58,470 nt of DNA from Gemmata sp. GTDB taxonomy: Bacteria > Planctomycetota > Planctomycetia > Gemmatales > Gemmataceae. The stretch lies in contig JANWYJ010000068.1 of the NCBI GenBank assembly GCA_025055115.1, positions 1 to 58,470 on the forward strand. Direction: 5' to 3'. The translations under genes were made by a program, and so were the position numbers. Shown here piece by piece: positions 1 to 58,470 of the stretch (position 1 is its first letter; the number at the start of each line of letters is the position of its first letter). The notes under the pieces were generated by a model. It was not told where the DNA came from and did no database searches. It worked only from the letters and a program-made list of their open reading frames with translations.

Positions 1-157
1 ATCACTGCGGAAGCGGCCAGCGGTGCTGCGGCCAACATAGGCGCAAGTTCTTATTTGCCAATGGCATACAACGCTTTATCACTGCGGAAGCGGCCAGCGG
101 TGCTGCGGCCAACATAGGCGCAAGTTCTTATTTGCCAATGGCATACAACGCTTTATC
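1..157. repeat. Tandem duplication, period 77, of a gene 3' end
   Basis: Positions 1-80 recur at 78-157 with no difference that I can see. The right copy contains the last codons and stop (128-130) of the PQQ-type gene; the left copy repeats these codons, the stop and the following downstream sequence. The left end is cut by the window, so more copies may exist. Confidence 0.95.
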
Positions 158-1339
158 CGTGCGAATGTACAGGCGGCGGTGGGCAATGGCCGGCGTGCCG
201 AGAGTTTCTTCGCCCAGTTCATTGACGGCGAGAATTTCGAACGTTTCGGCGGTCGCATCCACGACCGTGCAGATACCCGTTTCGTTCAAGAAGTACACTT
301 TGCCATCGCCGGCAACCGGTGAGGCCGAAAATGCTCCCTTGAGCCGTTCGCTGTAGAGTGTTTTGCCGGTTTTGGCATCGGCACACATGACGATGCCGTT
401 ATCGTTGGCCGCGAACACTTTGCCGCGGTATACCAGTGGCGATGGCATACCGGGGCGGACGTCTTTGGCCGTCAGGAGGGGTTTTTCTGCCACGCCGGTA
501 TCGGTCAGTTGGAAGGCGGTCACGCCGCCGATGGGCATGTACAATTTCTGGCCATCGAGGACTCCGGTGGGAATCGAACCGCGTGTCAGTTGGGACGACC
601 AGCGCTTCTGCCCGGTGGCGGCATCGTAGGCGGTCAGACCGCTGGGGCCGTCGAGGAGAATTTCCGTGGTGCTGCCGACGGTCCGCAGCAGCGGTGTCAC
701 CCAGTTGATCTCCCGGGGCCGTTCCACTTTCCACACGTTTTTGCCGTATTTCGTATCCAGTGCTGCCAGAAACGACGTGCCGGCGTTATCCATCGGGACG
801 ATGAGCCGATCGCCCACAAGCACCGGTGATGCGGCCATACCGACCTGATTGGTGATCCCGGGGTAATCGCCCACCAGCGACCGGTACCAGCGCAGGGTAC
901 CATCGTTGTCGAAGGCCGCACAATCGCCGCTGGCAAACAGAACATAGACCCCGGTGGCGTCGGCCACGGGGGTGTTGGCGGCCATGCAGGTTTTCTTGTG
1001 GGCCACGGTGCTGCCGGTGGCCTGGAGGGTCCGCTGCCACTGGAGCCGTCCGGTGTGGGCGTCGAAGCTGAGAATGTGCAGTTTATCGTCGCGGACACCT
1101 GAACTACAGGTGACGAAGACGCGATCGCCGTAGACGATGGGCGAAGATACGCCCCGGCCTGGCAGCGCGGCTTTCCATTTCAGCCCGGTGGTCTTGCTCC
1201 ACTCGGTTGGCAAGTTGTCGTCGGGTGAAATTCCAGTCGCGTTGGGTCCGCGGAATTGCGGCCACGGCTCCGCCAGCACCGGTGGAGTGCTAGTGAGCGT
1301 AAGCATGGCCACCAGAGCCACCATCAGGTTGGTTCGCAT
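128..1339 (-). CDS. Secreted PQQ-like (outer-membrane-protein-B type) beta-propeller protein
   Basis: A 403-residue protein with a signal peptide (hydrophobic residues about 5-20, cleavage near VLA-EP) followed by the EPWPQFRGP opening typical of planctomycete PQQ-repeat proteins. Repeats of the type Y-x-A-x-T-G-x2-x-W are visible through the chain (for example DAHTGRLQW and DAATGQKRW), which predicts an eight-bladed WD40-like propeller. Substrate and reaction cannot be told; many planctomycete members have no known enzyme activity. I chose the start at 1339 because GGAGG lies about 10 bases upstream and the signal peptide begins there. An open frame continues upstream only because the start region is duplicated. 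Its 3' end is also duplicated downstream. Confidence 0.85.
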   Translation of the reverse strand: MRTNLMVALVAMLTLTSTPPVLAEPWPQFRGPNATGISPDDNLPTEWSKTTGLKWKAALPGRGVSSPIVYGDRVFVTCSSGVRDDKLHILSFDAHTGRLQWQRTLQATGSTVAHKKTCMAANTPVADATGVYVLFASGDCAAFDNDGTLRWYRSLVGDYPGITNQVGMAASPVLVGDRLIVPMDNAGTSFLAALDTKYGKNVWKVERPREINWVTPLLRTVGSTTEILLDGPSGLTAYDAATGQKRWSSQLTRGSIPTGVLDGQKLYMPIGGVTAFQLTDTGVAEKPLLTAKDVRPGMPSPLVYRGKVFAANDNGIVMCADAKTGKTLYSERLKGAFSASPVAGDGKVYFLNETGICTVVDATAETFEILAVNELGEETLGTPAIAHRRLYIRTDKALYAIGK

Positions 1340-1418
1340 CACTGTTTTTCCTCCAGACGATCGTTTCTCCATCCCAGCTGATCGTATCCTGCACGCCATC
1401 AGGTTGGTTCGCATCACT
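1321..1418. repeat. Spaced direct duplication, offset 75, over the start codon of the PQQ gene
   Basis: A 23-nt block at 1321-1343, containing the ATG and first codons of the PQQ-type gene, is repeated exactly at 1396-1418. The 52 nt between the copies carries the GGAGG ribosome binding site of the downstream copy. Confidence 0.9.
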
Positions 1419-1446
1419 TCTTTGGTTCGCATCACTTCTTTGGTTC
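1405..1446. repeat. 18-bp tandem over a stop/start junction
   Basis: An 18-nt unit occurs 2.3 times (1405-1422, 1423-1440, then six more bases). Read on the minus strand it contains the stop TGA of the upstream gene merged with an ATG as TGATG, followed by the first codons of the PQQ-type gene. Confidence 0.9.
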
Positions 1447-2622
1447 CGAGGGGGCGAGAAAACCGAGGGGCACCCACTTTGTGCGACCTTCGACCAGGGC
1501 TTTCTGCTGCAGTGGCAGGGCACCGCCTGTCGCGTCGCAAAGGCGCATCTGGAAGAACCACGCTTGCGCCCAACTTTGGGTTTGGTTGTTCTGGCACACC
1601 TTCAGCACCACGACGTTTTCCCCCGGTCGGAGAGTCCCGCGACCGATGTAGGCATCGAAGGCCGCGCCGTGGTGGTATTCTTCGTGGGCCAGAAGTTCTT
1701 GGCCGTTGAGGAAAATTTTGATCGCCGTGGGGCTGGTGACGCGGATTTCGCAGGGTTGTTCCTGGGCGGTCTGAATGAACGCCAGGGCATAGGCGACGGC
1801 GTCTTTGTGTTTGCCCAACAATTCATTGAGATCGAACTTGCCGTATTTGTCGGTGGTGGCAGCCGGCGTCCATTGCACGTCGCCATCTTTCCCGCGGAAG
1901 GAGCCGGTGGTATCGCGGGCTTGCTCGGGGGGGTAGGCTTTGGCAAAGCCTGCACCGCCGGTGCTGTCGAAGGGGCCGATCAACCAGACGTGCGTGATAC
2001 AACCCAGGTGTTCACTGATGCGGACGCGGCCACCGTGTTCCTCGATCTTTCTGGCGATGGCTTCCACTTGATCTTTGTCGCGGGCATAGCTGAAGAGTTT
2101 TTCCAGCTCGGCGCGGATGCTGGGGCGGGCGGATTGTTCGAGAAGGTCCAGTTCCCGGGCGATGGCGGCGCGGCGCAATTCGGCGGCAGGGTCGTTCAAA
2201 CAGCCGGGCAGAAGCCGGTCTTTGGCGGTCGGATCGTGGCCGACGAGAAGTTCGTAAGCGTAGCGGCGGGCGGAGGGGGCAAAGCGGGTATTTTTCACGA
2301 ATTCTTCCAGTGACGCGGTGGGCAGCTTCTGCCCGGCGGCGAGATGGTTTTCCACAATGGCATCGACCGCCGTGCGGAGCCAGTTGGTCGCGGTCGGGTG
2401 GCGTTCGTCGAAGGCTTCCAAGGCGGGGAATAGGGCCGCAATCCCCTGTTGCACCAGTGTTTTCCACGCCGCTGCGGCATCCTCGTTACCCCGGCCTTCA
2501 GGGTTCACCGCCTTGAGTGTCGCAATCGCTCGCCGCGTATCGTCGTTGGCGGCGGCCGCAACCCACGACGCCGCCAGCACGAGGATGGCAGCCAGCCCCC
2601 AGCGGTCGTTCCTCCACAGCAT
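1432..2622 (-). CDS. Secreted protein with N-terminal helical region and C-terminal beta-sandwich
   Basis: A 396-residue protein of unknown function. It opens with a signal peptide (WGLAAILVLAASWVAAAA). Residues about 25-215 are alpha-helical with HEAT-like spacing. From about 225 a beta-rich domain follows, with GPFDSTGG, IKIFLNGQEL and LRPGENVVVLKV, a pattern seen in galactose-binding or GH2-type jelly rolls. Start at 2622 is preceded by GGGAG. The gene lies just upstream of the PQQ-type gene on the same strand and probably formed a coupled pair with it (TGATG at the junction, now duplicated), so the two may act together outside the cytoplasm. The domain assignment is inference from sequence pattern. 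Confidence 0.75.
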   Translation of the reverse strand: MLWRNDRWGLAAILVLAASWVAAAANDDTRRAIATLKAVNPEGRGNEDAAAAWKTLVQQGIAALFPALEAFDERHPTATNWLRTAVDAIVENHLAAGQKLPTASLEEFVKNTRFAPSARRYAYELLVGHDPTAKDRLLPGCLNDPAAELRRAAIARELDLLEQSARPSIRAELEKLFSYARDKDQVEAIARKIEEHGGRVRISEHLGCITHVWLIGPFDSTGGAGFAKAYPPEQARDTTGSFRGKDGDVQWTPAATTDKYGKFDLNELLGKHKDAVAYALAFIQTAQEQPCEIRVTSPTAIKIFLNGQELLAHEEYHHGAAFDAYIGRGTLRPGENVVVLKVCQNNQTQSWAQAWFFQMRLCDATGGALPLQQKALVEGRTKWVPLGFLAPSEPKK

Positions 2623-3028
2623 TGATCGTCTCCCATCAACACATGGCAAGGATCGTCGTGGCGCACATCCCCTGTTGCTGTGATCGGCAGGGAATGATTG
2701 CGTCCGACGATGGCACTTTCGCCCAAGTCCCAAGGCCATACTATCGCTGGGGGCGAAAACACCCAGAGAATTCTCCGGGCCAGCCGTGATCGCTTCACAA
2801 GGGCCACGCCGGACCACCGCGACCCATCCCCGAAAAAGGGGTACGGCCACGGCCCGCGGCTTCTGGCATTGGGGGGGGCGGCGCTGCGAGAATCAGGCCA
2901 GGGGGGCCGCTGCGCCTTGGAAAGGACAGAAACAACTGGGTCAGCCCCTTTCTGGCGGCGCTGCGAGAATCAGGCCCGGGGGGGCGGCGCTGCGAGAATC
3001 AGGCCCGGGGGCGGTGCTGCCGCGAGAA
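2623..3028. other. Intergenic region dominated by copies of the PSP1-like gene's 3' end
   Basis: About 400 nt without a believable gene. The right half (2878-3010) is filled with three duplicated copies of the end of the neighbouring PSP1-like gene. The left half is GC-rich and shows no clear promoter beyond the ribosome binding site of the gene ending at 1432. Confidence 0.7.
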
Positions 3029-3040
3029 TCAGGCCAGGGG
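2878..3040. repeat. Four copies of a 27-30 nt unit spanning a stop codon
   Basis: Copies at 2878-2904, 2955-2981, 2984-3010 and 3011-3040. Offsets are 77, 29 and 27 nt. The unit contains GAGAATCAGGCC; the stop codon of the PSP1-like gene (3029-3031) lies in the last copy, and every other copy retains the same stop. Copies differ at one to four positions. Confidence 0.9.
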
Positions 3041-3700
3041 GCGACGCTGCCGTGTAGCGGCTTCCATCTGCTGGCGTAATTGGGCGAAGTAGGCGGTCAG
3101 TTCGCTCGCTGAGCGCACTTGCCCGCGCGAGCAGGAGCCTGTGGAACACCCGCCGTGGTGGTTGGCGGATGACCCACACGACGAGCAGCCGGAGCCGGAC
3201 GAGCAGCCGGAGCCACACCCCGGCGTACCGCAGCGTTCCTCGGAAGGATGTTCGGCTGCGGTCGGCACTCGGGCGACATCCAACAAGCGCACCGGCCCGC
3301 CGAACTGCGTCGCCAGTTCATCCAACAAGGCGGTGGCATCACAGCTGTGCCAGGCCACACCGTGGAGGATCAGTTGATCGTCGAGTGTCACTTCGGCATC
3401 GACGAAGCAGAGGGGAAGTTGGTGGCGTTCAGCGGCGGCGTTGGCTTGGACCAGCCAGGCGTTGGCTTGTTCCGCCAATTGGCCGAGTTGAGTTTCATCC
3501 GCGGGACTGGCGCGGCGCAGGATTTCGCCATCGACACGGAGGGTGGTAGCGAAAGGTTCGCGAGCTTCGCACAAGACCGAGCCGATCTCCACACCCCGGC
3601 TGCTACGCAGCACCACGCGATCGCCCCGCACCAGAGGGACGCCCGACGTCAGCCGCCCGACGAAACCACAATGGCCGTATTGCACCAAGTAGGCGGACAT
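3029..3700 (-). CDS. PSP1-domain protein with Cys-rich tail
   Basis: A 223-residue protein. The first 145 residues match the PSP1/YaaT pattern: an RGDRVVLRSSRGVEIGSV block, then FVDAEVTLDDQLILHGVAW and LATQFGGPVRLLDV. YaaT in Bacillus works in a complex with YlbF/YmcA on RNase Y; whether that holds here is unknown. After the core comes a Gly/Ser/Cys-rich segment (CGTPGCGSGC and SGSGCSSCGSS), partly made by an in-frame 18-bp tandem at 3180-3215, which might bind metal. The start ATG shares its A with the stop TGA of the upstream TPR-YggX gene, so translation is probably coupled. A GTG one codon earlier is an alternative. The 3' end is repeated three more times downstream. Confidence 0.8.
   Translation of the reverse strand: MSAYLVQYGHCGFVGRLTSGVPLVRGDRVVLRSSRGVEIGSVLCEAREPFATTLRVDGEILRRASPADETQLGQLAEQANAWLVQANAAAERHQLPLCFVDAEVTLDDQLILHGVAWHSCDATALLDELATQFGGPVRLLDVARVPTAAEHPSEERCGTPGCGSGCSSGSGCSSCGSSANHHGGCSTGSCSRGQVRSASELTAYFAQLRQQMEAATRQRRPLA
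3180..3215. repeat. In-frame 18-bp tandem inside the PSP1-like gene
   Basis: Two copies (3180-3197 and 3198-3215) of an 18-nt unit with one difference, coding for a repeated Cys-Ser-Ser-Gly-Ser-Gly element. It is the one clear case of the short-tandem type that I found inside a reading frame. Confidence 0.85.
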
Positions 3701-4326
3701 CACGGCGGAGTTTCCTGTTCAAAGCCGAAAAATTCCCGCATGTTGCGGTCGTATTCATACAAGCCGCTTTCGGAACTGAGGTCCAGCCGCAGTTCATTGA
3801 TGACTTTGATGCTCAGGTCCTTCAACCATAACATCCAGCAGGCCGAGCAGATGGTTTGGTAGATGCGCTGGCCGATGGCATCGGGGATGGGCGGTGCGGG
3901 CAGTTGCACGGCCCGTTGGCCTTCCATGCAGCCGGGACGCTGGCAGCGGAAGCCCGTGCCCGGGCCGCCGCTCGCGGCCACGGGGGTCGCCTTTTTCGGA
4001 ATCGGCGCTCCGAGTTGTTCCAACAATTTCGCCATGGCATCCCGCGGGACACGATCGCCGCGCTCGTCGGCAATTGTCCAGCCTTGGGTCAGTGTCGCCA
4101 CAGCTTCAGCCGTCTGCCCCAGTTGGATAAGGCATTCGCCCAACAATTGATACACCTTGGAAAACTCTGGCGTGATTTCCAGGGTACGACGAAACGACTG
4201 GACCGCTTCGGCATACTGGCCGTCATTCATCAACAACTGACCCAAGCGGAAATGGGCTAGGTCGTTGTCTGGGTCTTCCTCGGCCATTTTGCGGAAGTGA
4301 GCAATTTGTTCAGCCGGAGTATTCAT
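3700..4326 (-). CDS. TPR protein fused to a YggX-like Fe(II)-trafficking domain
   Basis: A 208-residue protein. Residues about 6-108 form TPR helices (FRLGQLLMNDGQYAEAVQSFRRTLEITPEF, shown here by its pattern of G8, Y11, A14-type positions). Residues about 126-202 match YggX: FRCQRPGCMEGQ, then LPAPPIPDAIGQRIYQTI, W164, LINE-like VINELRLDL and a terminal REFFGFE. YggX proteins protect iron-sulfur enzymes and help iron handling under oxidative stress; normal members are about 90 residues and free-standing. Cysteines C128 and C133 lie in the part where YggX carries its conserved Cys. Start is the first ATG in register with the TPR; no clear ribosome binding site is visible. The gene overlaps the next by TGATG. 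Confidence 0.75.
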   Translation of the reverse strand: MNTPAEQIAHFRKMAEEDPDNDLAHFRLGQLLMNDGQYAEAVQSFRRTLEITPEFSKVYQLLGECLIQLGQTAEAVATLTQGWTIADERGDRVPRDAMAKLLEQLGAPIPKKATPVAASGGPGTGFRCQRPGCMEGQRAVQLPAPPIPDAIGQRIYQTICSACWMLWLKDLSIKVINELRLDLSSESGLYEYDRNMREFFGFEQETPP

Positions 4327-4574
4327 AAGAGAATCGGGGGTTGTTGGTGACGGATACGCCGTTATTGTAGGCCAGAAGCAGGCGGTGGAGTGTCCCCGGG
4401 CTTCCCCGTGGCTTCTCGACACCAAGCGGAGCGGTACACCGCTGGGCCGCGTTGGCCCATCTCACGCGATCTTCACGCCGATTGGTTGGTGGGCGACGGT
4501 GGCTTCTCGTCACCGCCAGGGCTGCGTCGGGCCGCGTCGCCAGATGGCCCTGGGTGTCTCCATCGTCTGCCCAT

Positions 4575-5393
4575 TCAGTTGGCAGGCAACACGCTGACCG
4601 GCAGTTTATAGCTCGCCCGCTTCTTCGCGACACGATCTTCTGCCGTCAGTTCGACCACGAACTTGCCCGGGCGATTCATAAACAGTGGGAATTGCAGGGC
4701 AAAGGCCCCATCGGTGGGTTTGACCAAAATCGGCGACATGGCATCTTGCACTTGCTTGAGCGGTTTGTCGAGGATGGGGGTTCCTTTCTCGTCGTACACT
4801 TGGAATTGAATTTCGACCTCCGGTTGGTTGGTTTTGGGGCTACGTTCAAAACTGGCAATGCTGAAATTGATGTAGATCGTTTGGCCGACAAATCCTGTTG
4901 TCGGTGCCGACAACTTCGCTTCGGCATCGTGAGACGTGAAGACTGCGACGATCCCAAAATCCTTTTTGAGCACGTCGAACTTGACGGTGATACTGCTGGA
5001 GGCTTTGGTTTTGGGATCGGTGACAGTGAGTTTGCAGTTGTACGAACCGGGGGGTTGATCCAAGCCCACGGTGATATAAGCGCGTGCCGGCAAGCGATTG
5101 CCGCGCAGCGGGACGAAATCTTCGGACTCGCGCGGGTCTTGGCGGAAAATCAGTTTGCCCGCAGCATCGGTCACTTCCATCGCCATCGAGTAACGGGCAA
5201 TGCCTTTCTCATCGATGGTCAAGCCGTCGATATCGTAGGCGATGAACAAGACATCACCCGGCAGCAGTTTGGAATTGTCGCGGGTGGGGCCTAATTCGCC
5301 CACGGTGAGTCGGATGTTGGTCAGTTTCAGGTTGCTGGTCGGTTGCCCCGGGAGAGTGGCTAGCGCCAGTGTGACGGCCATCGTGGTCAGCAT
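4575..5393 (-). CDS. Secreted beta-sandwich protein, function unknown
   Basis: A 272-residue protein with a short signal peptide (MLTTMAVTLALATLPGQP) and no other hydrophobic segment. The rest is predicted beta-rich, with alternating strands and three similar stretches that end in positions such as SYNCKLTVTDPKT and GKFVVELTAEDR, the look of tandem immunoglobulin-like folds. No catalytic motif is visible. It is the last gene of the minus-strand block before the ribosomal cluster and is separated from both neighbours by long gaps, so it is probably a single-gene unit. Proteins of this plan are common in planctomycetes but have no known role. Confidence 0.65.
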   Translation of the reverse strand: MLTTMAVTLALATLPGQPTSNLKLTNIRLTVGELGPTRDNSKLLPGDVLFIAYDIDGLTIDEKGIARYSMAMEVTDAAGKLIFRQDPRESEDFVPLRGNRLPARAYITVGLDQPPGSYNCKLTVTDPKTKASSSITVKFDVLKKDFGIVAVFTSHDAEAKLSAPTTGFVGQTIYINFSIASFERSPKTNQPEVEIQFQVYDEKGTPILDKPLKQVQDAMSPILVKPTDGAFALQFPLFMNRPGKFVVELTAEDRVAKKRASYKLPVSVLPAN

Positions 5394-5487
5394 GGGATCG
5401 CCTCATGTCGAGAGAAAGAACCGGTCGTTCCATCGGTTCTAACGGCGTATTGTCGGCGCTGTTGATGCGAGCGACCAGAGGAAAGCC

Positions 5488-5600
5488 CTCTCAATGCCGG
5501 ATCGGAGCCCCGAGGGATGCCCTGGCTGAGTCGCAGGCGATTGTGATGGCGTTGCATCAGATCTCTCAATGTCGGATCGGAGCCACGAGGGATGCCCTGG
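5488..5600. repeat. Spaced direct duplication, offset 75
   Basis: A 38-nt block at 5488-5525 is repeated at 5563-5600 with two differences, separated by 37 nt of unrelated sequence. Confidence 0.95.
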
Positions 5601-5845
5601 GGTTGAGAAAATGGTGAAAAAACAGCTATTGTTGGACAGTTGGGAAAGGTATGATGGGCGTGGCTGGAACGGGTCGCGTATCCGTGGCGCGACGGACTAG
5701 AGGCGAACGGCAGCGCGGGTCGCGTTGCCCGACGCGGGGCCTGAGAGAAAGGAGGTGGTCCTGTGCCAACTGACCCATGTACCAAGGGTGGGCTGACTTA
5801 ACGGCCAGCTTCACGGGTGGTCCGTAAGCCGGCTACCCACAAAGG

Positions 5846-5884
5846 GCCGCGGAAGGTGGTATCGACTTCCGCGGCTCGCCTTTT
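5846..5884 (+). terminator. Hairpin with T-tract, terminator-like
   Basis: A perfect 10-bp stem (GCCGCGGAAG at 5846-5855 with CTTCCGCGGC at 5866-5875) and a 10-nt loop, followed on the plus strand by TCGCC and five T. Only three T follow on the minus strand. Position, about 105 nt after the bL9 stop, suggests it also ends the minus-strand ribosomal cluster, but the better T-tract is in the plus direction, where no gene is known. Confidence 0.6.
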
Positions 5885-5951
5885 TCCAGATGTTGATGGT
5901 GAGGCTGAGCCGGCGGCCGTTCAACAACCGCCACCGGGCCGTCACCACGCC

Positions 5952-5989
5952 CAGCCAAACTCATTTCTTGCAGCCAAACTCATTTCTTG
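5952..5989. repeat. 19-bp tandem over the bL9 stop codon
   Basis: Two exact copies (5952-5970 and 5971-5989). The right copy contains the last codons and stop (5980-5982) of bL9, and the left copy repeats that stop downstream. Confidence 0.95.
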
Positions 5990-6561
5990 CTTTGCAGGGC
6001 CACTACCAACACTTGAATCTTCGCTTCGATGCCGTAGCCCAATGCCAGCGGAACTTCGGTCAGTGTGTTGGCTTCCTTGATGTGAGCTTCGAGTTTGACC
6101 ATATCGGGTTCGACTTTGAGATTCTTGCCCTTGAGAGTTTTGCTGATTTCGACCGGGCCGATCGAACCGTAAAGGTGACCTTCCTCGGTCGCATTGGCTT
6201 CGATAGTCACCGCGGGCAGGCGTGAGAGCTGTTCGGCCAGAACCTTCAGATCAGCAATTTTGGCTTCGCGGGCCTTCTCGACCTGAATCTTGTAGCGTTC
6301 GAGGGTTTTGAGGTTCTCGGCGGTGGGCAGAACCGCTTTGCCGTAGGGCAGCAAGTAGTTGCGGGCGTAGCCGGGTTTGACTTCCACCACCTCGCCCTGT
6401 TTGCCCAGATGGGGCATGTCGTCGACGAGAACGACGAGGGTTCCGCCGTGCGGTCCTTTGCGGACTTGGTTACGGACCCGTTCTTTTTTCTTGGGCAGTT
6501 TTTTCCCCGCCGGCGGTGCCGTTTTGGGGGTTTCGGTCTTCTTGGTTGTTGCCTTGGCCAT
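5980..6561 (-). CDS. rplI: Ribosomal protein bL9 with N-terminal extension
   Basis: A 193-residue bL9, a protein that binds 23S rRNA domain V near the L1 stalk. The family core starts at about residue 40 (TLVVLVDDMPHLGKQGEVVEVKPGYARNYLLP pattern, with G-K-x-G and Y-A-R-N-Y), continues through the long connecting helix (about 82-115), and ends with the C-terminal globular part containing LYGSI. Normal length is about 150, so the first 39 residues, very rich in Lys/Pro/Thr, are an extension. Last gene of the bL25-Pth-bS6-SSB-bL9 cluster; the usual bS18 gene is missing before it. The 3' end carries a 19-bp tandem. Confidence 0.93.
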   Translation of the reverse strand: MAKATTKKTETPKTAPPAGKKLPKKKERVRNQVRKGPHGGTLVVLVDDMPHLGKQGEVVEVKPGYARNYLLPYGKAVLPTAENLKTLERYKIQVEKAREAKIADLKVLAEQLSRLPAVTIEANATEEGHLYGSIGPVEISKTLKGKNLKVEPDMVKLEAHIKEANTLTEVPLALGYGIEAKIQVLVVALQSKK

Positions 6562-6669
6562 GATCAGGTCATCCCGTTAGCGTGTGAAGCGTGTGGCCCC
6601 GGCGCCGGGCTGGTGCCACACGGGAACAGTTGCCAATTCCTTGGTCGACGACGGGCCACAGGCTGGCGC

Positions 6670-7173
6670 TCAGAATGGGATCGGGTCGTTGTTGCCGCCA
6701 GGGCTGCTGCCAGGTCCGCCGCTGTCGTCGTCGTAGGGGCTATCCTCCAGGGGTGGGGCGGCGCGTCCGCCACTGAGGGGACGGCTGCCACTGCCGCTGT
6801 CGTCGCTGGTGCGGCTGCCGAGGAATTCCAGGCTATCCACCACCAATTTGTGTTTCGAACGCTTCTGCCCCGTTTGTTTATCGTCCCACGTTTCGTACAC
6901 CAAGCGACCTTCCAGGTAGAGCGAATCACCTTTTTTCGCGTACTGCTGAATGAGACTGACCAGATCCCGCTTGGTGTCGGGTCGGGAGTAGCATTCGCAG
7001 TCGATGTACAGTTGGTTGGGGTCTTTGTCCCAACCGCCTTGTTCGTTGCGTCGGCTGCGGCCGACGGCAAAGCGGAACCGGATGACGCGGGTGCCGCTGT
7101 TGGGCAGCGTGCGCGGTTCTTCGGGGTTGTCGGTGAGCCGACCAATCAGCATCACTTTGTTCAAAGTCGCCAT
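6670..7173 (-). CDS. ssb: Single-stranded DNA-binding protein
   Basis: A 167-residue SSB. The OB fold covers about residues 1-115 (opening MATLNKVMLIGRLTDNPE, then LYIDCECYSR and DSLYLEGRLVYETW). A Gly/Ser/Asp-rich linker follows and the chain ends DPIPF, the acidic tip that recruits replication and repair partners. It functions as a tetramer on single-stranded DNA. A strong AAGGAGG stands before the ATG. It sits between bS6 and bL9 as in many bacteria, but only 108 nt separate it from bL9, too little for bS18. Confidence 0.96.
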   Translation of the reverse strand: MATLNKVMLIGRLTDNPEEPRTLPNSGTRVIRFRFAVGRSRRNEQGGWDKDPNQLYIDCECYSRPDTKRDLVSLIQQYAKKGDSLYLEGRLVYETWDDKQTGQKRSKHKLVVDSLEFLGSRTSDDSGSGSRPLSGGRAAPPLEDSPYDDDSGGPGSSPGGNNDPIPF

Positions 7174-7320
7174 GGCGCGACCTCCTTGGGGTTCACCCCG
7201 AAAGGGAAGGGTACAGGCTACAGGTCAACGGTAGTGGGTGAACCGACCACCAGATTACGCCACGGTGCCGACTGCCGGCAATGTCGGTAGCGACAGATTT
7301 TTGGCCGATGGCTCCTGCCC

Positions 7321-7429
7321 CCTGATTCAACAAACCGTATGGCTTTCCGCTCCCGGCTACAATCCAGCTTTGTGCATCGTTGAGAAGGCGCAGCCTGATT
7401 CAACAAACCGTATGGCTTTTCGCTCCCGG
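7321..7429. repeat. Spaced direct duplication, offset 73
   Basis: A 36-nt block at 7321-7356 is repeated at 7394-7429 with one difference, separated by 37 nt. It lies in the bS6-ssb spacer, on the 5' side of ssb. Confidence 0.95.
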
Positions 7430-7450
7430 GGGGCAGGGTCCAGGCGTACC

Positions 7451-7951
7451 TTACTCGGGTTTTTCGGCGGTTTCGCGGCGGCGGCGGCCGGTGCTTTCTC
7501 GGGGAGTCGCCGCGGGGGCCAGAGCCTCATCGCCAAGGCCATCGGTGAGGGCCATCGGGTCTGTGGGGATGGCCGATTCATCGACCATGCCGCGTAAAGC
7601 GAAGGCATTGCTGGGGTCTTCCCGTGCCACACGGAGAATTTCATCCTGCCATTTGGGATGAATCCGTGTCGTCAGTTGCCGCAGCACCACACCTTCTTGA
7701 ATGGCGAAATCGCGCTCGAGTTCTCCTTGTTTGGTGCTCTCGAGCGTGTAGTAGATGATATGGTAGCTACCCTTTTTCTGTTTGTTGATGGGGTAGGCCA
7801 GCTTGTGGTTGTAATCCCACGGCCGACTGATTTCGATGTGGCCGCCGTGACGCTCGATGAGAGCGTGGAGCTGCTGTTTGACGCCTTCAGCATCCGCCGC
7901 CACTTTGGTCGGGTCGAGCAAAAACAGCGTTTCGTAGAGTTTTTTCGCCAT
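7451..7951 (-). CDS. rpsF: Ribosomal protein bS6
   Basis: A 166-residue bS6 of the small-subunit platform, which binds 16S rRNA as a dimer with bS18. The core covers residues 1-105 (KKLYETLFLLDPTK, then HGGHIEISRPWDYNHKLAYPINKQKKG, and YYTLES). The remaining 60 residues are an acidic and Arg-rich tail longer than in most bacteria. It follows pth by about 140 nt and precedes ssb. The spacer before it holds two hairpins that could be a leader structure. Confidence 0.95.
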   Translation of the reverse strand: MAKKLYETLFLLDPTKVAADAEGVKQQLHALIERHGGHIEISRPWDYNHKLAYPINKQKKGSYHIIYYTLESTKQGELERDFAIQEGVVLRQLTTRIHPKWQDEILRVAREDPSNAFALRGMVDESAIPTDPMALTDGLGDEALAPAATPRESTGRRRRETAEKPE

Positions 7952-8012
7952 AACGTTCTCGGGGTTGGTCCGTGTGGGCGGTCGCGGTGGTTACTTTGGT
8001 TCGGGTGAGGAA

Positions 8013-8063
8013 AAGCTCCCCGGGGAGCTTGTTCCCACGACCCCGCTTGCCCACGGAGCGGGG
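8013..8063 (-). promoter_or_regulatory. Two adjacent hairpins in the leader of bS6
   Basis: A perfect 18-bp palindrome (8013-8030, AAGCTCCCCGGGGAGCTT) and a 7-bp stem with 9-nt loop (CCCCGCT 8041-8047 with AGCGGGG 8057-8063). Read towards bS6 the second loop contains CCG, the trinucleotide recognised by the bS6:bS18 dimer in known rpsF leader motifs. Autoregulation is a plausible reading; a terminator or coincidence is not excluded. Confidence 0.35.
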
Positions 8064-8090
8064 AGCAACCGGTTGCGGGCGGTTGTTGGC

Positions 8091-8780
8091 TCAGTTCGCA
8101 GGGGGGGGAAAGGCGGTCCCAGCCGGCGGCGGTTGATCCGACGGCGGTCGCTTCTCCCGAGGGGGCGGTGATCCGGGTGGGTTCCTCGTGGCGGTTTTCT
8201 TCTCGTTCTTCTCCTGGGTCGTTTCCGGGGCGTTGAATTGGTTCATCGCGGCTGTGATGCCCTGGCGGATGAATACCAATACTGCTTGCGCGGCCGTGGC
8301 GATAGCCTGGTCGATCACCGGGCGTTCGCTCGGTCGAAATTTCGACAGCACATGATCGACCGCGTCCCAACTCGGCGGGCCGATGCCAATCCGCAGGCGG
8401 GCGTAGGCCGTAGTTCCGAGTTGGTCTTGGATGTTCCGCAGACCGTTTTGCCCGCCGTGGCTGCCTTGGGCACGCAAGCGGAGTTTGCCCAATGGCAGGT
8501 TTAGGTCATCGCAGACTACCAGCAGATTCTCGATAGGCACCTTGTAAAAATCGAGAATCGCTCGGACGGCTCGGCCGCTGAGGTTCATGAACGTCAGCGG
8601 TTTGACCAACAACACAGTTTCGCCGCCTTCTTGGGTCTCCGCGATCACCGCTTGGAATTTTTCGCGAAACGGCGAACAGGTTGGCGCGGCGGCGAGGTAA
8701 TCAATCACCTCGAAGCCGACATTGTGCCGGGTGCCTGCGTACTGGGCTCCGGGATTTCCCAGGCCGACGATCACTTTCAT
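8091..8780 (-). CDS. pth: Peptidyl-tRNA hydrolase
   Basis: A 229-residue Pth, which frees tRNA from prematurely released peptidyl-tRNA. The family landmarks are in order: VGLGNPG with N9, TRHNVGFE with catalytic H19, PLTFMNLSG, VVCDDLNLP with the catalytic Asp, and GSHGGQNGLRNI. In the last motif a Gln stands where E. coli has His113. I recall Gln there in other bacteria too, so this need not mean loss of activity. Residues from about 185 form a Pro-rich tail that is not part of the family. Start at 8780 fits the family exactly; an upstream in-frame extension has no support. It lies between bL25 and bS6, a classical arrangement. Confidence 0.94.
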   Translation of the reverse strand: MKVIVGLGNPGAQYAGTRHNVGFEVIDYLAAAPTCSPFREKFQAVIAETQEGGETVLLVKPLTFMNLSGRAVRAILDFYKVPIENLLVVCDDLNLPLGKLRLRAQGSHGGQNGLRNIQDQLGTTAYARLRIGIGPPSWDAVDHVLSKFRPSERPVIDQAIATAAQAVLVFIRQGITAAMNQFNAPETTQEKNEKKTATRNPPGSPPPREKRPPSDQPPPAGTAFPPPAN

Positions 8781-8850
8781 AAATGGCTGGTGGCAATCCG
8801 GGTGGAAACTATCAGCCAGCGCCCCTCTGCGCACCATCGCGTTCCCCGGA

Positions 8851-8886
8851 GGTCAAGCGCAGTCGATCGGTCAAGCGCAGTCGATC
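8851..8886. repeat. 18-bp perfect tandem between bL25 and pth
   Basis: Two exact copies, 8851-8868 and 8869-8886, starting 17 nt after the bL25 stop on the minus strand. Confidence 0.95.
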
Positions 8887-8903
8887 GCCGCAGGGGCGTG
8901 GGG

Positions 8904-9545
8904 TTACTTCTCGTCGGCCTCGTCCTCGGTCTTCTTCTCTTTCTTGATGACTTCAGGGCCAGCGCCCGGTTCAGCTGGTGCCGCGGGGGCCACTTCCATA
9001 CCCGGCAACTTCAGTTGCACCACCACGGCATCGGGCGATTCGAGCACCTTCACACCTTCGGGCAATTGCAATTCGCGAACGTGAATCGGTGCGCCGAGGG
9101 TGAGGTTGGTGATGTCAATGCGGATGGCTTCCGGAATGTTCCCCAACGGGCATTCAATGTGCAGGGTATGCAGCGGTTGGTCGAGCACGCCGCCGCCGGT
9201 GGCTTTCGGTGTGTTCCGCAATTCCACCGGCACGGTGACGCGCACCAACTCCGTGCGGTCTTTCCGCTCAAAGTCTACGTGAATCAGGGATTTGCCCAGA
9301 TAATCCCACTGCACTTCGCGGATCAGCACGGTTTCGCAGCGGCCGTTGAGTTCCAGGTCCAACACGCGGGCATGGTGAACGCGAATGGCCCGGTCGAGGG
9401 CATCCGCCGGTACGGCCACCGCAATATTCTCTTGCTTGTGGCCGTAAAGGATTCCAGGTACGAACCCTCTTTTACGGAGTTTGGCCGCCGCCCGCGAACC
9501 GCGTTCCGTTCGTGCAGTGGCCTTGAGGATGACCGATTCTGACAT
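8904..9545 (-). CDS. rplY: Ribosomal protein bL25 (TL5/CTC family)
   Basis: A 213-residue bL25 of the long type that binds 5S rRNA. N-terminal 5S-binding domain at about 1-90 (LKATARTERGSRAAAKLRKRG, then PGILYGH) and the C-terminal TL5 beta domain at about 95-185 (HVDFERKDRTE, then VPVELRNTP and GVLDQPLHTLHIECPLGNIPE patterns). A charged Ala/Pro/Glu tail follows. I chose ATG 9545 over the GTG three codons upstream because AAGGTGGG is then at normal distance. It is the first gene of the bL25-Pth-bS6-SSB-bL9 cluster, and the promoter probably lies in 9546-9730. Confidence 0.95.
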   Translation of the reverse strand: MSESVILKATARTERGSRAAAKLRKRGFVPGILYGHKQENIAVAVPADALDRAIRVHHARVLDLELNGRCETVLIREVQWDYLGKSLIHVDFERKDRTELVRVTVPVELRNTPKATGGGVLDQPLHTLHIECPLGNIPEAIRIDITNLTLGAPIHVRELQLPEGVKVLESPDAVVVQLKLPGMEVAPAAPAEPGAGPEVIKKEKKTEDEADEK

Positions 9546-9734
9546 GATACCCACCTTGCGAACTCGCTACTCTCGCCGACGAGGTGGCTCCCCCGTTAGG
9601 CTACCCTCGCCAAGTCGCCTTGCATAGCTTCAGATATCGCTACCACGGACCGTCATCGTATTAGAAAGTTGATTATGGAAGTTGAGGAAGTGACCGACAA
9701 GGGCCGTCGAGAAAATCCCACGCCAAAGAGCCTG

Positions 9735-9751
9735 TGTCGGAAATTCCGACA
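9735..9751. terminator. Small palindrome after the FHA gene
   Basis: TGTCGGAAATTCCGACA forms a 6-bp stem with a 5-nt loop. It stands a few bases downstream of the FHA gene stop on the minus strand and has no T-tract, so it could be a weak terminator or a protein-binding dyad. Confidence 0.3.
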
Positions 9752-9756
9752 CTCCG

Positions 9757-11235
9757 TCAGAGGCGAAGGCTGACCGGTTCGATAGCAAAAGTGAACGTGT
9801 CGCCCGCCACGACCGCAGGCAACGGGAGGATGGCGCGGTCGTGGTGGCGACCATCTTCTACACAGAAGGTCGTTGCCGGAACCCGCACCGCCAAGCCATC
9901 CTTGGAACGGTAAATCAGCACCGGGGTCGGCAGATACGGCATCTCGATGTGCGCTTCTGGCCCCGGGCCGAGGATCAATTCATGGCCCATCAGCAAAACC
10001 CCATCCACTGCCACCGGCAAGCGGTGCCCGCTGGTCAGCTCGAGCCGGGCGGTTGAACTGATGGCGACCGGTTTATGGAAGAGAAACTGACAACTCGAAC
10101 CGAGAGTGACGCGATCGCCCGGCGAGAGCACGGCCCGTTTCGTATCCAGACCGTTGAGGCGAATGCCGCGGTTCGATTCGATCACATACCCTTCGCCATC
10201 GCGGATGACTTCGGCATGAGCGCGCGAAACATCGGCAAACAGGGGGACGTCCACGGGTCCTTCCGCAGTAGCCTGACCAAAGGTGACCCGTTGCGACAAG
10301 CAGACCAGATAGCCGCCAACACCATCGACCCACAGCAAAAACCGCTTTGGCAAGGCCACGCCCGCACTCGAGGAGAGCATCGCAACCGGGGCTGCGCGGG
10401 GTGAGGACCGCAGTGCCACCCCACCGCTACTCGGTGGCCGCGGCACAACGCTTTCCCGCAGGGTTTCGCTCGTGTTGCGCAAGCGGACCGCAGAGTCGCT
10501 TTCAGCGTCACTGACCGTCGGCCAATCCACCGTTTCCGGAGCGGCCATCATCCACGCTTTTCCACGAATCGCTTTGGCTTCGCGATGCTCCGGAGCGACG
10601 GCTAACACGGCTGCCGCCACGGCGATGGCCTCCCGCCAGCGTTTGGCTTCGGCGGCATCGTAGAGGCGAGCGACCGCGTCGCGGAACTGCGCGTAGCGTG
10701 TTTCCACGTCGCGGCAATAGCGTTCAAAGCCGGTTTTGGGCGATGGTAACCGCGGCCCCAGCCGTTCCAATTCGGCCAGTGCGCGGAGAAATTCGCCCCG
10801 GTCGGCCAGCTCTTGAGCCTGAATCCAATCGTGCGCTGCCGCTTCCAGATGCTGCAAATCGGGATGACGAACGCCATAATCCCGGCATTTGGCGATTTGC
10901 TTGATGGCATCGAGAGGCCGACCGGCTTCGAGCATGGCCCGCACTTGCACCACGGCGAGCTTGGCCAGTGTCTGCCGCAGTTCCGCGACCGCTTTTTCCC
11001 CGGTGTTGAGCGTCTCCGCGGCGATCAGGTCGCGCCAGGCCGCTTCCGGGTTGTGCTGATCCAAAGCCAACCGGGCTCGGGCCAGATAGGCTTTCACCAC
11101 CTCGCGGGCCACCTTGTAAGCGCGGCGGTGCCCCTCGGCCAGCAATGGTTCCAAGTGCCGGTGCGCATCGTCCAGACGCCCGGCCGCTAACGCCTCTTGC
11201 GCCTGACGCAATACCAACCACGGCGACACAGCCAT
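9757..11235 (-). CDS. TPR-like protein with FHA phosphopeptide-binding domain
   Basis: A 492-residue cytoplasmic protein. Residues about 1-235 are helical with TPR-like spacing (ALAAGRLDDAHRHLEPLL, GRPLDAIKQIAKC, RGEFLRALAELE). After a Ser/Pro-rich linker an FHA domain lies at about 300-390, with VTFGQA, the SRAHAEV core (Ser-x2-His) and GIRLNG plus PGDRVTLG. FHA domains bind phosphothreonine, so the protein is a likely reader of the Ser/Thr kinases encoded nearby. The last 100 residues are beta-rich and unassigned. No signal peptide, no clear ribosome binding site. It is divergently oriented from the EF-hand gene. Confidence 0.8.
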   Translation of the reverse strand: MAVSPWLVLRQAQEALAAGRLDDAHRHLEPLLAEGHRRAYKVAREVVKAYLARARLALDQHNPEAAWRDLIAAETLNTGEKAVAELRQTLAKLAVVQVRAMLEAGRPLDAIKQIAKCRDYGVRHPDLQHLEAAAHDWIQAQELADRGEFLRALAELERLGPRLPSPKTGFERYCRDVETRYAQFRDAVARLYDAAEAKRWREAIAVAAAVLAVAPEHREAKAIRGKAWMMAAPETVDWPTVSDAESDSAVRLRNTSETLRESVVPRPPSSGGVALRSSPRAAPVAMLSSSAGVALPKRFLLWVDGVGGYLVCLSQRVTFGQATAEGPVDVPLFADVSRAHAEVIRDGEGYVIESNRGIRLNGLDTKRAVLSPGDRVTLGSSCQFLFHKPVAISSTARLELTSGHRLPVAVDGVLLMGHELILGPGPEAHIEMPYLPTPVLIYRSKDGLAVRVPATTFCVEDGRHHDRAILPLPAVVAGDTFTFAIEPVSLRL

Positions 11236-11329
11236 AACACGGCCATCGCAGGAAACTTGTGTCGAGCACCACTCTCAGTGTATCACATTCTCCCCCCGAC
11301 AACGACCCCGCATAGCGATTCCCGAGCCA

Positions 11330-11418
11330 TCCACATTCGAATTCCCATTCGAATTAGTATCCTCCGGCCCCCACGGGGAGTATTTCGGGGAGATGGGGTC
11401 CATCCCTCCACATTCGAA
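11330..11418. repeat. Spaced direct duplication, offset 77
   Basis: A 12-nt identical core (TCCACATTCGAA) at 11330-11341 and 11407-11418, with weaker similarity on both sides. The CATTCGAA element occurs once more at 11346. It lies in the divergent spacer before the EF-hand gene. Confidence 0.6.
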
Positions 11419-11526
11419 CTGGCATCGCATCATCGTGTGCACTAGGATGGAACCATTCCCCGATTGATTTCTACCGAAGACGAACTCACGGCACCACGCC
11501 GCGCAAGTTCGGCTAGGGAGGAAACC

Positions 11527-12549
11527 ATGGTCATCTCATCGCGGGTCGTAGGGGCCTGGGTCGCTGTGGTGATCGGCTGTTGGCTGATGCTCGAATGTGT
11601 TGGCGGACAGGAACGATCGGTCCGTGAGCCCGCCAAGAAGGAGAAAGGCCGCCCCAAGGACAACAGCAACCCCGAAGACAAAGCCGTTTCCAAAACTCTT
11701 GAAAAAGCCAGCAAAGGCCTGGAAACCGAACGGGACAAATGGCTCAAAGAGCTGAACAAAGCCTTTCCGGGCAAAGTCAGCCCCGGCCAAACGCCGGCCG
11801 ACTTCGCGCAGTGGTACGAGCTGCTCGCCGGGGCCGGCGACTGGCAGCGCCACAGCGCCTCCCCCAAGCCCCTCGCCGAGCTGTTTGACCGCGTCGCCGG
11901 GCGGTTGAACCTCGGGGAAGCCTCGTCGATCCGCCGCGAAGAGTTTCTCGAATATGCCCGGCGGTTTTTACAACCCGGGGCATCGCCCCCGTGGAAGGAC
12001 CCCCTTGATGAAGCTCGCAAAGTCTTCCAACAACTCGACCGCGACAGCAGCGGTTGGCTCGAACCGGCTGAGTGGTCCGAACGGCTGCGTGCCCAGGCCC
12101 GCGACTACGACGCGGATCGCGATGGCCGCATCAGCTTCCCGGAATATCGTGCGTACTTCGAGGGGCGCGTCGTCCGTATCATGACAACCGGCACCGACGA
12201 GCCGCTCTCCGCCACCTCACCCGCCCCGGGAGGCGAGGCGAACATTCCCTCGGGTAGGTTCCCCACACCCATCCGCTATGGCCAGCTGCCCTCCGGCCTA
12301 CCGAAATGGTTCGTCGATCTCGATACCGACCGCGATGGGCAAATTTCCCTTTACGAATGGAAGTCGGAAGGTTACTCATTGGCCGAATTTCAAGCCCTGG
12401 ACCTCAACGGCGATGGCCTGCTGCCCCCCGAGGAATACCTACGCTATCTGCGCTACCACGCCCCAGCGGCCACTGGCCCGGCAACGGCCACACCGACTGC
12501 GCCAGCGAATGCCGCAGCCAGCTCGCCGCGGATCAATACCCGCCGCTGA
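11527..12549 (+). CDS. Secreted EF-hand calcium-binding protein
   Basis: A 340-residue protein with an N-terminal signal peptide (VVGAWVAVVIGCWLMLECVGG). A lysine-rich helical segment follows (about 30-160). Then come four EF-hand loops: LDRDSSGWLEPAE (about 170), YDADRDGRISFPE (about 192), LDTDRDGQISLYE (about 263) and LDLNGDGLLPPEE (about 290). All four keep the Asp at loop position 1 and the acidic residue at 12, so calcium binding is likely. A strong AGGGAGG stands six bases before ATG 11527; an upstream frame start at 11464 has no such site. The function beyond Ca2+ binding is unknown. Confidence 0.85.
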   Translation: MVISSRVVGAWVAVVIGCWLMLECVGGQERSVREPAKKEKGRPKDNSNPEDKAVSKTLEKASKGLETERDKWLKELNKAFPGKVSPGQTPADFAQWYELLAGAGDWQRHSASPKPLAELFDRVAGRLNLGEASSIRREEFLEYARRFLQPGASPPWKDPLDEARKVFQQLDRDSSGWLEPAEWSERLRAQARDYDADRDGRISFPEYRAYFEGRVVRIMTTGTDEPLSATSPAPGGEANIPSGRFPTPIRYGQLPSGLPKWFVDLDTDRDGQISLYEWKSEGYSLAEFQALDLNGDGLLPPEEYLRYLRYHAPAATGPATATPTAPANAAASSPRINTRR

Positions 12550-12636
12550 GGTTGTGGCCGCATTACCTGCCGCTGCGGCCCCAGCCGCAACACGACTAAC
12601 CAGAATCGGCGTCGTAAGTTCTTTATGAAAATGAAT

Positions 12637-12678
12637 TTACGATCGCTATCAGCGAAAAAATTACGATCGCTATCAGCG
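12637..12678. repeat. Short duplication, offset 24
   Basis: An 18-nt block (TTACGATCGCTATCAGCG) at 12637-12654 is exactly repeated at 12661-12678, separated by six bases of A. Confidence 0.95.
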
Positions 12679-12739
12679 GTAAAGTCACAAAACGATCACG
12701 CCAGAGCAGTTTCTGCTTGCAGTCGGTCGTTGTTGCGAG

Positions 12740-12786
12740 TAACCTGCAAAAACCTGCCAATAACCTGCAAAAACCTGCCAATAACG
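12740..12786. repeat. 21-bp perfect tandem
   Basis: A 21-nt unit at 12740-12760 and 12761-12781, followed by TAAC from a third start. It lies about 40 nt before the first DUF1501 gene. The unit itself holds an AACCTGC element twice. Confidence 0.95.
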
Positions 12787-12824
12787 GTCCTGCCTGATCC
12801 ATCATTCCCCAGGAAGCGTCTGCT

Positions 12825-14237
12825 ATGATCCGGGTTCTTGGCTATCCGAGTCGGGCTTGCGATGGCATCACACGGCGCGAATTGCTCTGCGCCGGCTCGT
12901 TGGCGGCTTGGGTCGGTACTGGCCTCCGCACGCCGGCGCCGGCGTCTGCGGCGTCATCCATCCCACGCCCGGCCCGGGCGAAAGCTGTGATTCTGCTCGA
13001 CCTGTTCGGTGGCCCCAGCCACATCGACACCTTCGATGTCAAACCGAACGCTCCCGCGGAGATTCGCGGCGAATTCGCCAGCATTCCCACGGTGGTGCCA
13101 GGCTACCGTGTCTGTGAACACCTGCCGCTTTTGGCGCAGCGGATCGATCGGCTGGCGGTGGTGCGAACTGTGTCGCACAAGTATAATTCCCACAATCCCT
13201 ATGCGGTCATGACCGGCTTCGACGGCGGCCAGGACCAAACTGACTTCTTCGCCAAACCGACCAACCACCCCAGCGTTCCTAGCGTTTGCCAATATTTCGG
13301 CATCGGTCGCAGCCGCGATCTGCCGGGCTACGTCATGCTTCCGGCCTACCCCGGTTACAGCCAAGGTCTCCGCCGCGCTGGTCCTTACGGCGGCTACCTC
13401 GGCCCCAAGTACGACCCCGTCTTCGCCACCGCCGACAACTTCAGCGGCTCGGATACTGCCGGCGACAAGGATTTCTACAACCCACACATACCCCTTCTGG
13501 GTGAACCGCAACTGCCCAAACTCGACGGCGACCTGACCCTCGACATCCTCCACGACCGCCGCTCGTTGGTGCAACAACTCGAAGCCCAAGCTCGGACCCT
13601 GGACACGAACCACCACACCGCCCGTCGCGATGCCGCGTTCGATCTGTTGCTATCGCCCCGGGCGAAAAGGGCCTTCGACCTGTCCCAAGAACCGGCGAAG
13701 CTCCGCGACCGCTACGGCCGTGATATTTTCGGCCAAAGCGTATTACTGGCCCGACGTTTGGTCGAAGCTGGTGTGACCTTCGTCACCATCCACACCGAGG
13801 CCAAACCCAACGGTCACTGGGATACGCACGACAATAACTTCAACATGCTCAAACACTTGCTGCTGCCGTTCCTGGATCGGGCTTTATCCGCCCTGCTCGA
13901 TGATCTGGAACACCGCGGACTGCTCGACCGTACGCTGGTCGTGTGTACGGGCGACATGGGCCGTACGCCGAAGGTCAACGCCCGCGCCGGCCGCGATCAC
14001 TGGCCGCAGTGTGGCTTTGCCCTTCTGGCCGGTGGCGGCATCCGACCCGGGGTCATTTACGGCACCACCGATAAAATCGCGGCCTATCCGGTCGATCACC
14101 CGGTCAGTTTGGGGGATTTGGTCGCCACCATCTACGAACGGGTCGGCGTTGATCCCGAAAGTACCGTGCCCGATCATACCCACCGCCCCATCCCGATATC
14201 CCACGGCGGCCAACCGATTCGCGGCATTCTGCAATAA
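12825..14237 (+). CDS. DUF1501 protein (alkaline-phosphatase/sulfatase-like fold), Tat-type leader
   Basis: A 470-residue DUF1501 protein. The start has a Tat-like leader (RRELLCAGSLAAWVGTGL) and should be exported. Characteristic blocks are LDLFGGPSHIDTFDVKP, VVPGYRVCEHLPLLAQRIDRLAVVRT (positions of P, L and R), GHWDTHDNNFNMLKHLLLP, TGDMGRTPKVN and GRDHWPQCGFALLAGGG, with His and Asp in the positions the alkaline-phosphatase superfamily uses for metals. In planctomycetes these genes usually pair with DUF1549/DUF1553 cytochrome proteins; no such partner is present here. A second DUF1501 gene follows on the same strand after about 270 nt. Enzymatic reaction unknown. Confidence 0.9.
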   Translation: MIRVLGYPSRACDGITRRELLCAGSLAAWVGTGLRTPAPASAASSIPRPARAKAVILLDLFGGPSHIDTFDVKPNAPAEIRGEFASIPTVVPGYRVCEHLPLLAQRIDRLAVVRTVSHKYNSHNPYAVMTGFDGGQDQTDFFAKPTNHPSVPSVCQYFGIGRSRDLPGYVMLPAYPGYSQGLRRAGPYGGYLGPKYDPVFATADNFSGSDTAGDKDFYNPHIPLLGEPQLPKLDGDLTLDILHDRRSLVQQLEAQARTLDTNHHTARRDAAFDLLLSPRAKRAFDLSQEPAKLRDRYGRDIFGQSVLLARRLVEAGVTFVTIHTEAKPNGHWDTHDNNFNMLKHLLLPFLDRALSALLDDLEHRGLLDRTLVVCTGDMGRTPKVNARAGRDHWPQCGFALLAGGGIRPGVIYGTTDKIAAYPVDHPVSLGDLVATIYERVGVDPESTVPDHTHRPIPISHGGQPIRGILQ

Positions 14238-14374
14238 CGGCACCCGCAATCACAACCAGGAACACAGATGAGCTTCCCAGAAATCCACCGCGTGCTACCT
14301 CTCCACCCGGAAGTGAAGCACCGCCGCGCCTCAAGCGCCCAATCGACTACGCATGCTGTGTTGTGCACATGGGC

Positions 14375-14494
14375 ACACCCGATGCGATTGTGTGGGCTAG
14401 GCTGACCAAACACCCTTCCAAGTAACAACGACCTACACCCAATGCGATTGTGTGGGCTAGGCTGACAAAACACCCTTCCAAGTAACAACGACCT
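14375..14494. repeat. 60-bp tandem duplication in the leader of the second DUF1501 gene
   Basis: Two 60-nt copies (14375-14434 and 14435-14494) with two differences. The right copy ends directly before the ribosome binding site of the gene at 14508, so the whole proximal leader has been doubled. Confidence 0.97.
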
Positions 14495-14507
14495 AGGAGA
14501 TAGAACC

Positions 14508-15899
14508 ATGCTCACGATCGGGGATATGCGGCGGTTGGGGCGGCGGGATTTCTTGCGGGTCGGTTCCTTGGCCCTTGGCGGCTTCTCGCTGCCGTGGTTG
14601 TTCCCCACCGCCCACGCGGGGACGAAACTCTCAGCCTACGGCAAACCGGTGACGGATAAAAGCGTGGTCTTTCTCTTTATGCACGGCGGCCCCAGCCAAT
14701 TCGAGACCTTCGACCCGAAAATGTCGGCCCCTGAGGAAATTCGCTCGGCCACCGGCGCGATTCGCACCGCCGTGCCCGGCCTGAGCTTCGGCAGCAGTTT
14801 CCCCAAACTGGCGGAACGGGCCAACCGCTTGTGCATCGTCCGTTCTTTCGTTCCGGGCAACGGCAATCACGACATCAAAACCATCGTCGGGAAAGACTCG
14901 TTCGATGCCAATATCGGCAGTGCCTACGCTAGCGCGGCCGGCAGTAGTCATCCCAGCAACGGCTTGCCCACCAACTGCATCTTGTTCCCCCGCGCAGTCG
15001 ATCCCAGCGCCGGGCCGGAACAAAAAGGTTTCGGTAGCTTTGTGGCTCACGGCCCGTTCCCGCCGCACACCGCCCCCTTCCAGCCCGACGGCACTGGCAC
15101 GCTCCAAAAGGATATGAAACTCAACATCCCCCTGGAGCGGCTCGACGATCGCCGCAGCCTGCTGGCGGCCTTCGACGCCGCCAAAGCGGGCCTCGATGAC
15201 CGCTTCGACCACCTCGACGACGCCCAGCAAAAGGCTTTCTCCCTGCTGCTCAGTAACATCGGCGCGGCCTTTGATGTCAGCAAAGAAGACCCGAAAATCG
15301 TCGCCAAGTACGACACCGCCAATCTTTACGACGTAACCAAAATCAACCGCAAGTGGAACAACTGGAAACACTACACCGACAACGCCAAAACACTCGGCAA
15401 ACTGATGCTCTTAGCCCGGCGGTTGGTCGAACGCGGAGCGGGTTTTGTGACCGTCACCACCAACTTCGTCTGGGATATGCACGCCGATCAAAACAACGCC
15501 ACCATGACCGAAGGCATGAGCTACATGGCCCCGCCGTTTGATCATGCTGTCAGCATGTTCCTCGACGATCTCAAAGAGCGCGGTTTGGAAGATCGCGTGT
15601 TGTTGGTCGCCTGTGGGGAAATGGGCCGCACGCCGAAAATCAACAAGAACGCGGGCCGCGACCACTGGGGCCATCTCGGGCCACTGCTGTTGGCCGGAGG
15701 GGGCCTTCCCGGCGGCGCGGTCATCGGCCAATCCACCGCCGACGGCGGCAACCCCGCCAGCGATCCGGTCACCATCCCCAACCTCATCGGCACGATCCTA
15801 CACACGCTCTTCGACGTGGGCCAACTCCGCGTGATGCGTGGCGTCAGCCGCGAACTACTCACAATGGCCGATTATGCCCCGATTCGCGGACTGATCTAA
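14508..15899 (+). CDS. DUF1501 protein, second copy, Tat-type leader
   Basis: A 463-residue DUF1501 family member, clearly paralogous to the previous gene but not a recent copy. Tat-like leader RRDFLRVGSLALGGFSLPW and cleavage after AHA. Family blocks: FMHGGPSQFETFDPKM, AVPGLSFGSSFPKLAERANRLCIVRS pattern (only key residues given: P, F, L, R), DMHADQNNATM, CGEMGRTPKIN and GRDHWGHLGPLLLAGGG. A GGAGATAGAACC site precedes the ATG. The leader is a 60-bp tandem. Exported and likely a hydrolase of the alkaline-phosphatase superfamily; substrate unknown. Confidence 0.9.
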   Translation: MLTIGDMRRLGRRDFLRVGSLALGGFSLPWLFPTAHAGTKLSAYGKPVTDKSVVFLFMHGGPSQFETFDPKMSAPEEIRSATGAIRTAVPGLSFGSSFPKLAERANRLCIVRSFVPGNGNHDIKTIVGKDSFDANIGSAYASAAGSSHPSNGLPTNCILFPRAVDPSAGPEQKGFGSFVAHGPFPPHTAPFQPDGTGTLQKDMKLNIPLERLDDRRSLLAAFDAAKAGLDDRFDHLDDAQQKAFSLLLSNIGAAFDVSKEDPKIVAKYDTANLYDVTKINRKWNNWKHYTDNAKTLGKLMLLARRLVERGAGFVTVTTNFVWDMHADQNNATMTEGMSYMAPPFDHAVSMFLDDLKERGLEDRVLLVACGEMGRTPKINKNAGRDHWGHLGPLLLAGGGLPGGAVIGQSTADGGNPASDPVTIPNLIGTILHTLFDVGQLRVMRGVSRELLTMADYAPIRGLI

Positions 15900-16285
15900 T
15901 CAACGGGTCGGCCCCACCGGCCACACACCCCGCAAAATGGAGAATGATGGAACACACGCCCACGCGAGATGCCCTGAGCGGGCCAGCTCCGCCGGCAACA
16001 CAGTGGTTAGGATGTGGAGGGGAGGCCTGATCGCCACCGTCCTATCAGGGGGATGGGCCGGGCCGTGTTGAATTTCGGATGGGCCAGAGGCGCGTTGCAA
16101 ACGTGACGAGCGATCTGGTTGAACCTGATAGCGGCTGCAAGTGTTGAATTTCGGATGGGCCAGAGGCGCGTTGCAACGTGTCGTCGGCCAGCGCGAAGCC
16201 CGAGGGAACCACGGTCGACCCCGATCGCAACGATGCTGCCCCGCCGGAGATGCCCCGGTTCCAGGAAGCCCGGCAGAACCGCGGC
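15900..16285. other. Convergent intergenic region
   Basis: About 386 nt between the second DUF1501 gene and the convergent WD40 gene. Apart from the 36-nt spaced duplication I see no gene, RNA or clear terminator hairpin. Confidence 0.6.
16065..16176. repeat. Spaced direct duplication, offset 76
   Basis: A 36-nt block at 16065-16100 is exactly repeated at 16141-16176, separated by 40 nt of unrelated sequence. Confidence 0.97.
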
Positions 16286-17344
16286 TCAGCCGACGCGGAA
16301 CACCACCACAGCCCCAGCCCCCGAACCCGCTGCCAGGCTGCGGTCGTCGGGCGACCACGCCACAACCGAAGCTTCTGCTTCCGGAAAACGGAATTCGCCG
16401 ATCAAAGCCCCTTTGCGGTTCAGCGGCTGCCACAACAATACCTTGCCATCCAACCCGGCCGAAGCCAGTAAGAAGCCACGGGCTTGGTACGCCAACGCGG
16501 TAATACTCGTTTCCTCATCGTGGCCCACGAGCATCTGCGGTTTTGAGCCTTCGGGTCCCTTGGGTCCGGCCTGACAATCCCAGATGCACACCACCGGGCC
16601 GCCACCCGTGGCCAAATAGCGTGAGGAATAGTCCCAGGCTAGCTCCCGGACCTTGGTGCGGTAGCCCCACATCTGCAGATCGCGCAGCGATTCGAAATAC
16701 CAAAAGTGGACGGTAGCATCTTGGTTGCCGTGGGCGAGAACCTGGCCATCAGGACTCCACGCCATGGCCAGCGGCGAGCCTTTCCAGGCCAGCACCCGTA
16801 CCGGTTCGCTGCTGGCCAGCGGATCGTAGGTGGTCGCGGCCCCATAGGCGAGCACGGTGAGCTGTTGCGTGCCGGGACGCCACTTGACATCCATCACCGT
16901 GCCCGCTTGGGGGGGCAATTCGCGGACCAAATCGCCGGTTGCGGTCCAAACGCGGGCTTTTTTCCCCGCGGCTGCCGCCAGGTACTGCCCGCCAGGATGC
17001 CACACGACCTTCTCCGCCCACGCCGCGCCAGCGTCCAGCTCGTAAACCGCTTGACCGGTCCCCGTATCCCACAGCCGCACGCGCCCATCTTGCCCCACCG
17101 AAGCCAACAAATTCCCGTGGGGTTGCCAGGCGATCGCGGTGGTACCAAAGCCATGACCGGGCAGGGAGTGAACCACCTGACCACTCGCCGCATCGAAAAG
17201 GGTGATCGGCCCGCTGACCGCCGCCACGGCCACGCGCGTGCCATCCGGCGACCACGCCAGGCTGATGGCATGATCAGACACCGTGGCTTGCCAACTGGGC
17301 CGCAAGCGATTTTCCGAGCGGCCAAAAAGACTTGAAAGAGGCAT
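16286..17344 (-). CDS. WD40-repeat beta-propeller protein
   Basis: A 352-residue protein made of six to seven WD40 blades and little else: repeats with the pattern LAWSPDG-RVAVAA...ITLFD, then IAWQPHGNLLASVGQDGRVRLWD (positions of H/D/W-D conserved), MAWSPDGQVLAHGNQDATVHFW, LAYQARGFLLASAGLDGKVLLW and VVAWSPDDRSLAAGS. No signal peptide, no enzyme domain, so it is probably a cytoplasmic scaffold. The start at 17344 is preceded by GGGGAA; the frame stays open further upstream only through the repeated GC-rich spacer, which I do not think is coding. It follows the CobW-type gene on the same strand after about 310 nt. Confidence 0.85.
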   Translation of the reverse strand: MPLSSLFGRSENRLRPSWQATVSDHAISLAWSPDGTRVAVAAVSGPITLFDAASGQVVHSLPGHGFGTTAIAWQPHGNLLASVGQDGRVRLWDTGTGQAVYELDAGAAWAEKVVWHPGGQYLAAAAGKKARVWTATGDLVRELPPQAGTVMDVKWRPGTQQLTVLAYGAATTYDPLASSEPVRVLAWKGSPLAMAWSPDGQVLAHGNQDATVHFWYFESLRDLQMWGYRTKVRELAWDYSSRYLATGGGPVVCIWDCQAGPKGPEGSKPQMLVGHDEETSITALAYQARGFLLASAGLDGKVLLWQPLNRKGALIGEFRFPEAEASVVAWSPDDRSLAAGSGAGAVVVFRVG

Positions 17345-17655
17345 CGGAATTCCCCACAAGCGACTATACCGCCGCCAGCCCCCGCACCCCATTCCCCCGA
17401 CGGCCCGAGGGACCCTGATGGAATGGTCTATCGTGTTCGCAAAATTTCCCTCGCACCACCCTTGTTCCCGCGACGGCCCGAGGGACCTGCCGGTCCTCCG
17501 TCCTCCGGAACGGGGAGCTCGAAGTCGCTCGCACCACCCTTGTTCCCGCGACGGCCCGAGGGACCGGTCCTCCGGTGGCCACAACGCGACCGTGACCCGC
17601 CCCACCACCATCGCTGAAGCGGGGGGGCGACATCCCCAGCCCACCGACTCGCCAC
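17345..17655. other. Intergenic region filled by a three-copy repeat
   Basis: About 310 nt between the CobW-type gene and the WD40 gene (both minus). Half of it consists of three copies of a CGACGGCCCGAGGGACC-containing block; no other feature seen. Confidence 0.7.
17398..17565. repeat. Three-copy spaced duplication, offsets 73 and 78
   Basis: A 38-nt block at 17450-17487 is exactly repeated at 17528-17565 (offset 78, spacer 40). Its last 17 nt also occur at 17398-17414, 73 nt further left. Confidence 0.95.
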
Positions 17656-18720
17656 TTACGCCAGGCAACTCTGGAAGCCCGCGGTCAGGGCTTGGCGATC
17701 CAGATTGCGGCCAATGAACACCAACTTATTGGACCGCGGCGTGGTGCCCCACGGCTTATCGAGTTTGCCATCGAAGAGCATGTGCACACCTTGGAACACA
17801 AACCGATGCGGCTCGCCTTTGAGGGCCAACACCCCCTTCATCCGGAAAATATCCGGTCCTTTTTCTTGCAACAGTTTGCTCATCCATTGATTCAACTTCT
17901 TGGCGTCCAGATCGCCCTCCAAAGCAATTCCGACACTGCTGACCGATGTATCGTGAACATGGTCCGGCTCTTCGGCCATCCCCAGTGAATGCGGAGCGTG
18001 CTCGTGTTCGCAGTGGCCGTGCTCGTGGTCGCAGCGGGAATGATCGTGGTGGTCGTGCGCGGGGCGACTGTGTTTGAGAAACTCCGGCTCGTGTTCCAAA
18101 ATCCGGTCCAGATCGAAACCTTTGATGTTCAGTACATGATTGAGATCGATCTGGGCCTTGTGTGTGCGATGGATGGTGGCCGTGGCATTCATTTTGCGGA
18201 TCATCCGTTCCAGACGATCCAATTCCACCGGGGTCACGAGGTCGATTTTGTTGAGCAAAACGACATCGGCAAAGGCGATTTGTTCTTGGACTTCGTGGCT
18301 ATCCCAATGCAACAGAACATGCTTGGCATCCACCACGGTGACAATCCCATCGATGGTGGTTTTGGCTTGGATTTCGCTATCCATGAAGAAGGTTTGGGCG
18401 ACCGGCCCCGGATCGGCTAGGCCCGTGGTTTCGATGAGGATATAGTCGAATTTGTCGCGGCGCTTCATCAGGTTGCCGAGAATCCGGATCAGATCACCGC
18501 GCACGGTGCAGCAGATGCAGCCGTTATTCATCTCGAAGATTTCTTCTTCGGCATTGATGACGAGGTCTTGATCGACCCCAATTTCGCCGAATTCATTTTC
18601 AATAACCGCGATCCGCTTACCGTGATTGGCGGTGAGAATGTGATTCAACAAAGTAGTCTTCCCCGCCCCCAGAAAGCCGGTTAAGACGGTGACAGGAACC
18701 CGAGCATTCGTGGCCGACAT
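17656..18720 (-). CDS. CobW/COG0523 (G3E) metallochaperone GTPase
   Basis: A 354-residue P-loop GTPase. Walker A GFLGAGKTT (residues 15-23), the family signature CxCC (C68, C70, C71), ETTGLADP (about 97-104), LNKIDLV as the base-specificity motif (about 155), and a His/Asp-rich loop at about 220-250 (HDHHDHSRCDHEHGHCEHEH pattern) able to bind Zn or similar metals. The C-terminal CobW_C domain ends at about 345 with DGKLDKPWG. Members deliver Zn, Co or other metals to target enzymes; here the target is unknown. The ribosome binding site AGGGG lies inside one arm of a 10-bp dyad just upstream. Confidence 0.93.
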   Translation of the reverse strand: MSATNARVPVTVLTGFLGAGKTTLLNHILTANHGKRIAVIENEFGEIGVDQDLVINAEEEIFEMNNGCICCTVRGDLIRILGNLMKRRDKFDYILIETTGLADPGPVAQTFFMDSEIQAKTTIDGIVTVVDAKHVLLHWDSHEVQEQIAFADVVLLNKIDLVTPVELDRLERMIRKMNATATIHRTHKAQIDLNHVLNIKGFDLDRILEHEPEFLKHSRPAHDHHDHSRCDHEHGHCEHEHAPHSLGMAEEPDHVHDTSVSSVGIALEGDLDAKKLNQWMSKLLQEKGPDIFRMKGVLALKGEPHRFVFQGVHMLFDGKLDKPWGTTPRSNKLVFIGRNLDRQALTAGFQSCLA

Positions 18721-18729
18721 GCGTAACTA

Positions 18730-18767
18730 CCCCTGTTCGAGTCGATGAAGCGAACAGGGGAATTGTA
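18730..18767 (-). promoter_or_regulatory. Extended -10 promoter element and 10-bp dyad before the CobW-type gene
   Basis: On the minus strand TGGTACAAT (TG-N-TACAAT, -10 box at 18762-18767) is followed at once by a perfect inverted repeat: CCCCTGTTCG (18751-18760) and CGAACAGGGG (18730-18739), 11 nt apart. The dyad covers the expected transcription start and contains the AGGGG ribosome binding site, so it could be an operator for a metal regulator or an RNA hairpin masking the start. No convincing -35 box. Confidence 0.55.
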
Positions 18768-18880
18768 CCACGCCAGAACCCCGCGCGAAGGTTGGTAGTG
18801 CCCGGGGGGGGGTCGGAATTTCTGACAGAAGACGCCGCCGCGGCGGCTGTGCCGCCACAGCAGAGCGGACCATGCGGCGA

Positions 18881-18936
18881 AGAATCCAGCGCTATCCGGA
18901 CGTTCGGGAGAATCCAGCGCTATCCGGACGTTCGGG
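18881..18936. repeat. 28-bp perfect tandem over a stop codon
   Basis: Exact copies at 18881-18908 and 18909-18936. The stop TAG of the LTxxQ-like gene lies in the left copy (18892-18894). Because 28 is not a multiple of three, the two copies are read in different frames. Confidence 0.97.
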
Positions 18937-19884
18937 CCGTCGCGGATTGTTACCGTCCGGCCGACCTGGGCCGAACAGATCGGGCAGGGGGAAACGACCC
19001 TCGGGCAACCGTTCGAGCAACCGCTGGAATTGGTCGTCGTTGAGGACTTTTTTCAGTTTCTCCAGAACGTCTTTTTGCATCATTTCGATCGTTTGTGGAA
19101 TGTCCCGGCGGGCGATGATGCCGTCGCGAACCTTGTCGGCCAGGTCCCGCATTTTTTGGGCCTGAGCTTCGAGCAGTTCGCGCAGATCGCCCTGTTGCCG
19201 CTCTGTGAGTTTCAAGCCACCGAAGAGTCGCTCGAAGGCGGGAGGGCGGCCCGGTGCCGGTCCTTCCGGTGGCTGCGGAGCGGGGCGAACGGAGGGCGGT
19301 TCGGGCGGTGCCGGCGCAGGACGAGCGGGGCGTTCGGGCGGCCCCATCGGCTCCCCCGGACCGCGTGGCCCCAGGCCCCAGGGGCCACCTCGACCCCAGG
19401 GGCCATCCCCCCAGCCCCAGGGACCACGGCCACGCTCGGCGTCGCCGCCGTCGCGTCGTTGAATGTTCCGGTGGATTTCCTGAATCAGCTTCTGAGCCGC
19501 CACGGCTTTGGCCGCATCACGCCCTTCGACTAATTGTTCCAACGCCGGAAGAGCGGGCGGACCGACGGCAATCACCGCCATCCGGGCACTTTCACGCACC
19601 ACATCATGGGGATCAGTAATCCGCTCCAAAAGAACCTTGACCCACGCTTCCACCGTGGCATCGGGTCGCGGCAGGGGGCCGCGGGGGCGCTCGGTCGGTT
19701 CTGGCCGAGCGTCCTTCTTGTCACTTTTCCCCTTTTTGTCGCCTTTTTGCTTGTTGTCTTGCGCCGCGGCATCGGAGGGGCCTTGGCCTAAGGGGGGTTG
19801 GACCTCGGCGACAACCAGCGACGCCGTGGTCGCCAGACCGGCCATCAAGGCCAAAGGAGCGACAACGCGGGTGAGCCAGAACAT
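18892..19884 (-). CDS. Secreted Pro/Gly-rich protein with LTxxQ-like helical domain
   Basis: A 330-residue exported protein (signal peptide APLALMAGLATTASLVVAE). A Lys/Asp-rich stretch is followed by a HEAT-like helical segment (about 75-140), a long Gly/Trp/Pro-rich linker (about 150-225) and a helical domain with LTERQQGDLRELLEAQAQKM (about 230-300; only the LTERQ motif is diagnostic), resembling CpxP/Spy/LTxxQ periplasmic proteins. It is divergent from the sigma factor gene, so it may be a target of that sigma or the kinase. The C-terminus is formed by the 28-bp tandem, which shifts the frame and supplies the stop; the original end was probably different. Confidence 0.7.
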   Translation of the reverse strand: MFWLTRVVAPLALMAGLATTASLVVAEVQPPLGQGPSDAAAQDNKQKGDKKGKSDKKDARPEPTERPRGPLPRPDATVEAWVKVLLERITDPHDVVRESARMAVIAVGPPALPALEQLVEGRDAAKAVAAQKLIQEIHRNIQRRDGGDAERGRGPWGWGDGPWGRGGPWGLGPRGPGEPMGPPERPARPAPAPPEPPSVRPAPQPPEGPAPGRPPAFERLFGGLKLTERQQGDLRELLEAQAQKMRDLADKVRDGIIARRDIPQTIEMMQKDVLEKLKKVLNDDQFQRLLERLPEGRFPLPDLFGPGRPDGNNPRRPERPDSAGFSRTSG

Positions 19885-20074
19885 ACCAACGTCTCCAATC
19901 GGGAGCGGGGCGATCCGGGGGTAATCCCGTGCATCGCCACATCAATTCTGTAATAATGAAAACGGCCACCGGAACCCATCGACGACAGGTTCCGAGCTTT
20001 TTCATGGGGCTAATGCGGTCCTGATTCGGGCCGCGGGAGCGTTTCAGACCCTTAGCCACCCACGGGGACAGACG

Positions 20075-20716
20075 ATGCCCGCAGAAGGAGAATCGGCCAT
20101 TGCCGGATTGTTGGAGCAGGTGCGGGCGGGCGACCAACACGCCCTGGCCGAGTTGTACGCCCGCCATCGCGACAAACTTCGGCGCATGATCCAGTTGCGG
20201 CTCGATCACCGCCTGGCTGGGCGGGTGTCGCCCTCCGACATTCTGCAGGAAGCTTTTATTGATGCTGTCAAGCGGATTCACCATTATTTTGAAAAACCCG
20301 ACCAGCCGTTTTTTGGCTGGTTGCGGCTGATTGTCGGTCAACGATTGGCGGATGTCCACCGGGAGCATTTGGCGCTGAAGCGCGATGTTGGTCAGGAAGT
20401 GTCGATGTATCGCAGCGGTCCGGGCGCGGATTCGGCGTGCTTGGCGGCCTGTTTGCTCGGCGACGGCACCAGCCCCAGTCATGCCGCGGCCCGCAGTGAG
20501 GCCTGCGCCCAACTCGAGGATGCTTTGGAACATATGGACCCCCTCGATCGGGAAGTGCTGGCTCTGCGGCACTTCGAGGAACTGAGTAACACCGAAACCG
20601 CGGCGATTCTCGGCATTCAGCCGGCGGCCGCCAGCAAACGCTATGTCCGGGCGTTGGCCCGACTCAAACAGATTCTCGAAGCCATTCAAGGCTGGGGCGC
20701 AAGTCGTGAAGGATAA
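20075..20716 (+). CDS. ECF-like sigma-70 factor (planctomycete group)
   Basis: A 213-residue sigma factor. Region 2 spans about 8-85 (QHALAELYARHRDKLRRMIQLRLD pattern, then SDILQEAFIDA and FFGWLRLI), region 4 about 145-205 (LDREVLALRHFEELSNTETAAILGI pattern, with the helix-turn-helix ending in AAASKRYVRAL). Sigma factors of this kind are usually paired with a membrane kinase in Gemmataceae, and here a kinase gene starts only seven bases after the stop, so both are surely one transcript. An AT-rich TAATAAT at about 19951 may be part of its promoter. Which genes it controls is unknown; the divergent LTxxQ-like gene is the first candidate. Confidence 0.92.
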   Translation: MPAEGESAIAGLLEQVRAGDQHALAELYARHRDKLRRMIQLRLDHRLAGRVSPSDILQEAFIDAVKRIHHYFEKPDQPFFGWLRLIVGQRLADVHREHLALKRDVGQEVSMYRSGPGADSACLAACLLGDGTSPSHAAARSEACAQLEDALEHMDPLDREVLALRHFEELSNTETAAILGIQPAAASKRYVRALARLKQILEAIQGWGASREG

Positions 20717-20723
20717 ATCCGCC

Positions 20724-23276
20724 ATGACGACCGAAGATCGTGACCCAGTCGATATTCTGGCCGAAGAATTCGCCGATCGGTTACGCCGTGGCGAGCATCC
20801 GTCGGTCAGCGATTATGCGTCCGCGCATCCTCAATATGCGGAGCAATTGCGGGAAATTCTTCCCGCGGTGGCGCAAATCGAGTTGTTGAAACGCTTCCGA
20901 CAACCGCTCGGTTCGTCGGCGTTGCCCGAGCGGCTAGGGGATTTCCGGATTGTTCGCGAATTGGGCCGGGGCGGCATGGGGGTTGTCTTTGAGGCGGTGC
21001 AGGAATCGTTGGGCCGCCCCGTGGCTCTGAAGGTGCTGGCTCGGCATGCCCAACTGGATCCCAAGCGGCGCGAACGCTTCATCCGCGAAGCCCAAGCCGC
21101 GGCCAAATTGCACCATACCAACATCGTACCGGTCTTTGGTGTCGGGGAGCACGACGGGTGGCCCTACTATGTCATGCAACTGATCCCCGGCAGTGGTTTG
21201 CACACGATCATCCACCACTGGCGCATCCAACGGGGTCTGGAGGCGACCACGCCGCCCACAGCCGCCACCGCATCAGACACGCAACCCCCCGACAACCACG
21301 AAACGCCACCGCCTCCATCCGCCCGCGCTGTTCCCCAATATGGCGATTGGCGGTTTGTGGCCGAAGTTGGCCGGCAAGCCGCCGAGGCCCTGCACTACGC
21401 CCACAAACAGGGGGTGCTGCACCGCGACATCAAGCCGGCGAACCTCATCCTTGATGGCGAAACGGTGTGGATCGCCGATTTTGGCCTGGCCAAAATGACC
21501 AACACCGACGGTCTGACCGCCACCGGCGATATTCTTGGCACTCTTCAGTATCTGCCCCCCGAATGCCTGGTCGGCCGGGCCGATGTCCGCAGCGATATTT
21601 ACGGCTTGGGGGCCACTCTCTATGAACTGCTGACGCTCGCATCGCCGTATGTGGCAGAAAGTCCGGGCCGGCTCATCAAACTGGTCGCCGATACCGATCC
21701 GCGGCCCCCCCGCGAGATCAACCCCCACATTCCCCGCGATCTGGAAACCATCGTTCTGAAGGCGATGGCCCGGCGGCCCAACGACCGTTACCCCACAGCC
21801 CGCGAACTGGCCGACGATCTCCGGGCTTTTCTCGACGATCGACCGATCAAAGCCCGGCGGACCTCGGCGGCAGCGCGCGCCTGGCGATGGTGTCGGCGCA
21901 ATCCCGCCGTGGCCTCGCTGGCCGCCAGCACGATGTTGGCGCTGGCCCTGGCAGCCGCAGCCGGCTGGATCGGCTATGCGCGGGCCGAAGCACGCCGCCT
22001 CGACGCCGAACGCGAACAACACAACGCCATGCTGGCCAAGGCCGATGCCGAGAAAGCCAAAGCCGATGCTGAGAAAGCCAACGCCGCCGCCCAACAGCTG
22101 GCGCGGCGACTCGAAGAGAACCTCCAACGCTCATTAGAAGCCTTCGAGAAGGTCTTTGAAGCGGCGGGGGGATCGAACCCCCAGAATCTGGTCATTCCGC
22201 TGCCGCCGATGATGTTCGGCCGCGGTCCGGTGGGGCCGGACCGTTGGTTCGGGGGACCCGGAGGGGCTTTGCTGGCTTTGAGCGGCGGGCCGGAGCGCGG
22301 ACCGGTGAGCATGGGCGGCCCCGGCGGTTCGACTGGTAGCCCCAACCCCCAACCCGGACCAGGGCTTTCCGCCGCTGTCTCCGAAGCGACCGACAAAGCC
22401 ACGATTCTCGAAGCCGTACTCAACTTCTACGACAAATTCTCCGAACAAAACCCGCCCACCCCGCAGTTGCAATTCGAAGCCGCTAAGGCCTCGCGCCGCG
22501 TCTGCGAAGCCCATCGGTGGTTGAAACGACCAGAAACCTCGGCCTCGGCGATCGTGGCCTTCCGCCGGGCCGTCGGCCTGCTCGAACCGCTCGTCAAGCA
22601 ATTTCCTCACGATGAGGCCATGCGCAGCGAATTGATCCTCACCTATCTGGCCGCGCCGGAAGAAGCCTTCCCCTACGATCGCGACCAACCCTTCCGCCAC
22701 GCGGTCGCACTGGCCGCTGGCAACCCGTGGCTGACCGGGACCGTCCAATTCCGTATCGGCCTCATCCAGATGGCCTGCGGCGAGTGGCCGGAAGCCGAAA
22801 CGGCCTTTCAGGAAGCCCTCGATACCCTTCTGAGTGTACCACCGTCGCAACGGCCACCGCATGCCCCGCTCGATATCGCCTGTGTGCGGCTGCATCTGGC
22901 GTGGGCGCAGGGTCGGCAACGGGGGTGGACCGCGGCCCGCAAAGTTCTGGACGACTCCGTTCGTGAATTGGCCCCGCTGGCCCCCAAAATCGAACTGCGT
23001 GGCCCCTCAGCGGCCCGCGGCGAACCCGCACTAACTCCCGCGCAGCAGCTCATGGCCCTCACCTACTTCGCCCTCTACGATGTGTGCGAAAAACTCAACG
23101 ACACCGCCGCGTTGGAATCCGTTCGCCTGCGGGCCGGACAATTCGGCCTGGTGATCAACGAAACCGGCGGTCGCTGGCGGAACCCGTGGGGTGGCGGATT
23201 CGGCGGCCCCCCCTTCGGCTGGCCGCTCAAGAAAGACGGACCGCCCAAGAAAGACAAAGACGGACCGAAGAACTGA
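20724..23276 (+). CDS. Transmembrane Ser/Thr protein kinase with C-terminal TPR-like region
   Basis: An 850-residue kinase. Kinase domain about 72-365: glycine loop LGRGGMG (about 79-86), catalytic VALK (K about 101), HRDIKPAN (about 232-240), DFGLAK (about 251). A 24-residue membrane segment lies at about 395-418 (VASLAASTMLALALAAAAGW), then a coiled coil with a KADAEKA repeat, a Gly/Pro-rich linker and TPR-like helices to the end. The last 25 residues are Lys-rich. A helical N-terminal segment before the kinase (about 1-65, DILAEEFADRLRRGEHPS) is common in planctomycete kinases. Start at 20724 has AAGGA upstream. Co-transcribed with the sigma factor, which it probably controls by phosphorylation. 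Confidence 0.93.
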   Translation: MTTEDRDPVDILAEEFADRLRRGEHPSVSDYASAHPQYAEQLREILPAVAQIELLKRFRQPLGSSALPERLGDFRIVRELGRGGMGVVFEAVQESLGRPVALKVLARHAQLDPKRRERFIREAQAAAKLHHTNIVPVFGVGEHDGWPYYVMQLIPGSGLHTIIHHWRIQRGLEATTPPTAATASDTQPPDNHETPPPPSARAVPQYGDWRFVAEVGRQAAEALHYAHKQGVLHRDIKPANLILDGETVWIADFGLAKMTNTDGLTATGDILGTLQYLPPECLVGRADVRSDIYGLGATLYELLTLASPYVAESPGRLIKLVADTDPRPPREINPHIPRDLETIVLKAMARRPNDRYPTARELADDLRAFLDDRPIKARRTSAAARAWRWCRRNPAVASLAASTMLALALAAAAGWIGYARAEARRLDAEREQHNAMLAKADAEKAKADAEKANAAAQQLARRLEENLQRSLEAFEKVFEAAGGSNPQNLVIPLPPMMFGRGPVGPDRWFGGPGGALLALSGGPERGPVSMGGPGGSTGSPNPQPGPGLSAAVSEATDKATILEAVLNFYDKFSEQNPPTPQLQFEAAKASRRVCEAHRWLKRPETSASAIVAFRRAVGLLEPLVKQFPHDEAMRSELILTYLAAPEEAFPYDRDQPFRHAVALAAGNPWLTGTVQFRIGLIQMACGEWPEAETAFQEALDTLLSVPPSQRPPHAPLDIACVRLHLAWAQGRQRGWTAARKVLDDSVRELAPLAPKIELRGPSAARGEPALTPAQQLMALTYFALYDVCEKLNDTAALESVRLRAGQFGLVINETGGRWRNPWGGGFGGPPFGWPLKKDGPPKKDKDGPKN

Positions 23277-23335
23277 CCGCAACTTAACTCGCACCACCAC
23301 TTGCCGACCCGCACACCCCGGACAGCGGGCGGCAT

Positions 23336-23434
23336 CGGGATGTTCGGCTGATGTTCAGCCCATTACAGGCGGCGACTGCGAGGCGGTAACGGGATGTTCG
23401 GCTGATGTTCGGCCTGTTACAGGCGGCGACTGCG
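23336..23434. repeat. Direct duplication, offset 54, over the ppk stop codon
   Basis: A 45-nt block at 23390-23434, containing the ppk stop (23417-23419), is repeated at 23336-23380 with three differences. The stop triplet is kept in the downstream copy. Confidence 0.95.
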
Positions 23435-25639
23435 GGTACGGCGCGCCGGTTTAGCCAATTTCGGTGTCGGTGGCGGGGGCAGCGGTTCGTTCACTTGCTC
23501 CAAGAACCGCATCTGACTGCGTACCACGGGCTGCCCCTCCGCCGGCACCACGCGGCGATAGGTGCCGTCGGGCAATAGCTCGCGCGCTTTCACGTTGTCG
23601 GCCAGCGTGGTGCGCAAAATGTCGATGACCCGTTGCTTCAAATCGGGTTGTTCAATGGGGAAAACCACTTCGACGCGGCGGCTGAGGTTGCGGTCCATCC
23701 AGTCGGCGCTGCCGATATACACCTCGGGGTTGCCGCCGTTTTCAAAGTAGAAGATACGGCTGTGTTCCAGGAAGCGATCGACGACGGAAATGACGCGAAT
23801 ATTCTCGCTGACTCCCGGAATGCCCGGCCGCAGGGAGCAGATACCCCGGCAGGCGATCTCGATTTTCACGCCGGCTTGACTGGCACGATAAAGCGCCTTG
23901 ACGACCGCCGGTTCGAGAATGCCGTTGACCTTCACCTGCAGCCGGGCTGGTTTGCCGGCGCGGTGGTTGGCGGCTTCGCGGTCGATCATCTCGATCATCT
24001 GGGTTTGCAAGCGCACCGGGGCGACGATCAATTTCCGCATCGGCGGCAGTGTTGTGCTGGCCGTCAGATGGTTGAAAAGCAGGGTGGCATCTTCGGCAAA
24101 GTCGGGATGGCAGGTGAACAGCCCCAAATCGGTATAAACGCGGGCGGTCTGGGGGTTGTAATTGCCCGTCGAAAGGTGGACATAACGGCGGATGACGTGA
24201 TCCTCATCGCGGCGGACCACCAAGGCGATCTTGCAGTGCGTTTTCAGCCCCACAAAGCCAAAGACGACATGGACGCCGGCTTTTTCTAACTCCCGTGCCC
24301 ACAGAATGTTGCGCTCTTCATCCATGCGAGCTTTCAATTCCACCACCGCGGTTACCTGTTTGCCGCGATCGGCCGCCCGTTGCAAGGCCCGCACAATCGG
24401 TGAATCGCTGCTGGTGCGATAGAGTGTTTGTTTGATGGCCAGCACGCGATCGTCGCTGGCGGCGGCTTCGATGAAATCGACCACCGGGGCAAACGATTCA
24501 TAGGGGTGAAAGACCAACACATCGCGGCCGCGGATGACCGACCAGGGGTTGGTCGCCTGGGCGAAAGCGGCGACCGGAGCGGGTGTGAAGGGCGGGTCAC
24601 GCAGTTCGGCAAAACCGGAGACACCGTAGATTTGGAACAGCCCTGTCAGGTCGAGCATCCCGGGGATGGGGCAAACGTCGGCGGCGTTGAGGTTGAGGCC
24701 ATCGGTGAGAAACAGCACCATATCCGGGGGTGCCCCTTCTTCGATTTCCAGCCGCACCGGATGACCGCGGCGGCGGGCGCGGACATGGGCTTCGATTTCT
24801 TCCAGCAGGTCGTCCACTTCGTCGTCGAGTTCGTATTCGCTGTCGCGTGTTAGGCGGAAGGCAATGGCGGGGCCGATTTCCAGGCCGGGGAACAGATCGG
24901 CCAGATGCAAGCGAATGGCATCTTCCAGCGGCAAAAAGGCGTGGATCGGCGCCGGCGCGGGGGGCAATTCCCCGTTGGCCGAAGGGTTGCGCTCGGTGAG
25001 TGAATCACCCTTGATCGGAGTGGGATTGGTTTTCCCTTCCGTCGGCAGCACGAGAAATCGCGGTAAGACACTGGGCACTTGCACAATGGCGTAGATGGTT
25101 TCGGCGTTATTGGGGCGGCGGAGCATGACCGCCAGATTGAGGGTTTTGTTGGACAGATGCGGAAAGGGGTGGGCTGGATCAGTGGACAGCGGCGTTAGCA
25201 CGGGGAAGATTTCGCGGGTGAAAACCTCATGAACATAAGCCCACTCGGAGGGGGTGAGCTGATCGATGGTCCGCAGCACAATACCGCGCGCAGCTAGCGC
25301 GGGCAGCACGTCTTCACGCAAGACGCGATATTGCTCGTGAACCAATTCGCGGGTCACTTCGCGAATCCGGTCGAGCTGCACCTGCGGCGGCATCTGATCG
25401 GCCCCGGACCCCACCGGGATATTCGCTTGCACCTTCTGCTGCACATTCCCCACCCGCACCATGTAGAATTCATCCAGATTGGAGCTGAAAATGGCCAAAA
25501 ATTTCAGCCGCTCCAGCATCGGCACGCTGGGGTCTTGCGCTTCCTCCAAGACGCGGCGGTTGAATTCCAGCCAGCTTAAGTCGCGATTGATGTACAGCGC
25601 AGGGTCGTCGAGATTCACAACGGTTTGTGGGGCTTGCAC
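23417..25639 (-). CDS. ppk1: Polyphosphate kinase 1
   Basis: A 740-residue PPK1, which makes polyphosphate from ATP and the reverse. The N domain opens with YINRDLSWLEFNRRVLEEA pattern and FLAIFSSNLDEFYMVRVG; the head domain follows; the C domains carry the phosphorylated His in YVHLSTGNYN and Arg/His in RGICSLRPG and DRFLEHSRIFYF. Length is normal for the family. It begins with GTG, with GGGAGC about ten bases upstream. It is transcribed towards the kinase gene (convergent). The 3' end is duplicated once downstream (offset 54). Confidence 0.96.
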   Translation of the reverse strand: MQAPQTVVNLDDPALYINRDLSWLEFNRRVLEEAQDPSVPMLERLKFLAIFSSNLDEFYMVRVGNVQQKVQANIPVGSGADQMPPQVQLDRIREVTRELVHEQYRVLREDVLPALAARGIVLRTIDQLTPSEWAYVHEVFTREIFPVLTPLSTDPAHPFPHLSNKTLNLAVMLRRPNNAETIYAIVQVPSVLPRFLVLPTEGKTNPTPIKGDSLTERNPSANGELPPAPAPIHAFLPLEDAIRLHLADLFPGLEIGPAIAFRLTRDSEYELDDEVDDLLEEIEAHVRARRRGHPVRLEIEEGAPPDMVLFLTDGLNLNAADVCPIPGMLDLTGLFQIYGVSGFAELRDPPFTPAPVAAFAQATNPWSVIRGRDVLVFHPYESFAPVVDFIEAAASDDRVLAIKQTLYRTSSDSPIVRALQRAADRGKQVTAVVELKARMDEERNILWARELEKAGVHVVFGFVGLKTHCKIALVVRRDEDHVIRRYVHLSTGNYNPQTARVYTDLGLFTCHPDFAEDATLLFNHLTASTTLPPMRKLIVAPVRLQTQMIEMIDREAANHRAGKPARLQVKVNGILEPAVVKALYRASQAGVKIEIACRGICSLRPGIPGVSENIRVISVVDRFLEHSRIFYFENGGNPEVYIGSADWMDRNLSRRVEVVFPIEQPDLKQRVIDILRTTLADNVKARELLPDGTYRRVVPAEGQPVVRSQMRFLEQVNEPLPPPPTPKLAKPARRTRSRRL

Positions 25640-25885
25640 GGCCAGTGCTCCCAGGGCACATCCTTCGTCCGATCATCCAGTATACCCGTTGGCACCGCCT
25701 CAAGAACAGAGCAACCCCAGCCACGGCCCGCGTCGTCCAACCCCCGGTGTGGATTCTGGCCCCGATGGTCAGCCGCGTAGCGGCCACCATGCTCGGATGA
25801 TCGCCTGACGATCAGAACTACAGTGACTTGGCGCAGAAGCACTTGCTCTTCCTTTCCCAGCGCGGTTGTGGCATGCTCAGGTGGT

Positions 25886-26950
25886 ATGAAGGACCCGGAA
25901 CCGATTGTTCCCCCCGCCCCGCCGCCCGACCGGCCGCTACCGGCAGCGACCGCACCCCCGAAACGCCGGCTGACACGCCGGCGGCTACTGCAACTTGTAG
26001 GCGGAGCGACGGTGGTCGGGTTGGCGGCCGAGTGTGGGCGTGTGGTGGCGGGGCCGAACGCGCATACGGTGATTCCGGGCCGTGTCTACCGCACCGCGCA
26101 GCTGTCCCCGGGGCAGCTCGAAGCCTTCATCGCGGAAAAAGGGATTCGCACCGTCATCAATCTCCGCGGTGTGGGACTTACCATGCCGTGGTATTGGAAT
26201 GAGTGCCGGGTCACCCATGCTGCCAATGTCAATCAGGAAGATATCACGCTTTCGGCCAAGCGGCTGCCGGCTCCGGCGGAAGTGCAACGGCTGATCGACG
26301 TCCTCGACCACACCGAATACCCGCTGGTGATTCACTGCCAACGCGGTGCCGACCGTACCGGATTGGCGGCGACCATCGTGCGGCTGTTGTTCACCCCCGA
26401 CACCCTGGCGGCCGCCCGACGGCAACTCTCGCCGCGCTATGCGCATCTGCCGGTGGGCCGCACCGCCGTAATGGGCCAATTCTTCGACTATTACGAACGC
26501 TATCTGGCCGAACGCGGCGAAACGCACGCGCCCGAGCGCTTGCGCCGTTGGGTGAACACCACCTACTGCCCCGGCCCGTATCGGGCCGAATTACGGCTCC
26601 TGACCCCCCCGCAGTTTCCCGCCCAACGCGGCTTCACGTTCACCATCCGGGCTACCAATACCGCGATCGAACCCTGGCGGTTCACCCCCGGAGCGGGTAG
26701 CGGGCTGCGCTTGTGCTACACACTGACCGATCCTACTGGGCAGCCGATTTATCGCGGCTATGCGGGCTTTTGGGCACGGTGGGTCCATCCGGGGGAATTC
26801 CTCGACATCGTCTGCGGCGTGCCGCCTTTGCCCGCAGGGGCCTATCAACTCCATAGCGACTTGCACGATATCGAACCGATTGAGCTGTTAACCACAGCGT
26901 TTGTTCAGTATGGGTCTGAACCCTTGGAAATCCCGATCGATGTGATCTGA
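25886..26950 (+). CDS. Tat-leader dual-specificity/tyrosine phosphatase-like protein
   Basis: A 354-residue protein. Pro-rich N-terminus, then RRRLLQLVGGATVVGLAAECG (about 31-51), a Tat-like leader or membrane anchor. Phosphatase domain about 60-225, with VYRTAQLSP and GIRTVINLRG, and the active-site signature HCQRGADRTG (nucleophile C151, R157 in C-x5-R). The general-acid Asp is not obvious. From about 235 a beta-rich C-terminal domain follows that I do not recognise. Export of such a phosphatase suggests a phospholipid, inositol phosphate or cell-surface substrate. The GT2 gene starts 11 bases after the stop, so the two form an operon and may act on the same lipid or glycan. Confidence 0.8.
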   Translation: MKDPEPIVPPAPPPDRPLPAATAPPKRRLTRRRLLQLVGGATVVGLAAECGRVVAGPNAHTVIPGRVYRTAQLSPGQLEAFIAEKGIRTVINLRGVGLTMPWYWNECRVTHAANVNQEDITLSAKRLPAPAEVQRLIDVLDHTEYPLVIHCQRGADRTGLAATIVRLLFTPDTLAAARRQLSPRYAHLPVGRTAVMGQFFDYYERYLAERGETHAPERLRRWVNTTYCPGPYRAELRLLTPPQFPAQRGFTFTIRATNTAIEPWRFTPGAGSGLRLCYTLTDPTGQPIYRGYAGFWARWVHPGEFLDIVCGVPPLPAGAYQLHSDLHDIEPIELLTTAFVQYGSEPLEIPIDVI

Positions 26951-26961
26951 AGGAGCGGGTC

Positions 26962-27948
26962 ATGCGCGTCTCGGTTGTGGTGCCGATGAAGGACGAGCGG
27001 GAGAATGCCCGGCCGCTGTACGAACGTGTCCGGGGGGTTCTTGATGGTTCGCGAACCGGACCGTGGGAAATCATCTTTGTCGATGATGGCAGTACCGATG
27101 GTACCTTTGCCGAATTGGAGAAGCTCGCCGCGACCGACGAGCGGGTGAAGGTCGTCCGCTTGCGCCGCAACTTCGGCCAAAGCGCCGCCACGCAAGCTGG
27201 CCTCGATGCCGCGTGCGGTGAAACGATCATCACCATGGACGGGGACCTGCAAAACGACCCCGCCGACATTCCCTTGCTTTTGGCCAAACTTCAGGAAGGC
27301 TATGATGCCGTTCTGGGGCAACGCCACCAGCGGCAAGACCAACTGCTTGTGCGCAAGATTCCCAGCCTCATCGCCAATGCTCTCATTCGCCAGGTGCTGG
27401 GTGTTCCGTTCAAAGACTTCGGCTGTACGCTGCGCGCTGTACGCCGCGAAGTGTTCGCCGGGATGGTGCTCTACGGCGAAATGCATCGCTTTATCACGGC
27501 CCTCATCGTCCAACAGGGGGCCCATGTCACACAAATCCCGGTGCGGCACCATCGGCGCACAGCCGGGACGTCGAAGTATAATCTGACGCGAACCATTCGC
27601 GTGCTGCTGGACCTGATGACGGTGAAATTCCAAGGCAGTTTTCAAACCCGGCCGATGCACCTATTCGGTGGGATGGGGATGATCTGCGTACTGGCCGGAA
27701 TCATCAGTGTGCTGGCCAGCGCCGTGATGAAGTACACCACCGGGCCAGGCATGACGCAAAACCCACTGTTTTTGCTGGGGGCCGTCGCGGGGTTGATTGG
27801 CGTCCAATTCGTTTCCCTGGGGCTGATGGGCGAAGTGCTGACGCGCGTGTATTACGAAAGCCAAGGCAAGCGGCCGTATGTGATCCGCGAATGCCGCAAT
27901 CTGGACCTACCGCCCAGCAGCCAGGCCAGTCAGCGCCGCGCAGCCTAG
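26962..27948 (+). CDS. GT2 polyprenyl-phosphate glycosyltransferase (DPM1/GtrB type)
   Basis: A 328-residue membrane glycosyltransferase that transfers a sugar from a nucleotide donor to undecaprenyl phosphate. GT-A domain: VVVPMKDERENA at the start, VDDGSTD (40-46), the metal-binding TMDGDLQNDP with D93 and D95, and the acceptor-loop GCTLRAVRREVF. Two membrane segments follow at about 234-256 and 270-292, the GtrB/ArnC topology. An AAGGAG site lies eight bases before the start. Downstream of the Tat-type phosphatase in an operon. Confidence 0.92.
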   Translation: MRVSVVVPMKDERENARPLYERVRGVLDGSRTGPWEIIFVDDGSTDGTFAELEKLAATDERVKVVRLRRNFGQSAATQAGLDAACGETIITMDGDLQNDPADIPLLLAKLQEGYDAVLGQRHQRQDQLLVRKIPSLIANALIRQVLGVPFKDFGCTLRAVRREVFAGMVLYGEMHRFITALIVQQGAHVTQIPVRHHRRTAGTSKYNLTRTIRVLLDLMTVKFQGSFQTRPMHLFGGMGMICVLAGIISVLASAVMKYTTGPGMTQNPLFLLGAVAGLIGVQFVSLGLMGEVLTRVYYESQGKRPYVIRECRNLDLPPSSQASQRRAA

Positions 27949-28377
27949 CTCAGAGCTGCCAACCGATCCTACCGCCGCTGCGGCAACGGGTGTTGGGAAT
28001 CCCAACAGTATCGATAATGACAACCCATAAGGAGCCTGCGGCTTCCTCGGGACGTATATGGTCACTGTTGGTTGAGAGACAAATACCGCTCCCGGTCCGT
28101 CGCGGCACATGAAGCAGGACGTTCGCTCCGCGGCTTCTGGGTCGTTCCGCTTCGTGAGAAGCTCCTGGATGCGATGTTCACACATGCGACTGCTCTTGGG
28201 CAGTTACAATACAAGCGTGAGGCGATTCGTGGGGCGGTCTTTCGGCGGTGCGTGAGAAAGGTTTGTGACGAGGATCGCCGATCCGGTGGCATGGAAGTTG
28301 TGAAGAGTTCCCGTTTGCGCGGCAGCTGGTCGTTCTCTGGTGGCGGAGAATCCACGCTGTCGTGAACCAGGGGCATT
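27949..28377. other. Intergenic region without recognisable gene
   Basis: About 430 nt between the GT2 gene and the convergent M50 gene. A small hairpin (GTTGGG 27992-27997 with CCCAAC 28001-28006) lies 44 nt after the GT2 stop and could be its terminator although it has no T-tract. The rest holds no convincing frame or RNA, and none of the duplications typical of this window. Confidence 0.5.
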
Positions 28378-29160
28378 TTACCGTTCCCACGGTACCCGGT
28401 CGTCCCAGTGGGCGTCGGTCCAGCGGAGTTGTTGCAGCAGTTGATAGCTCGTGTAGGCTAGCAAGCCGAAGAGGATGGCGGTGAAGATGGTTCCACGCGG
28501 CAGCCATCCGGGCAAAAACGCTAGCGCCGGTCCGTTGGCGGTTGCGACGCAAACCAACGAATAAACCACCAGGCTGACCGCCACCACCAACGAAATCTGC
28601 AACGCGATACGAGTTCCCCGGGGACCCCAGATCAGACCGCACAGCTCGCGGGCCACTTGCCCGCCATCGAGGGGAACGACCGGCAGGAGGTTGAGAAGGC
28701 CCCAATAGAGGTTCACCCACAGCAAAGCCAAATAAAAGAAGCCCACTGCGCGGCCCGCGGTGAGGAAACCTTCCGGGTTCGACGCCCAATGGAACTGCTG
28801 ATTCGACAGATACACGACCGCACACAGAAGAAAACCCGCACACGGCCCGGCCAGAGAGATAGCGATCCGCCGCCAGCGCCCCGTCACGAAGGCATGAGGT
28901 ATTGCCAGCCCGCCGAAGACATACAGCACAATCGCCGCCTCGGTGCCAAACCAGCGGAACAGCACAGCATGGCCGAGTTCATGCACCAGAATCGAAATGA
29001 GGACAACCGCCATCCAGATCAGCAGGTATTGGAAGCCCATATCGAGGGTAAAGGCTCCCAACAGGGCCGCCCCCAGCCAAAACAGCGGGTGAATGCGAAT
29101 GGGGAATCCGAGCAGGCGAAAGCGGAGATCGTACGCCGTTCGTTCGGGTTCCACAAGCAC
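28378..29160 (-). CDS. Site-2 protease family (M50) membrane metalloprotease
   Basis: A 260-residue integral membrane protein with about six hydrophobic segments. Zinc-binding HELGH at 60-64 lies in a membrane helix, and the second metal ligand D165 in NLLPVVPLDGG. Such rhomboid-like S2P proteases cut membrane-bound transcription regulators or signal remnants. No PDZ or CBS domain is present, so this is a minimal S2P; the substrate is unknown. GTG start with GGAGG eight bases upstream. Confidence 0.92.
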   Translation of the reverse strand: MLVEPERTAYDLRFRLLGFPIRIHPLFWLGAALLGAFTLDMGFQYLLIWMAVVLISILVHELGHAVLFRWFGTEAAIVLYVFGGLAIPHAFVTGRWRRIAISLAGPCAGFLLCAVVYLSNQQFHWASNPEGFLTAGRAVGFFYLALLWVNLYWGLLNLLPVVPLDGGQVARELCGLIWGPRGTRIALQISLVVAVSLVVYSLVCVATANGPALAFLPGWLPRGTIFTAILFGLLAYTSYQLLQQLRWTDAHWDDRVPWER

Positions 29161-29191
29161 CGTTCGACCTCCGGTTGTTGGGTCGTAGGAG

Positions 29192-29221
29192 GGTTTATCC
29201 GCTGTTGGTTTATCCGCTGTT
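29192..29221. repeat. 15-bp perfect tandem
   Basis: GGTTTATCCGCTGTT twice, 29192-29206 and 29207-29221, about 30 nt upstream of the M50 start. Confidence 0.95.
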
Positions 29222-29245
29222 GATTGTAGGTGCCACCGTGCTTAG

Positions 29246-29309
29246 CTACAATTGCGGCCCGGCGAATAGGCAGGCGGGCCTACAATTGCGGCCCGGCAAA
29301 TAGGCAGGC
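29246..29309. repeat. Duplication, offset 34
   Basis: A 30-nt block at 29246-29275 is repeated at 29280-29309 with one difference, separated by only four bases. Confidence 0.95.
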
Positions 29310-29340
29310 CGGCGCTGCGCCGCAGCTGGGGCGCAATGGC

Positions 29341-29457
29341 GCGTGGGCGGAGAGGGGGTTGTCGGGTGCTACGCCAGCACCGTCCCCACTATTCCAAAAG
29401 ACGACGACGCAGTCGTTGGCGCACTGGCGCGCGTGGGCGGGGAGGGGATTGTCCGGT
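29341..29457. repeat. Spaced duplication, offset 90
   Basis: A 27-nt block at 29341-29367 recurs at 29431-29457 with three differences; less exact similarity continues on the left side. Confidence 0.8.
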
Positions 29458-29532
29458 CGCGGGGGTGGTGCGTCCGGGAGGCTCGCCCGCGGGGGATGGT
29501 CGCGGGGGGCAACGCACAGGCGAAACCGTTGG

Positions 29533-29646
29533 GGATGAAACGGCAGCACGCACACCCCGGTTCGTATCCCCCTCAAAATAATCGGTCGGTGTCGGCATCT
29601 CTTGTACGGATGAAACGGCAGTACGCACACCCCGGTTCGTATCCCC
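29533..29646. repeat. Spaced direct duplication, offset 75
   Basis: A 39-nt block at 29533-29571 is repeated at 29608-29646 with one difference, separated by 36 nt. Confidence 0.97.
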
Positions 29647-29711
29647 GGGGTGTGCGGTGTTGTCGCTGAGTACCTGTGTGCCGTCCGGCACCGGGGTCGC
29701 GTCGTGGTTAG

Positions 29712-30509
29712 TTAGTCGTCATCGCGAGGGCGGTTGGCCGCTTTCGATGAGCCGTTGAGCGGAGCGATGATGTCATCGACGCTCTTGCCGCTGATGTCCG
29801 AAGTGGCCGGCGCTTCGAACACTTTGGGCATCAGTTTGAGCTTTTCGCGTTCGACATCGACGCGGGTTTGCAGCTTTTTGAGGTCTTCCTTGATCTTGGC
29901 CAATCGCGTATCGTCGGTTTGGTACTTGCTTTCCATTTGCTGCAACTTGAGAGCGTTGAGTTCCGCTTCCATACCATCGACGGCGACCTTGAGGGTTTCC
30001 TTCTGATCTTTGAGGGTTTCCAGTTGCTTTTCGAGCAAGTCGCGGTTCTTGATCCGTTGCGCCAGGGTTTGCTCCATCGCATCCAAGGCTTTTTGCGCGG
30101 CGGTATAGCGGTTCACACCCTCTTGCAGTTCAGCTTTGGCGGCGTCGATGCGGACCTTGCGGTTGCCGAACATAACGAATTCCGTGGCGTTCTTGATCGC
30201 TTCGGCCCGGCTGGTCAGCAACGCCTTGTCCTTCTCTTGGCGGGCGGCTAACTCTTTGACCTGGGCTTCCAGCTGTTGAACGTCAACACGTTCTTTGGCC
30301 AACAGTTCCACGATTTTGAGGATGTCTTTGTCGAGCAATTTGATTTCGTTGCGCAGTCGGGCGATTTCTTTTTCCGGAGCAATGTTGTCTTCGACCCGTT
30401 TGCGGGCTTCTTGGAATTCGGAGCGGATGTACGAGCCGATCTTGGTTCCGGCCAGCACCGTGACGCCCACGAACCCAATCACGGCCAAAATGACCATCTT
30501 CTTGAGCAT
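29712..30509 (-). CDS. Membrane-anchored coiled-coil protein
   Basis: A 265-residue protein with one N-terminal membrane helix (about 5-22, MVILAVIGFVGVTVLAGT) followed by an almost continuous charged coiled coil (about 35-235) rich in Lys/Glu/Leu heptads, then a short disordered tail ending in DDD. No catalytic residue is visible. Such proteins may be structural or form a scaffold at the membrane; no family name can be given. A GAGG site lies nine bases before the ATG. Upstream about 650 nt are free of genes and include an AT-rich stretch that may hold its promoter. Confidence 0.75.
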   Translation of the reverse strand: MLKKMVILAVIGFVGVTVLAGTKIGSYIRSEFQEARKRVEDNIAPEKEIARLRNEIKLLDKDILKIVELLAKERVDVQQLEAQVKELAARQEKDKALLTSRAEAIKNATEFVMFGNRKVRIDAAKAELQEGVNRYTAAQKALDAMEQTLAQRIKNRDLLEKQLETLKDQKETLKVAVDGMEAELNALKLQQMESKYQTDDTRLAKIKEDLKKLQTRVDVEREKLKLMPKVFEAPATSDISGKSVDDIIAPLNGSSKAANRPRDDD

Positions 30510-31157
30510 AGCGCAATACCTCGGTGTGAGAGGGCTAAAGTCCAGGGCGGTTCGGCTGTCCCGAACACCGGGCTCCTGCCGCCATCACTGTATTGTTCGC
30601 GAAAACAGCGTGAAGATTTTTCCGACCCGACGCAAAATAGCGATTTTTTTTGTGATCGATGGCAGTCGGACCAAACCACGGGCTGAAGTGTTGTAATTTC
30701 TTTTACGACAATAACTTGCAAAAATTCAGGGTGGATAAGAACGGTTCTCTACGGGTGAACAACCAGGGCGGATGAAAAAAACACGCCGGATGAACGGATG
30801 ATCGGGCCAAGTTGCCGCGGGTCCCCGATAGCCCAACGGCTGCTAGCTCCTGGTACGGACCATCGCCCCGGGCCGAAGGGAAAGCATACGGGAAGTGATG
30901 GCGGGATGGGGTGCGGCGGCCCCCCACGGCCTTGGATAGGGCGGACCACTTCCTCGCCGCGGCCTGGGCGCGGCCCTTCATCCTCGGGCATCACAGGTTG
31001 GGTGGGCCAGAACCCACTTGCAACCGGGGGAAAGGCCGCGGGAGAAAGGCCGAGCGGTTGCCGGCCCTGGCTCGAGTGCCTGCTGGGATTCACAAGAAGC
31101 CGATTCTCGCTCTGCGGCGGGGTGTGAGGGCGAGCTTGCCCGAGCCGCCCAGTTGGG
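30510..31157. other. Long intergenic region between pheT and the coiled-coil gene
   Basis: About 650 nt. The left part (30590-30780) is AT-rich, with an eight-T run, and is the likely promoter region of the coiled-coil gene. The right part is GC-rich; near the pheT stop a small hairpin TTGGGT-CAC-ACCCAA (31153-31167) overlaps the stop codon. No clear gene, RNA or duplication of the usual type was found; only CGGATGA occurs three times at 30769-30803. Confidence 0.5.
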
Positions 31158-33689
31158 TCACACCCAATCCTTCCCGCGAATCTGAGCTTTGAGAACGTGC
31201 CGCAGGCGCCCTTCGATCTTCTCGTGGGCTTTGGCGATGTCTTTGTCGCTGAGGGTTCCTTTGTGGGATTGGTAGGTCAGCGCAAAGGCCAGGCTTTTCG
31301 TACCTGGCGGCAGTCCGGGGCCGCGATAAACGTCGAACAGTGCGGCGGCCGACAGCAGCTCGCCGCCGGCGGCGCGGATTTCGGCCAACACTTGTTCGGC
31401 GGTGGTCGTTTCGGGCACCACCACGGCGATATCGCGCTTGGCAGGTGGGAAGGGGCTGAACGGCCGGTAGCTGGAGCGGCGTGGGACGGCGGCCAGGATC
31501 GCTTCGAGGTCGAATTCCGCGGCCAGCACGGCTCGTTCGGCGAAGCCGAAGGCTTCCGCGACCTTCGGGTGCAGTTGGCCCAAATGGCCGACCACGGAGC
31601 CGGCGAGCGTCAGGGCTGCGGCCCGCATTGGGTGCAGCCAGGGGACGCTTTGCACCGCGACAAACGACGTGTCGGCCAGGTGCAAATCCCCGCACAAGGC
31701 TTCGACGAAGCCTTTGAGGTCGTAGAAATCGTAGGCTGGTGGAACAACGCCCTGCGGATCGTCCCATGCCGCCGGCGTCCGCCGCCCACACACCACCAGC
31801 GCCAGGCGGCGGGGTTCAGCCGGCAACGGTTCGGCGGCTTGTGGTAGATACACCAGGCCCAGTTCGAACATCGCGACGCTGTCCGTATGGTCGAGGTTGT
31901 GTTGGACCACGGAGAGCAACCCCGGCAGCAGGGAACGCCGTAGCACGGACCGTTCGGGCGACACGGGATTGACCAATGTGACGAATTCGCCATTGGTTAT
32001 CACCGGTGTTAGCCGTCGCTCCATTTCGGGAGAGGTTAGCGCGTAGGTGATGGCTTCCTGGAGGCCCAGATCGGCTAAGATGTCGCGGACGCGCTCTTCG
32101 AGTTCCAAGGAGCGATTTCCCGTCGGCGGCGGCAACTCGAAGGGGAGCAAGCGTTCTGGGAGCTGATCGTAACCGTAGACGCGTGCGAGTTCCTCAATCA
32201 GATCGGCGGCCCCGGCCTGGATGTCGAGCCGGGTGGGCGGGGGCGTCACCTTCCAGTGGTCGTCGCCTTGAGGTTGCACTTGAAACTGCAGCGCCTCGAG
32301 GATGCGAACAACCTCCGGCCCCGGTATGTCGAAGCCTAACAGCCGGCGGATTTCGGCGGCGGTCAGGTCGATCACCGCTGGCACCAGTGGCGCCGGGTAG
32401 GCATCGACCATGCCGCGTAACACGGTACCTGCCGCCTGGGTGTGGAGCAGTTGGGCAGCCCGTTGGGCGGCAATGGGGACCAATTCGGGTGGAACCCCCC
32501 GGCTGAAGCGGCTGCTCGCTTCGCTGAACAGGTTGAACTGCCGCGCGGTTTTGCGGATGCTGACGAAATCGAAACAGGCACTTTCGAGCAGGACATTGCG
32601 TGTCGTGGCGGTGACTTCGGTTTCGGCCCCGCCCATGACCCCGGCGAGGGCGATCGGGCCGGCGCTGTCGGCAATCACAAGGTTCTCTGGCGACAGTTCG
32701 CGGTCCTGACCATCGAGCGTGCGGAGTTTTTCGCCTGGCTGAGCGGGTCGCACGATGATCGTGGGAGCCTTCCCGCCGGCGCGTTGGCGAAGAATGTCGT
32801 AATCGAAGGCGTGCAGCGGTTGGCCGTATTCGAGCATCACATAGTTGGTAATATCGACGATGTTGTTGATGGGGCGCATGCCGGCGTAGTGCAGCCGGGA
32901 GCGCATCCACCGCGGCGCTGGCCGCACGCTGACGTTGCGCACGATCATCGCGGCATAGCGACGACAGAGGCGGTCGTCGGTGATCACAACGTGGACCTGA
33001 CCGTCGATGGCCTCGGCGGCCGTGGGGACGTGGGGGTCGGGTTGGCGTACGCGGCCACCGGTGAGGGCGGCCACTTCTTGGGCCATCCCCAGCATCGACA
33101 GGCAGCGTGCCATATTCGGGAGAATATCGAATTCGATAACGATTTCGCCCAAAACGTCTTGAATCGGCGTACCAGGTTCGCCATCGCTTTCGTCGAGCAG
33201 GATGATGCCGGCGCTTTCTTCTGCGATCCCCAGTTCGAATTCGGACATGCACATGGCATCGTTTTCGATGCCCCGGAGTTTCCGCGGTTCGAGCGTCAGG
33301 ATGGTTTTCTGGCCATCCTTGCCGGTGAAGAAGTAGCGGGAACCACACAAGCCCAGGACGACTTTCATGCCGCTTTGCCCAGGCGCAATGTTTTCGGCCC
33401 CCGTGACAACCTGCTTGGGTTGTTTGTGTCCGTAATCGAGTTGGACGAGCTTGAGTTTCTCGGCATCCGGATGTTTGGTGATGGCCAAGACCTTGGCCAC
33501 CACGAGCTTATCGCGGTCCCAGACAAGGCCGGCTTCATCGGGCTTGACCCGCAGCGTCGGTGGTACCGGCAGGCCGTAGACGCGGACGGCCGCCGCTTCC
33601 AACCCGGCCCGGGTCAAGCGTTCGACCAACGCCCCGGGGTCGGCCGGGACATCGACATACTCTTTCAACCACGACAACGGAACACGCAT
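31158..33689 (-). CDS. pheT: Phenylalanyl-tRNA synthetase beta subunit
   Basis: An 843-residue PheT, the beta subunit of the alpha2-beta2 enzyme that charges tRNA-Phe. It opens MRVPLSWLKEYVDVP, has the tRNA-binding OB domain (about 60-165), the B3/B4 editing domain (about 220-400), B5 (about 410-485) and the FDX-ACB domain at the end (about 745-843, SPFPPAKRDIAVVVPE pattern). All domains are present, so it is complete. A strong AAGGGG stands before the ATG. The pheS gene is not adjacent in this window, unlike in many bacteria. Confidence 0.97.
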   Translation of the reverse strand: MRVPLSWLKEYVDVPADPGALVERLTRAGLEAAAVRVYGLPVPPTLRVKPDEAGLVWDRDKLVVAKVLAITKHPDAEKLKLVQLDYGHKQPKQVVTGAENIAPGQSGMKVVLGLCGSRYFFTGKDGQKTILTLEPRKLRGIENDAMCMSEFELGIAEESAGIILLDESDGEPGTPIQDVLGEIVIEFDILPNMARCLSMLGMAQEVAALTGGRVRQPDPHVPTAAEAIDGQVHVVITDDRLCRRYAAMIVRNVSVRPAPRWMRSRLHYAGMRPINNIVDITNYVMLEYGQPLHAFDYDILRQRAGGKAPTIIVRPAQPGEKLRTLDGQDRELSPENLVIADSAGPIALAGVMGGAETEVTATTRNVLLESACFDFVSIRKTARQFNLFSEASSRFSRGVPPELVPIAAQRAAQLLHTQAAGTVLRGMVDAYPAPLVPAVIDLTAAEIRRLLGFDIPGPEVVRILEALQFQVQPQGDDHWKVTPPPTRLDIQAGAADLIEELARVYGYDQLPERLLPFELPPPTGNRSLELEERVRDILADLGLQEAITYALTSPEMERRLTPVITNGEFVTLVNPVSPERSVLRRSLLPGLLSVVQHNLDHTDSVAMFELGLVYLPQAAEPLPAEPRRLALVVCGRRTPAAWDDPQGVVPPAYDFYDLKGFVEALCGDLHLADTSFVAVQSVPWLHPMRAAALTLAGSVVGHLGQLHPKVAEAFGFAERAVLAAEFDLEAILAAVPRRSSYRPFSPFPPAKRDIAVVVPETTTAEQVLAEIRAAGGELLSAAALFDVYRGPGLPPGTKSLAFALTYQSHKGTLSDKDIAKAHEKIEGRLRHVLKAQIRGKDWV

Positions 33690-33836
33690 AACACCCCTTT
33701 CCGCCCAAGCGCATTAGTAGCAATGCGGACATGTTAGGAGCCTCACGCATCCGTGGCAGTGGGGTTGCCGACGCTCGCCCGCCGTCGTGGGTTGTCGCCC
33801 AAACAATAGCCGTCCGACTTGCCCTACGGTGTCCGG

Positions 33837-34643
33837 TCACTGCCAACGCACACTCAGCTTGCCTTCTTCGCGGGCACGCCGCTCCAGATAGCGCAACGCC
33901 CCACGGGCCGCGACGAAAAAGACCACCGCCAATGCCGCCAGGACACTCAATTCTATTGCGACCGCAAACACCCCCGGCATACGGAACAGGACTTGCCGCA
34001 TGGCGTCCATCCCCAACGTCAAGGGAATGACACTGGCGACCACCGCCAACAGGCGGGGAAAAACCGTGAGAGGAAAGTTGGTACCACTGAGCAAGTACAC
34101 AGGTTCTTGCAACAGGCTGACCCAATGCCAGGCACCGCGTCCCCACACGAGAAACAGCGACGCCAACAGCATCCCCAAGCCGTACAGAGCGGCCAGCGTG
34201 AGGACAAAGGCCAACGCCAACAACCACCAACTCGATGGTTGAATCGGTACCTCGAACAACCAGACCCCGGCCAGCGTGATGGCGCTGGCCCGCACCAGAG
34301 TCGTCGTCATACCGCCAAGAGCCATGCCCGTGAGAATGGCCATCAGGGGGGCTGGCGACATGACATACAGTTCCAGATTGCCGTTGTCGCGTTCCCAATA
34401 GAGTTGCGCCCCCATGCCCCACAGCACGTTGAGCCAGAAGGTGGTCATGGCGGCTCCCAGCACCACCAACCCCGTGTACGCCGGTGGGGCATGCATCGCC
34501 TGATAGGCGTAGGCAAAAGCTGCCACCGCCAGGACCGGCAGAACAGTTTCTTGAATCATCCACGAGTTGCTGCGGAATAACCACGCTACCCGCGGATAGG
34601 TCCGCGCCAAAGCCGCTGTCAGAAACAAACGCAGCGACGACAT
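33837..34643 (-). CDS. ABC-2 type transporter permease
   Basis: A 268-residue membrane protein with six predicted helices of the ABC-2 family (for example FAYAYQAMHAPPAYTGLVVLG and ELSVLAALAVVFFVAARGAL regions), no catalytic domain. The ATG shares its last A with the stop TGA of the ATPase gene (TGATG), so translation is coupled and the two form an exporter. Substrates of this family include drugs, lipids and polysaccharides; nothing here decides which. The 147 nt between its stop and the pheT start contain no other gene, and the three may be transcribed together. Confidence 0.88.
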   Translation of the reverse strand: MSSLRLFLTAALARTYPRVAWLFRSNSWMIQETVLPVLAVAAFAYAYQAMHAPPAYTGLVVLGAAMTTFWLNVLWGMGAQLYWERDNGNLELYVMSPAPLMAILTGMALGGMTTTLVRASAITLAGVWLFEVPIQPSSWWLLALAFVLTLAALYGLGMLLASLFLVWGRGAWHWVSLLQEPVYLLSGTNFPLTVFPRLLAVVASVIPLTLGMDAMRQVLFRMPGVFAVAIELSVLAALAVVFFVAARGALRYLERRAREEGKLSVRWQ

Positions 34644-35707
34644 CACGGCCCTCCGGAAGGGGGTGCTTGGTTCCAACTGGCCGCGGTGTCGTCGTTCAAA
34701 CCATGTCCGACCAGTTCGATGAAAACATCTTCGAGCGTCGGTTCGACCTTCTTGAGACTCAGAATGTGCCCGCCGGTCGTCACCAGATGTTGTACCACAG
34801 CCCCAATAACCGATTCTTCTACCAAGGCCACTTTCAGTTCCACGGTGGTGGGGGTGGTCGTTGCGGTCGCTTGGTGCACGCCGGACAATTGGCCGAGGGT
34901 GGACCAGCCATTGGTCCCGGGGGCCAGCCGCAATTCATAAAGCGGGTACTTCTGCACTTGCCGCTTGAGGTTGGCGGGCGTGTCGCAGGCCAGCACGCAG
35001 CCCTGGTCGATGATCGCCACGCGATCGCACAATTCCTCGGCCTCGGCCATGTAGTGGGTGGTCAGCAACAGCGTCCGCTGGGGTTTTTCTTGCATCCATT
35101 GGCGTAGGAACGCCCGAATCGCCCGGGCGCTGGTGACATCCAACCCCAAGGTTGGTTCATCCAAAAAGAGAATCTTCGGATCGGTGATAAAGCCGCGGCA
35201 GAAGTTCATTTTCTGCCGTTGCCCGGTCGACAGATAACTGATGCGGCTGGAGGCTTTTTCCGTCAGGCCGACCACAGCCAGCAACCGTTCGATCCGCTCG
35301 TAGGCCACCGCGGTGGGTACCCCGTAGATGCGTGCAAACAGCCACAGGTTCTCGCGCACATTGAGAATGCCGTAGCCACTGGATTCGCCCCCCGACACCA
35401 TGTTGATCCGTGGGCGAATGGCTTGGGCGTGCTGAACCACGTCCAAGCCATCCACTTCGGCGGTACCCGAAGTGGGAGCTAAAAGGGTGGTGAGGATTTT
35501 GATGAGGGTGGTTTTGCCCGCGCCATTGGGTCCGAGAAGCCCGAATAATTCTCCCGGTTGCACTTCGAGGGTAACGTCCTTGAGGGCGATAAATTCGCGC
35601 TCGGCGGTGTCAGCCGAGGCGGGAGATCGTGACCACGGCCAGCGCCTTGGACGGGCTTTACGATAAGTGCGGGTGAGTCGATGAGTACGAATCGCCGGGG
35701 GGTGCAT
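34643..35707 (-). CDS. ABC-2 exporter ATP-binding protein
   Basis: A 354-residue ATPase. Basic N-terminus of about 40 residues, then Walker [10 protein letters not shown] (about 60-68), the signature LSTGQRQKM instead of LSGGQ, Walker B ILFLDEPT, and the H-loop TTHYMAEAEELCDR. The C-terminal 100 residues form the DUF4162-like domain that ends with EPTLEDVFIELVG. The N-terminal basic extension is unusual in this family. Together with the overlapping permease gene this is a complete ABC-2 exporter. The 35708-36101 spacer should hold its promoter. Confidence 0.93.
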   Translation of the reverse strand: MHPPAIRTHRLTRTYRKARPRRWPWSRSPASADTAEREFIALKDVTLEVQPGELFGLLGPNGAGKTTLIKILTTLLAPTSGTAEVDGLDVVQHAQAIRPRINMVSGGESSGYGILNVRENLWLFARIYGVPTAVAYERIERLLAVVGLTEKASSRISYLSTGQRQKMNFCRGFITDPKILFLDEPTLGLDVTSARAIRAFLRQWMQEKPQRTLLLTTHYMAEAEELCDRVAIIDQGCVLACDTPANLKRQVQKYPLYELRLAPGTNGWSTLGQLSGVHQATATTTPTTVELKVALVEESVIGAVVQHLVTTGGHILSLKKVEPTLEDVFIELVGHGLNDDTAASWNQAPPSGGP

Positions 35708-36101
35708 GAGGTCATCTTAGTCGGGGTAGCCAGCATCCGGTAGCGGAGGTAATTTGGGCAAGCTCCTCGCCGCAGGAAGCCAGTGGCGTTCGGTCGGATT
35801 ACGAAGCGCACTTCACAAAAAATTGGCGAAGAAGGGGAATTGTTCCTTTTTTGGCCCAGCGCGAAATGCCGTTGATTTTCTCAAGAATCCTTGGAGGAAT
35901 CTTGACGTGGATTCGGGCAGACGTTACTAATCAGTCTACGTTCGGGACCCCCTCCAGAACCCAGCCGCTGGTCGCATCGGCCGCTCGCGAGAAGCCACTG
36001 GTCACCACCGCCAACCTGCGGACCGGTTGCGTCGTGGGCAACGTTGGTTGTCGGTGAGCGGATGCCTGCAGCGGTTCAACGTGCAACGAATCAGGTGCCT
36101 G
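35708..36101. other. Divergent intergenic region
   Basis: About 390 nt between the ABC ATPase (minus) and the FG-GAP surface protein (plus). It contains a good sigma70-like promoter towards the FG-GAP gene overlapping an inverted repeat (35881-35930), and a weak AT-rich hairpin with six T at about 35833-35852. Confidence 0.6.
35881..35930 (+). promoter_or_regulatory. Promoter with overlapping dyad for the FG-GAP protein
   Basis: TTGACG (35902-35907), 17 nt, TACTAA (35925-35930) is a good vegetative promoter. A near-perfect inverted repeat TCAAGAATCC (35881-35890) and GGAATCTTGA (35896-35905) reaches into the -35 box, as expected of a repressor site. The leader to ATG 36102 would be about 165 nt. 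Confidence 0.5.
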
Positions 36102-38534
36102 ATGACTCGTCGCGCGAACCGGCCCGCGCTGTGCGTGAAACCATTGGTGGTTGAACAACTCGAAGATCGCCTCACCCCCGCAGGTTCCGTCGTACCCGCG
36201 GGTGAATTCAATTGGACCCAATACAGCCCCAGCGGCGAACTTGGCCAACTCGTCTGGAACGGTGACACCCTCGTGTACCGCTCGCGTGTCGCCGGCAGTT
36301 GGCACGAGACGGAAGTGGCGTCGGCTGGCGGTTTTACGGCCAGCCAGTACCATACGCGCGATGCAGTTCAGAAAGCGTCGCAGACGGCCCAATTGGTCTT
36401 TACCACCGATGGGACGCCGCATGCGCTTTTCCTGGAAAAACAGTGGAATAGCAGCGTCAACCGGCATCAAACGCTCATTCAGCACTACGCCCGCACCACC
36501 ACGGGCTGGCAGTGGATCGAAACGATCACCCCGAATTGGACCAGCCAATGGGGGCCGAACAATCTGGTTGCAGCCGCCGGGCCGAATAACTCGATACACC
36601 TCATCTTTACAGAGACGAATGCCTTGGCCACGGGGGTGGGCAATTTCGGCACCGGCTTTTTGCACTACGCCACCAACGCCAGCGGACGGTGGCAGTTCAA
36701 CCGGATCGCCGAAACGGCCGACTTGAGTCAGGACGTTTGGTTCATGGGGGGGCGGTGGGCACCGCGTTTTCTCTCCTTGGCGGTTGATGCCCAAGGGTTC
36801 GCCCATGTTACCTATACACCCCAATTCTATATCGCCGGGGCCTTCTCCACGGTCCAAAGTACGCTGATGTACGCGACCAATCGCGGTGGTCGATGGTCGT
36901 CCCAGGTGGTCATGGCACCACAGGATGGCACCGCCGACGCCGGTTTGGGCGCCAGCATTGCCATTTCGCCCACCGGGCAGGTGGCCATCGCCAGTTACTA
37001 TGTCGATCGCTTCAACACTGGTTCGCCACAAAGCTCGCAGCTGTTGTATCACACATTGGTTCAGGGTTCCTGGCAGCGGAGCGTGGTGACCAGCACGCCG
37101 GATCGCTACGTCGCCGGCGATGGACCACGATTCACCGGCTTTGCCCCGCAGTTGTTCTTCGATGCGGCCGGCCGAGCGAATATCGTCTTTTCCGACGAAG
37201 CCGCCGAACACTTGCCGGTCAGTTTTGCCAACCAATTCGCCGGACAAATTCGCCTGGCCACCCTGCATGGCAGTACCTGGTCGTTGCAAACGATTTATCG
37301 GCAAAACGACCCTGTGCGGAATCAATTGTTCTATCCGGTCGCGGCCAGTTATCGCGGACAAATCACCTTCGCTGGCCTGGAAGCGGTCAGTAGCGTCGAT
37401 GCCAATCGCAATCCGACGCGTACCGACTTTGGCCTGGTGAACGTGAACACGCCCTACGGCTTGTCGGCGCCGCCACGGGTCACGGCCTCGACGCCACCGA
37501 CGCCTGCCACGACGCAACCGTTGCCGTCTTCTCCCCCGGTCGCGGCTCCGCCGATTGCGGGCAGTCAACGCACCACCAGCCCCACCGGTTGGGCCGTGGC
37601 CAACGACGCCGGTGTTCTTCCCTCCACCGTTTCGGTCTATCGACCTGATGGCAGTCTGGCGCTGCGTGTGGTGCCTTTTGGTGATGGCTATCGCGGCGGT
37701 GTGCGCATCGCTCGGGTCGACATCAACCGGGATGGTGTGCCTGATCTGATCACCGCCACCGGTCCTGGTATTGCTGCCCGCATTCGCATTTGGGACGGTG
37801 TCTCGGCGGCGCTGATGGCCGATTGGGAACCCTTCCCGGGATATCAAGGCGGGCTGTGGGTCGATGCCGGCGATATGGATGGCGACGGCATCCCCGATAT
37901 CGCCGTGGGCACCGATGGGGGTCTGTCGCCACATGTCAAGGTGTTCAGTGGTCGCCATCTCGGGGAATTGGCGAGTTTCTATGCCTATTTGCCCGGCTTC
38001 ATCGGCGGTGTGCGCGTGGCGATGGGCGATATCAACCGCGACGGTTTCGCCGATTTGGTCACCGCACCAGGATTTGGTGCCGGTCCGCATATTGCGATCT
38101 TTGACGGCCGGGCCTTGAGCCTGGGCTGGGGGCCACAGCGCCTCGCTAACGATTTCTACATCTTCGACCCCTCGATGCGCAGTGGTCTGAACATCGCTGT
38201 GGGCGATATTGATGGCGACGGTTATGCCGACCTCATCGCCGCACCACAAAGCGGCCCCGCCCACTTGCGGGTTGTCAGTGGTTATGGCCTGGCCGCTGGC
38301 GCAGGCGACATCAGTATTGCCAGTATGTACACCTGGGGCGCCCCCACAGGCTTGCGTGTGGCTGCGGTCGATGCCGATGGCGATGGCCGAACCGACATCA
38401 TCGCCACCACCACGACCCCCAATAACGGTCTGGTGGCCCGCTTCGCACCGCCCGCTTTGTTGGCCAATGATCCGTCGGTCGTGCAGTGGTTCCATCCCTG
38501 GCCGGGGCTGACCACAAGCGTGTATGTGGGCTGA
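36102..38534 (+). CDS. Surface protein with sialidase-like N-part and FG-GAP/VCBS repeats
   Basis: An 810-residue protein. The N-terminus carries LVVEQLEDRLTPAG (about 14-27), the exported-protein leader motif typical of Gemmataceae. Residues about 35-470 form beta repeats of six to seven blades (YASN/THxL/HYATN-type, for example FLHYATNASGRWQFNRIAE), a BNR/sialidase-like propeller. After a Pro/Thr linker (about 465-500) come five FG-GAP repeats with Asp-rich loops, about 530-770: DINRDGVPDLI, DMDGDGIPDIAVG, DINRDGFADLV, DIDGDGYADLI and DADGDGRTDII, all likely to bind Ca2+. I start at ATG 36102 because AGGTG precedes it. The stop codon is in an 18-bp tandem. Confidence 0.85.
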   Translation: MTRRANRPALCVKPLVVEQLEDRLTPAGSVVPAGEFNWTQYSPSGELGQLVWNGDTLVYRSRVAGSWHETEVASAGGFTASQYHTRDAVQKASQTAQLVFTTDGTPHALFLEKQWNSSVNRHQTLIQHYARTTTGWQWIETITPNWTSQWGPNNLVAAAGPNNSIHLIFTETNALATGVGNFGTGFLHYATNASGRWQFNRIAETADLSQDVWFMGGRWAPRFLSLAVDAQGFAHVTYTPQFYIAGAFSTVQSTLMYATNRGGRWSSQVVMAPQDGTADAGLGASIAISPTGQVAIASYYVDRFNTGSPQSSQLLYHTLVQGSWQRSVVTSTPDRYVAGDGPRFTGFAPQLFFDAAGRANIVFSDEAAEHLPVSFANQFAGQIRLATLHGSTWSLQTIYRQNDPVRNQLFYPVAASYRGQITFAGLEAVSSVDANRNPTRTDFGLVNVNTPYGLSAPPRVTASTPPTPATTQPLPSSPPVAAPPIAGSQRTTSPTGWAVANDAGVLPSTVSVYRPDGSLALRVVPFGDGYRGGVRIARVDINRDGVPDLITATGPGIAARIRIWDGVSAALMADWEPFPGYQGGLWVDAGDMDGDGIPDIAVGTDGGLSPHVKVFSGRHLGELASFYAYLPGFIGGVRVAMGDINRDGFADLVTAPGFGAGPHIAIFDGRALSLGWGPQRLANDFYIFDPSMRSGLNIAVGDIDGDGYADLIAAPQSGPAHLRVVSGYGLAAGAGDISIASMYTWGAPTGLRVAAVDADGDGRTDIIATTTTPNNGLVARFAPPALLANDPSVVQWFHPWPGLTTSVYVG

Positions 38535-38561
38535 GTTTCGGCGGTGGGCTGAGTTTCGGCG
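38526..38561. repeat. 18-bp perfect tandem over a stop codon
   Basis: Exact copies at 38526-38543 and 38544-38561. The stop TGA of the FG-GAP gene lies in the left copy and is repeated in the right one. Confidence 0.97.
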
Positions 38562-38868
38562 CTGCCTCGGTCGGGGGAACTCCGTCGTGCCGCTGCGTTG
38601 GCCAGGGCGGAAATCCTCCCCCGCGTTGAAGGGCCAGGCTGCACCGCCCCTCTTCCCAACCCCCGTGTCCACAGCCGGCCCGCGGCCGATCGGAGGACTT
38701 GGCAGCCTCTCTGGGCGCAAATCCGCAAGCGCCCCAGGAGCGGTTCTGCGAGCAGCAGAAGCGGCTTTCCGCCGGTTCGTTTCCAACCGCACATAACCGG
38801 TTGCCAGCAGAGCCGTTACGCCGTTACGATAAACAGCACCAGTATTCCTTCCGGCAATGGATGGGTTC
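38535..38868. other. Intergenic region before the CBM9-cytochrome fusion
   Basis: About 330 nt. It starts with the 18-bp tandem; the remainder is GC-rich and featureless except for a doubled CCGTTACG just before the next gene. No clear promoter seen. Confidence 0.5.
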
Positions 38869-41800
38869 ATGGCACGCCGCGTTATTGCGATCACGCTTCT
38901 TATCGCTTCAGCCTGCCTTTTCACCGCGGCAGGCGAAAGGACCTCGCCTTCTGCCGCGGCGGACCATCCGATTCCCGCACCGCTGAAAAAGGCACCGCCG
39001 CGCGAATTTGTTTGCGCATGGGCCGACACGCCCCTCACGATTGATGGCGTTGCGGATGAACCGGCCTGGAAGCATGCCCCACCGATCACCACATTTCACC
39101 TTCCGTGGTTAGGCGATCAGGCCCGCCTGGCCCGCACTGCGACCACCGCCCGGCTGCTGTGGGATCGCGAGTACCTCTACTTCCATGCCGAAATGGAGGA
39201 CTCAGATCTGTTCGCCGACATTACCGAACACGATGGCGCTTTGTGGAAGAACGATGTCTTCGAACTCTTCTTGCGCCCGGATCGTGAGAAAACGGGTTAT
39301 TATGAATTCCAAGTCTCGGCCGCCAATACTCGGTTCGATGCCTTCTATCCCCTCTATGATCTGGGGACTTTGGAGAATCAGGCGAAGGTGGGGCGATTTC
39401 GCCTGGAAACCCAGGTGAAGCTGCGTGGTACACTCCATCAGCGCGAGGATAGCGACCGTGGTTGGAGTGTGGAGGGCCGCATACCGTGGACCGACTTCCG
39501 CCGCACCGGTGGCCGCCCCGTACCGGGTGAAAAATGGTTGTTCAACCTCGCCCGCTTCGATTACAACAGCCGCTGGAAGGAACCCGAAATCTCCTGCATT
39601 GCCCCCATCGTCACCAAGAAGATTCCCCCGTTCTTCCATCAGACCGACGACTACGCCACCCTGACTTTTGCCGGCCCCGATGCGCAAACCGCCAAGCCCC
39701 GGGGGATCGAACAGCGTGAACCCCTCACCACCAGCACGGTGAAGGGTTTCCCTGATCCGCCGCGGCCGTTCGTGGCCACGCGGGTTTTGGATGGCTACCG
39801 GCCCGAGCATCCGATCATCACCGTGCGTATTCCCGGGACGCACGAGATGCTCGTGATCACGCAACCGCGCCCCTACGCGGCCACCACGCTGTGGCGGTTC
39901 CCCTTTGACGCCAAGACCACGGCCCGCGACGCCGTTCGTCTCCTGGAGACCCCCCACGGCGGCACCGCCTACGACATCGCCTTCCATCCGCAGTGGAAGA
40001 AGAATGGTTATGTCTACATCGGCTGGAACGGCCAACGCCCCTCCGACAAGCACAAACGTAGCATCATCAGCCGCTATACCATGACCACCCAGCCGCCCTA
40101 CACCATCGATCCGAAAAGTGAAAAGGAAATCATCTCGTGGGAATCGGATGGGCACAATGGCTGCGCCCTCTGCTTCGACGATACGGGCTTGCTGTATGTG
40201 ACCAGTGGCGATGGCACTTCCGACTCCGATACCAACCTCACCGGGCAACGCACCGACCTGCTGCTGGCGAAAGTGCTTCGCATCGACGTGGACCATCCCG
40301 CGGCGGGGAAAGCCTACGGGATTCCCCCGGACAACCCCTTTGTCGACCAACCCGGCTTTGCCCCGGAAACCTGGGCGATGGGCCTGCGCAACCCCTGGCG
40401 GATCACCTTCGATGCCGAATCGCGGCAACTGTGGGTCGGACAAAACGGCCAAGACCTCTGGGAACAAGCCTATCTGGTGAAAAAGGGCGCTAACTACGGC
40501 TGGAGCGTGATGGAAGGCAGCCACCCCTTTCATCCGAATCGCCCCGCCGGACCCAAACCGTTTACCCCGCCGACCGTGGAACACCACCACTCCGAAGCCC
40601 GCTCGCTGACCGGCGGCGTGGTGTATCGCGGCCAGAAATACCCACAGCTCCGCGGTGCCTACATCTACGGCGATTACAGTACCGGCCACATCTGGGCCGT
40701 GAAGCACGACGGGACAAAGATCGTCTGGCATGAGAAGATCGCCATCACGTCCCTGAAGATCACCGGTTTCGCCTTCGACCCGCACGGGGAGTTGCTCATC
40801 TGCCACCATGCCCCCGCCGGCGATGGCGGCTTTTTCACCCTCACCCCCAACACGGCCCAGGCCGACACGTCCTTCCCCAAGACCCTCAGCGCCAGTGGGC
40901 TATTCGATTCCGTGAAAGACCACCGGATGAAACCAGGTGTCATTCCGTATTCGGTGAATGCCCCGTTCTGGTCGGATGGTGCCCACAAAGAACGCTTCAT
41001 GGCCATTCCGCAAGGAACCATCGCCTACACGCGCCACAATGGCTGGAACTTCCCCGATCAGACCGTGCTCATCAAAAGCTTTGCATTGGAAATGACTGAA
41101 GGCGATCCCACCAGCCGCCGGTGGATCGAAACCCGCTTTCTGACCAAGCAGCAGGGGGAGTGGTACGGCTACTCCTACCGCTGGAACCCCGAGGGGACCG
41201 AAGCCACACTGGTTGAAGCCCACGGCGCCGACGTCACCTTCTCCATCCGCACCCCCACCGGCGTGCGCCAACAGCCCTGGCACTACCCCAGCCGCGCTGA
41301 ATGTATGGTCTGCCATAGCCGTGCCGCCAACTTCGTCTTGGGGTTATGCGAAATCCAAATGAACAAAGATCACACCTACCCCAACGGCCGCACCGATAAC
41401 CAACTGCGCGTTCTGGAGCATCTGGGCTTGCTGACGGTCGATTGGGCGCGCGAAGTGGGCGCGGCCACCGATGCCGCCGAACAGCAACAACCCCACCAGC
41501 GCACCGCCAAGCCCAGCCCGCTGCTGTGGACTGCGCCGGAGCAACTGCCCCGACTGCCCAACCCCTTCGACCGCACGCAGCCGCTCGAACAGCGCGTCAA
41601 AGCCTACTTGCACAGCAATTGTGCCAGTTGCCATGTCGAAGCCGGTGGCGGCAACGCGTCTATGCAATTGCACTTCGCCACACCCTGGGACAAAATGCGG
41701 CTGATCGACGCCAAACCGGTTCACTCCACATTCGATCGGCCCGACGCCCGCCTCATCGCCCCGGGCGACCCAGAGCGCAGTGTCCTTTTGCATCGCCTCC

Positions 41801-41907
41801 GCGTGCGTGGGCCTAATAGCGGCCAGATGCCGCCGCTGTCCACCTATCGCGTCGATACCGCGGGGGTGGAGTTGCTGACTGAATGGTGTCGCCAGCTGAA
41901 AAAATGA
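38869..41907 (+). CDS. CBM9 / sugar-dehydrogenase propeller / cytochrome c fusion protein
   Basis: A 1012-residue exported protein (signal peptide about 4-20, VIAITLLIASACLFTAAG). Domains in order: CBM9-type carbohydrate-binding fold (about 45-235, with LTIDGVADEPAWKHA and WKNDVFELFLRP); a PQQ-dependent sugar dehydrogenase-like six-bladed propeller (about 300-640, with DGHNGCALCFD, WAMGLRNPWRITFD and YGWSVMEG); a repeat-containing region with planctomycete cytochrome motifs CMVCH (about 812) and CASCH (about 917). Electrons from a sugar oxidised in the propeller could leave through the heme. Start: ATG 38869 has GGATGG upstream; ATG 38857 four codons earlier is possible. The stop is followed by an 18-bp tandem. 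Confidence 0.88.
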   Translation: MARRVIAITLLIASACLFTAAGERTSPSAAADHPIPAPLKKAPPREFVCAWADTPLTIDGVADEPAWKHAPPITTFHLPWLGDQARLARTATTARLLWDREYLYFHAEMEDSDLFADITEHDGALWKNDVFELFLRPDREKTGYYEFQVSAANTRFDAFYPLYDLGTLENQAKVGRFRLETQVKLRGTLHQREDSDRGWSVEGRIPWTDFRRTGGRPVPGEKWLFNLARFDYNSRWKEPEISCIAPIVTKKIPPFFHQTDDYATLTFAGPDAQTAKPRGIEQREPLTTSTVKGFPDPPRPFVATRVLDGYRPEHPIITVRIPGTHEMLVITQPRPYAATTLWRFPFDAKTTARDAVRLLETPHGGTAYDIAFHPQWKKNGYVYIGWNGQRPSDKHKRSIISRYTMTTQPPYTIDPKSEKEIISWESDGHNGCALCFDDTGLLYVTSGDGTSDSDTNLTGQRTDLLLAKVLRIDVDHPAAGKAYGIPPDNPFVDQPGFAPETWAMGLRNPWRITFDAESRQLWVGQNGQDLWEQAYLVKKGANYGWSVMEGSHPFHPNRPAGPKPFTPPTVEHHHSEARSLTGGVVYRGQKYPQLRGAYIYGDYSTGHIWAVKHDGTKIVWHEKIAITSLKITGFAFDPHGELLICHHAPAGDGGFFTLTPNTAQADTSFPKTLSASGLFDSVKDHRMKPGVIPYSVNAPFWSDGAHKERFMAIPQGTIAYTRHNGWNFPDQTVLIKSFALEMTEGDPTSRRWIETRFLTKQQGEWYGYSYRWNPEGTEATLVEAHGADVTFSIRTPTGVRQQPWHYPSRAECMVCHSRAANFVLGLCEIQMNKDHTYPNGRTDNQLRVLEHLGLLTVDWAREVGAATDAAEQQQPHQRTAKPSPLLWTAPEQLPRLPNPFDRTQPLEQRVKAYLHSNCASCHVEAGGGNASMQLHFATPWDKMRLIDAKPVHSTFDRPDARLIAPGDPERSVLLHRLRVRGPNSGQMPPLSTYRVDTAGVELLTEWCRQLKK

Positions 41908-41913
41908 ACCGGC

Positions 41914-41949
41914 TTCTCTGGCCCTCCCCAGTTCTCTGGCCCTCCCCAG
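41914..41949. repeat. 18-bp perfect tandem in a 49-nt spacer
   Basis: Exact copies at 41914-41931 and 41932-41949, taking up most of the space between the stop at 41907 and the next ATG at 41957. Confidence 0.97.
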
Positions 41950-41956
41950 CGTTGCT

Positions 41957-43081
41957 ATGCTCAATGCCGATCTGATCGCGGCCCGCCGGGCGGATATCGA
42001 CGCCAAACAGCAGCAAGTCGCCGACGTTCTGGCGGCGATGAACTGCGAAGCGGCCCTGCTGCTGATGCCTGCGCATGTCGCGTGGTTCACCGCGGGCTTA
42101 ACCGTTCGCGGACTGATCGCCGATTCCGAACGCCCCGGTATCTTCACCAATGGCCGGCAACGGTGGCTACTGTGTTCCAACATCGACAGCCAACGGTTCT
42201 TCGATGAAGAAATCGACCAACTCGGTTTTCAACTCAAGGAGTGGGCATGGTATGGCGGTCGCTCGGAGCTGTTGGCCAACGTGACGGCCGGGCGGGTCGT
42301 CGCCGCCGACCGACCCTTTCCCCATGTGCCTTTGCTCAACGATCGTTTACGCCCTTTCGTTCGGGTGCTCACCGCGTATGAACAGCAGCGCTACTTCGCG
42401 CTGGGCCGCTGGGTGGCCCACGCGGTCGAAGCGACGGCCCGGACCCTGCGCCGGGGCGAAACCGAGGAGGAAATCGCGGGGCAACTCGGCCACCGGTTAT
42501 TGCACCATGGCATTCATCCCGCAGCCCTCAGTGTCACGGCCGACGATCGGGCGGTGAAATTCCGCCGCACCGGCTTCTCCACGGCCCCGGTGACGCGCTC
42601 CTGCGTCGTCCAAGCCACAGGAGAATGGGAAGGCCTGTTTGTCACCGCGGCGCGGACGGTTTGCTTCGGCCCCCCGACCGACGAATTCCGCATCGCCCAT
42701 GAGGCCACTGTGAAACTCGCCGCCGTCTATCGCTCCTACACTGAACCGGGAGCGACCATTGCCTCCGTGGCTGATGTCGCGTCGATTCTCCTGGCTAATA
42801 CCCCCTTGGAATTCGATGGCCGCATGAGCCAACCCGGTTACGGGGCCGGGCGTTTCCCCGCGGAAGAACTCCGCCGCGCCGGCCGCGACGAACCGTTTGT
42901 CGTCGGTCAGGCGCTGCTGTGGCAACCGCGGATCGGACCGGCCGCCAGTGTCGATACGCTATTGGTCACCGCAACCGGTTGCGTCCCCGTGACCCCGCCG
43001 CTGGAGTGGCCGTTCAAGCGAATCACCGTCCGCGGCGTCACCACGGATATCCCGGACCTGCTCATCCGCACCGACGAGTGA
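41957..43081 (+). CDS. M24-peptidase-fold protein lacking metal ligands
   Basis: A 374-residue protein with the two-domain plan of Xaa-Pro aminopeptidases: an N-terminal creatinase-like domain (about 1-135, AALLLMPAHVAWFTAGLTVRG pattern) and a C-terminal pita-bread fold (about 140-374, RRGETEEEIAGQLGHRLLHHG and ARTVCFGPPTDEFRIAHEA). In active members the second block reads D-x-T-R-T and later carries two Asp, His and Glu metal ligands; here T-A-A-R-T stands instead and I see no substitute set, so it is probably not an active metalloprotease. It could bind peptides or be a regulator. It follows the CBM9 fusion after 49 nt and could be co-transcribed. Confidence 0.75.
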   Translation: MLNADLIAARRADIDAKQQQVADVLAAMNCEAALLLMPAHVAWFTAGLTVRGLIADSERPGIFTNGRQRWLLCSNIDSQRFFDEEIDQLGFQLKEWAWYGGRSELLANVTAGRVVAADRPFPHVPLLNDRLRPFVRVLTAYEQQRYFALGRWVAHAVEATARTLRRGETEEEIAGQLGHRLLHHGIHPAALSVTADDRAVKFRRTGFSTAPVTRSCVVQATGEWEGLFVTAARTVCFGPPTDEFRIAHEATVKLAAVYRSYTEPGATIASVADVASILLANTPLEFDGRMSQPGYGAGRFPAEELRRAGRDEPFVVGQALLWQPRIGPAASVDTLLVTATGCVPVTPPLEWPFKRITVRGVTTDIPDLLIRTDE

Positions 43082-43196
43082 CGTACTGAGGGGCTGGCAC
43101 GAATTGAGACAATCTGTACACTTTCCCCCCTTTCCGTTCCTCTACAACAACTCCGCTGGCACATCCTGCGCCGGACCTCACTCCAGGAGACATCCG

Positions 43197-43868
43197 ATGT
43201 ACCGCATGGTTGGTGTACTGACCGTGGGCCTGTTGACGGTAGCCGTAGCTCACGCCCACTTCCCCTTCATTGTGCCCGATGAGAAGGGAGAATCGGCCAA
43301 AGTGGTTTTCAGTGATACCCTCGACCCCGATGAAAACGTCAACATCGAGAAAATCGCCAACACGAAACTGACGCTGCGTACGGTGGCCACAGGCCAGGAT
43401 ACCCCCTTGGATTGGAAAAAAGGCCCTTCGTTTTATGCGGTCAATCTTCCGGGCAGCGGGGATCGCATCATCTTCGGCATGACGGATTATGGCGTTCTGC
43501 AAAAAGGTGATGCTCCTCCGTTCAAGCTCGTGTACTTCCCCAAAGCCGTGATCGGCAAGGCGAATGCCCAACCGATCGGCGACAAACAGCCGTTGGAAGT
43601 CGTTGCTGAAGGCGGCAGTGGCAAGGTCCGCTTCCGGGTTCTGGCGCTGGGGCAACCGGTGCCGGAAGCCGAAACCACAGTGCTCCTGCCCACCGGCGAA
43701 AAGAAAGCCGTGAAAACGGATAAAGACGGCTATACGCCACCGTTTGAAGGCGCGGGTCGCTATGCCGTCTACACCAAACTCATCGAGGCGAAGAAGGGCG
43801 AACACGCCGGCAAGAAATACGACGAAATCCGCAATTACGCGACCCTGGTGTGCAACATCACCAAGTAG
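43197..43868 (+). CDS. Secreted DUF4198-like protein
   Basis: A 223-residue exported protein. Signal peptide about 5-18; the mature part starts HAHFPFIVPDE, and DUF4198-type proteins share this His-rich beginning. The rest is beta-rich (KVVFSDTLDPDENV, GSGDRIIFGMTDYG, FEGAGRYAVYTKLIE). Relatives sit near nickel/cobalt transporters and may handle metals outside the cell; this is uncertain here since no transporter is adjacent. A GGAG site lies before ATG 43197. An upstream in-frame start at 43104 has no support. Confidence 0.7.
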   Translation: MYRMVGVLTVGLLTVAVAHAHFPFIVPDEKGESAKVVFSDTLDPDENVNIEKIANTKLTLRTVATGQDTPLDWKKGPSFYAVNLPGSGDRIIFGMTDYGVLQKGDAPPFKLVYFPKAVIGKANAQPIGDKQPLEVVAEGGSGKVRFRVLALGQPVPEAETTVLLPTGEKKAVKTDKDGYTPPFEGAGRYAVYTKLIEAKKGEHAGKKYDEIRNYATLVCNITK

Positions 43869-44190
43869 TTGTTCAGTCCCCGCACAGATGCTGACCACTG
43901 CGGCGGGCCGCCTTGTGCCCCGGTGGCCCGCCGGACGTTCGTTCACCGGCCTTCTTCCCGTCTCGCGGCCCCGTTGAAGCAGGCTTCGTACCCCCCCGCC
44001 TACTATCCCAGCGCCAATAACCTACTATCCCAGCGCCAATAACCACCATAATTCCTCCAATCGCTACAATCAGACTCTCCGCCCCGACGTTTTCCGCAAA
44101 ATCGCTACAACCCTCCTTGCGCGCATGTCACGGTGATAACAAGTTTGCGGATAAGTGAGAACTCTCGGAAAATCGGGAAAGGATCGAAAA
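43869..44190. other. Intergenic region before the methyltransferase
   Basis: About 320 nt. A 22-bp tandem at 43999-44042 and a doubled AATCGCTACAA (44059-44069 and 44100-44110, offset 41). The stretch 44130-44190 is AT-rich and likely holds the promoter of the methyltransferase, but no clear box pair. Confidence 0.55.
43999..44042. repeat. 22-bp perfect tandem
   Basis: Exact copies at 43999-44020 and 44021-44042, followed by two bases of a third copy. Confidence 0.97.
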
Positions 44191-45066
44191 ATGCGCTGGG
44201 ATGAGGTGATCGTGGGGGATTGTATCGAAGTGCTAGCGGGCTTTCCGGAACACACCTTTGACCTGGTTTTCGCCGATCCCCCCTTCAACATCGGGTATCG
44301 CTACGACCTCTACAACGATCGCCGCAGCCGAAAAGAATATCTGGACTGGGCGAAAACCTGGATTGCGGCCTGTGTCCGGGTGCTGAAACCTACCGGCAGC
44401 TTCTTTTTGGCCATTGGCGATGAATTCGCCGCCGAACACAAAATCCTCCTCGACGAAGCCGGGCTGCACTGGCGCAATTGGATCATCTGGCATTACACCT
44501 TTGGCGTCGCTTGCACCAAGAAGTTCAACCGCAGCCATGCCCACATCCTCTATTACGTCCGCGACCCCAAGCGCTATACCTTCCACGCCGATGCCATCCG
44601 CGTCAAGTCAGCCCGGATAAGCACCTACGCCGATGCCCGAGCCAACCCCGCCGGCAAGCTCCCCGACGACACCTGGGTCCTCCGCCCGCAAGAAAGTGAA
44701 GAACACTTCCAACCCGAAAGCGACACTTGGTACGCTTCCCGTGTGTGTGGAACCTTCCGCGAGCGCACAAGCCACCCCTGCCAGATGCCCGAAGCCATCC
44801 TCGAGCGCATCATCAAAGCGACCACCAACCCAGAAGACCTCGTGCTCGACCCCTTCGCCGGCAGTGGAACCACCCTGGCCGTCGCCAAGAAGCTCGGACG
44901 ACGCTACCTCGGCATCGAACTGTCGGCTCACTACGCCGCTCTTATCCGCCAACGGCTCCAGTCCATCGTTGGTCGCCCGGAATCGGTCATCACCCCACCG
45001 CAAACGCGCCGCCAAGCCTCTGCGGCACTTGCGACCGCGGCCAAACGGCCACGCGGGCCGGGCTGA
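44191..45066 (+). CDS. Orphan DNA (adenine N6 or cytosine N4) methyltransferase
   Basis: A 291-residue site-specific DNA methyltransferase of the beta type: the catalytic motif DPPF (residues 29-32, ADPPFNIGY) stands before the SAM-binding motif DPFAGSGTT (about 220-228). Additional blocks: WIAACVRVLKPTGSFFLAIGD (motif V-like), WHYTFGVACTKKFNRSHAHILYY pattern. No restriction gene is near, so it is an orphan methylase for regulation or self-marking; the recognition site is unknown. Start ATG 44191 has AAAGGA eight bases upstream; the GTG at 44155 is less likely. The C-terminus is a Pro/Arg/Ala tail. Confidence 0.92.
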   Translation: MRWDEVIVGDCIEVLAGFPEHTFDLVFADPPFNIGYRYDLYNDRRSRKEYLDWAKTWIAACVRVLKPTGSFFLAIGDEFAAEHKILLDEAGLHWRNWIIWHYTFGVACTKKFNRSHAHILYYVRDPKRYTFHADAIRVKSARISTYADARANPAGKLPDDTWVLRPQESEEHFQPESDTWYASRVCGTFRERTSHPCQMPEAILERIIKATTNPEDLVLDPFAGSGTTLAVAKKLGRRYLGIELSAHYAALIRQRLQSIVGRPESVITPPQTRRQASAALATAAKRPRGPG

Positions 45067-45090
45067 AAGTTGGGTGGGTCGATGGCCGGT

Positions 45091-45132
45091 CTGTGGTGCT
45101 CGTGGGACTGCCTGTGATGCTCGTAGGGCTTC
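45091..45132. repeat. Imperfect 21-bp tandem
   Basis: Copies at 45091-45111 and 45112-45132 with four differences, in the convergent spacer between methyltransferase and kinase. Confidence 0.65.
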
Positions 45133-45242
45133 CCTCCGGATACGTTTGTGTTGAAGGGCTGCGGATGTGTCGGCAACTGTCCTCGGCATCTGGGGGCCGA
45201 CGATCCGTGGCCGTCCTCATGGTGGCCGGGTGGTTGCGGGCA

Positions 45243-47186
45243 TCACTCGCGGTTGACGATGATAACGTGTTGGGGTGTGCGCACGTCGATGATCCGGCCG
45301 AAGATCGGATCGGCAGTGATCGAACCACGCACGCGGATCGTTTGGCCGAGATACTCGTGTTCCAGTTGTTCCCGGCGGTGGCCGCTGGATTGGAAGTAGG
45401 CTGCAGGAATCCGTACCGAGAGGTTTTTGTTGGTCAGTTCGGTTTCGGAATTGAGGAGGACATCGGCCCCGATATTCACGGAGCGGACAGTGAATTCCAC
45501 CGTATGGACTTCTCCCAGTTTGCTGGCCGCCTGGGCCGGGGTGAGGAGAACATCCGCAGGGCTAGGGAGATGATCGCTGGGGCTGTGGGCCTCCGGCGGC
45601 GGGGTGGGTTGGGGAGGAAGCTTGCCGGCATCTTGTCCCAACTTATAAGCGATGGTCACCGCGACCGTCAGTACCACCACCGCGCCGATGGCGGCCGCCC
45701 CCACCAACCAGGTGCGAACCGGAAGCCCCCAAACGCGCGGCGCGGAATCGAACTCCGCCATCGGCCCCGAGAGCGTCGTTCGCACGGGCGATTTCATCGC
45801 GGTGTGAGCGCCCGAGCCGTTTTTCCCTGGCTGCAGCGCTGGCGGAGTGGAGCGCGTGCTACCCGGGGATGAAGCCAGCGCTGCGGCCGGGGACGCGGCC
45901 GTTTCCCCCGGGGCCACGGGGAAAGCCGCATTGCTGGCCGTGGCCGAATCGGTGCTGCTGCTGCCATCGCGGGGCCGGAGGTTCACCGAACTGCCGCCAA
46001 CTCGGGTAAACACCCCACGCCCGGGTGCGAACAGCAACCGCGATAACGATTGCTGCGCCGCCCCCTTGTCCGCCGGACCCCCAATCAGCGAACGCACCAA
46101 CGGGCACAAATTGGGCATTTCCCGTTCCGGCGGCGGCGGAATGGGAATCTCCGTCCATTCGGCCAACGCTTCGGCCACCTCAAGGGGAGTCTGATAGCGT
46201 TCGTCCACATCCTTGGCCATCATTTTCCGCAAAACCGCCAATATCCCCGCGGGAACATCCGAGCGGAACGACTCCACCCGCTTCGGTTCGCGAGTTTGAT
46301 GGGCTACCAGCTTGGCGGCAATCGTGCCTTCGGGAAACGGTGTTTGCCCGGTGAGCAAGAAGTACAACGTGCCCCCCAGCGAATAGATATCCGCGCGTAC
46401 ATCCACAATATTCGTAACCGCCTGCTCCGGAGCCAGATAGTCGGCCGTTCCCAACACACACTTGTCGTCGTATTTCTCCGTGACGCTATCTTGTTGTTTG
46501 TTGAAAAAACGGGCCAGTCCCATATCGAGGACTTTAATGACCCCGGTGCGGTCGAGCAGGAGATTGCCCGGTTTGATGTCGCGGTGGACCATCCCCAGCT
46601 CGTGGGCGTGCTGCATACCGACAGCCGCCTGCGCGATATAGTGAGCTGCTCGAATGGGGTCAAAAAACTTTCTCTGTAAGACATAACGGGCGACAATCTC
46701 CTGCAAACTGTGCCCGTCGACATACTCCATGACCAAAAAATGGAGCTTGTCGAATTGGTCGATGTCGTAGGCGCGAACAATGTTGGGGTGGTCTAAGGCT
46801 GCCACCGCCCGGGCTTCGCGGTAAAAACGATCGACGTTGGACGGATCGGCCATTTTCTCATGGGGCAGTACTTTCAAGGCGACCAAACGCTTCATCAGCA
46901 TGTGTTCGCACAGGTACACCGCGCCCATGCCGCCGGCGCCGATCAGCTCCAAGAGGCGATATTTCGAGCCAATCGTGAAGCGTTTGTAGCGGCCATATTT
47001 GATCTGTTTGGCTTGGAAATAGGTGAGCAGGCCATCGCGGATGAGAAAAGCCGCCGCCTGATCGACGTTCTGTGGCGTCCCCGTAGCACGGTGTTGGGCC
47101 AACAGTTGGTCGATCTTCTCGGGGGCAACCAAGCCGCTTTTGCGGACTAATTCCAAATAATCGGGCACATTGGCAGGTGCCGGCAT
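45243..47186 (-). CDS. Transmembrane Ser/Thr protein kinase with extracytoplasmic OB-like domain
   Basis: A 647-residue kinase. N-terminal helical segment (1-70), then kinase domain about 75-345: IGAGGMGAVY (82-91), K105, HRDIKPGNLL (201-210), DMGLAR (221-226, DMG in place of DFG as in many planctomycete kinases), GTADYLAPEQ. A disordered Ser/Pro/Ala-rich linker leads to one membrane helix at about 495-520, and about 120 residues outside: a beta-rich OB-like part (VEFTVRSVNIG, LGQTIRVRGSITADPIFGRIIDVR pattern). The outer domain may sense a ligand. Start ATG 47186 fits the family. Convergent to the methyltransferase. Confidence 0.92.
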   Translation of the reverse strand: MPAPANVPDYLELVRKSGLVAPEKIDQLLAQHRATGTPQNVDQAAAFLIRDGLLTYFQAKQIKYGRYKRFTIGSKYRLLELIGAGGMGAVYLCEHMLMKRLVALKVLPHEKMADPSNVDRFYREARAVAALDHPNIVRAYDIDQFDKLHFLVMEYVDGHSLQEIVARYVLQRKFFDPIRAAHYIAQAAVGMQHAHELGMVHRDIKPGNLLLDRTGVIKVLDMGLARFFNKQQDSVTEKYDDKCVLGTADYLAPEQAVTNIVDVRADIYSLGGTLYFLLTGQTPFPEGTIAAKLVAHQTREPKRVESFRSDVPAGILAVLRKMMAKDVDERYQTPLEVAEALAEWTEIPIPPPPEREMPNLCPLVRSLIGGPADKGAAQQSLSRLLFAPGRGVFTRVGGSSVNLRPRDGSSSTDSATASNAAFPVAPGETAASPAAALASSPGSTRSTPPALQPGKNGSGAHTAMKSPVRTTLSGPMAEFDSAPRVWGLPVRTWLVGAAAIGAVVVLTVAVTIAYKLGQDAGKLPPQPTPPPEAHSPSDHLPSPADVLLTPAQAASKLGEVHTVEFTVRSVNIGADVLLNSETELTNKNLSVRIPAAYFQSSGHRREQLEHEYLGQTIRVRGSITADPIFGRIIDVRTPQHVIIVNRE

Positions 47187-47507
47187 GGGTGCTGATCCTT
47201 CTGCCCAATAATACTGTGCAAAGATGGGCTTGTGGCGAACGGACCGGCCCGCGTCTGTCCGATACTCTGATTATCCCAAGAAATACGAGCAAGGGAAAGA
47301 TTCGGATTTTATGGAGAATTCAACGAGTGCCCACGTTCTCTGGTGTCGGAGCGGCAGGGTCGCTCGCCAGGCCCCGGATTCGCCAGGGACTATGAGCAAT
47401 ATATGGCCGGCTTCACCCGGTGGCGAATGAGTTGTTCGCCCCTGTCAAACTCGGCCACGATCCGCGGGGTGGGCCATCGGAATGGGTCGGCCGCGGGCAG
47501 AGGTCGT

Positions 47508-47547
47508 CGCTATTCCCACGATGAACGCTATTCCCACGATGAACGCT
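47508..47547. repeat. 18-bp perfect tandem
   Basis: Exact copies at 47508-47525 and 47526-47543, then four bases of a third. Confidence 0.97.
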
Positions 47548-47710
47548 CATCTGCCGAATGAGCTGATCGGACCGGAAGTAAGCCCATCGGGGACCGGCGA
47601 TCGTCTGATCGTGGGGCCTGGCGCAGCCGCAATCGGCTCCGGGTCAGATCGGGCCGGAATCTTGCACGAGCGCCCGGTCGGGGCGGAAGGGCCGTGACGT
47701 GGCGACAGGC

Positions 47711-47740
47711 GGTGATGTCCTGGGCGGTGATGTTCTGGGC
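47711..47740. repeat. 15-bp tandem
   Basis: Copies at 47711-47725 and 47726-47740 with one difference. Confidence 0.85.
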
Positions 47741-47877
47741 GGGCTTCGTCGTCATGGCCCACAGCGGGCGCGGGGGGAGTGGGGTGGAGGCCCCAAAGCC
47801 ACAAGGCGTGCCCCCCTGCCGTGCGAACCGATTCCGCGGTCGCCGCGTGCTGGTGCGGAGTCATCGGATCGCGATGG

Positions 47878-47904
47878 GTTTCATCATCTGTGTTTCATCA
47901 TCTG
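47878..47904. repeat. 13-nt duplication, offset 14
   Basis: GTTTCATCATCTG at 47878-47890 and 47892-47904, directly before the ribosome binding site (AGGAAGG) of the molybdopterin gene. Confidence 0.9.
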
Positions 47905-47917
47905 AGGAAGGAAACGG

Positions 47918-50059
47918 ATGCGTCGTTCTCTGGAAACCGTGCGTACTGTGAAGGCCGTTTGTCCGCACGATTGCCCGGACACATGCGGCATGCTTGTGAG
48001 CGTCGATCCGGCCACGGGCCAGGCGGTGGACTTGCGCGGCGATCCCGACCATCCTTTCACCCGCGGCTTTCTCTGCCAGAAGGTTCACCACTACTTGGAG
48101 CGGGTGTACCACCCCGACCGGGTGCTTTTCCCCCAAAAACGGATCGGTCCGAAGGGCCAGGGCAAGTTCACCCGGATTTCCTGGGACGAAGCCATCACCA
48201 CGATAGCGGACCGGTTCCGCGCCATCGCGGCCTCGGCGGTCGGGCCGCAAGCCATTCTGCCGTATAGTTATGCCGGCACGATGGGCAAGCTGATGTACGG
48301 CAGCCTGGATCGGCGTTTCTTTCACCGCTTGGGGGCCAGTTTGCTCGACCGCACGATCTGTGCAACGGCCGGGGCCGCCGGCTGCGACATCACCCTCGGT
48401 ACGCGAGCGATGGTCGATCCGGAAGCGAGCGTCCAGTGCCGCTACATCATCAATTGGGGTTCGAATACCGCCGTGACCAACAGCCATTTCTGGCGGATTG
48501 AGCATGAAGCCCGCAAACGGGGGGCCAAGATTGTCACCATCGACCCCTACCGAAGCCCAACAGCCCAGAAATCGGACCAATGGATCGCCATTCGCCCCGG
48601 TACCGATGCCGCCTTGGCGCTGGCGATCATGCATATCATTTTCCGCGAAGGCTGGGAGGATCGCGACTTCTTGACGCAGCACTGCGTGGGGGCTGACCAA
48701 CTGCGTCAGCGGGTGGCCACTGAGTACGCGCCCGACGTGGTGGCTCGGATCACCGGGCTGACCGTGGCCGAAATCGAAGGCTTGGCTCGCGAATATGCCA
48801 GGGCACGGCACTTGTTCGGTGGGCCGGCCCTCATTCGCCTCAACTATGGTCTCCAGCGGCACGGCGGCGGCGCGATGGCCGTTCGCACCATTGTCTGTTT
48901 GCCCGCCTTGACCGGCGATTGGCGCTATCCGGGAGCCGGCGCTTTCCTCAGCACCAGCAAAGCCTATCCGTTCGACGACGAATTCCTCACCCGGCCCGAT
49001 CTCATCCCCCCAGGGACACGAACAATCAACATGGTGCAGTTGGCGGAAGCCCTCCACGGCGAACTGCCCGGCCCGCCGATCTTGGCGTTGTTCGTGTACA
49101 ACTCCAACCCGGCAGCCGTGGCCCCGAACCAATCGCGCGTGTTGGCCGGGCTGGCTCGGGACGACCTTTTCACCGTCGTTCACGAGCAATTCCACACCGA
49201 TACGACCGATTTCGCCGACATCGTACTGCCCGCGACCACGCAACTGGAACACTTCGACATTCACGGCAGTTACGGCCATCTGTACGTACAGGCGAACAAT
49301 CCCGCCATCGCGCCGCTGGGCGAAGCCAAACCCAATACCGAGGTCTTCCGCTTACTGGCTCGCGCAATGGGCTATGAACCGGAGCTATTTGACATCTCCG
49401 ATGAAGAACTCGCCCGGCAAGCGCTGGAAAGAACAACTTCGGCCAACAATAGCTCCTTCCGCGGCCTCACCCTCGCAGCGACCTGCGCGGGGCCACAGCG
49501 ACTCAATCTCCCGCGCGATTGGGCACCATTTGCCACCGGGGTATTCCCCACCCCTTCGGGAAAGTGCGAACTGTATTCCGAACGGGAAGCCCGCGCCGGC
49601 CGCGATCCGCTGCCGCACTACATCCCGCCCCACGAAGACCCCCAAACCCAACCGCAACTGGCCGCGAAATACCCCTTGCAACTGCTGACCCCACCGGCCC
49701 CACCGTTTCTCAACTCCACCTTCGTCAATATCGATTCCCTGCGGAAAGCCGCGAACGAACGGACCCTCGAGATTCACCCCCTCGATGCCGCCCCCCGCGG
49801 CATTCGCACCGGGCAGATGGTCACAGTGTTCAATGACCGCGGGCGCTTCCGAGCCAAGGCCATCGTCGCGGAAACCGTCAAACCGGGAGTGGTCGTGTCG
49901 CTGGGGTTGTGGTGGCGGAAGTGGACCGACGATGGCGTCAATTGCAACACGACCACCAGCACCGCACTCACCGACCGCGGCGGCGGTGCAACATTCTTCG
50001 ACAATCTCGTGGACGTGCAACTGGCTACCCCATCGGGACATGATGCCCACGGTCGGTGA
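47918..50059 (+). CDS. Molybdopterin-dependent oxidoreductase, DMSO reductase family
   Basis: A 713-residue enzyme. N-terminal 4Fe-4S site C15-x3-C19-x3-C23...C53 (CPHDCPDTCG and GFLCQK), then the molybdopterin domains (INWGSNTAVTNSHFW, then RGAKIVTIDPYRSPTAQKSD pattern, PALTGDWRYPGAG) and the C-terminal molydopterin-dinucleotide binding domain (about 590-705, LEIHPLDAAPRGIRTGQMVTV pattern and SLGLWWRKW). No Tat leader, so it is cytoplasmic. Substrate unknown; this group of stand-alone BisC/YyaE-like enzymes is uncharacterised. Good ribosome binding site AGGAAGG. The stop codon is in a 13-bp tandem. No partner subunit genes nearby. Confidence 0.93.
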   Translation: MRRSLETVRTVKAVCPHDCPDTCGMLVSVDPATGQAVDLRGDPDHPFTRGFLCQKVHHYLERVYHPDRVLFPQKRIGPKGQGKFTRISWDEAITTIADRFRAIAASAVGPQAILPYSYAGTMGKLMYGSLDRRFFHRLGASLLDRTICATAGAAGCDITLGTRAMVDPEASVQCRYIINWGSNTAVTNSHFWRIEHEARKRGAKIVTIDPYRSPTAQKSDQWIAIRPGTDAALALAIMHIIFREGWEDRDFLTQHCVGADQLRQRVATEYAPDVVARITGLTVAEIEGLAREYARARHLFGGPALIRLNYGLQRHGGGAMAVRTIVCLPALTGDWRYPGAGAFLSTSKAYPFDDEFLTRPDLIPPGTRTINMVQLAEALHGELPGPPILALFVYNSNPAAVAPNQSRVLAGLARDDLFTVVHEQFHTDTTDFADIVLPATTQLEHFDIHGSYGHLYVQANNPAIAPLGEAKPNTEVFRLLARAMGYEPELFDISDEELARQALERTTSANNSSFRGLTLAATCAGPQRLNLPRDWAPFATGVFPTPSGKCELYSEREARAGRDPLPHYIPPHEDPQTQPQLAAKYPLQLLTPPAPPFLNSTFVNIDSLRKAANERTLEIHPLDAAPRGIRTGQMVTVFNDRGRFRAKAIVAETVKPGVVVSLGLWWRKWTDDGVNCNTTTSTALTDRGGGATFFDNLVDVQLATPSGHDAHGR

Positions 50060-50076
50060 GGCCGGTCGGTGAGGCC
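50051..50076. repeat. 13-bp perfect tandem over a stop codon
   Basis: GGTCGGTGAGGCC at 50051-50063 and 50064-50076. The stop TGA of the molybdopterin gene is in the left copy and is kept in the right one. Confidence 0.9.
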
Positions 50077-50363
50077 CCCCCGGCCATCGCCATTGCGGCC
50101 GGTAGCCGTCGGGCCGACCTCCCCATCTGTGACGCCCCCCAGCCCTTGCCATCGCACGCGCCGGGGCGATAGGGATCGAGCCACTGTCCCAGCGCGGGGC
50201 CTTTTGCTGGAAATATCGTTGCCTTCGGGAAACAGCCGCGATGGAAATTGTGGAAGAGGTCGGAGAGCTTGGCACGAAGCGGTTATCCCTCCAGCCCATT
50301 CTCAAGGCCAGCCAGAGCCGCTAACCGCCAGAGCCTCTCAAGGCCGACCAGAGCCGCTAACCG
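50060..50363. other. Convergent intergenic region
   Basis: About 300 nt between two converging genes. It contains the 13-bp tandem after the molybdopterin gene and most of the three-copy 36-nt repeat from the cystathionine gamma-synthase end. No other feature seen. Confidence 0.6.
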
Positions 50364-50394
50364 CTAGAGCTTCTCAAGGCCAGCCAGAGCCGCT
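50301..50394. repeat. 36-nt tandem, 2.6 copies, over a stop codon
   Basis: Copies at 50301-50336 and 50337-50372 (four differences) and a 22-nt part at 50373-50394. The stop TAG of the cystathionine gamma-synthase gene (50364-50366) and its last codons lie in the right-hand copies. Confidence 0.92.
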
Positions 50395-51536
50395 TCGAGA
50401 TCCGCCCGCAAATCAGCGACATCTTCAATCCCCACACTCAGGCGAATCAGCCCATCATCCACGCCGCGTGCTTCCCGTACCTCCTTGGGAATGCTCGCGT
50501 GCGTCATCGTCGCGGGGTGGCACACCAGTGATTCCACACCCCCAAGACTTTCGGCCAGACTGAACAATTTCGTTCGCGTCAAAAATTGCCGCGCCGCGGG
50601 GATACCCCCGCGCAACTTCAGGGACACCATCCCCCCGAAGGTCCGCATCTGCCGGGCCGCGATGGCGTGGCCAGGATGATCTGGCAACCCAGGATAGTAC
50701 ACCTGGGCCACCGCGGGATGCCGGACGAGCCACTCCGCCAGAGCCGAAGCGTTCTCACAATGCCGATCCATCCGCACGGCCAGTGTTTTCAAGCCGCGCA
50801 GAACCAGGTACGCATCAAATGGCCCCGGAACCCCCCCCGCGGCGTTCTGGTAGAACTTGATCGGTTCAAGTAAGTCTTTGGCGCCGATCACACAGCCGCC
50901 GATCACGTCGGAATGGCCGCCGAGGTACTTCGTGGTACTGTGTACGACCAGATCGGCCCCCAATTTCAGCGGTTGTTGAAGATACGGTGAGGCGAAGGTG
51001 TTATCGACCACCAGTTTGGCTCCGCGGTCGTGGGCTAGCTGGGCAATCGCGGCAATGTCGAGGATTTGCAACAGCGGATTGGTGGGAGTTTCGATCCACA
51101 CCAGTTTGGTTTGGGGCGACATCACTTGCGCGAAGCCGGCGGGGGAAGCATTCTCGGTGTATCGCGTGGCCAGCCCCCAGGGCTTGAACACCCTCTCCAA
51201 CAACCGGAAAGTACCACCGTACATATCGGCCGAGGCGACTACCTCATCGCCTGGTCGCAGCAGGGCGCTGAAGACCGCGGTGGTCGCCGCCAGGCCGGAG
51301 GCGAAGGCCAAGCCGCGTTCGCCTTCTTCCAAAGCGGCCAGAGCCGTTTCCAAGGCCGTTCGGGTGGGATTGCCACTGCGGCTGTACTCGTAGCCTTTGT
51401 GCTGGCCGGGGGCCGTTTGCGTGTATGTACTGGTGGCGTAAATGGGTACGACCGTAGCCCCGGTGGCCGGGTCGGCGTCTTGCCCGGCGTGGATGGCACG
51501 CGTGCTGAAGCCGTGCCGGTATTCACTGGCCATCAT
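50364..51536 (-). CDS. Cystathionine gamma-synthase / gamma-lyase family PLP enzyme
   Basis: A 390-residue PLP enzyme of the Cys/Met metabolism family. The YSRSGNPTR block (51-59), GLAFASGLAATT, and the PLP Lys in VVHSTTKYLGGHSD (K203) are all present, as are IETPTNPLL and the C-terminal SLAESLGGVESLVCHPATMTHAS pattern. Such enzymes form cystathionine from an O-acylhomoserine or cleave it; sequence alone does not decide MetB or MetC/CTH. Start ATG-ATG has AAGGGA upstream; the second ATG is also possible. It is divergent from the zinc/manganese ABC gene pair. The 3' end is triplicated in the 36-nt repeat. Confidence 0.94.
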   Translation of the reverse strand: MMASEYRHGFSTRAIHAGQDADPATGATVVPIYATSTYTQTAPGQHKGYEYSRSGNPTRTALETALAALEEGERGLAFASGLAATTAVFSALLRPGDEVVASADMYGGTFRLLERVFKPWGLATRYTENASPAGFAQVMSPQTKLVWIETPTNPLLQILDIAAIAQLAHDRGAKLVVDNTFASPYLQQPLKLGADLVVHSTTKYLGGHSDVIGGCVIGAKDLLEPIKFYQNAAGGVPGPFDAYLVLRGLKTLAVRMDRHCENASALAEWLVRHPAVAQVYYPGLPDHPGHAIAARQMRTFGGMVSLKLRGGIPAARQFLTRTKLFSLAESLGGVESLVCHPATMTHASIPKEVREARGVDDGLIRLSVGIEDVADLRADLEAALAGLEKL

Positions 51537-51555
51537 AGTATCCCTTCTATCCTAA

Positions 51556-51669
51556 GCCATTTCGGCGATACAGCATCCTGACGCCGCCCCACAGTGTAGA
51601 TCACTGAGAGCAAACCACCAAACATAAGGCCATTTCGGCGCTGCAGCGTGCTGACGCTGGCACACAGTG
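51556..51669. repeat. Degenerate spaced duplication, offset 73
   Basis: The block at 51556-51596 resembles 51629-51669, with a 12-nt identical start (GCCATTTCGGCG) and about eight differences over 41 nt. It appears to be an older event of the same kind. Confidence 0.75.
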
Positions 51670-51764
51670 GCGTTCGAAGGTATTCCCTTCCCCCATCAAG
51701 GGGTGCTTTCAGAGTACCGTATGACCGGCCATCGCGGCCAGCCGAGTCGCTCTCGAGGAATCGA

Positions 51765-51834
51765 GAATTCGCCGTGTTGCCCCTCAGCTGTCACCAGCTG
51801 CAGGTGCAGGAAGGGGGAATTCGCCGCGTTGCCC
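51765..51834. repeat. Spaced duplication, offset 52
   Basis: An 18-nt block at 51765-51782 recurs at 51817-51834 with one difference. Confidence 0.85.
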
Positions 51835-51859
51835 CGGGGAGGTCTCGACTTCGCGAGTT

Positions 51860-51895
51860 GTTTCGCTTAGACTAATGATATTATTTAGCTGAAAC
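51860..51895 (+). promoter_or_regulatory. Candidate operator of the Zn/Mn ABC genes
   Basis: AT-rich stretch with imperfect inverted arms GTTTC-GCTTA (from 51860) and TAGCTGAAAC (to 51895) around a TATTAT (51879-51884) that may be a -10 box. Its AT content and place before a metal-binding protein gene suggest a site for a Zur/MntR-type repressor. No -35 box fits well. Confidence 0.4.
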
Positions 51896-51929
51896 TTATT
51901 AGTTAGGCCGGAGGAGCCTGGGACCGATT

Positions 51930-52880
51930 ATGGGCACAGCCAAGCGGAATGCAGTTCTGGCGGTGGTGGTCGTGGGCTTGGCGTTGGGTGGCGGTGGTTG
52001 TTCCAACGGGCCGCCGGAGTTTCGCGAGCCGCCGGTGCGCGTTGTGGCGACCACTACACTGGTAGCCGATTTGGTGCAGCGGGTGGGAGGGGAGCGGGTA
52101 ATAGTCGATACGCTGATGGGGCCGGGGGTTGATCCGCACCGCTATCAGCCCACGGCCGGCGATCGTAAGAAGCTCGAAACGGCTCATCTGGTTTTCTTCA
52201 ACGGTCTGCATCTGGAAGGCAAAATGGCTGATCTTTTGGCCAAAAATGCGGGCCGTTTTCGGGCTGTTGCGGTCACTGCGGCCTTGGCGCCTGCGGAACT
52301 ATTGCCCGCGGATGGCGAGGGTGGCGAATTCGATCCGCATGTGTGGTTCAACGTTTCGCTGTGGGCGAAATGCCTGACCACGGTGACAAACGCCTTGGCC
52401 GAACTCGATGCCGCTGGGCGCCCCCTGTACGAAGCGAATGCCGCCGCCTACCAGAAGGAATTGGAGGCTCTCGACTGGGAGATTCGCCGCGAATTGGCCA
52501 AAGTTCCGTCGGCGAAGCGGAAACTCGTGACCTCGCATGATGCGTTCCGCTACTTTGGGGCCGCCTACCACTACGAAGTCCGCGGCTTGCAGGGTGTCAG
52601 TACGGCGAGCGAGACGAGTACCAAGGACCGGATCGAATTGGCCAAGTATCTCAGTGAACACCGGATTCCCGCGGTGTTCACGGAAACTTCGGTGCCCGAC
52701 GAAGGGCTGAGAGCGGTTCTCGACACCTGCCAGCGTGACTATGGCCACACGGTGCAGCTTATCGGTGGCAGTACCGCGTTGTTTTCGGATGCCTTAGGCC
52801 CCCCTGAGACACCGGCAGGCACTTACTGCGGCATGATTCGGCATAATGTGCAGGTGATCGTGACGGCACTGGGGAACTGA
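51930..52880 (+). CDS. Zn/Mn ABC transporter substrate-binding lipoprotein (TroA/ZnuA type)
   Basis: A 316-residue lipoprotein with lipobox GGGGC (C24). The mature part has the cluster A-I fold with a rigid central helix. Metal ligands fit TroA/ZnuA: H70 (VDPHRY), H137 (FDPHVW), H203 (TSHDAF) and D287 (FSDALG). His at the third position, rather than the Glu of MntC/PsaA, favours zinc or mixed Zn/Mn binding. The ATPase gene follows after 26 nt on the same strand; no membrane permease gene is present. Confidence 0.94.
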
Positions 52881-52906
52881 AACACCCACCGGGAGAGCAT
52901 CGCGTC

Positions 52907-53689
52907 ATGCCGGAATCGGGAATGAGCCGCGCTGAGTCGTTGGTGACGCCGGTGGTTTCGTCGCCCTGGGCGATTGAAGTTCACGATCTGACGGTCGCTT
53001 ATCGTGACAAACCGGTGCTGTGGGATATCGACCTGAGCGTACCACCGGGGGTGCTGATGGCCATTGTTGGCCCCAACGGAGCCGGTAAGACGACGCTCAT
53101 CAAGGCGATCCTGGGGCTGATCCGACCGGTGTCGGGTGACGTTTTGGTTCATGGCCGGCGGTATTCGCCGCGGTCGCAGACGATCGCCTATGTGCCGCAG
53201 CGGGGGAGCGTGGATTGGGATTTCCCGACCACAGTGTTCGATGTTGCCTTGATGGGCACTTACGGACGCTTGGGCTGGTTCCGTCGACCGGGAGCCGCAG
53301 AGCGTCACGCGGCGGCGGCGGCACTGGCCCGGGTGGGTCTGAGCGACTACGCACAGCGGCAGATCAGCCAACTATCGGGAGGGCAGCAGCAGCGGGTCTT
53401 TCTGGCACGCGCTTTGGTGCAAGAGGCTGCGGTATACCTGATGGATGAACCCTTCCAAGGCGTGGACGCCGTGACCGAGAAAGCGATTGTGGACATCCTC
53501 CGCGAACTGCGTTCCCAAGGGCGAACCGTGGTGGTGGTGCATCACGACCTAGCCACCGTCGCGGAGTATTTCGATTGGGTGATGCTGCTGAACGTGCGCA
53601 AAATTGCCAGCGGCCCGGTGGGGGAAGTCTTCACGCCGGCCCATCTGCAAGCGACTTACGGCGACCGTTACCGCGCCTTGCGCCTGTGA
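52907..53689 (+). CDS. Metal ABC transporter ATP-binding protein
   Basis: A 260-residue ATPase of the Zn/Mn/Fe family. Walker [10 protein letters not shown] (55-63), signature LSGGQQQR (about 154-161), Walker B VYLMDEPF (about 175), and the H-loop VVVHHD. Partner of the preceding binding protein. In TroABC/ZnuABC the permease gene follows, but here the next 660 nt hold no open frame with membrane segments. Its 3' end is duplicated twice in degenerate form downstream. Confidence 0.93.
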
Positions 53690-53822
53690 ACCGTGCTTTC
53701 ACGGCTCCCCCCCTGCCAACAACCGACAGCAACCGCCACCGCGCCGTGCGCCGCGGAACACAGCCTTCAGGCTCCCCCCTGCCAACAACCCACAGCAACC
53801 GCTACCTGGCCCTTCGTTGCTG
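53661..53822. repeat. Degenerate tandem, period 66-68, of the ATPase gene's end
   Basis: The last codons, stop and downstream part of the ATPase gene (53661-53728) reappear at 53729-53794 and again, in part, from 53795. The second and third copies are about 90% alike (28-nt core CTGCCAACAACC-type with two differences) and both are further from the gene's own end. Confidence 0.8.
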
Positions 53823-53868
53823 CGTTGTGGGCGAAAGGACCCGACGCCCTGTTACCAACCCGTGGACC

Positions 53869-53981
53869 ACTTCCACTTCCAGCGCGTGGCCCACCGTCTG
53901 GTTGCCGTCGAGAGGGCAAGAATTTTAGTGCCGAAAGAGCTAACTTCCACTTCCAGCGCGTGGCCCACCGTCTGGTTGCCG
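53869..53981. repeat. Spaced direct duplication, offset 74
   Basis: A 39-nt block at 53869-53907 is exactly repeated at 53943-53981, separated by 35 nt. Confidence 0.97.
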
Positions 53982-54006
53982 GGATGGGCACGACCACGAC
54001 GGCCTT

Positions 54007-54036
54007 CTCCCTCCAGCGCAACTCCCTCCAGCGCAA
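54007..54036. repeat. 15-bp perfect tandem
   Basis: CTCCCTCCAGCGCAA at 54007-54021 and 54022-54036. Confidence 0.95.
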
Positions 54037-54162
54037 CCGATGAGAGCGTGTCTGGATTCGGATGCCGCGAAGCCGTTGTGGCGGGTTGGGTGTCACCAAC
54101 GGACTGACACAGAAAAACGGCCACCAACCGTTGCCGAGCAGCCCTGGATAAACGTTTGCCGT

Positions 54163-54275
54163 CACCGACGGAGGCGCCTGGAGAAGCAGAGGGGAAAACA
54201 CTCGGAGGGAAGGATTAACGATTTCCACCAAGTCTGCACCGACGGAGGCGCCCGGGGAAGCAGAGGGGAAAACAC
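54163..54275. repeat. Spaced direct duplication, offset 74
   Basis: A 39-nt block at 54163-54201 is repeated at 54237-54275 with two differences, separated by 35 nt. Confidence 0.97.
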
Positions 54276-54353
54276 GGCCGCAGCACAGACCGCCTGCCAG
54301 CCGTCACCACCGCTCGATGCGCCAGGCTGCCCACTGCCGGTGGAAAGGGGGGG

Positions 54354-55106
54354 TCAGGCGCTGGTGGGTGGGCGGTGGGGGGCCTGGGCGTGGTGCTGGA
54401 GCAGTTGTTTCATCTCGCGCACGGCCCGTTCCATCCCCACCAGCACCGCCCGGGATACGATACTGTGCCCGATGTTGAGTTCTTCAACGCCCGGGATACG
54501 GACGATGGGGATCACGTTGGTGTAGTTCAGCCCGTGGCCCATGTGAACGTGTAAGCCCAAACCGAGGGCGAAGGCGGTGGCCGCACGTAGTTTCTCCCAT
54601 TCGTGGGCGATAGCCGCAGCGCCGCGGGCTTCGGAGTAGCTGGCGGTCTGGAGTTCGATGGCGTCGGCTTGCAGGGCTTTGGCGGCTTCAATTTGGGCCG
54701 GCTCAGGATCGATAAAAAGCGCAACGGCGATGCCGGCGTCGTGGAGGCGTTGCACCGCGGCCCGCACCGTGGCGGTGTTGGCGAGCAGGTCCAAGCCGCC
54801 TTCGGTGGTCAGTTCTTGCCGCTTCTCGGGTACCAATGTGGCTTCGTCGGGCTTCACCTGCACGGCCATGGCCAGGATGTCCTCGGCGGTGGCCATTTCG
54901 AGGTTCAAGCGTGTGGTGACGGTTTCCCGCAAGCGGAAGACGTCGCGATCTTGGATGTGGCGGCGGTCTTCGCGCAAGTGAATGGTGATGCCGTCGGCTC
55001 CGCCCAAGGTGGCGAGGATGGCCGCGGCAACCGGGTCGGGTTCGTGGGCACGCCGGGCTTGCCGCACTGTGGCCACATGGTCGATGTTGACACCCAAACG
55101 GATCAT
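54354..55106 (-). CDS. pdxJ: Pyridoxine 5'-phosphate synthase
   Basis: A 250-residue PdxJ, which forms pyridoxine 5'-phosphate from 3-hydroxy-1-aminoacetone phosphate and deoxyxylulose phosphate. Family marks: [37 protein letters not shown] pattern, [21 protein letters not shown] pattern and [11 protein letters not shown] plus ELNIGHSIV. Complete length. It supplies the PLP that the nearby cystathionine gamma-synthase needs, but the genes are not one operon. The last 20 residues are Pro/His-rich. Confidence 0.97.
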
Positions 55107-55322
55107 AAGAATTCACAGTTCTCGTAACAAGGCGACGCACGGGGGCGTTGCCGCGTCTGGGGCTGGTGCCACGGTTGAGGAGTCCGAATCTCCACCATGG
55201 ATACCACGAAACCAGCCATCTTTTTCACTTCAGAATACGCCTTGACCCGTGGCGGGGCCGGTATTTGCGCCGTGGATCGGTGGGGGCGGTCCGCACGGGG
55301 GCTGTGGACTGCCTTGGGAGGG

Positions 55323-55781
55323 CTATCTGCGGTTGTTATAGTGCGCCAGGTAATCGAGAACGGCGCGATAGCGATCGAGTTCGCGTTGCAAAATCCGGTA
55401 GGCGACAATCGCCAAGAGCATATCCAACAGCCGTTCGGCCACCGGGCTGACAATCGCCATGGAGAACCACACCGAAAAGACGAAATAGTTCAGCCCCAAC
55501 AGAATGAAAAACAGCGGAAAGGCGATTTGGCCCAGTCGGCTGAGGCGGTAGCGCGGATCGAAATACATCTGCACGGCCAGGCGGCACTCCGTCACCAACT
55601 GGAGCAAAAACCAGCTGCGGCGGGGCGGTTCCACCGGTTCAGGGGGAATGAGAATGGTCCCTTCCGGAGGGGGTGGCAGCAGCCGCACCAGTGGCAGCAC
55701 CGTGGGGGCCGGAGCCGATTCGGCACAGTCGGTCGTGGTGACCCTATCCGTTGGCGTGGGCGTCATCGACGGCTCAGTCAT
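55323..55781 (-). CDS. Small membrane protein, function unknown
   Basis: A 152-residue protein. The first 55 residues are Pro/Thr-rich and likely disordered; then PRRSWFLLQLVTECRLAVQMYFDPRYRLS, a helix, and two membrane segments (about 85-105, IAFPLFFILLGLNYFVFSVW; about 108-128, AIVSPVAERLLDMLLAIVAYR). C-terminus charged. No family name is known to me. GAGG stands just before the ATG. It lies between pdxJ and a secreted protein, all on the minus strand, with gaps over 150 nt. Confidence 0.65.
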   Translation of the reverse strand: MTEPSMTPTPTDRVTTTDCAESAPAPTVLPLVRLLPPPPEGTILIPPEPVEPPRRSWFLLQLVTECRLAVQMYFDPRYRLSRLGQIAFPLFFILLGLNYFVFSVWFSMAIVSPVAERLLDMLLAIVAYRILQRELDRYRAVLDYLAHYNNRR

Positions 55782-55939
55782 TCCTCGTCCCTCACCGACT
55801 CGACAATTTCGTCACCACCAGAGTAATCCGGTGGATGCCGGCAGGGAAGAGCAACTGGGATGCCGCGATTCCGCGTCAGCCAAAAGAGGCGTTTTCGTGC
55901 CGATCGAGCCACCAGGCGCGGTATTCGTCCTACGACGTT

Positions 55940-57259
55940 TTACTTTTTGGCCGGAAAGCGGATGGCTTCGATCAGCTCGCGATCCCGGGAGCCGACGGCT
56001 TTCGCCCGCTCGGGTTTCATGGCCACCGTCAGAGCAACTTGATCGCCTTGCGGCCCGGCCAGCAGATAGAAGCTCTGGAGTACCGGAACGTCGTCGGTGG
56101 TTCCTTCAGCGACGATTTTGTACAGCCACCGACCATCGGCGGTGGTGGTTTCCCGATCTTCCAGAACGCGTTTGGCGACCCAACCGGGCGTGGCCTGGAC
56201 GGCTTTTTGGAACTCGTGGGCCGGGGTGTGTTGGCCGGGCGGGGCTTTCTTCCACGCTAGCACAGTCGCTTGGGCGATGAATTCCCCGCGGTCGAGCAAG
56301 CGGAGAATCAGGTGCTGTTCGGTTTGCCCGGTGATGTGCCAATCGCGGGGATAGACGAGGCTATAGCGACCGTGGGGGTCGTCGTGGCGCAGTTGCGTCA
56401 TCGTGGCGGGAATGGCGTCCGAAGGGACTGCGGCCACGGCGTTATCGTCGAGTTCTTGGGGGATGTTGGCCAGGCGTTGGCGCTTCAGGTGAAGCGTCAC
56501 TTCGACGCGCGACGCCGGGGCGATCGGCCCTTGCTCGCGTTGGTCTTTTTGCTTCCAGGTGAGTGTGGTGATGCGCTGCGTGGTGAGGTCGAAGGTGCCG
56601 GTGGCGGTGATCGCTAACTTGACGACGGCCCCGTGTTCGATCCCTTCCGCGGTCCCTGCGAGGGAAAACTCGGCTTGCCCGTTGGCCGCGGCTTTGAGCT
56701 GACCGGTGAGATCGTGCTTGACCAGACGGTCGAACAGACACGCGGCCTGCACCGCGGCTGGGCTGAGGTTCCAGGTGTCGCCCACTTGCACGGGCTTTCC
56801 GGGCAATAAGCCCGCCAGGCACTGCGGGTTGAAATGCTCCGTCACCAGATCGAGTTCGTCGCGCGTCAGGGGGCCAGCGGGACAGAAACACAGCGGCCCC
56901 TCAGAACGTCGCAGAACCGCCACCAAACGCCGATCGGCGGGCAGGGTCCGCTGCATCTTCTCAACGTCGACCACGGCTGAAGCGACGGCATCGGTGTAGT
57001 ACCGGGCCGACCGCGCGGGCCAGCCATCGACCACGGCCAGCGTTCGTTCACTGAAACTATGGCGTGCTTTCGCTTCCAGGCGCAGTTCGTGTTTCGATCC
57101 GTCGTGCAGGATAAGCATCTGGCCGCGGAGATCGAGTTCGAGGTGGTAGTGGAAGCAATCACCCGCCGCCGCCGTTTCGGCCAGGGTGACCGTTTGGGCC
57201 ACCACCCCGGGCGCATCGGCCACCACCGCCACGACCGCAACAACCAGTCCACGCATCAT
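55940..57259 (-). CDS. Secreted protein of unknown function
   Basis: A 439-residue exported protein (signal peptide LVVAVVAVVADAPGVVAQ). Residues about 25-280 are beta-rich (YHLELDLRGQMLIL, LGTAEGIEHGAVVKLAITATGTFDL pattern), and about 300-435 resemble a PsbP/DUF1795-type domain (YSLVYPRDWHITGQTEQHLILRL and ELIEAIRFP; only key positions given). Such domains bind lipids or proteins. Strong AGGAGG before the ATG. No operon partner is clear. Confidence 0.65.
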   Translation of the reverse strand: MMRGLVVAVVAVVADAPGVVAQTVTLAETAAAGDCFHYHLELDLRGQMLILHDGSKHELRLEAKARHSFSERTLAVVDGWPARSARYYTDAVASAVVDVEKMQRTLPADRRLVAVLRRSEGPLCFCPAGPLTRDELDLVTEHFNPQCLAGLLPGKPVQVGDTWNLSPAAVQAACLFDRLVKHDLTGQLKAAANGQAEFSLAGTAEGIEHGAVVKLAITATGTFDLTTQRITTLTWKQKDQREQGPIAPASRVEVTLHLKRQRLANIPQELDDNAVAAVPSDAIPATMTQLRHDDPHGRYSLVYPRDWHITGQTEQHLILRLLDRGEFIAQATVLAWKKAPPGQHTPAHEFQKAVQATPGWVAKRVLEDRETTTADGRWLYKIVAEGTTDDVPVLQSFYLLAGPQGDQVALTVAMKPERAKAVGSRDRELIEAIRFPAKK

Positions 57260-57278
57260 CCGCTACCTCCTGCCTAAC

Positions 57279-57309
57279 TCGGGTTGGCACCACGGAAATC
57301 GGGTTGGCA
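57279..57309. repeat. Short duplication, offset 20
   Basis: TCGGGTTGGCA at 57279-57289 and 57299-57309, upstream of the secreted protein gene. Eleven bases only, so chance is possible. Confidence 0.5.
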
Positions 57310-57386
57310 GTCGATACCCGGCGGAGGAAGCTTCGGTCAAGGCGGACCTGGGAGCCGGCAACCCCAACGAGCCGCCGCCCAGCCCG

Positions 57387-57479
57387 ATCAGCCTCAAGGA
57401 TCACAAGCGCTTGTTGGTGTCGGCGTGCCCGCCCGGGGTTGAGGGGGCTGCCCAAAGTCCCATCAGCCTGAGGATCACA
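57387..57479. repeat. Spaced duplication, offset 75
   Basis: A 19-nt block at 57387-57405 recurs at 57462-57479 with one base missing and one changed. Confidence 0.75.
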
Positions 57480-57812
57480 GGGACCAACGGGGGGCCGTCG
57501 CCCGCGGCGGTGCCGTGGGCAGCGCGTTGTCCACGCATCATGTCGGATTCGTTATCGTTGATGAGCTTCCCCCTGAAAATTTTGCTGTTGACCGAATTTC
57601 TACGGGTCGTTGTGACTATTTCGTGAATTTTGGCGCGGCGGCCCTTGCATTTTCTGAACAATTGCTCATATTTTAATTGACAACTGGATACGTTACCACA
57701 ATAGGTTGTCGGCTAGTACAGATAAGGTTATTTTGTTGTAACAATCGAACGAGCGACTGTTGCGCAATCGCAAGAATTTTGATTTTTCAGCATTCTGAGG
57801 GAGGTTATGGCG

Positions 57813-58454
57813 ATGGCCGCCCAGTGGTATTATTCTCATGGGGGTAAGACCTACGGCCCGGTGACTTCGCAACAGCTGCGAGATTTGGCCAATCGGGGGA
57901 TGATTCTACCCGACGACATGGTGTGGAAAGAAGGCGTGGCCGAGGGTGTGCCCGCCAAGACAGTGAAAGGGCTTTTCCCGGACGGATCGGCGGCATCGTC
58001 CCCCCCGACGAGTACCGCGACAACTACCCCCAAAGGTGGCTCTGCCAGTGTTGGCTGGTCGGGAATGGCGTCGTCTTCCAGTTCGACCGGACCGAGTGAT
58101 TTTGATGATGATGATACAGACTACCGGCTGATGAGGAAGAGGAAGGCGTACGGGAAACAACTTCTCTTGGATTACCTGTTCTTCCGGCGGATGATCTCAC
58201 CGATTCTGATTCAGATCTTCTTCTGGGTTGGCACCGCATCATGTATAGTCATCGGAGTTTTTCTCTTTTTTGGTGGCCTGCTTGTAGAGACTGATCCTGT
58301 TCGAGGAAAGTCGGGCATGAGTTTATTCACATGCTTTGGTGGTTTTTTACTGATAATCTTTGGCCCCTTTTGTCTCCGTATCTTGTGCGAGAACATGATT
58401 GTGTTGTTCCAAATCAATGAAACCCTTACGGATATTCGCAATCAGGGCTTGTAG
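57813..58454 (+). CDS. GYF_2 domain membrane protein (DUF4339/DUF4282-like)
   Basis: A 213-residue protein. The first 55 residues form a GYF_2/DUF4339 domain (WYYSHGGKTYGPVTSQQLRDL pattern, ILPDDMVWKEG). A Ser/Thr/Pro-rich linker follows (about 60-100), then a DDDD stretch and two membrane segments (about 130-155, ILIQIFFWVGTASCIVIGVF; about 170-195, LFTCFGGFLLIIFGPFCLRI), like DUF4282. Such proteins bind proline-rich partners at the membrane. I start at ATG 57813, eight bases after GGAGG; the ATG at 57807 is only two bases from it. Confidence 0.82.
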   Translation: MAAQWYYSHGGKTYGPVTSQQLRDLANRGMILPDDMVWKEGVAEGVPAKTVKGLFPDGSAASSPPTSTATTTPKGGSASVGWSGMASSSSSTGPSDFDDDDTDYRLMRKRKAYGKQLLLDYLFFRRMISPILIQIFFWVGTASCIVIGVFLFFGGLLVETDPVRGKSGMSLFTCFGGFLLIIFGPFCLRILCENMIVLFQINETLTDIRNQGL

Positions 58455-58470
58455 CGTTGGTGGGTGATGT

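Follow-up and report, generated by a model that had tools for sequence, protein, structure and literature searches.

The window analysed here is 58,470 nt long and makes up the whole of one contig (C54) of a 4.93-Mb draft genome in 100 contigs. Close to its beginning, two genes lie one behind the other on the minus strand (Table 1). The product of the upstream gene matched no Pfam family, and relatives of this protein were found in 55 of the 59 genomes searched, its own genome counted. The downstream gene is likely to start at GTG 1342 or ATG 1339, as judged from the sequence. The stop codon of the upstream gene reads TGATG, and GTGATG when it is read from 1435. The sequence GTGATGCGAACC is found at this old junction, a second time 18 nt on (region of ATG 1416-1414, with the ATG at 1414), and a third time 75 nt beyond the second copy, at ATG 1339 and GTG 1342. 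The original prediction that TGATG stands at 1432-1434 and again 18 nt later was thus confirmed to the letter on the minus strand. A GGAGG motif at 1354-1350 lies 7 nt ahead of GTG 1342 and 10 nt ahead of ATG 1339. Both steps, of 18 nt and of 75 nt, are divisible by 3, and a reading frame runs open from the old start into the downstream gene (ORF 128-1597). No promoters or terminators were predicted in 1300-1500, and no Rfam elements in the whole window.

Table 1. Features of the junction and repeat-insert-repeat (R-S-R) loci of the window
Feature	Coordinates	Strand	Remarks
Downstream gene, PQQ_2/BamB-type beta-propeller	128..1342	-	PF13360, E 2.6e-30; signal-peptide-like start
Copy 2 of R	1321..1357	-	Exact part 1321-1343; holds GGAGG 1354-1350 and GTG 1342 / ATG 1339
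Inserted spacer-like DNA (S)	1358..1395	.	Probably 38 nt; 1344-1395 on the exact repeat alone
Copy 1 of the target repeat (R)	1396..1450	-	Exact part 1396-1418; full length probably 37 nt, plus the 18-bp tandem; CC ahead on the minus strand
18-bp tandem duplication	1404..1446	.	Perfect, 2.4 copies; 7-bp microhomology GAACCAA
Relic of the ancestral 4-nt overlap GTGA	1432..1435	-	GTG 1435-1433 was the start, TGA 1434-1432 is the stop; no GGAGG-like motif ahead any longer
Upstream gene	1432..2622	-	396 aa with ATG 2622 as the start; TGA 1434-1432 as the stop
R-S-R locus	5488..5600	.	R 38, S 37, period 75
R-S-R locus	7321..7429	.	R 36, S 37, period 73
R-S-R locus, undecayed	16065..16176	.	R 36 without mismatch, S 40, period 76; CC just outside R
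R-S-R locus with a partial third R	17374..17565	.	Periods 73 and 78; looks like two hits
R-S-R locus	29533..29646	.	R 39, S 36, period 75
R-S-R locus, decayed	51556..51669	.	R 41 with 7 mismatches, period 73
Two adjoining R-S-R loci (53869, 54163)	53869..54275	.	Each R 39, S 35, period 74

Overlap of the two genes in the genus

The two genes overlap by 4 nt in all 16 congeners with a readable junction, as GTGA in 15 and as ATGA in one. Two of the 18 congeners were left out of this count, one being cut at a contig end (G015) and the other being without a full ortholog (G018). In all 16, the downstream gene has an open frame that leads into a signal-peptide-like start, and 15 of them carry GGAGG or AGGAG 7-8 nt before the overlapping start, within the last codons of the upstream gene. 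The longer form GTGATG of the present genome was found in one congener only (G013, locus L018). An extra 93 nt between the genes was seen in this genome alone when it was compared with the 16 readable congeners. Because every readable congener has the overlap and the 93 nt occur only here, the ancestral state within the genus is the overlap, with the 93 nt being peculiar to this genome among them. Beyond the genus such overlaps are uncommon, an open one being found at 2 of the 13 more distant loci (L020-L031 and L034, with L033 not counted since it coincides with L027).

The comparison of junctions in relatives, which the original prediction had asked for, bore out its view that the genes once overlapped, the overlap being present and the long spacer being found in none of the 16. 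The ancestral TGATG overlap that it had proposed holds as an overlap, with the correction that the old start is the GTG of a 4-nt GTGA overlap (ATGA in one congener). Overlaps of the ATGA and GTGA kind in operons allow translational coupling. The ancestral arrangement in the 16 readable congeners is of this kind, and the present genome differs from it in that the overlap appears to have been lost through an insertion with target duplication.

A direct repeat around inserted DNA

The 75-nt step consists of an exact direct repeat of 23 nt (1321-1343 identical to 1396-1418) around 52 nt that are not shared; what is present twice at this step is the 23-nt repeat only and not all 75 nt. In five Markov-2 shuffles of the window, exact repeats of at least 14 nt within 400 nt were absent. 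The 75-nt step had been taken for a duplication, and the repeat is indeed real; 23 nt doubled around an unrelated 52 nt are, however, the mark of an insertion that doubles its target site. A plain 75-bp tandem duplication was rejected because the 52 nt between the repeats are without a second copy.

Allowing for decay, the unit at the junction would consist of a target repeat R of ~37 nt and an insert S of ~38 nt. With R taken as 37 nt, copy 1 reads CTCGGAACC...CTGATGG on the minus strand with CC ahead of it, and copy 2 reads TCTGGAGG...CTGATGG. We infer this length of R rather than read it off because the left parts of the copies agree at 7 of 15 positions only. The CC at this locus is found at the inferred end of R only and is absent at the end of the exact repeat. 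In the frame of the upstream gene, the left part of copy 2 encodes LEEKQ and a stop, most relatives have KEEKK and a stop, and copy 1 has SEPKK. Copy 2 resembles a duplicate of the ancestral junction in which the Shine-Dalgarno sequence was kept, and copy 1, required for nothing but the end of the upstream gene, resembles one in which it was lost. The GGAGG of copy 2 was probably inherited and not new, since a motif of this kind precedes the overlapping start by 7-8 nt in 15 of the 16 congeners and the old site here is without one. The earlier idea of a new stretch with its own GGAGG therefore stands as regards the presence of the motif at 1354-1350 and probably fails as regards its novelty.

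The 219-base junction, when searched in its own genome, was found at its own place only. An origin of the insert elsewhere in the genome was rejected, only weak matches (E 0.49 or worse) being obtained beyond the locus itself, and an origin in known phages or plasmids was rejected as the phage and plasmid searches gave no match.

Loci of the same form across the genome

A survey of the window showed many differing direct-repeat pairs with 72-78 nt from start to start, and 1.12 Mb was therefore read, comprising the window and 60 further stretches (L042-L061 and L102-L141), which is 23% of the genome. The mismatch-tolerant scan of this sample gave 345 independent local repeats, 139 of them tandem and 206 gapped. 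Ectopic gapped loci with a period of 70-78 nt numbered 106, or ~95 per Mb, and the 9-nt bins 43-51, 52-60, 61-69, 79-87, 88-96 and 97-105 held 6, 8, 5, 10, 6 and 4 gapped loci, respectively. The same tolerant method found 0 segments in one Markov-3 control of the 1.12 Mb. By extrapolation, the whole genome would hold roughly 465 such loci. Two array-like places, with one locus in L059 and two in L138, were excluded from the count of 106. The junction locus is also not among the 106, because it is masked by its overlap with the stronger 18-bp tandem; it was itself seen in the window survey of exact repeats.

The 106 loci have a median R of 36 and a median S of 38. Among the 41 fresh loci (at most 1 mismatch, R of at least 30), R was 35-38 in 24 and S was 35-41 in 32, and many R pairs in the sample differ by several bases. 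The shared repeat expected of a genuine CRISPR array was not found, as R differs among the 58 loci compared, the L138 array apart. When 99 loci (those of the 100 inserts described below, minus the one of L059) were placed by a simple gene call, 68 were intergenic, 28 lay at a gene edge and 3 inside genes, compared with 13%, 11% and 76%, respectively, for random stretches. The loci thus lie mostly outside genes, which is the pattern that selection would leave of widespread insertion. The periods outside genes fell into the three classes modulo 3 as 33, 33 and 30, and protein repeats were rejected as the cause of the period because no preference for multiples of 3 was seen there. An artefact of assembly or binning might be suspected in a draft genome of 100 contigs with a 77-bp repeat at the contig start of the window (1-157); against it, the loci are spread over 45 of the 61 pieces of the sample, many R pairs have diverged and genes are avoided, and we regard such an artefact as extremely unlikely.

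The source of the inserts was examined with 100 of them, taken from loci with a period of 68-80 and R of 27-47; three are array spacers. Pairwise comparison among these 100 gave no match beyond 11 nt at the threshold used. Searched in the 1.12 Mb (23% of the genome), 2 of the 100 had a strong self match. One insert combines 25 nt from the native CRISPR repeat with the 4 bases next to them, across a spacer-repeat border and with 1 mismatch; another matches 31 nt of a chromosomal stretch with 1 mismatch. Three inserts of the window gave no phage match, and one of these three gave no plasmid match. By eye, WRNDR is encoded both by the insert at the junction and by the start of the upstream gene.

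Native CRISPR-cas genes and the preferred site of insertion

The genome has two cas1 loci, on contigs C86 and C95, and both come with cas2. The C86 locus carries a Cas4-Cas1 fusion (NCBIfam cas4g_cas1g) and cas2, and the C95 locus a Cas1 with Cas2 at the contig end. The array beside the C95 pair has the repeat GTCTCAGACGTGCCCGGCCCTTCGGGGCCATTGAAAC (R 37, S 36, period 73) with GGCC ahead, and at up to 3 mismatches this repeat occurs only twice in the genome, both times at C95. The C95 Cas1 aligns with a solved Cas1 across the conserved core, and the alignment takes in the expected Glu, His and Asp. At E 1e-40 or better, 5 of 294 genomes of the phylum, the present one included, contain a match to this Cas1. 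The ectopic units come near the native C95 unit in size (median R 36 vs 37, median S 38 vs 36). Of the two cas1 loci, the C95 pair is the one more likely to be responsible for the insertions. In the 20 kb around the C86 cas genes, no array of more than two spaced repeats was found, and one R-S-R locus lies at ~9534. The Cas4-Cas1 fusion and cas2 of C86 (L058 1904-7471) adjoin a HerA-like ATPase. On C20, near the contig end, L138 13960-14215 holds four identical 36-nt repeats, CTCTCCACGGCTTCACCGCCGTGGCCGAATTGAAGC, and three spacers, with CGCC ahead of the repeats on the strand read; these repeats represent a second native array or, alternatively, an ectopic locus grown larger. RAMP-family genes (PF03787), as in a type III effector, were seen elsewhere in the genome, on C49 (92112-98326) and C80 (1614-2198).

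The sequence next to R was then compared between loci and background positions. CC stands directly outside R, at either end, in 41 of 69 loci compared with 468 of 3000 random intergenic positions (Fisher p ~4e-16), and outside 35 of 218 repeats beyond the period class. These counts use R of 33-40 only, and an earlier 42 of 72 still included the two loci of L138. By the end on the plus strand, CC was found at one end in 34 of 72 and at the other in 18 of 72. R mostly begins with G or C. The wider match to the native junction CC/GTCTCAG is only slightly raised, with a mean of 4.68 vs 4.09 of 9 positions.

Short tandem duplications

Tandem duplications numbered 139 in the 1.12 Mb, 111 of them with a period of 15-31, as against 6 in 800 kb of the closest relative, G017. 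Of the 137 examined, 78 reach only 0-2 nt past two full copies, and inside genes 23 of 26 have periods that are multiples of 3. Because short tandems are in excess yet lack the CC signature, a second process is also active in this genome. The 18-bp tandem of the junction, which the original prediction had named, is present and perfect at 1404-1446 and is an event separate from the insertion. It is found in copy 1 only and probably came later, and the order first proposed, with the 18-bp tandem preceding the 75-nt step, is more likely to be the reverse of what happened.

The whole junction could alternatively have arisen by two ordinary slippage duplications, an 18-bp tandem followed by a 75-bp tandem whose spacer part has diverged. 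The reality of the 18-bp tandem with its 7-bp microhomology, and the excess of short tandems over G017, fit this account. It is less easily reconciled with 23 nt doubled perfectly while the 52 nt between are without an adjoining second copy, it does not predict ~100 loci sharing one period, an R of about 36 and an S of about 38, and the loci of the period class carry a site motif that the other repeats are without. Slippage as the origin of the junction is thus considered highly improbable.

A perfect 77-bp tandem lies at window 1-157, at the contig start and over the end of the PQQ-type gene, and may be an assembly artefact. At window 2872-3052 and 50300-50407, tandem copies of 29/30 nt or 36 nt occur together with a step of 77 or 72 nt, which looks like the work of both duplication processes.

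Relatives as controls

In G017, loci with a period of 70-78 numbered 0 in 400 kb and 2 in 800 kb. G017 has one Cas1, in a 576-codon frame, and the loci are nearly absent from it despite a Cas1 of its own. A clean empty site was found in G017 for L044:10796, with a single R and no S. Three further G017 sites (for window 5488 and 7321 and for L116:15777) showed no insert-sized match, but were too diverged for a clean reading. Of the 100 loci, 26 were comparable by virtue of surroundings matched in the 800 kb, and none of the 26 showed in G017 the 70-78 nt excess expected of a shared insert. Sixteen short congener loci (62.8 kb) held no locus with a period of 70-78.

Genomes other than G017 were sampled at only 67-200 kb each. 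In the period class 70-78, five loci of G012 belong to its own array and three more are candidates; G136 had two, both in an array at the start of a contig, and G008 had two cases of period 72 that look by eye like leucine-rich repeats; the samples of G002, G016, G026 and G325 gave none. Isolated pairs with periods of 73-78 were seen in G012 (L094:15308, L094:18437 and L168:15185) and in G017 (L170:10487 and L186:14008), and are possibly rare ectopic integrations.

Probable off-target spacer integration and known systems

We think it probable that the junction was split by an off-target spacer integration of Cas1-Cas2, in which ~38 nt were inserted and the target was doubled. The starting state would have been the ancestral GTGA overlap, presumably with translational coupling. 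The Cas1-Cas2 integrase would have put ~38 nt of unrelated DNA into this junction, with the target being duplicated because the two strands were attacked ~37 nt apart. The duplicated target would have comprised the ribosome-binding site, the overlapping stop and start, and the first codons. With the stop of copy 1 left to the upstream gene, and the Shine-Dalgarno sequence and start of copy 2 to the downstream gene, both genes would retain a complete signal through the target duplication. The same reaction would have left ~100 other marks in the 1.12 Mb, mostly between genes. These spacer-sized loci suggest a CRISPR integrase that inserts DNA across the chromosome, and we infer Cas1-Cas2 to be the agent of the insertions.

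A different integrase or transposase, adding fragments of fixed size with a target duplication of ~36 nt, would leave similar traces, as the signature itself is that of staggered integration and it is the size, the motif and one CRISPR-derived insert that speak for Cas1-Cas2. The inserts share no sequence, though, and without a common sequence they are not a mobile element carrying its own ends; moreover, R 37 and S 36 are the unit of the genome's own array. We know of no transposase with target duplications so long, and consider such an enzyme a very unlikely source. Starting from integration by Cas1-Cas2, we tentatively extend the reading to the lineage, in which the integrase might have lost its site specificity and now be a major insertional mutagen, its several hundred inserts having remodelled intergenic regions and operon junctions and some loci perhaps having become new arrays; this extension is conceivable, and we would not yet call it probable.

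Nivala, Shipman and Church are said to have described in 2018 a non-canonical spacer integration by Cas1-Cas2 in E. coli, giving a new repeat-spacer-repeat locus outside the array, and ectopic spacer acquisition within arrays has reportedly been seen at CRISPR3 of S. thermophilus. As far as these accounts go, the CRISPR3 case resembles the present loci in the insertion away from the leader end and differs in lying within arrays at true repeats, whereas the E. coli case shares with them both the spacer outside an array and the new repeat-spacer-repeat locus. In the portion of the literature consulted, off-target integration in E. coli is cited with Cas1-Cas2 overexpressed (PMC11788318), in contrast to the present natural genome with inherited loci at ~95 per Mb, many of them decayed and shaping a gene junction. 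In vitro, the type II-A Cas1-Cas2 of S. thermophilus has off-target sites that are similar to its leader-repeat junction, with a preference for G at the base attacked (PMC6895254). The CC before R and the first base G or C in the present genome, as at native arrays, are in line with this; there, the targets were plasmids and the products likely half-site ones, whereas here the insertions are completed, chromosomal and of another CRISPR type. In further papers, the use of repeat-like sites outside arrays in vitro is reviewed (PMC8047081), the avoidance of off-target integration is discussed for Sulfolobus (PMC9456107) and off-target events are called frequent for type V-C Cas1 (PMC13034035).

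Off-target integration by Cas1-Cas2 is thus known, and what appears to be new is a natural chromosome with ~95 loci per Mb; our literature search, which most subscription journals lay outside, recognised no report of a natural chromosome with such loci at this density. If true, a natural genome of this kind means that off-target integration can be a real evolutionary force, that its site preference and cost become measurable, and that the birth of new CRISPR arrays could be studied in one genome. In genomes of this kind, 'CRISPRs' with two repeats may be something other than arrays or noise. The target duplication, by copying a stop/start overlap together with the ribosome-binding site, would also offer a route from an overlapping pair to two genes with separate signals.

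Translation start of the downstream gene

The GGAGG 7 nt ahead of GTG 1342 reproduces the ancestral spacing, which makes initiation at copy 2 likely. Translation of the downstream gene is thus likely to start at 1342/1339, and its coupling to the upstream gene has probably been weakened. Alternatively, the genes might still be coupled through the old GTG 1435 or ATG 1432, as the frame open from 1435 would allow a coupled product with 31 extra residues before the signal peptide. The open frame from 1435 through 1339, and the length of both insertions in multiples of 3, would suit such a product. The old site, however, is without a GGAGG-like motif, while copy 2 has one at the ancestral 7 nt from the GTG, and a signal peptide preceded by 31 extra residues is unusual; continued use of the old start is thus regarded as unlikely. 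As the periods outside genes show no bias to multiples of 3, the 75 nt of the present step may be in frame by chance.
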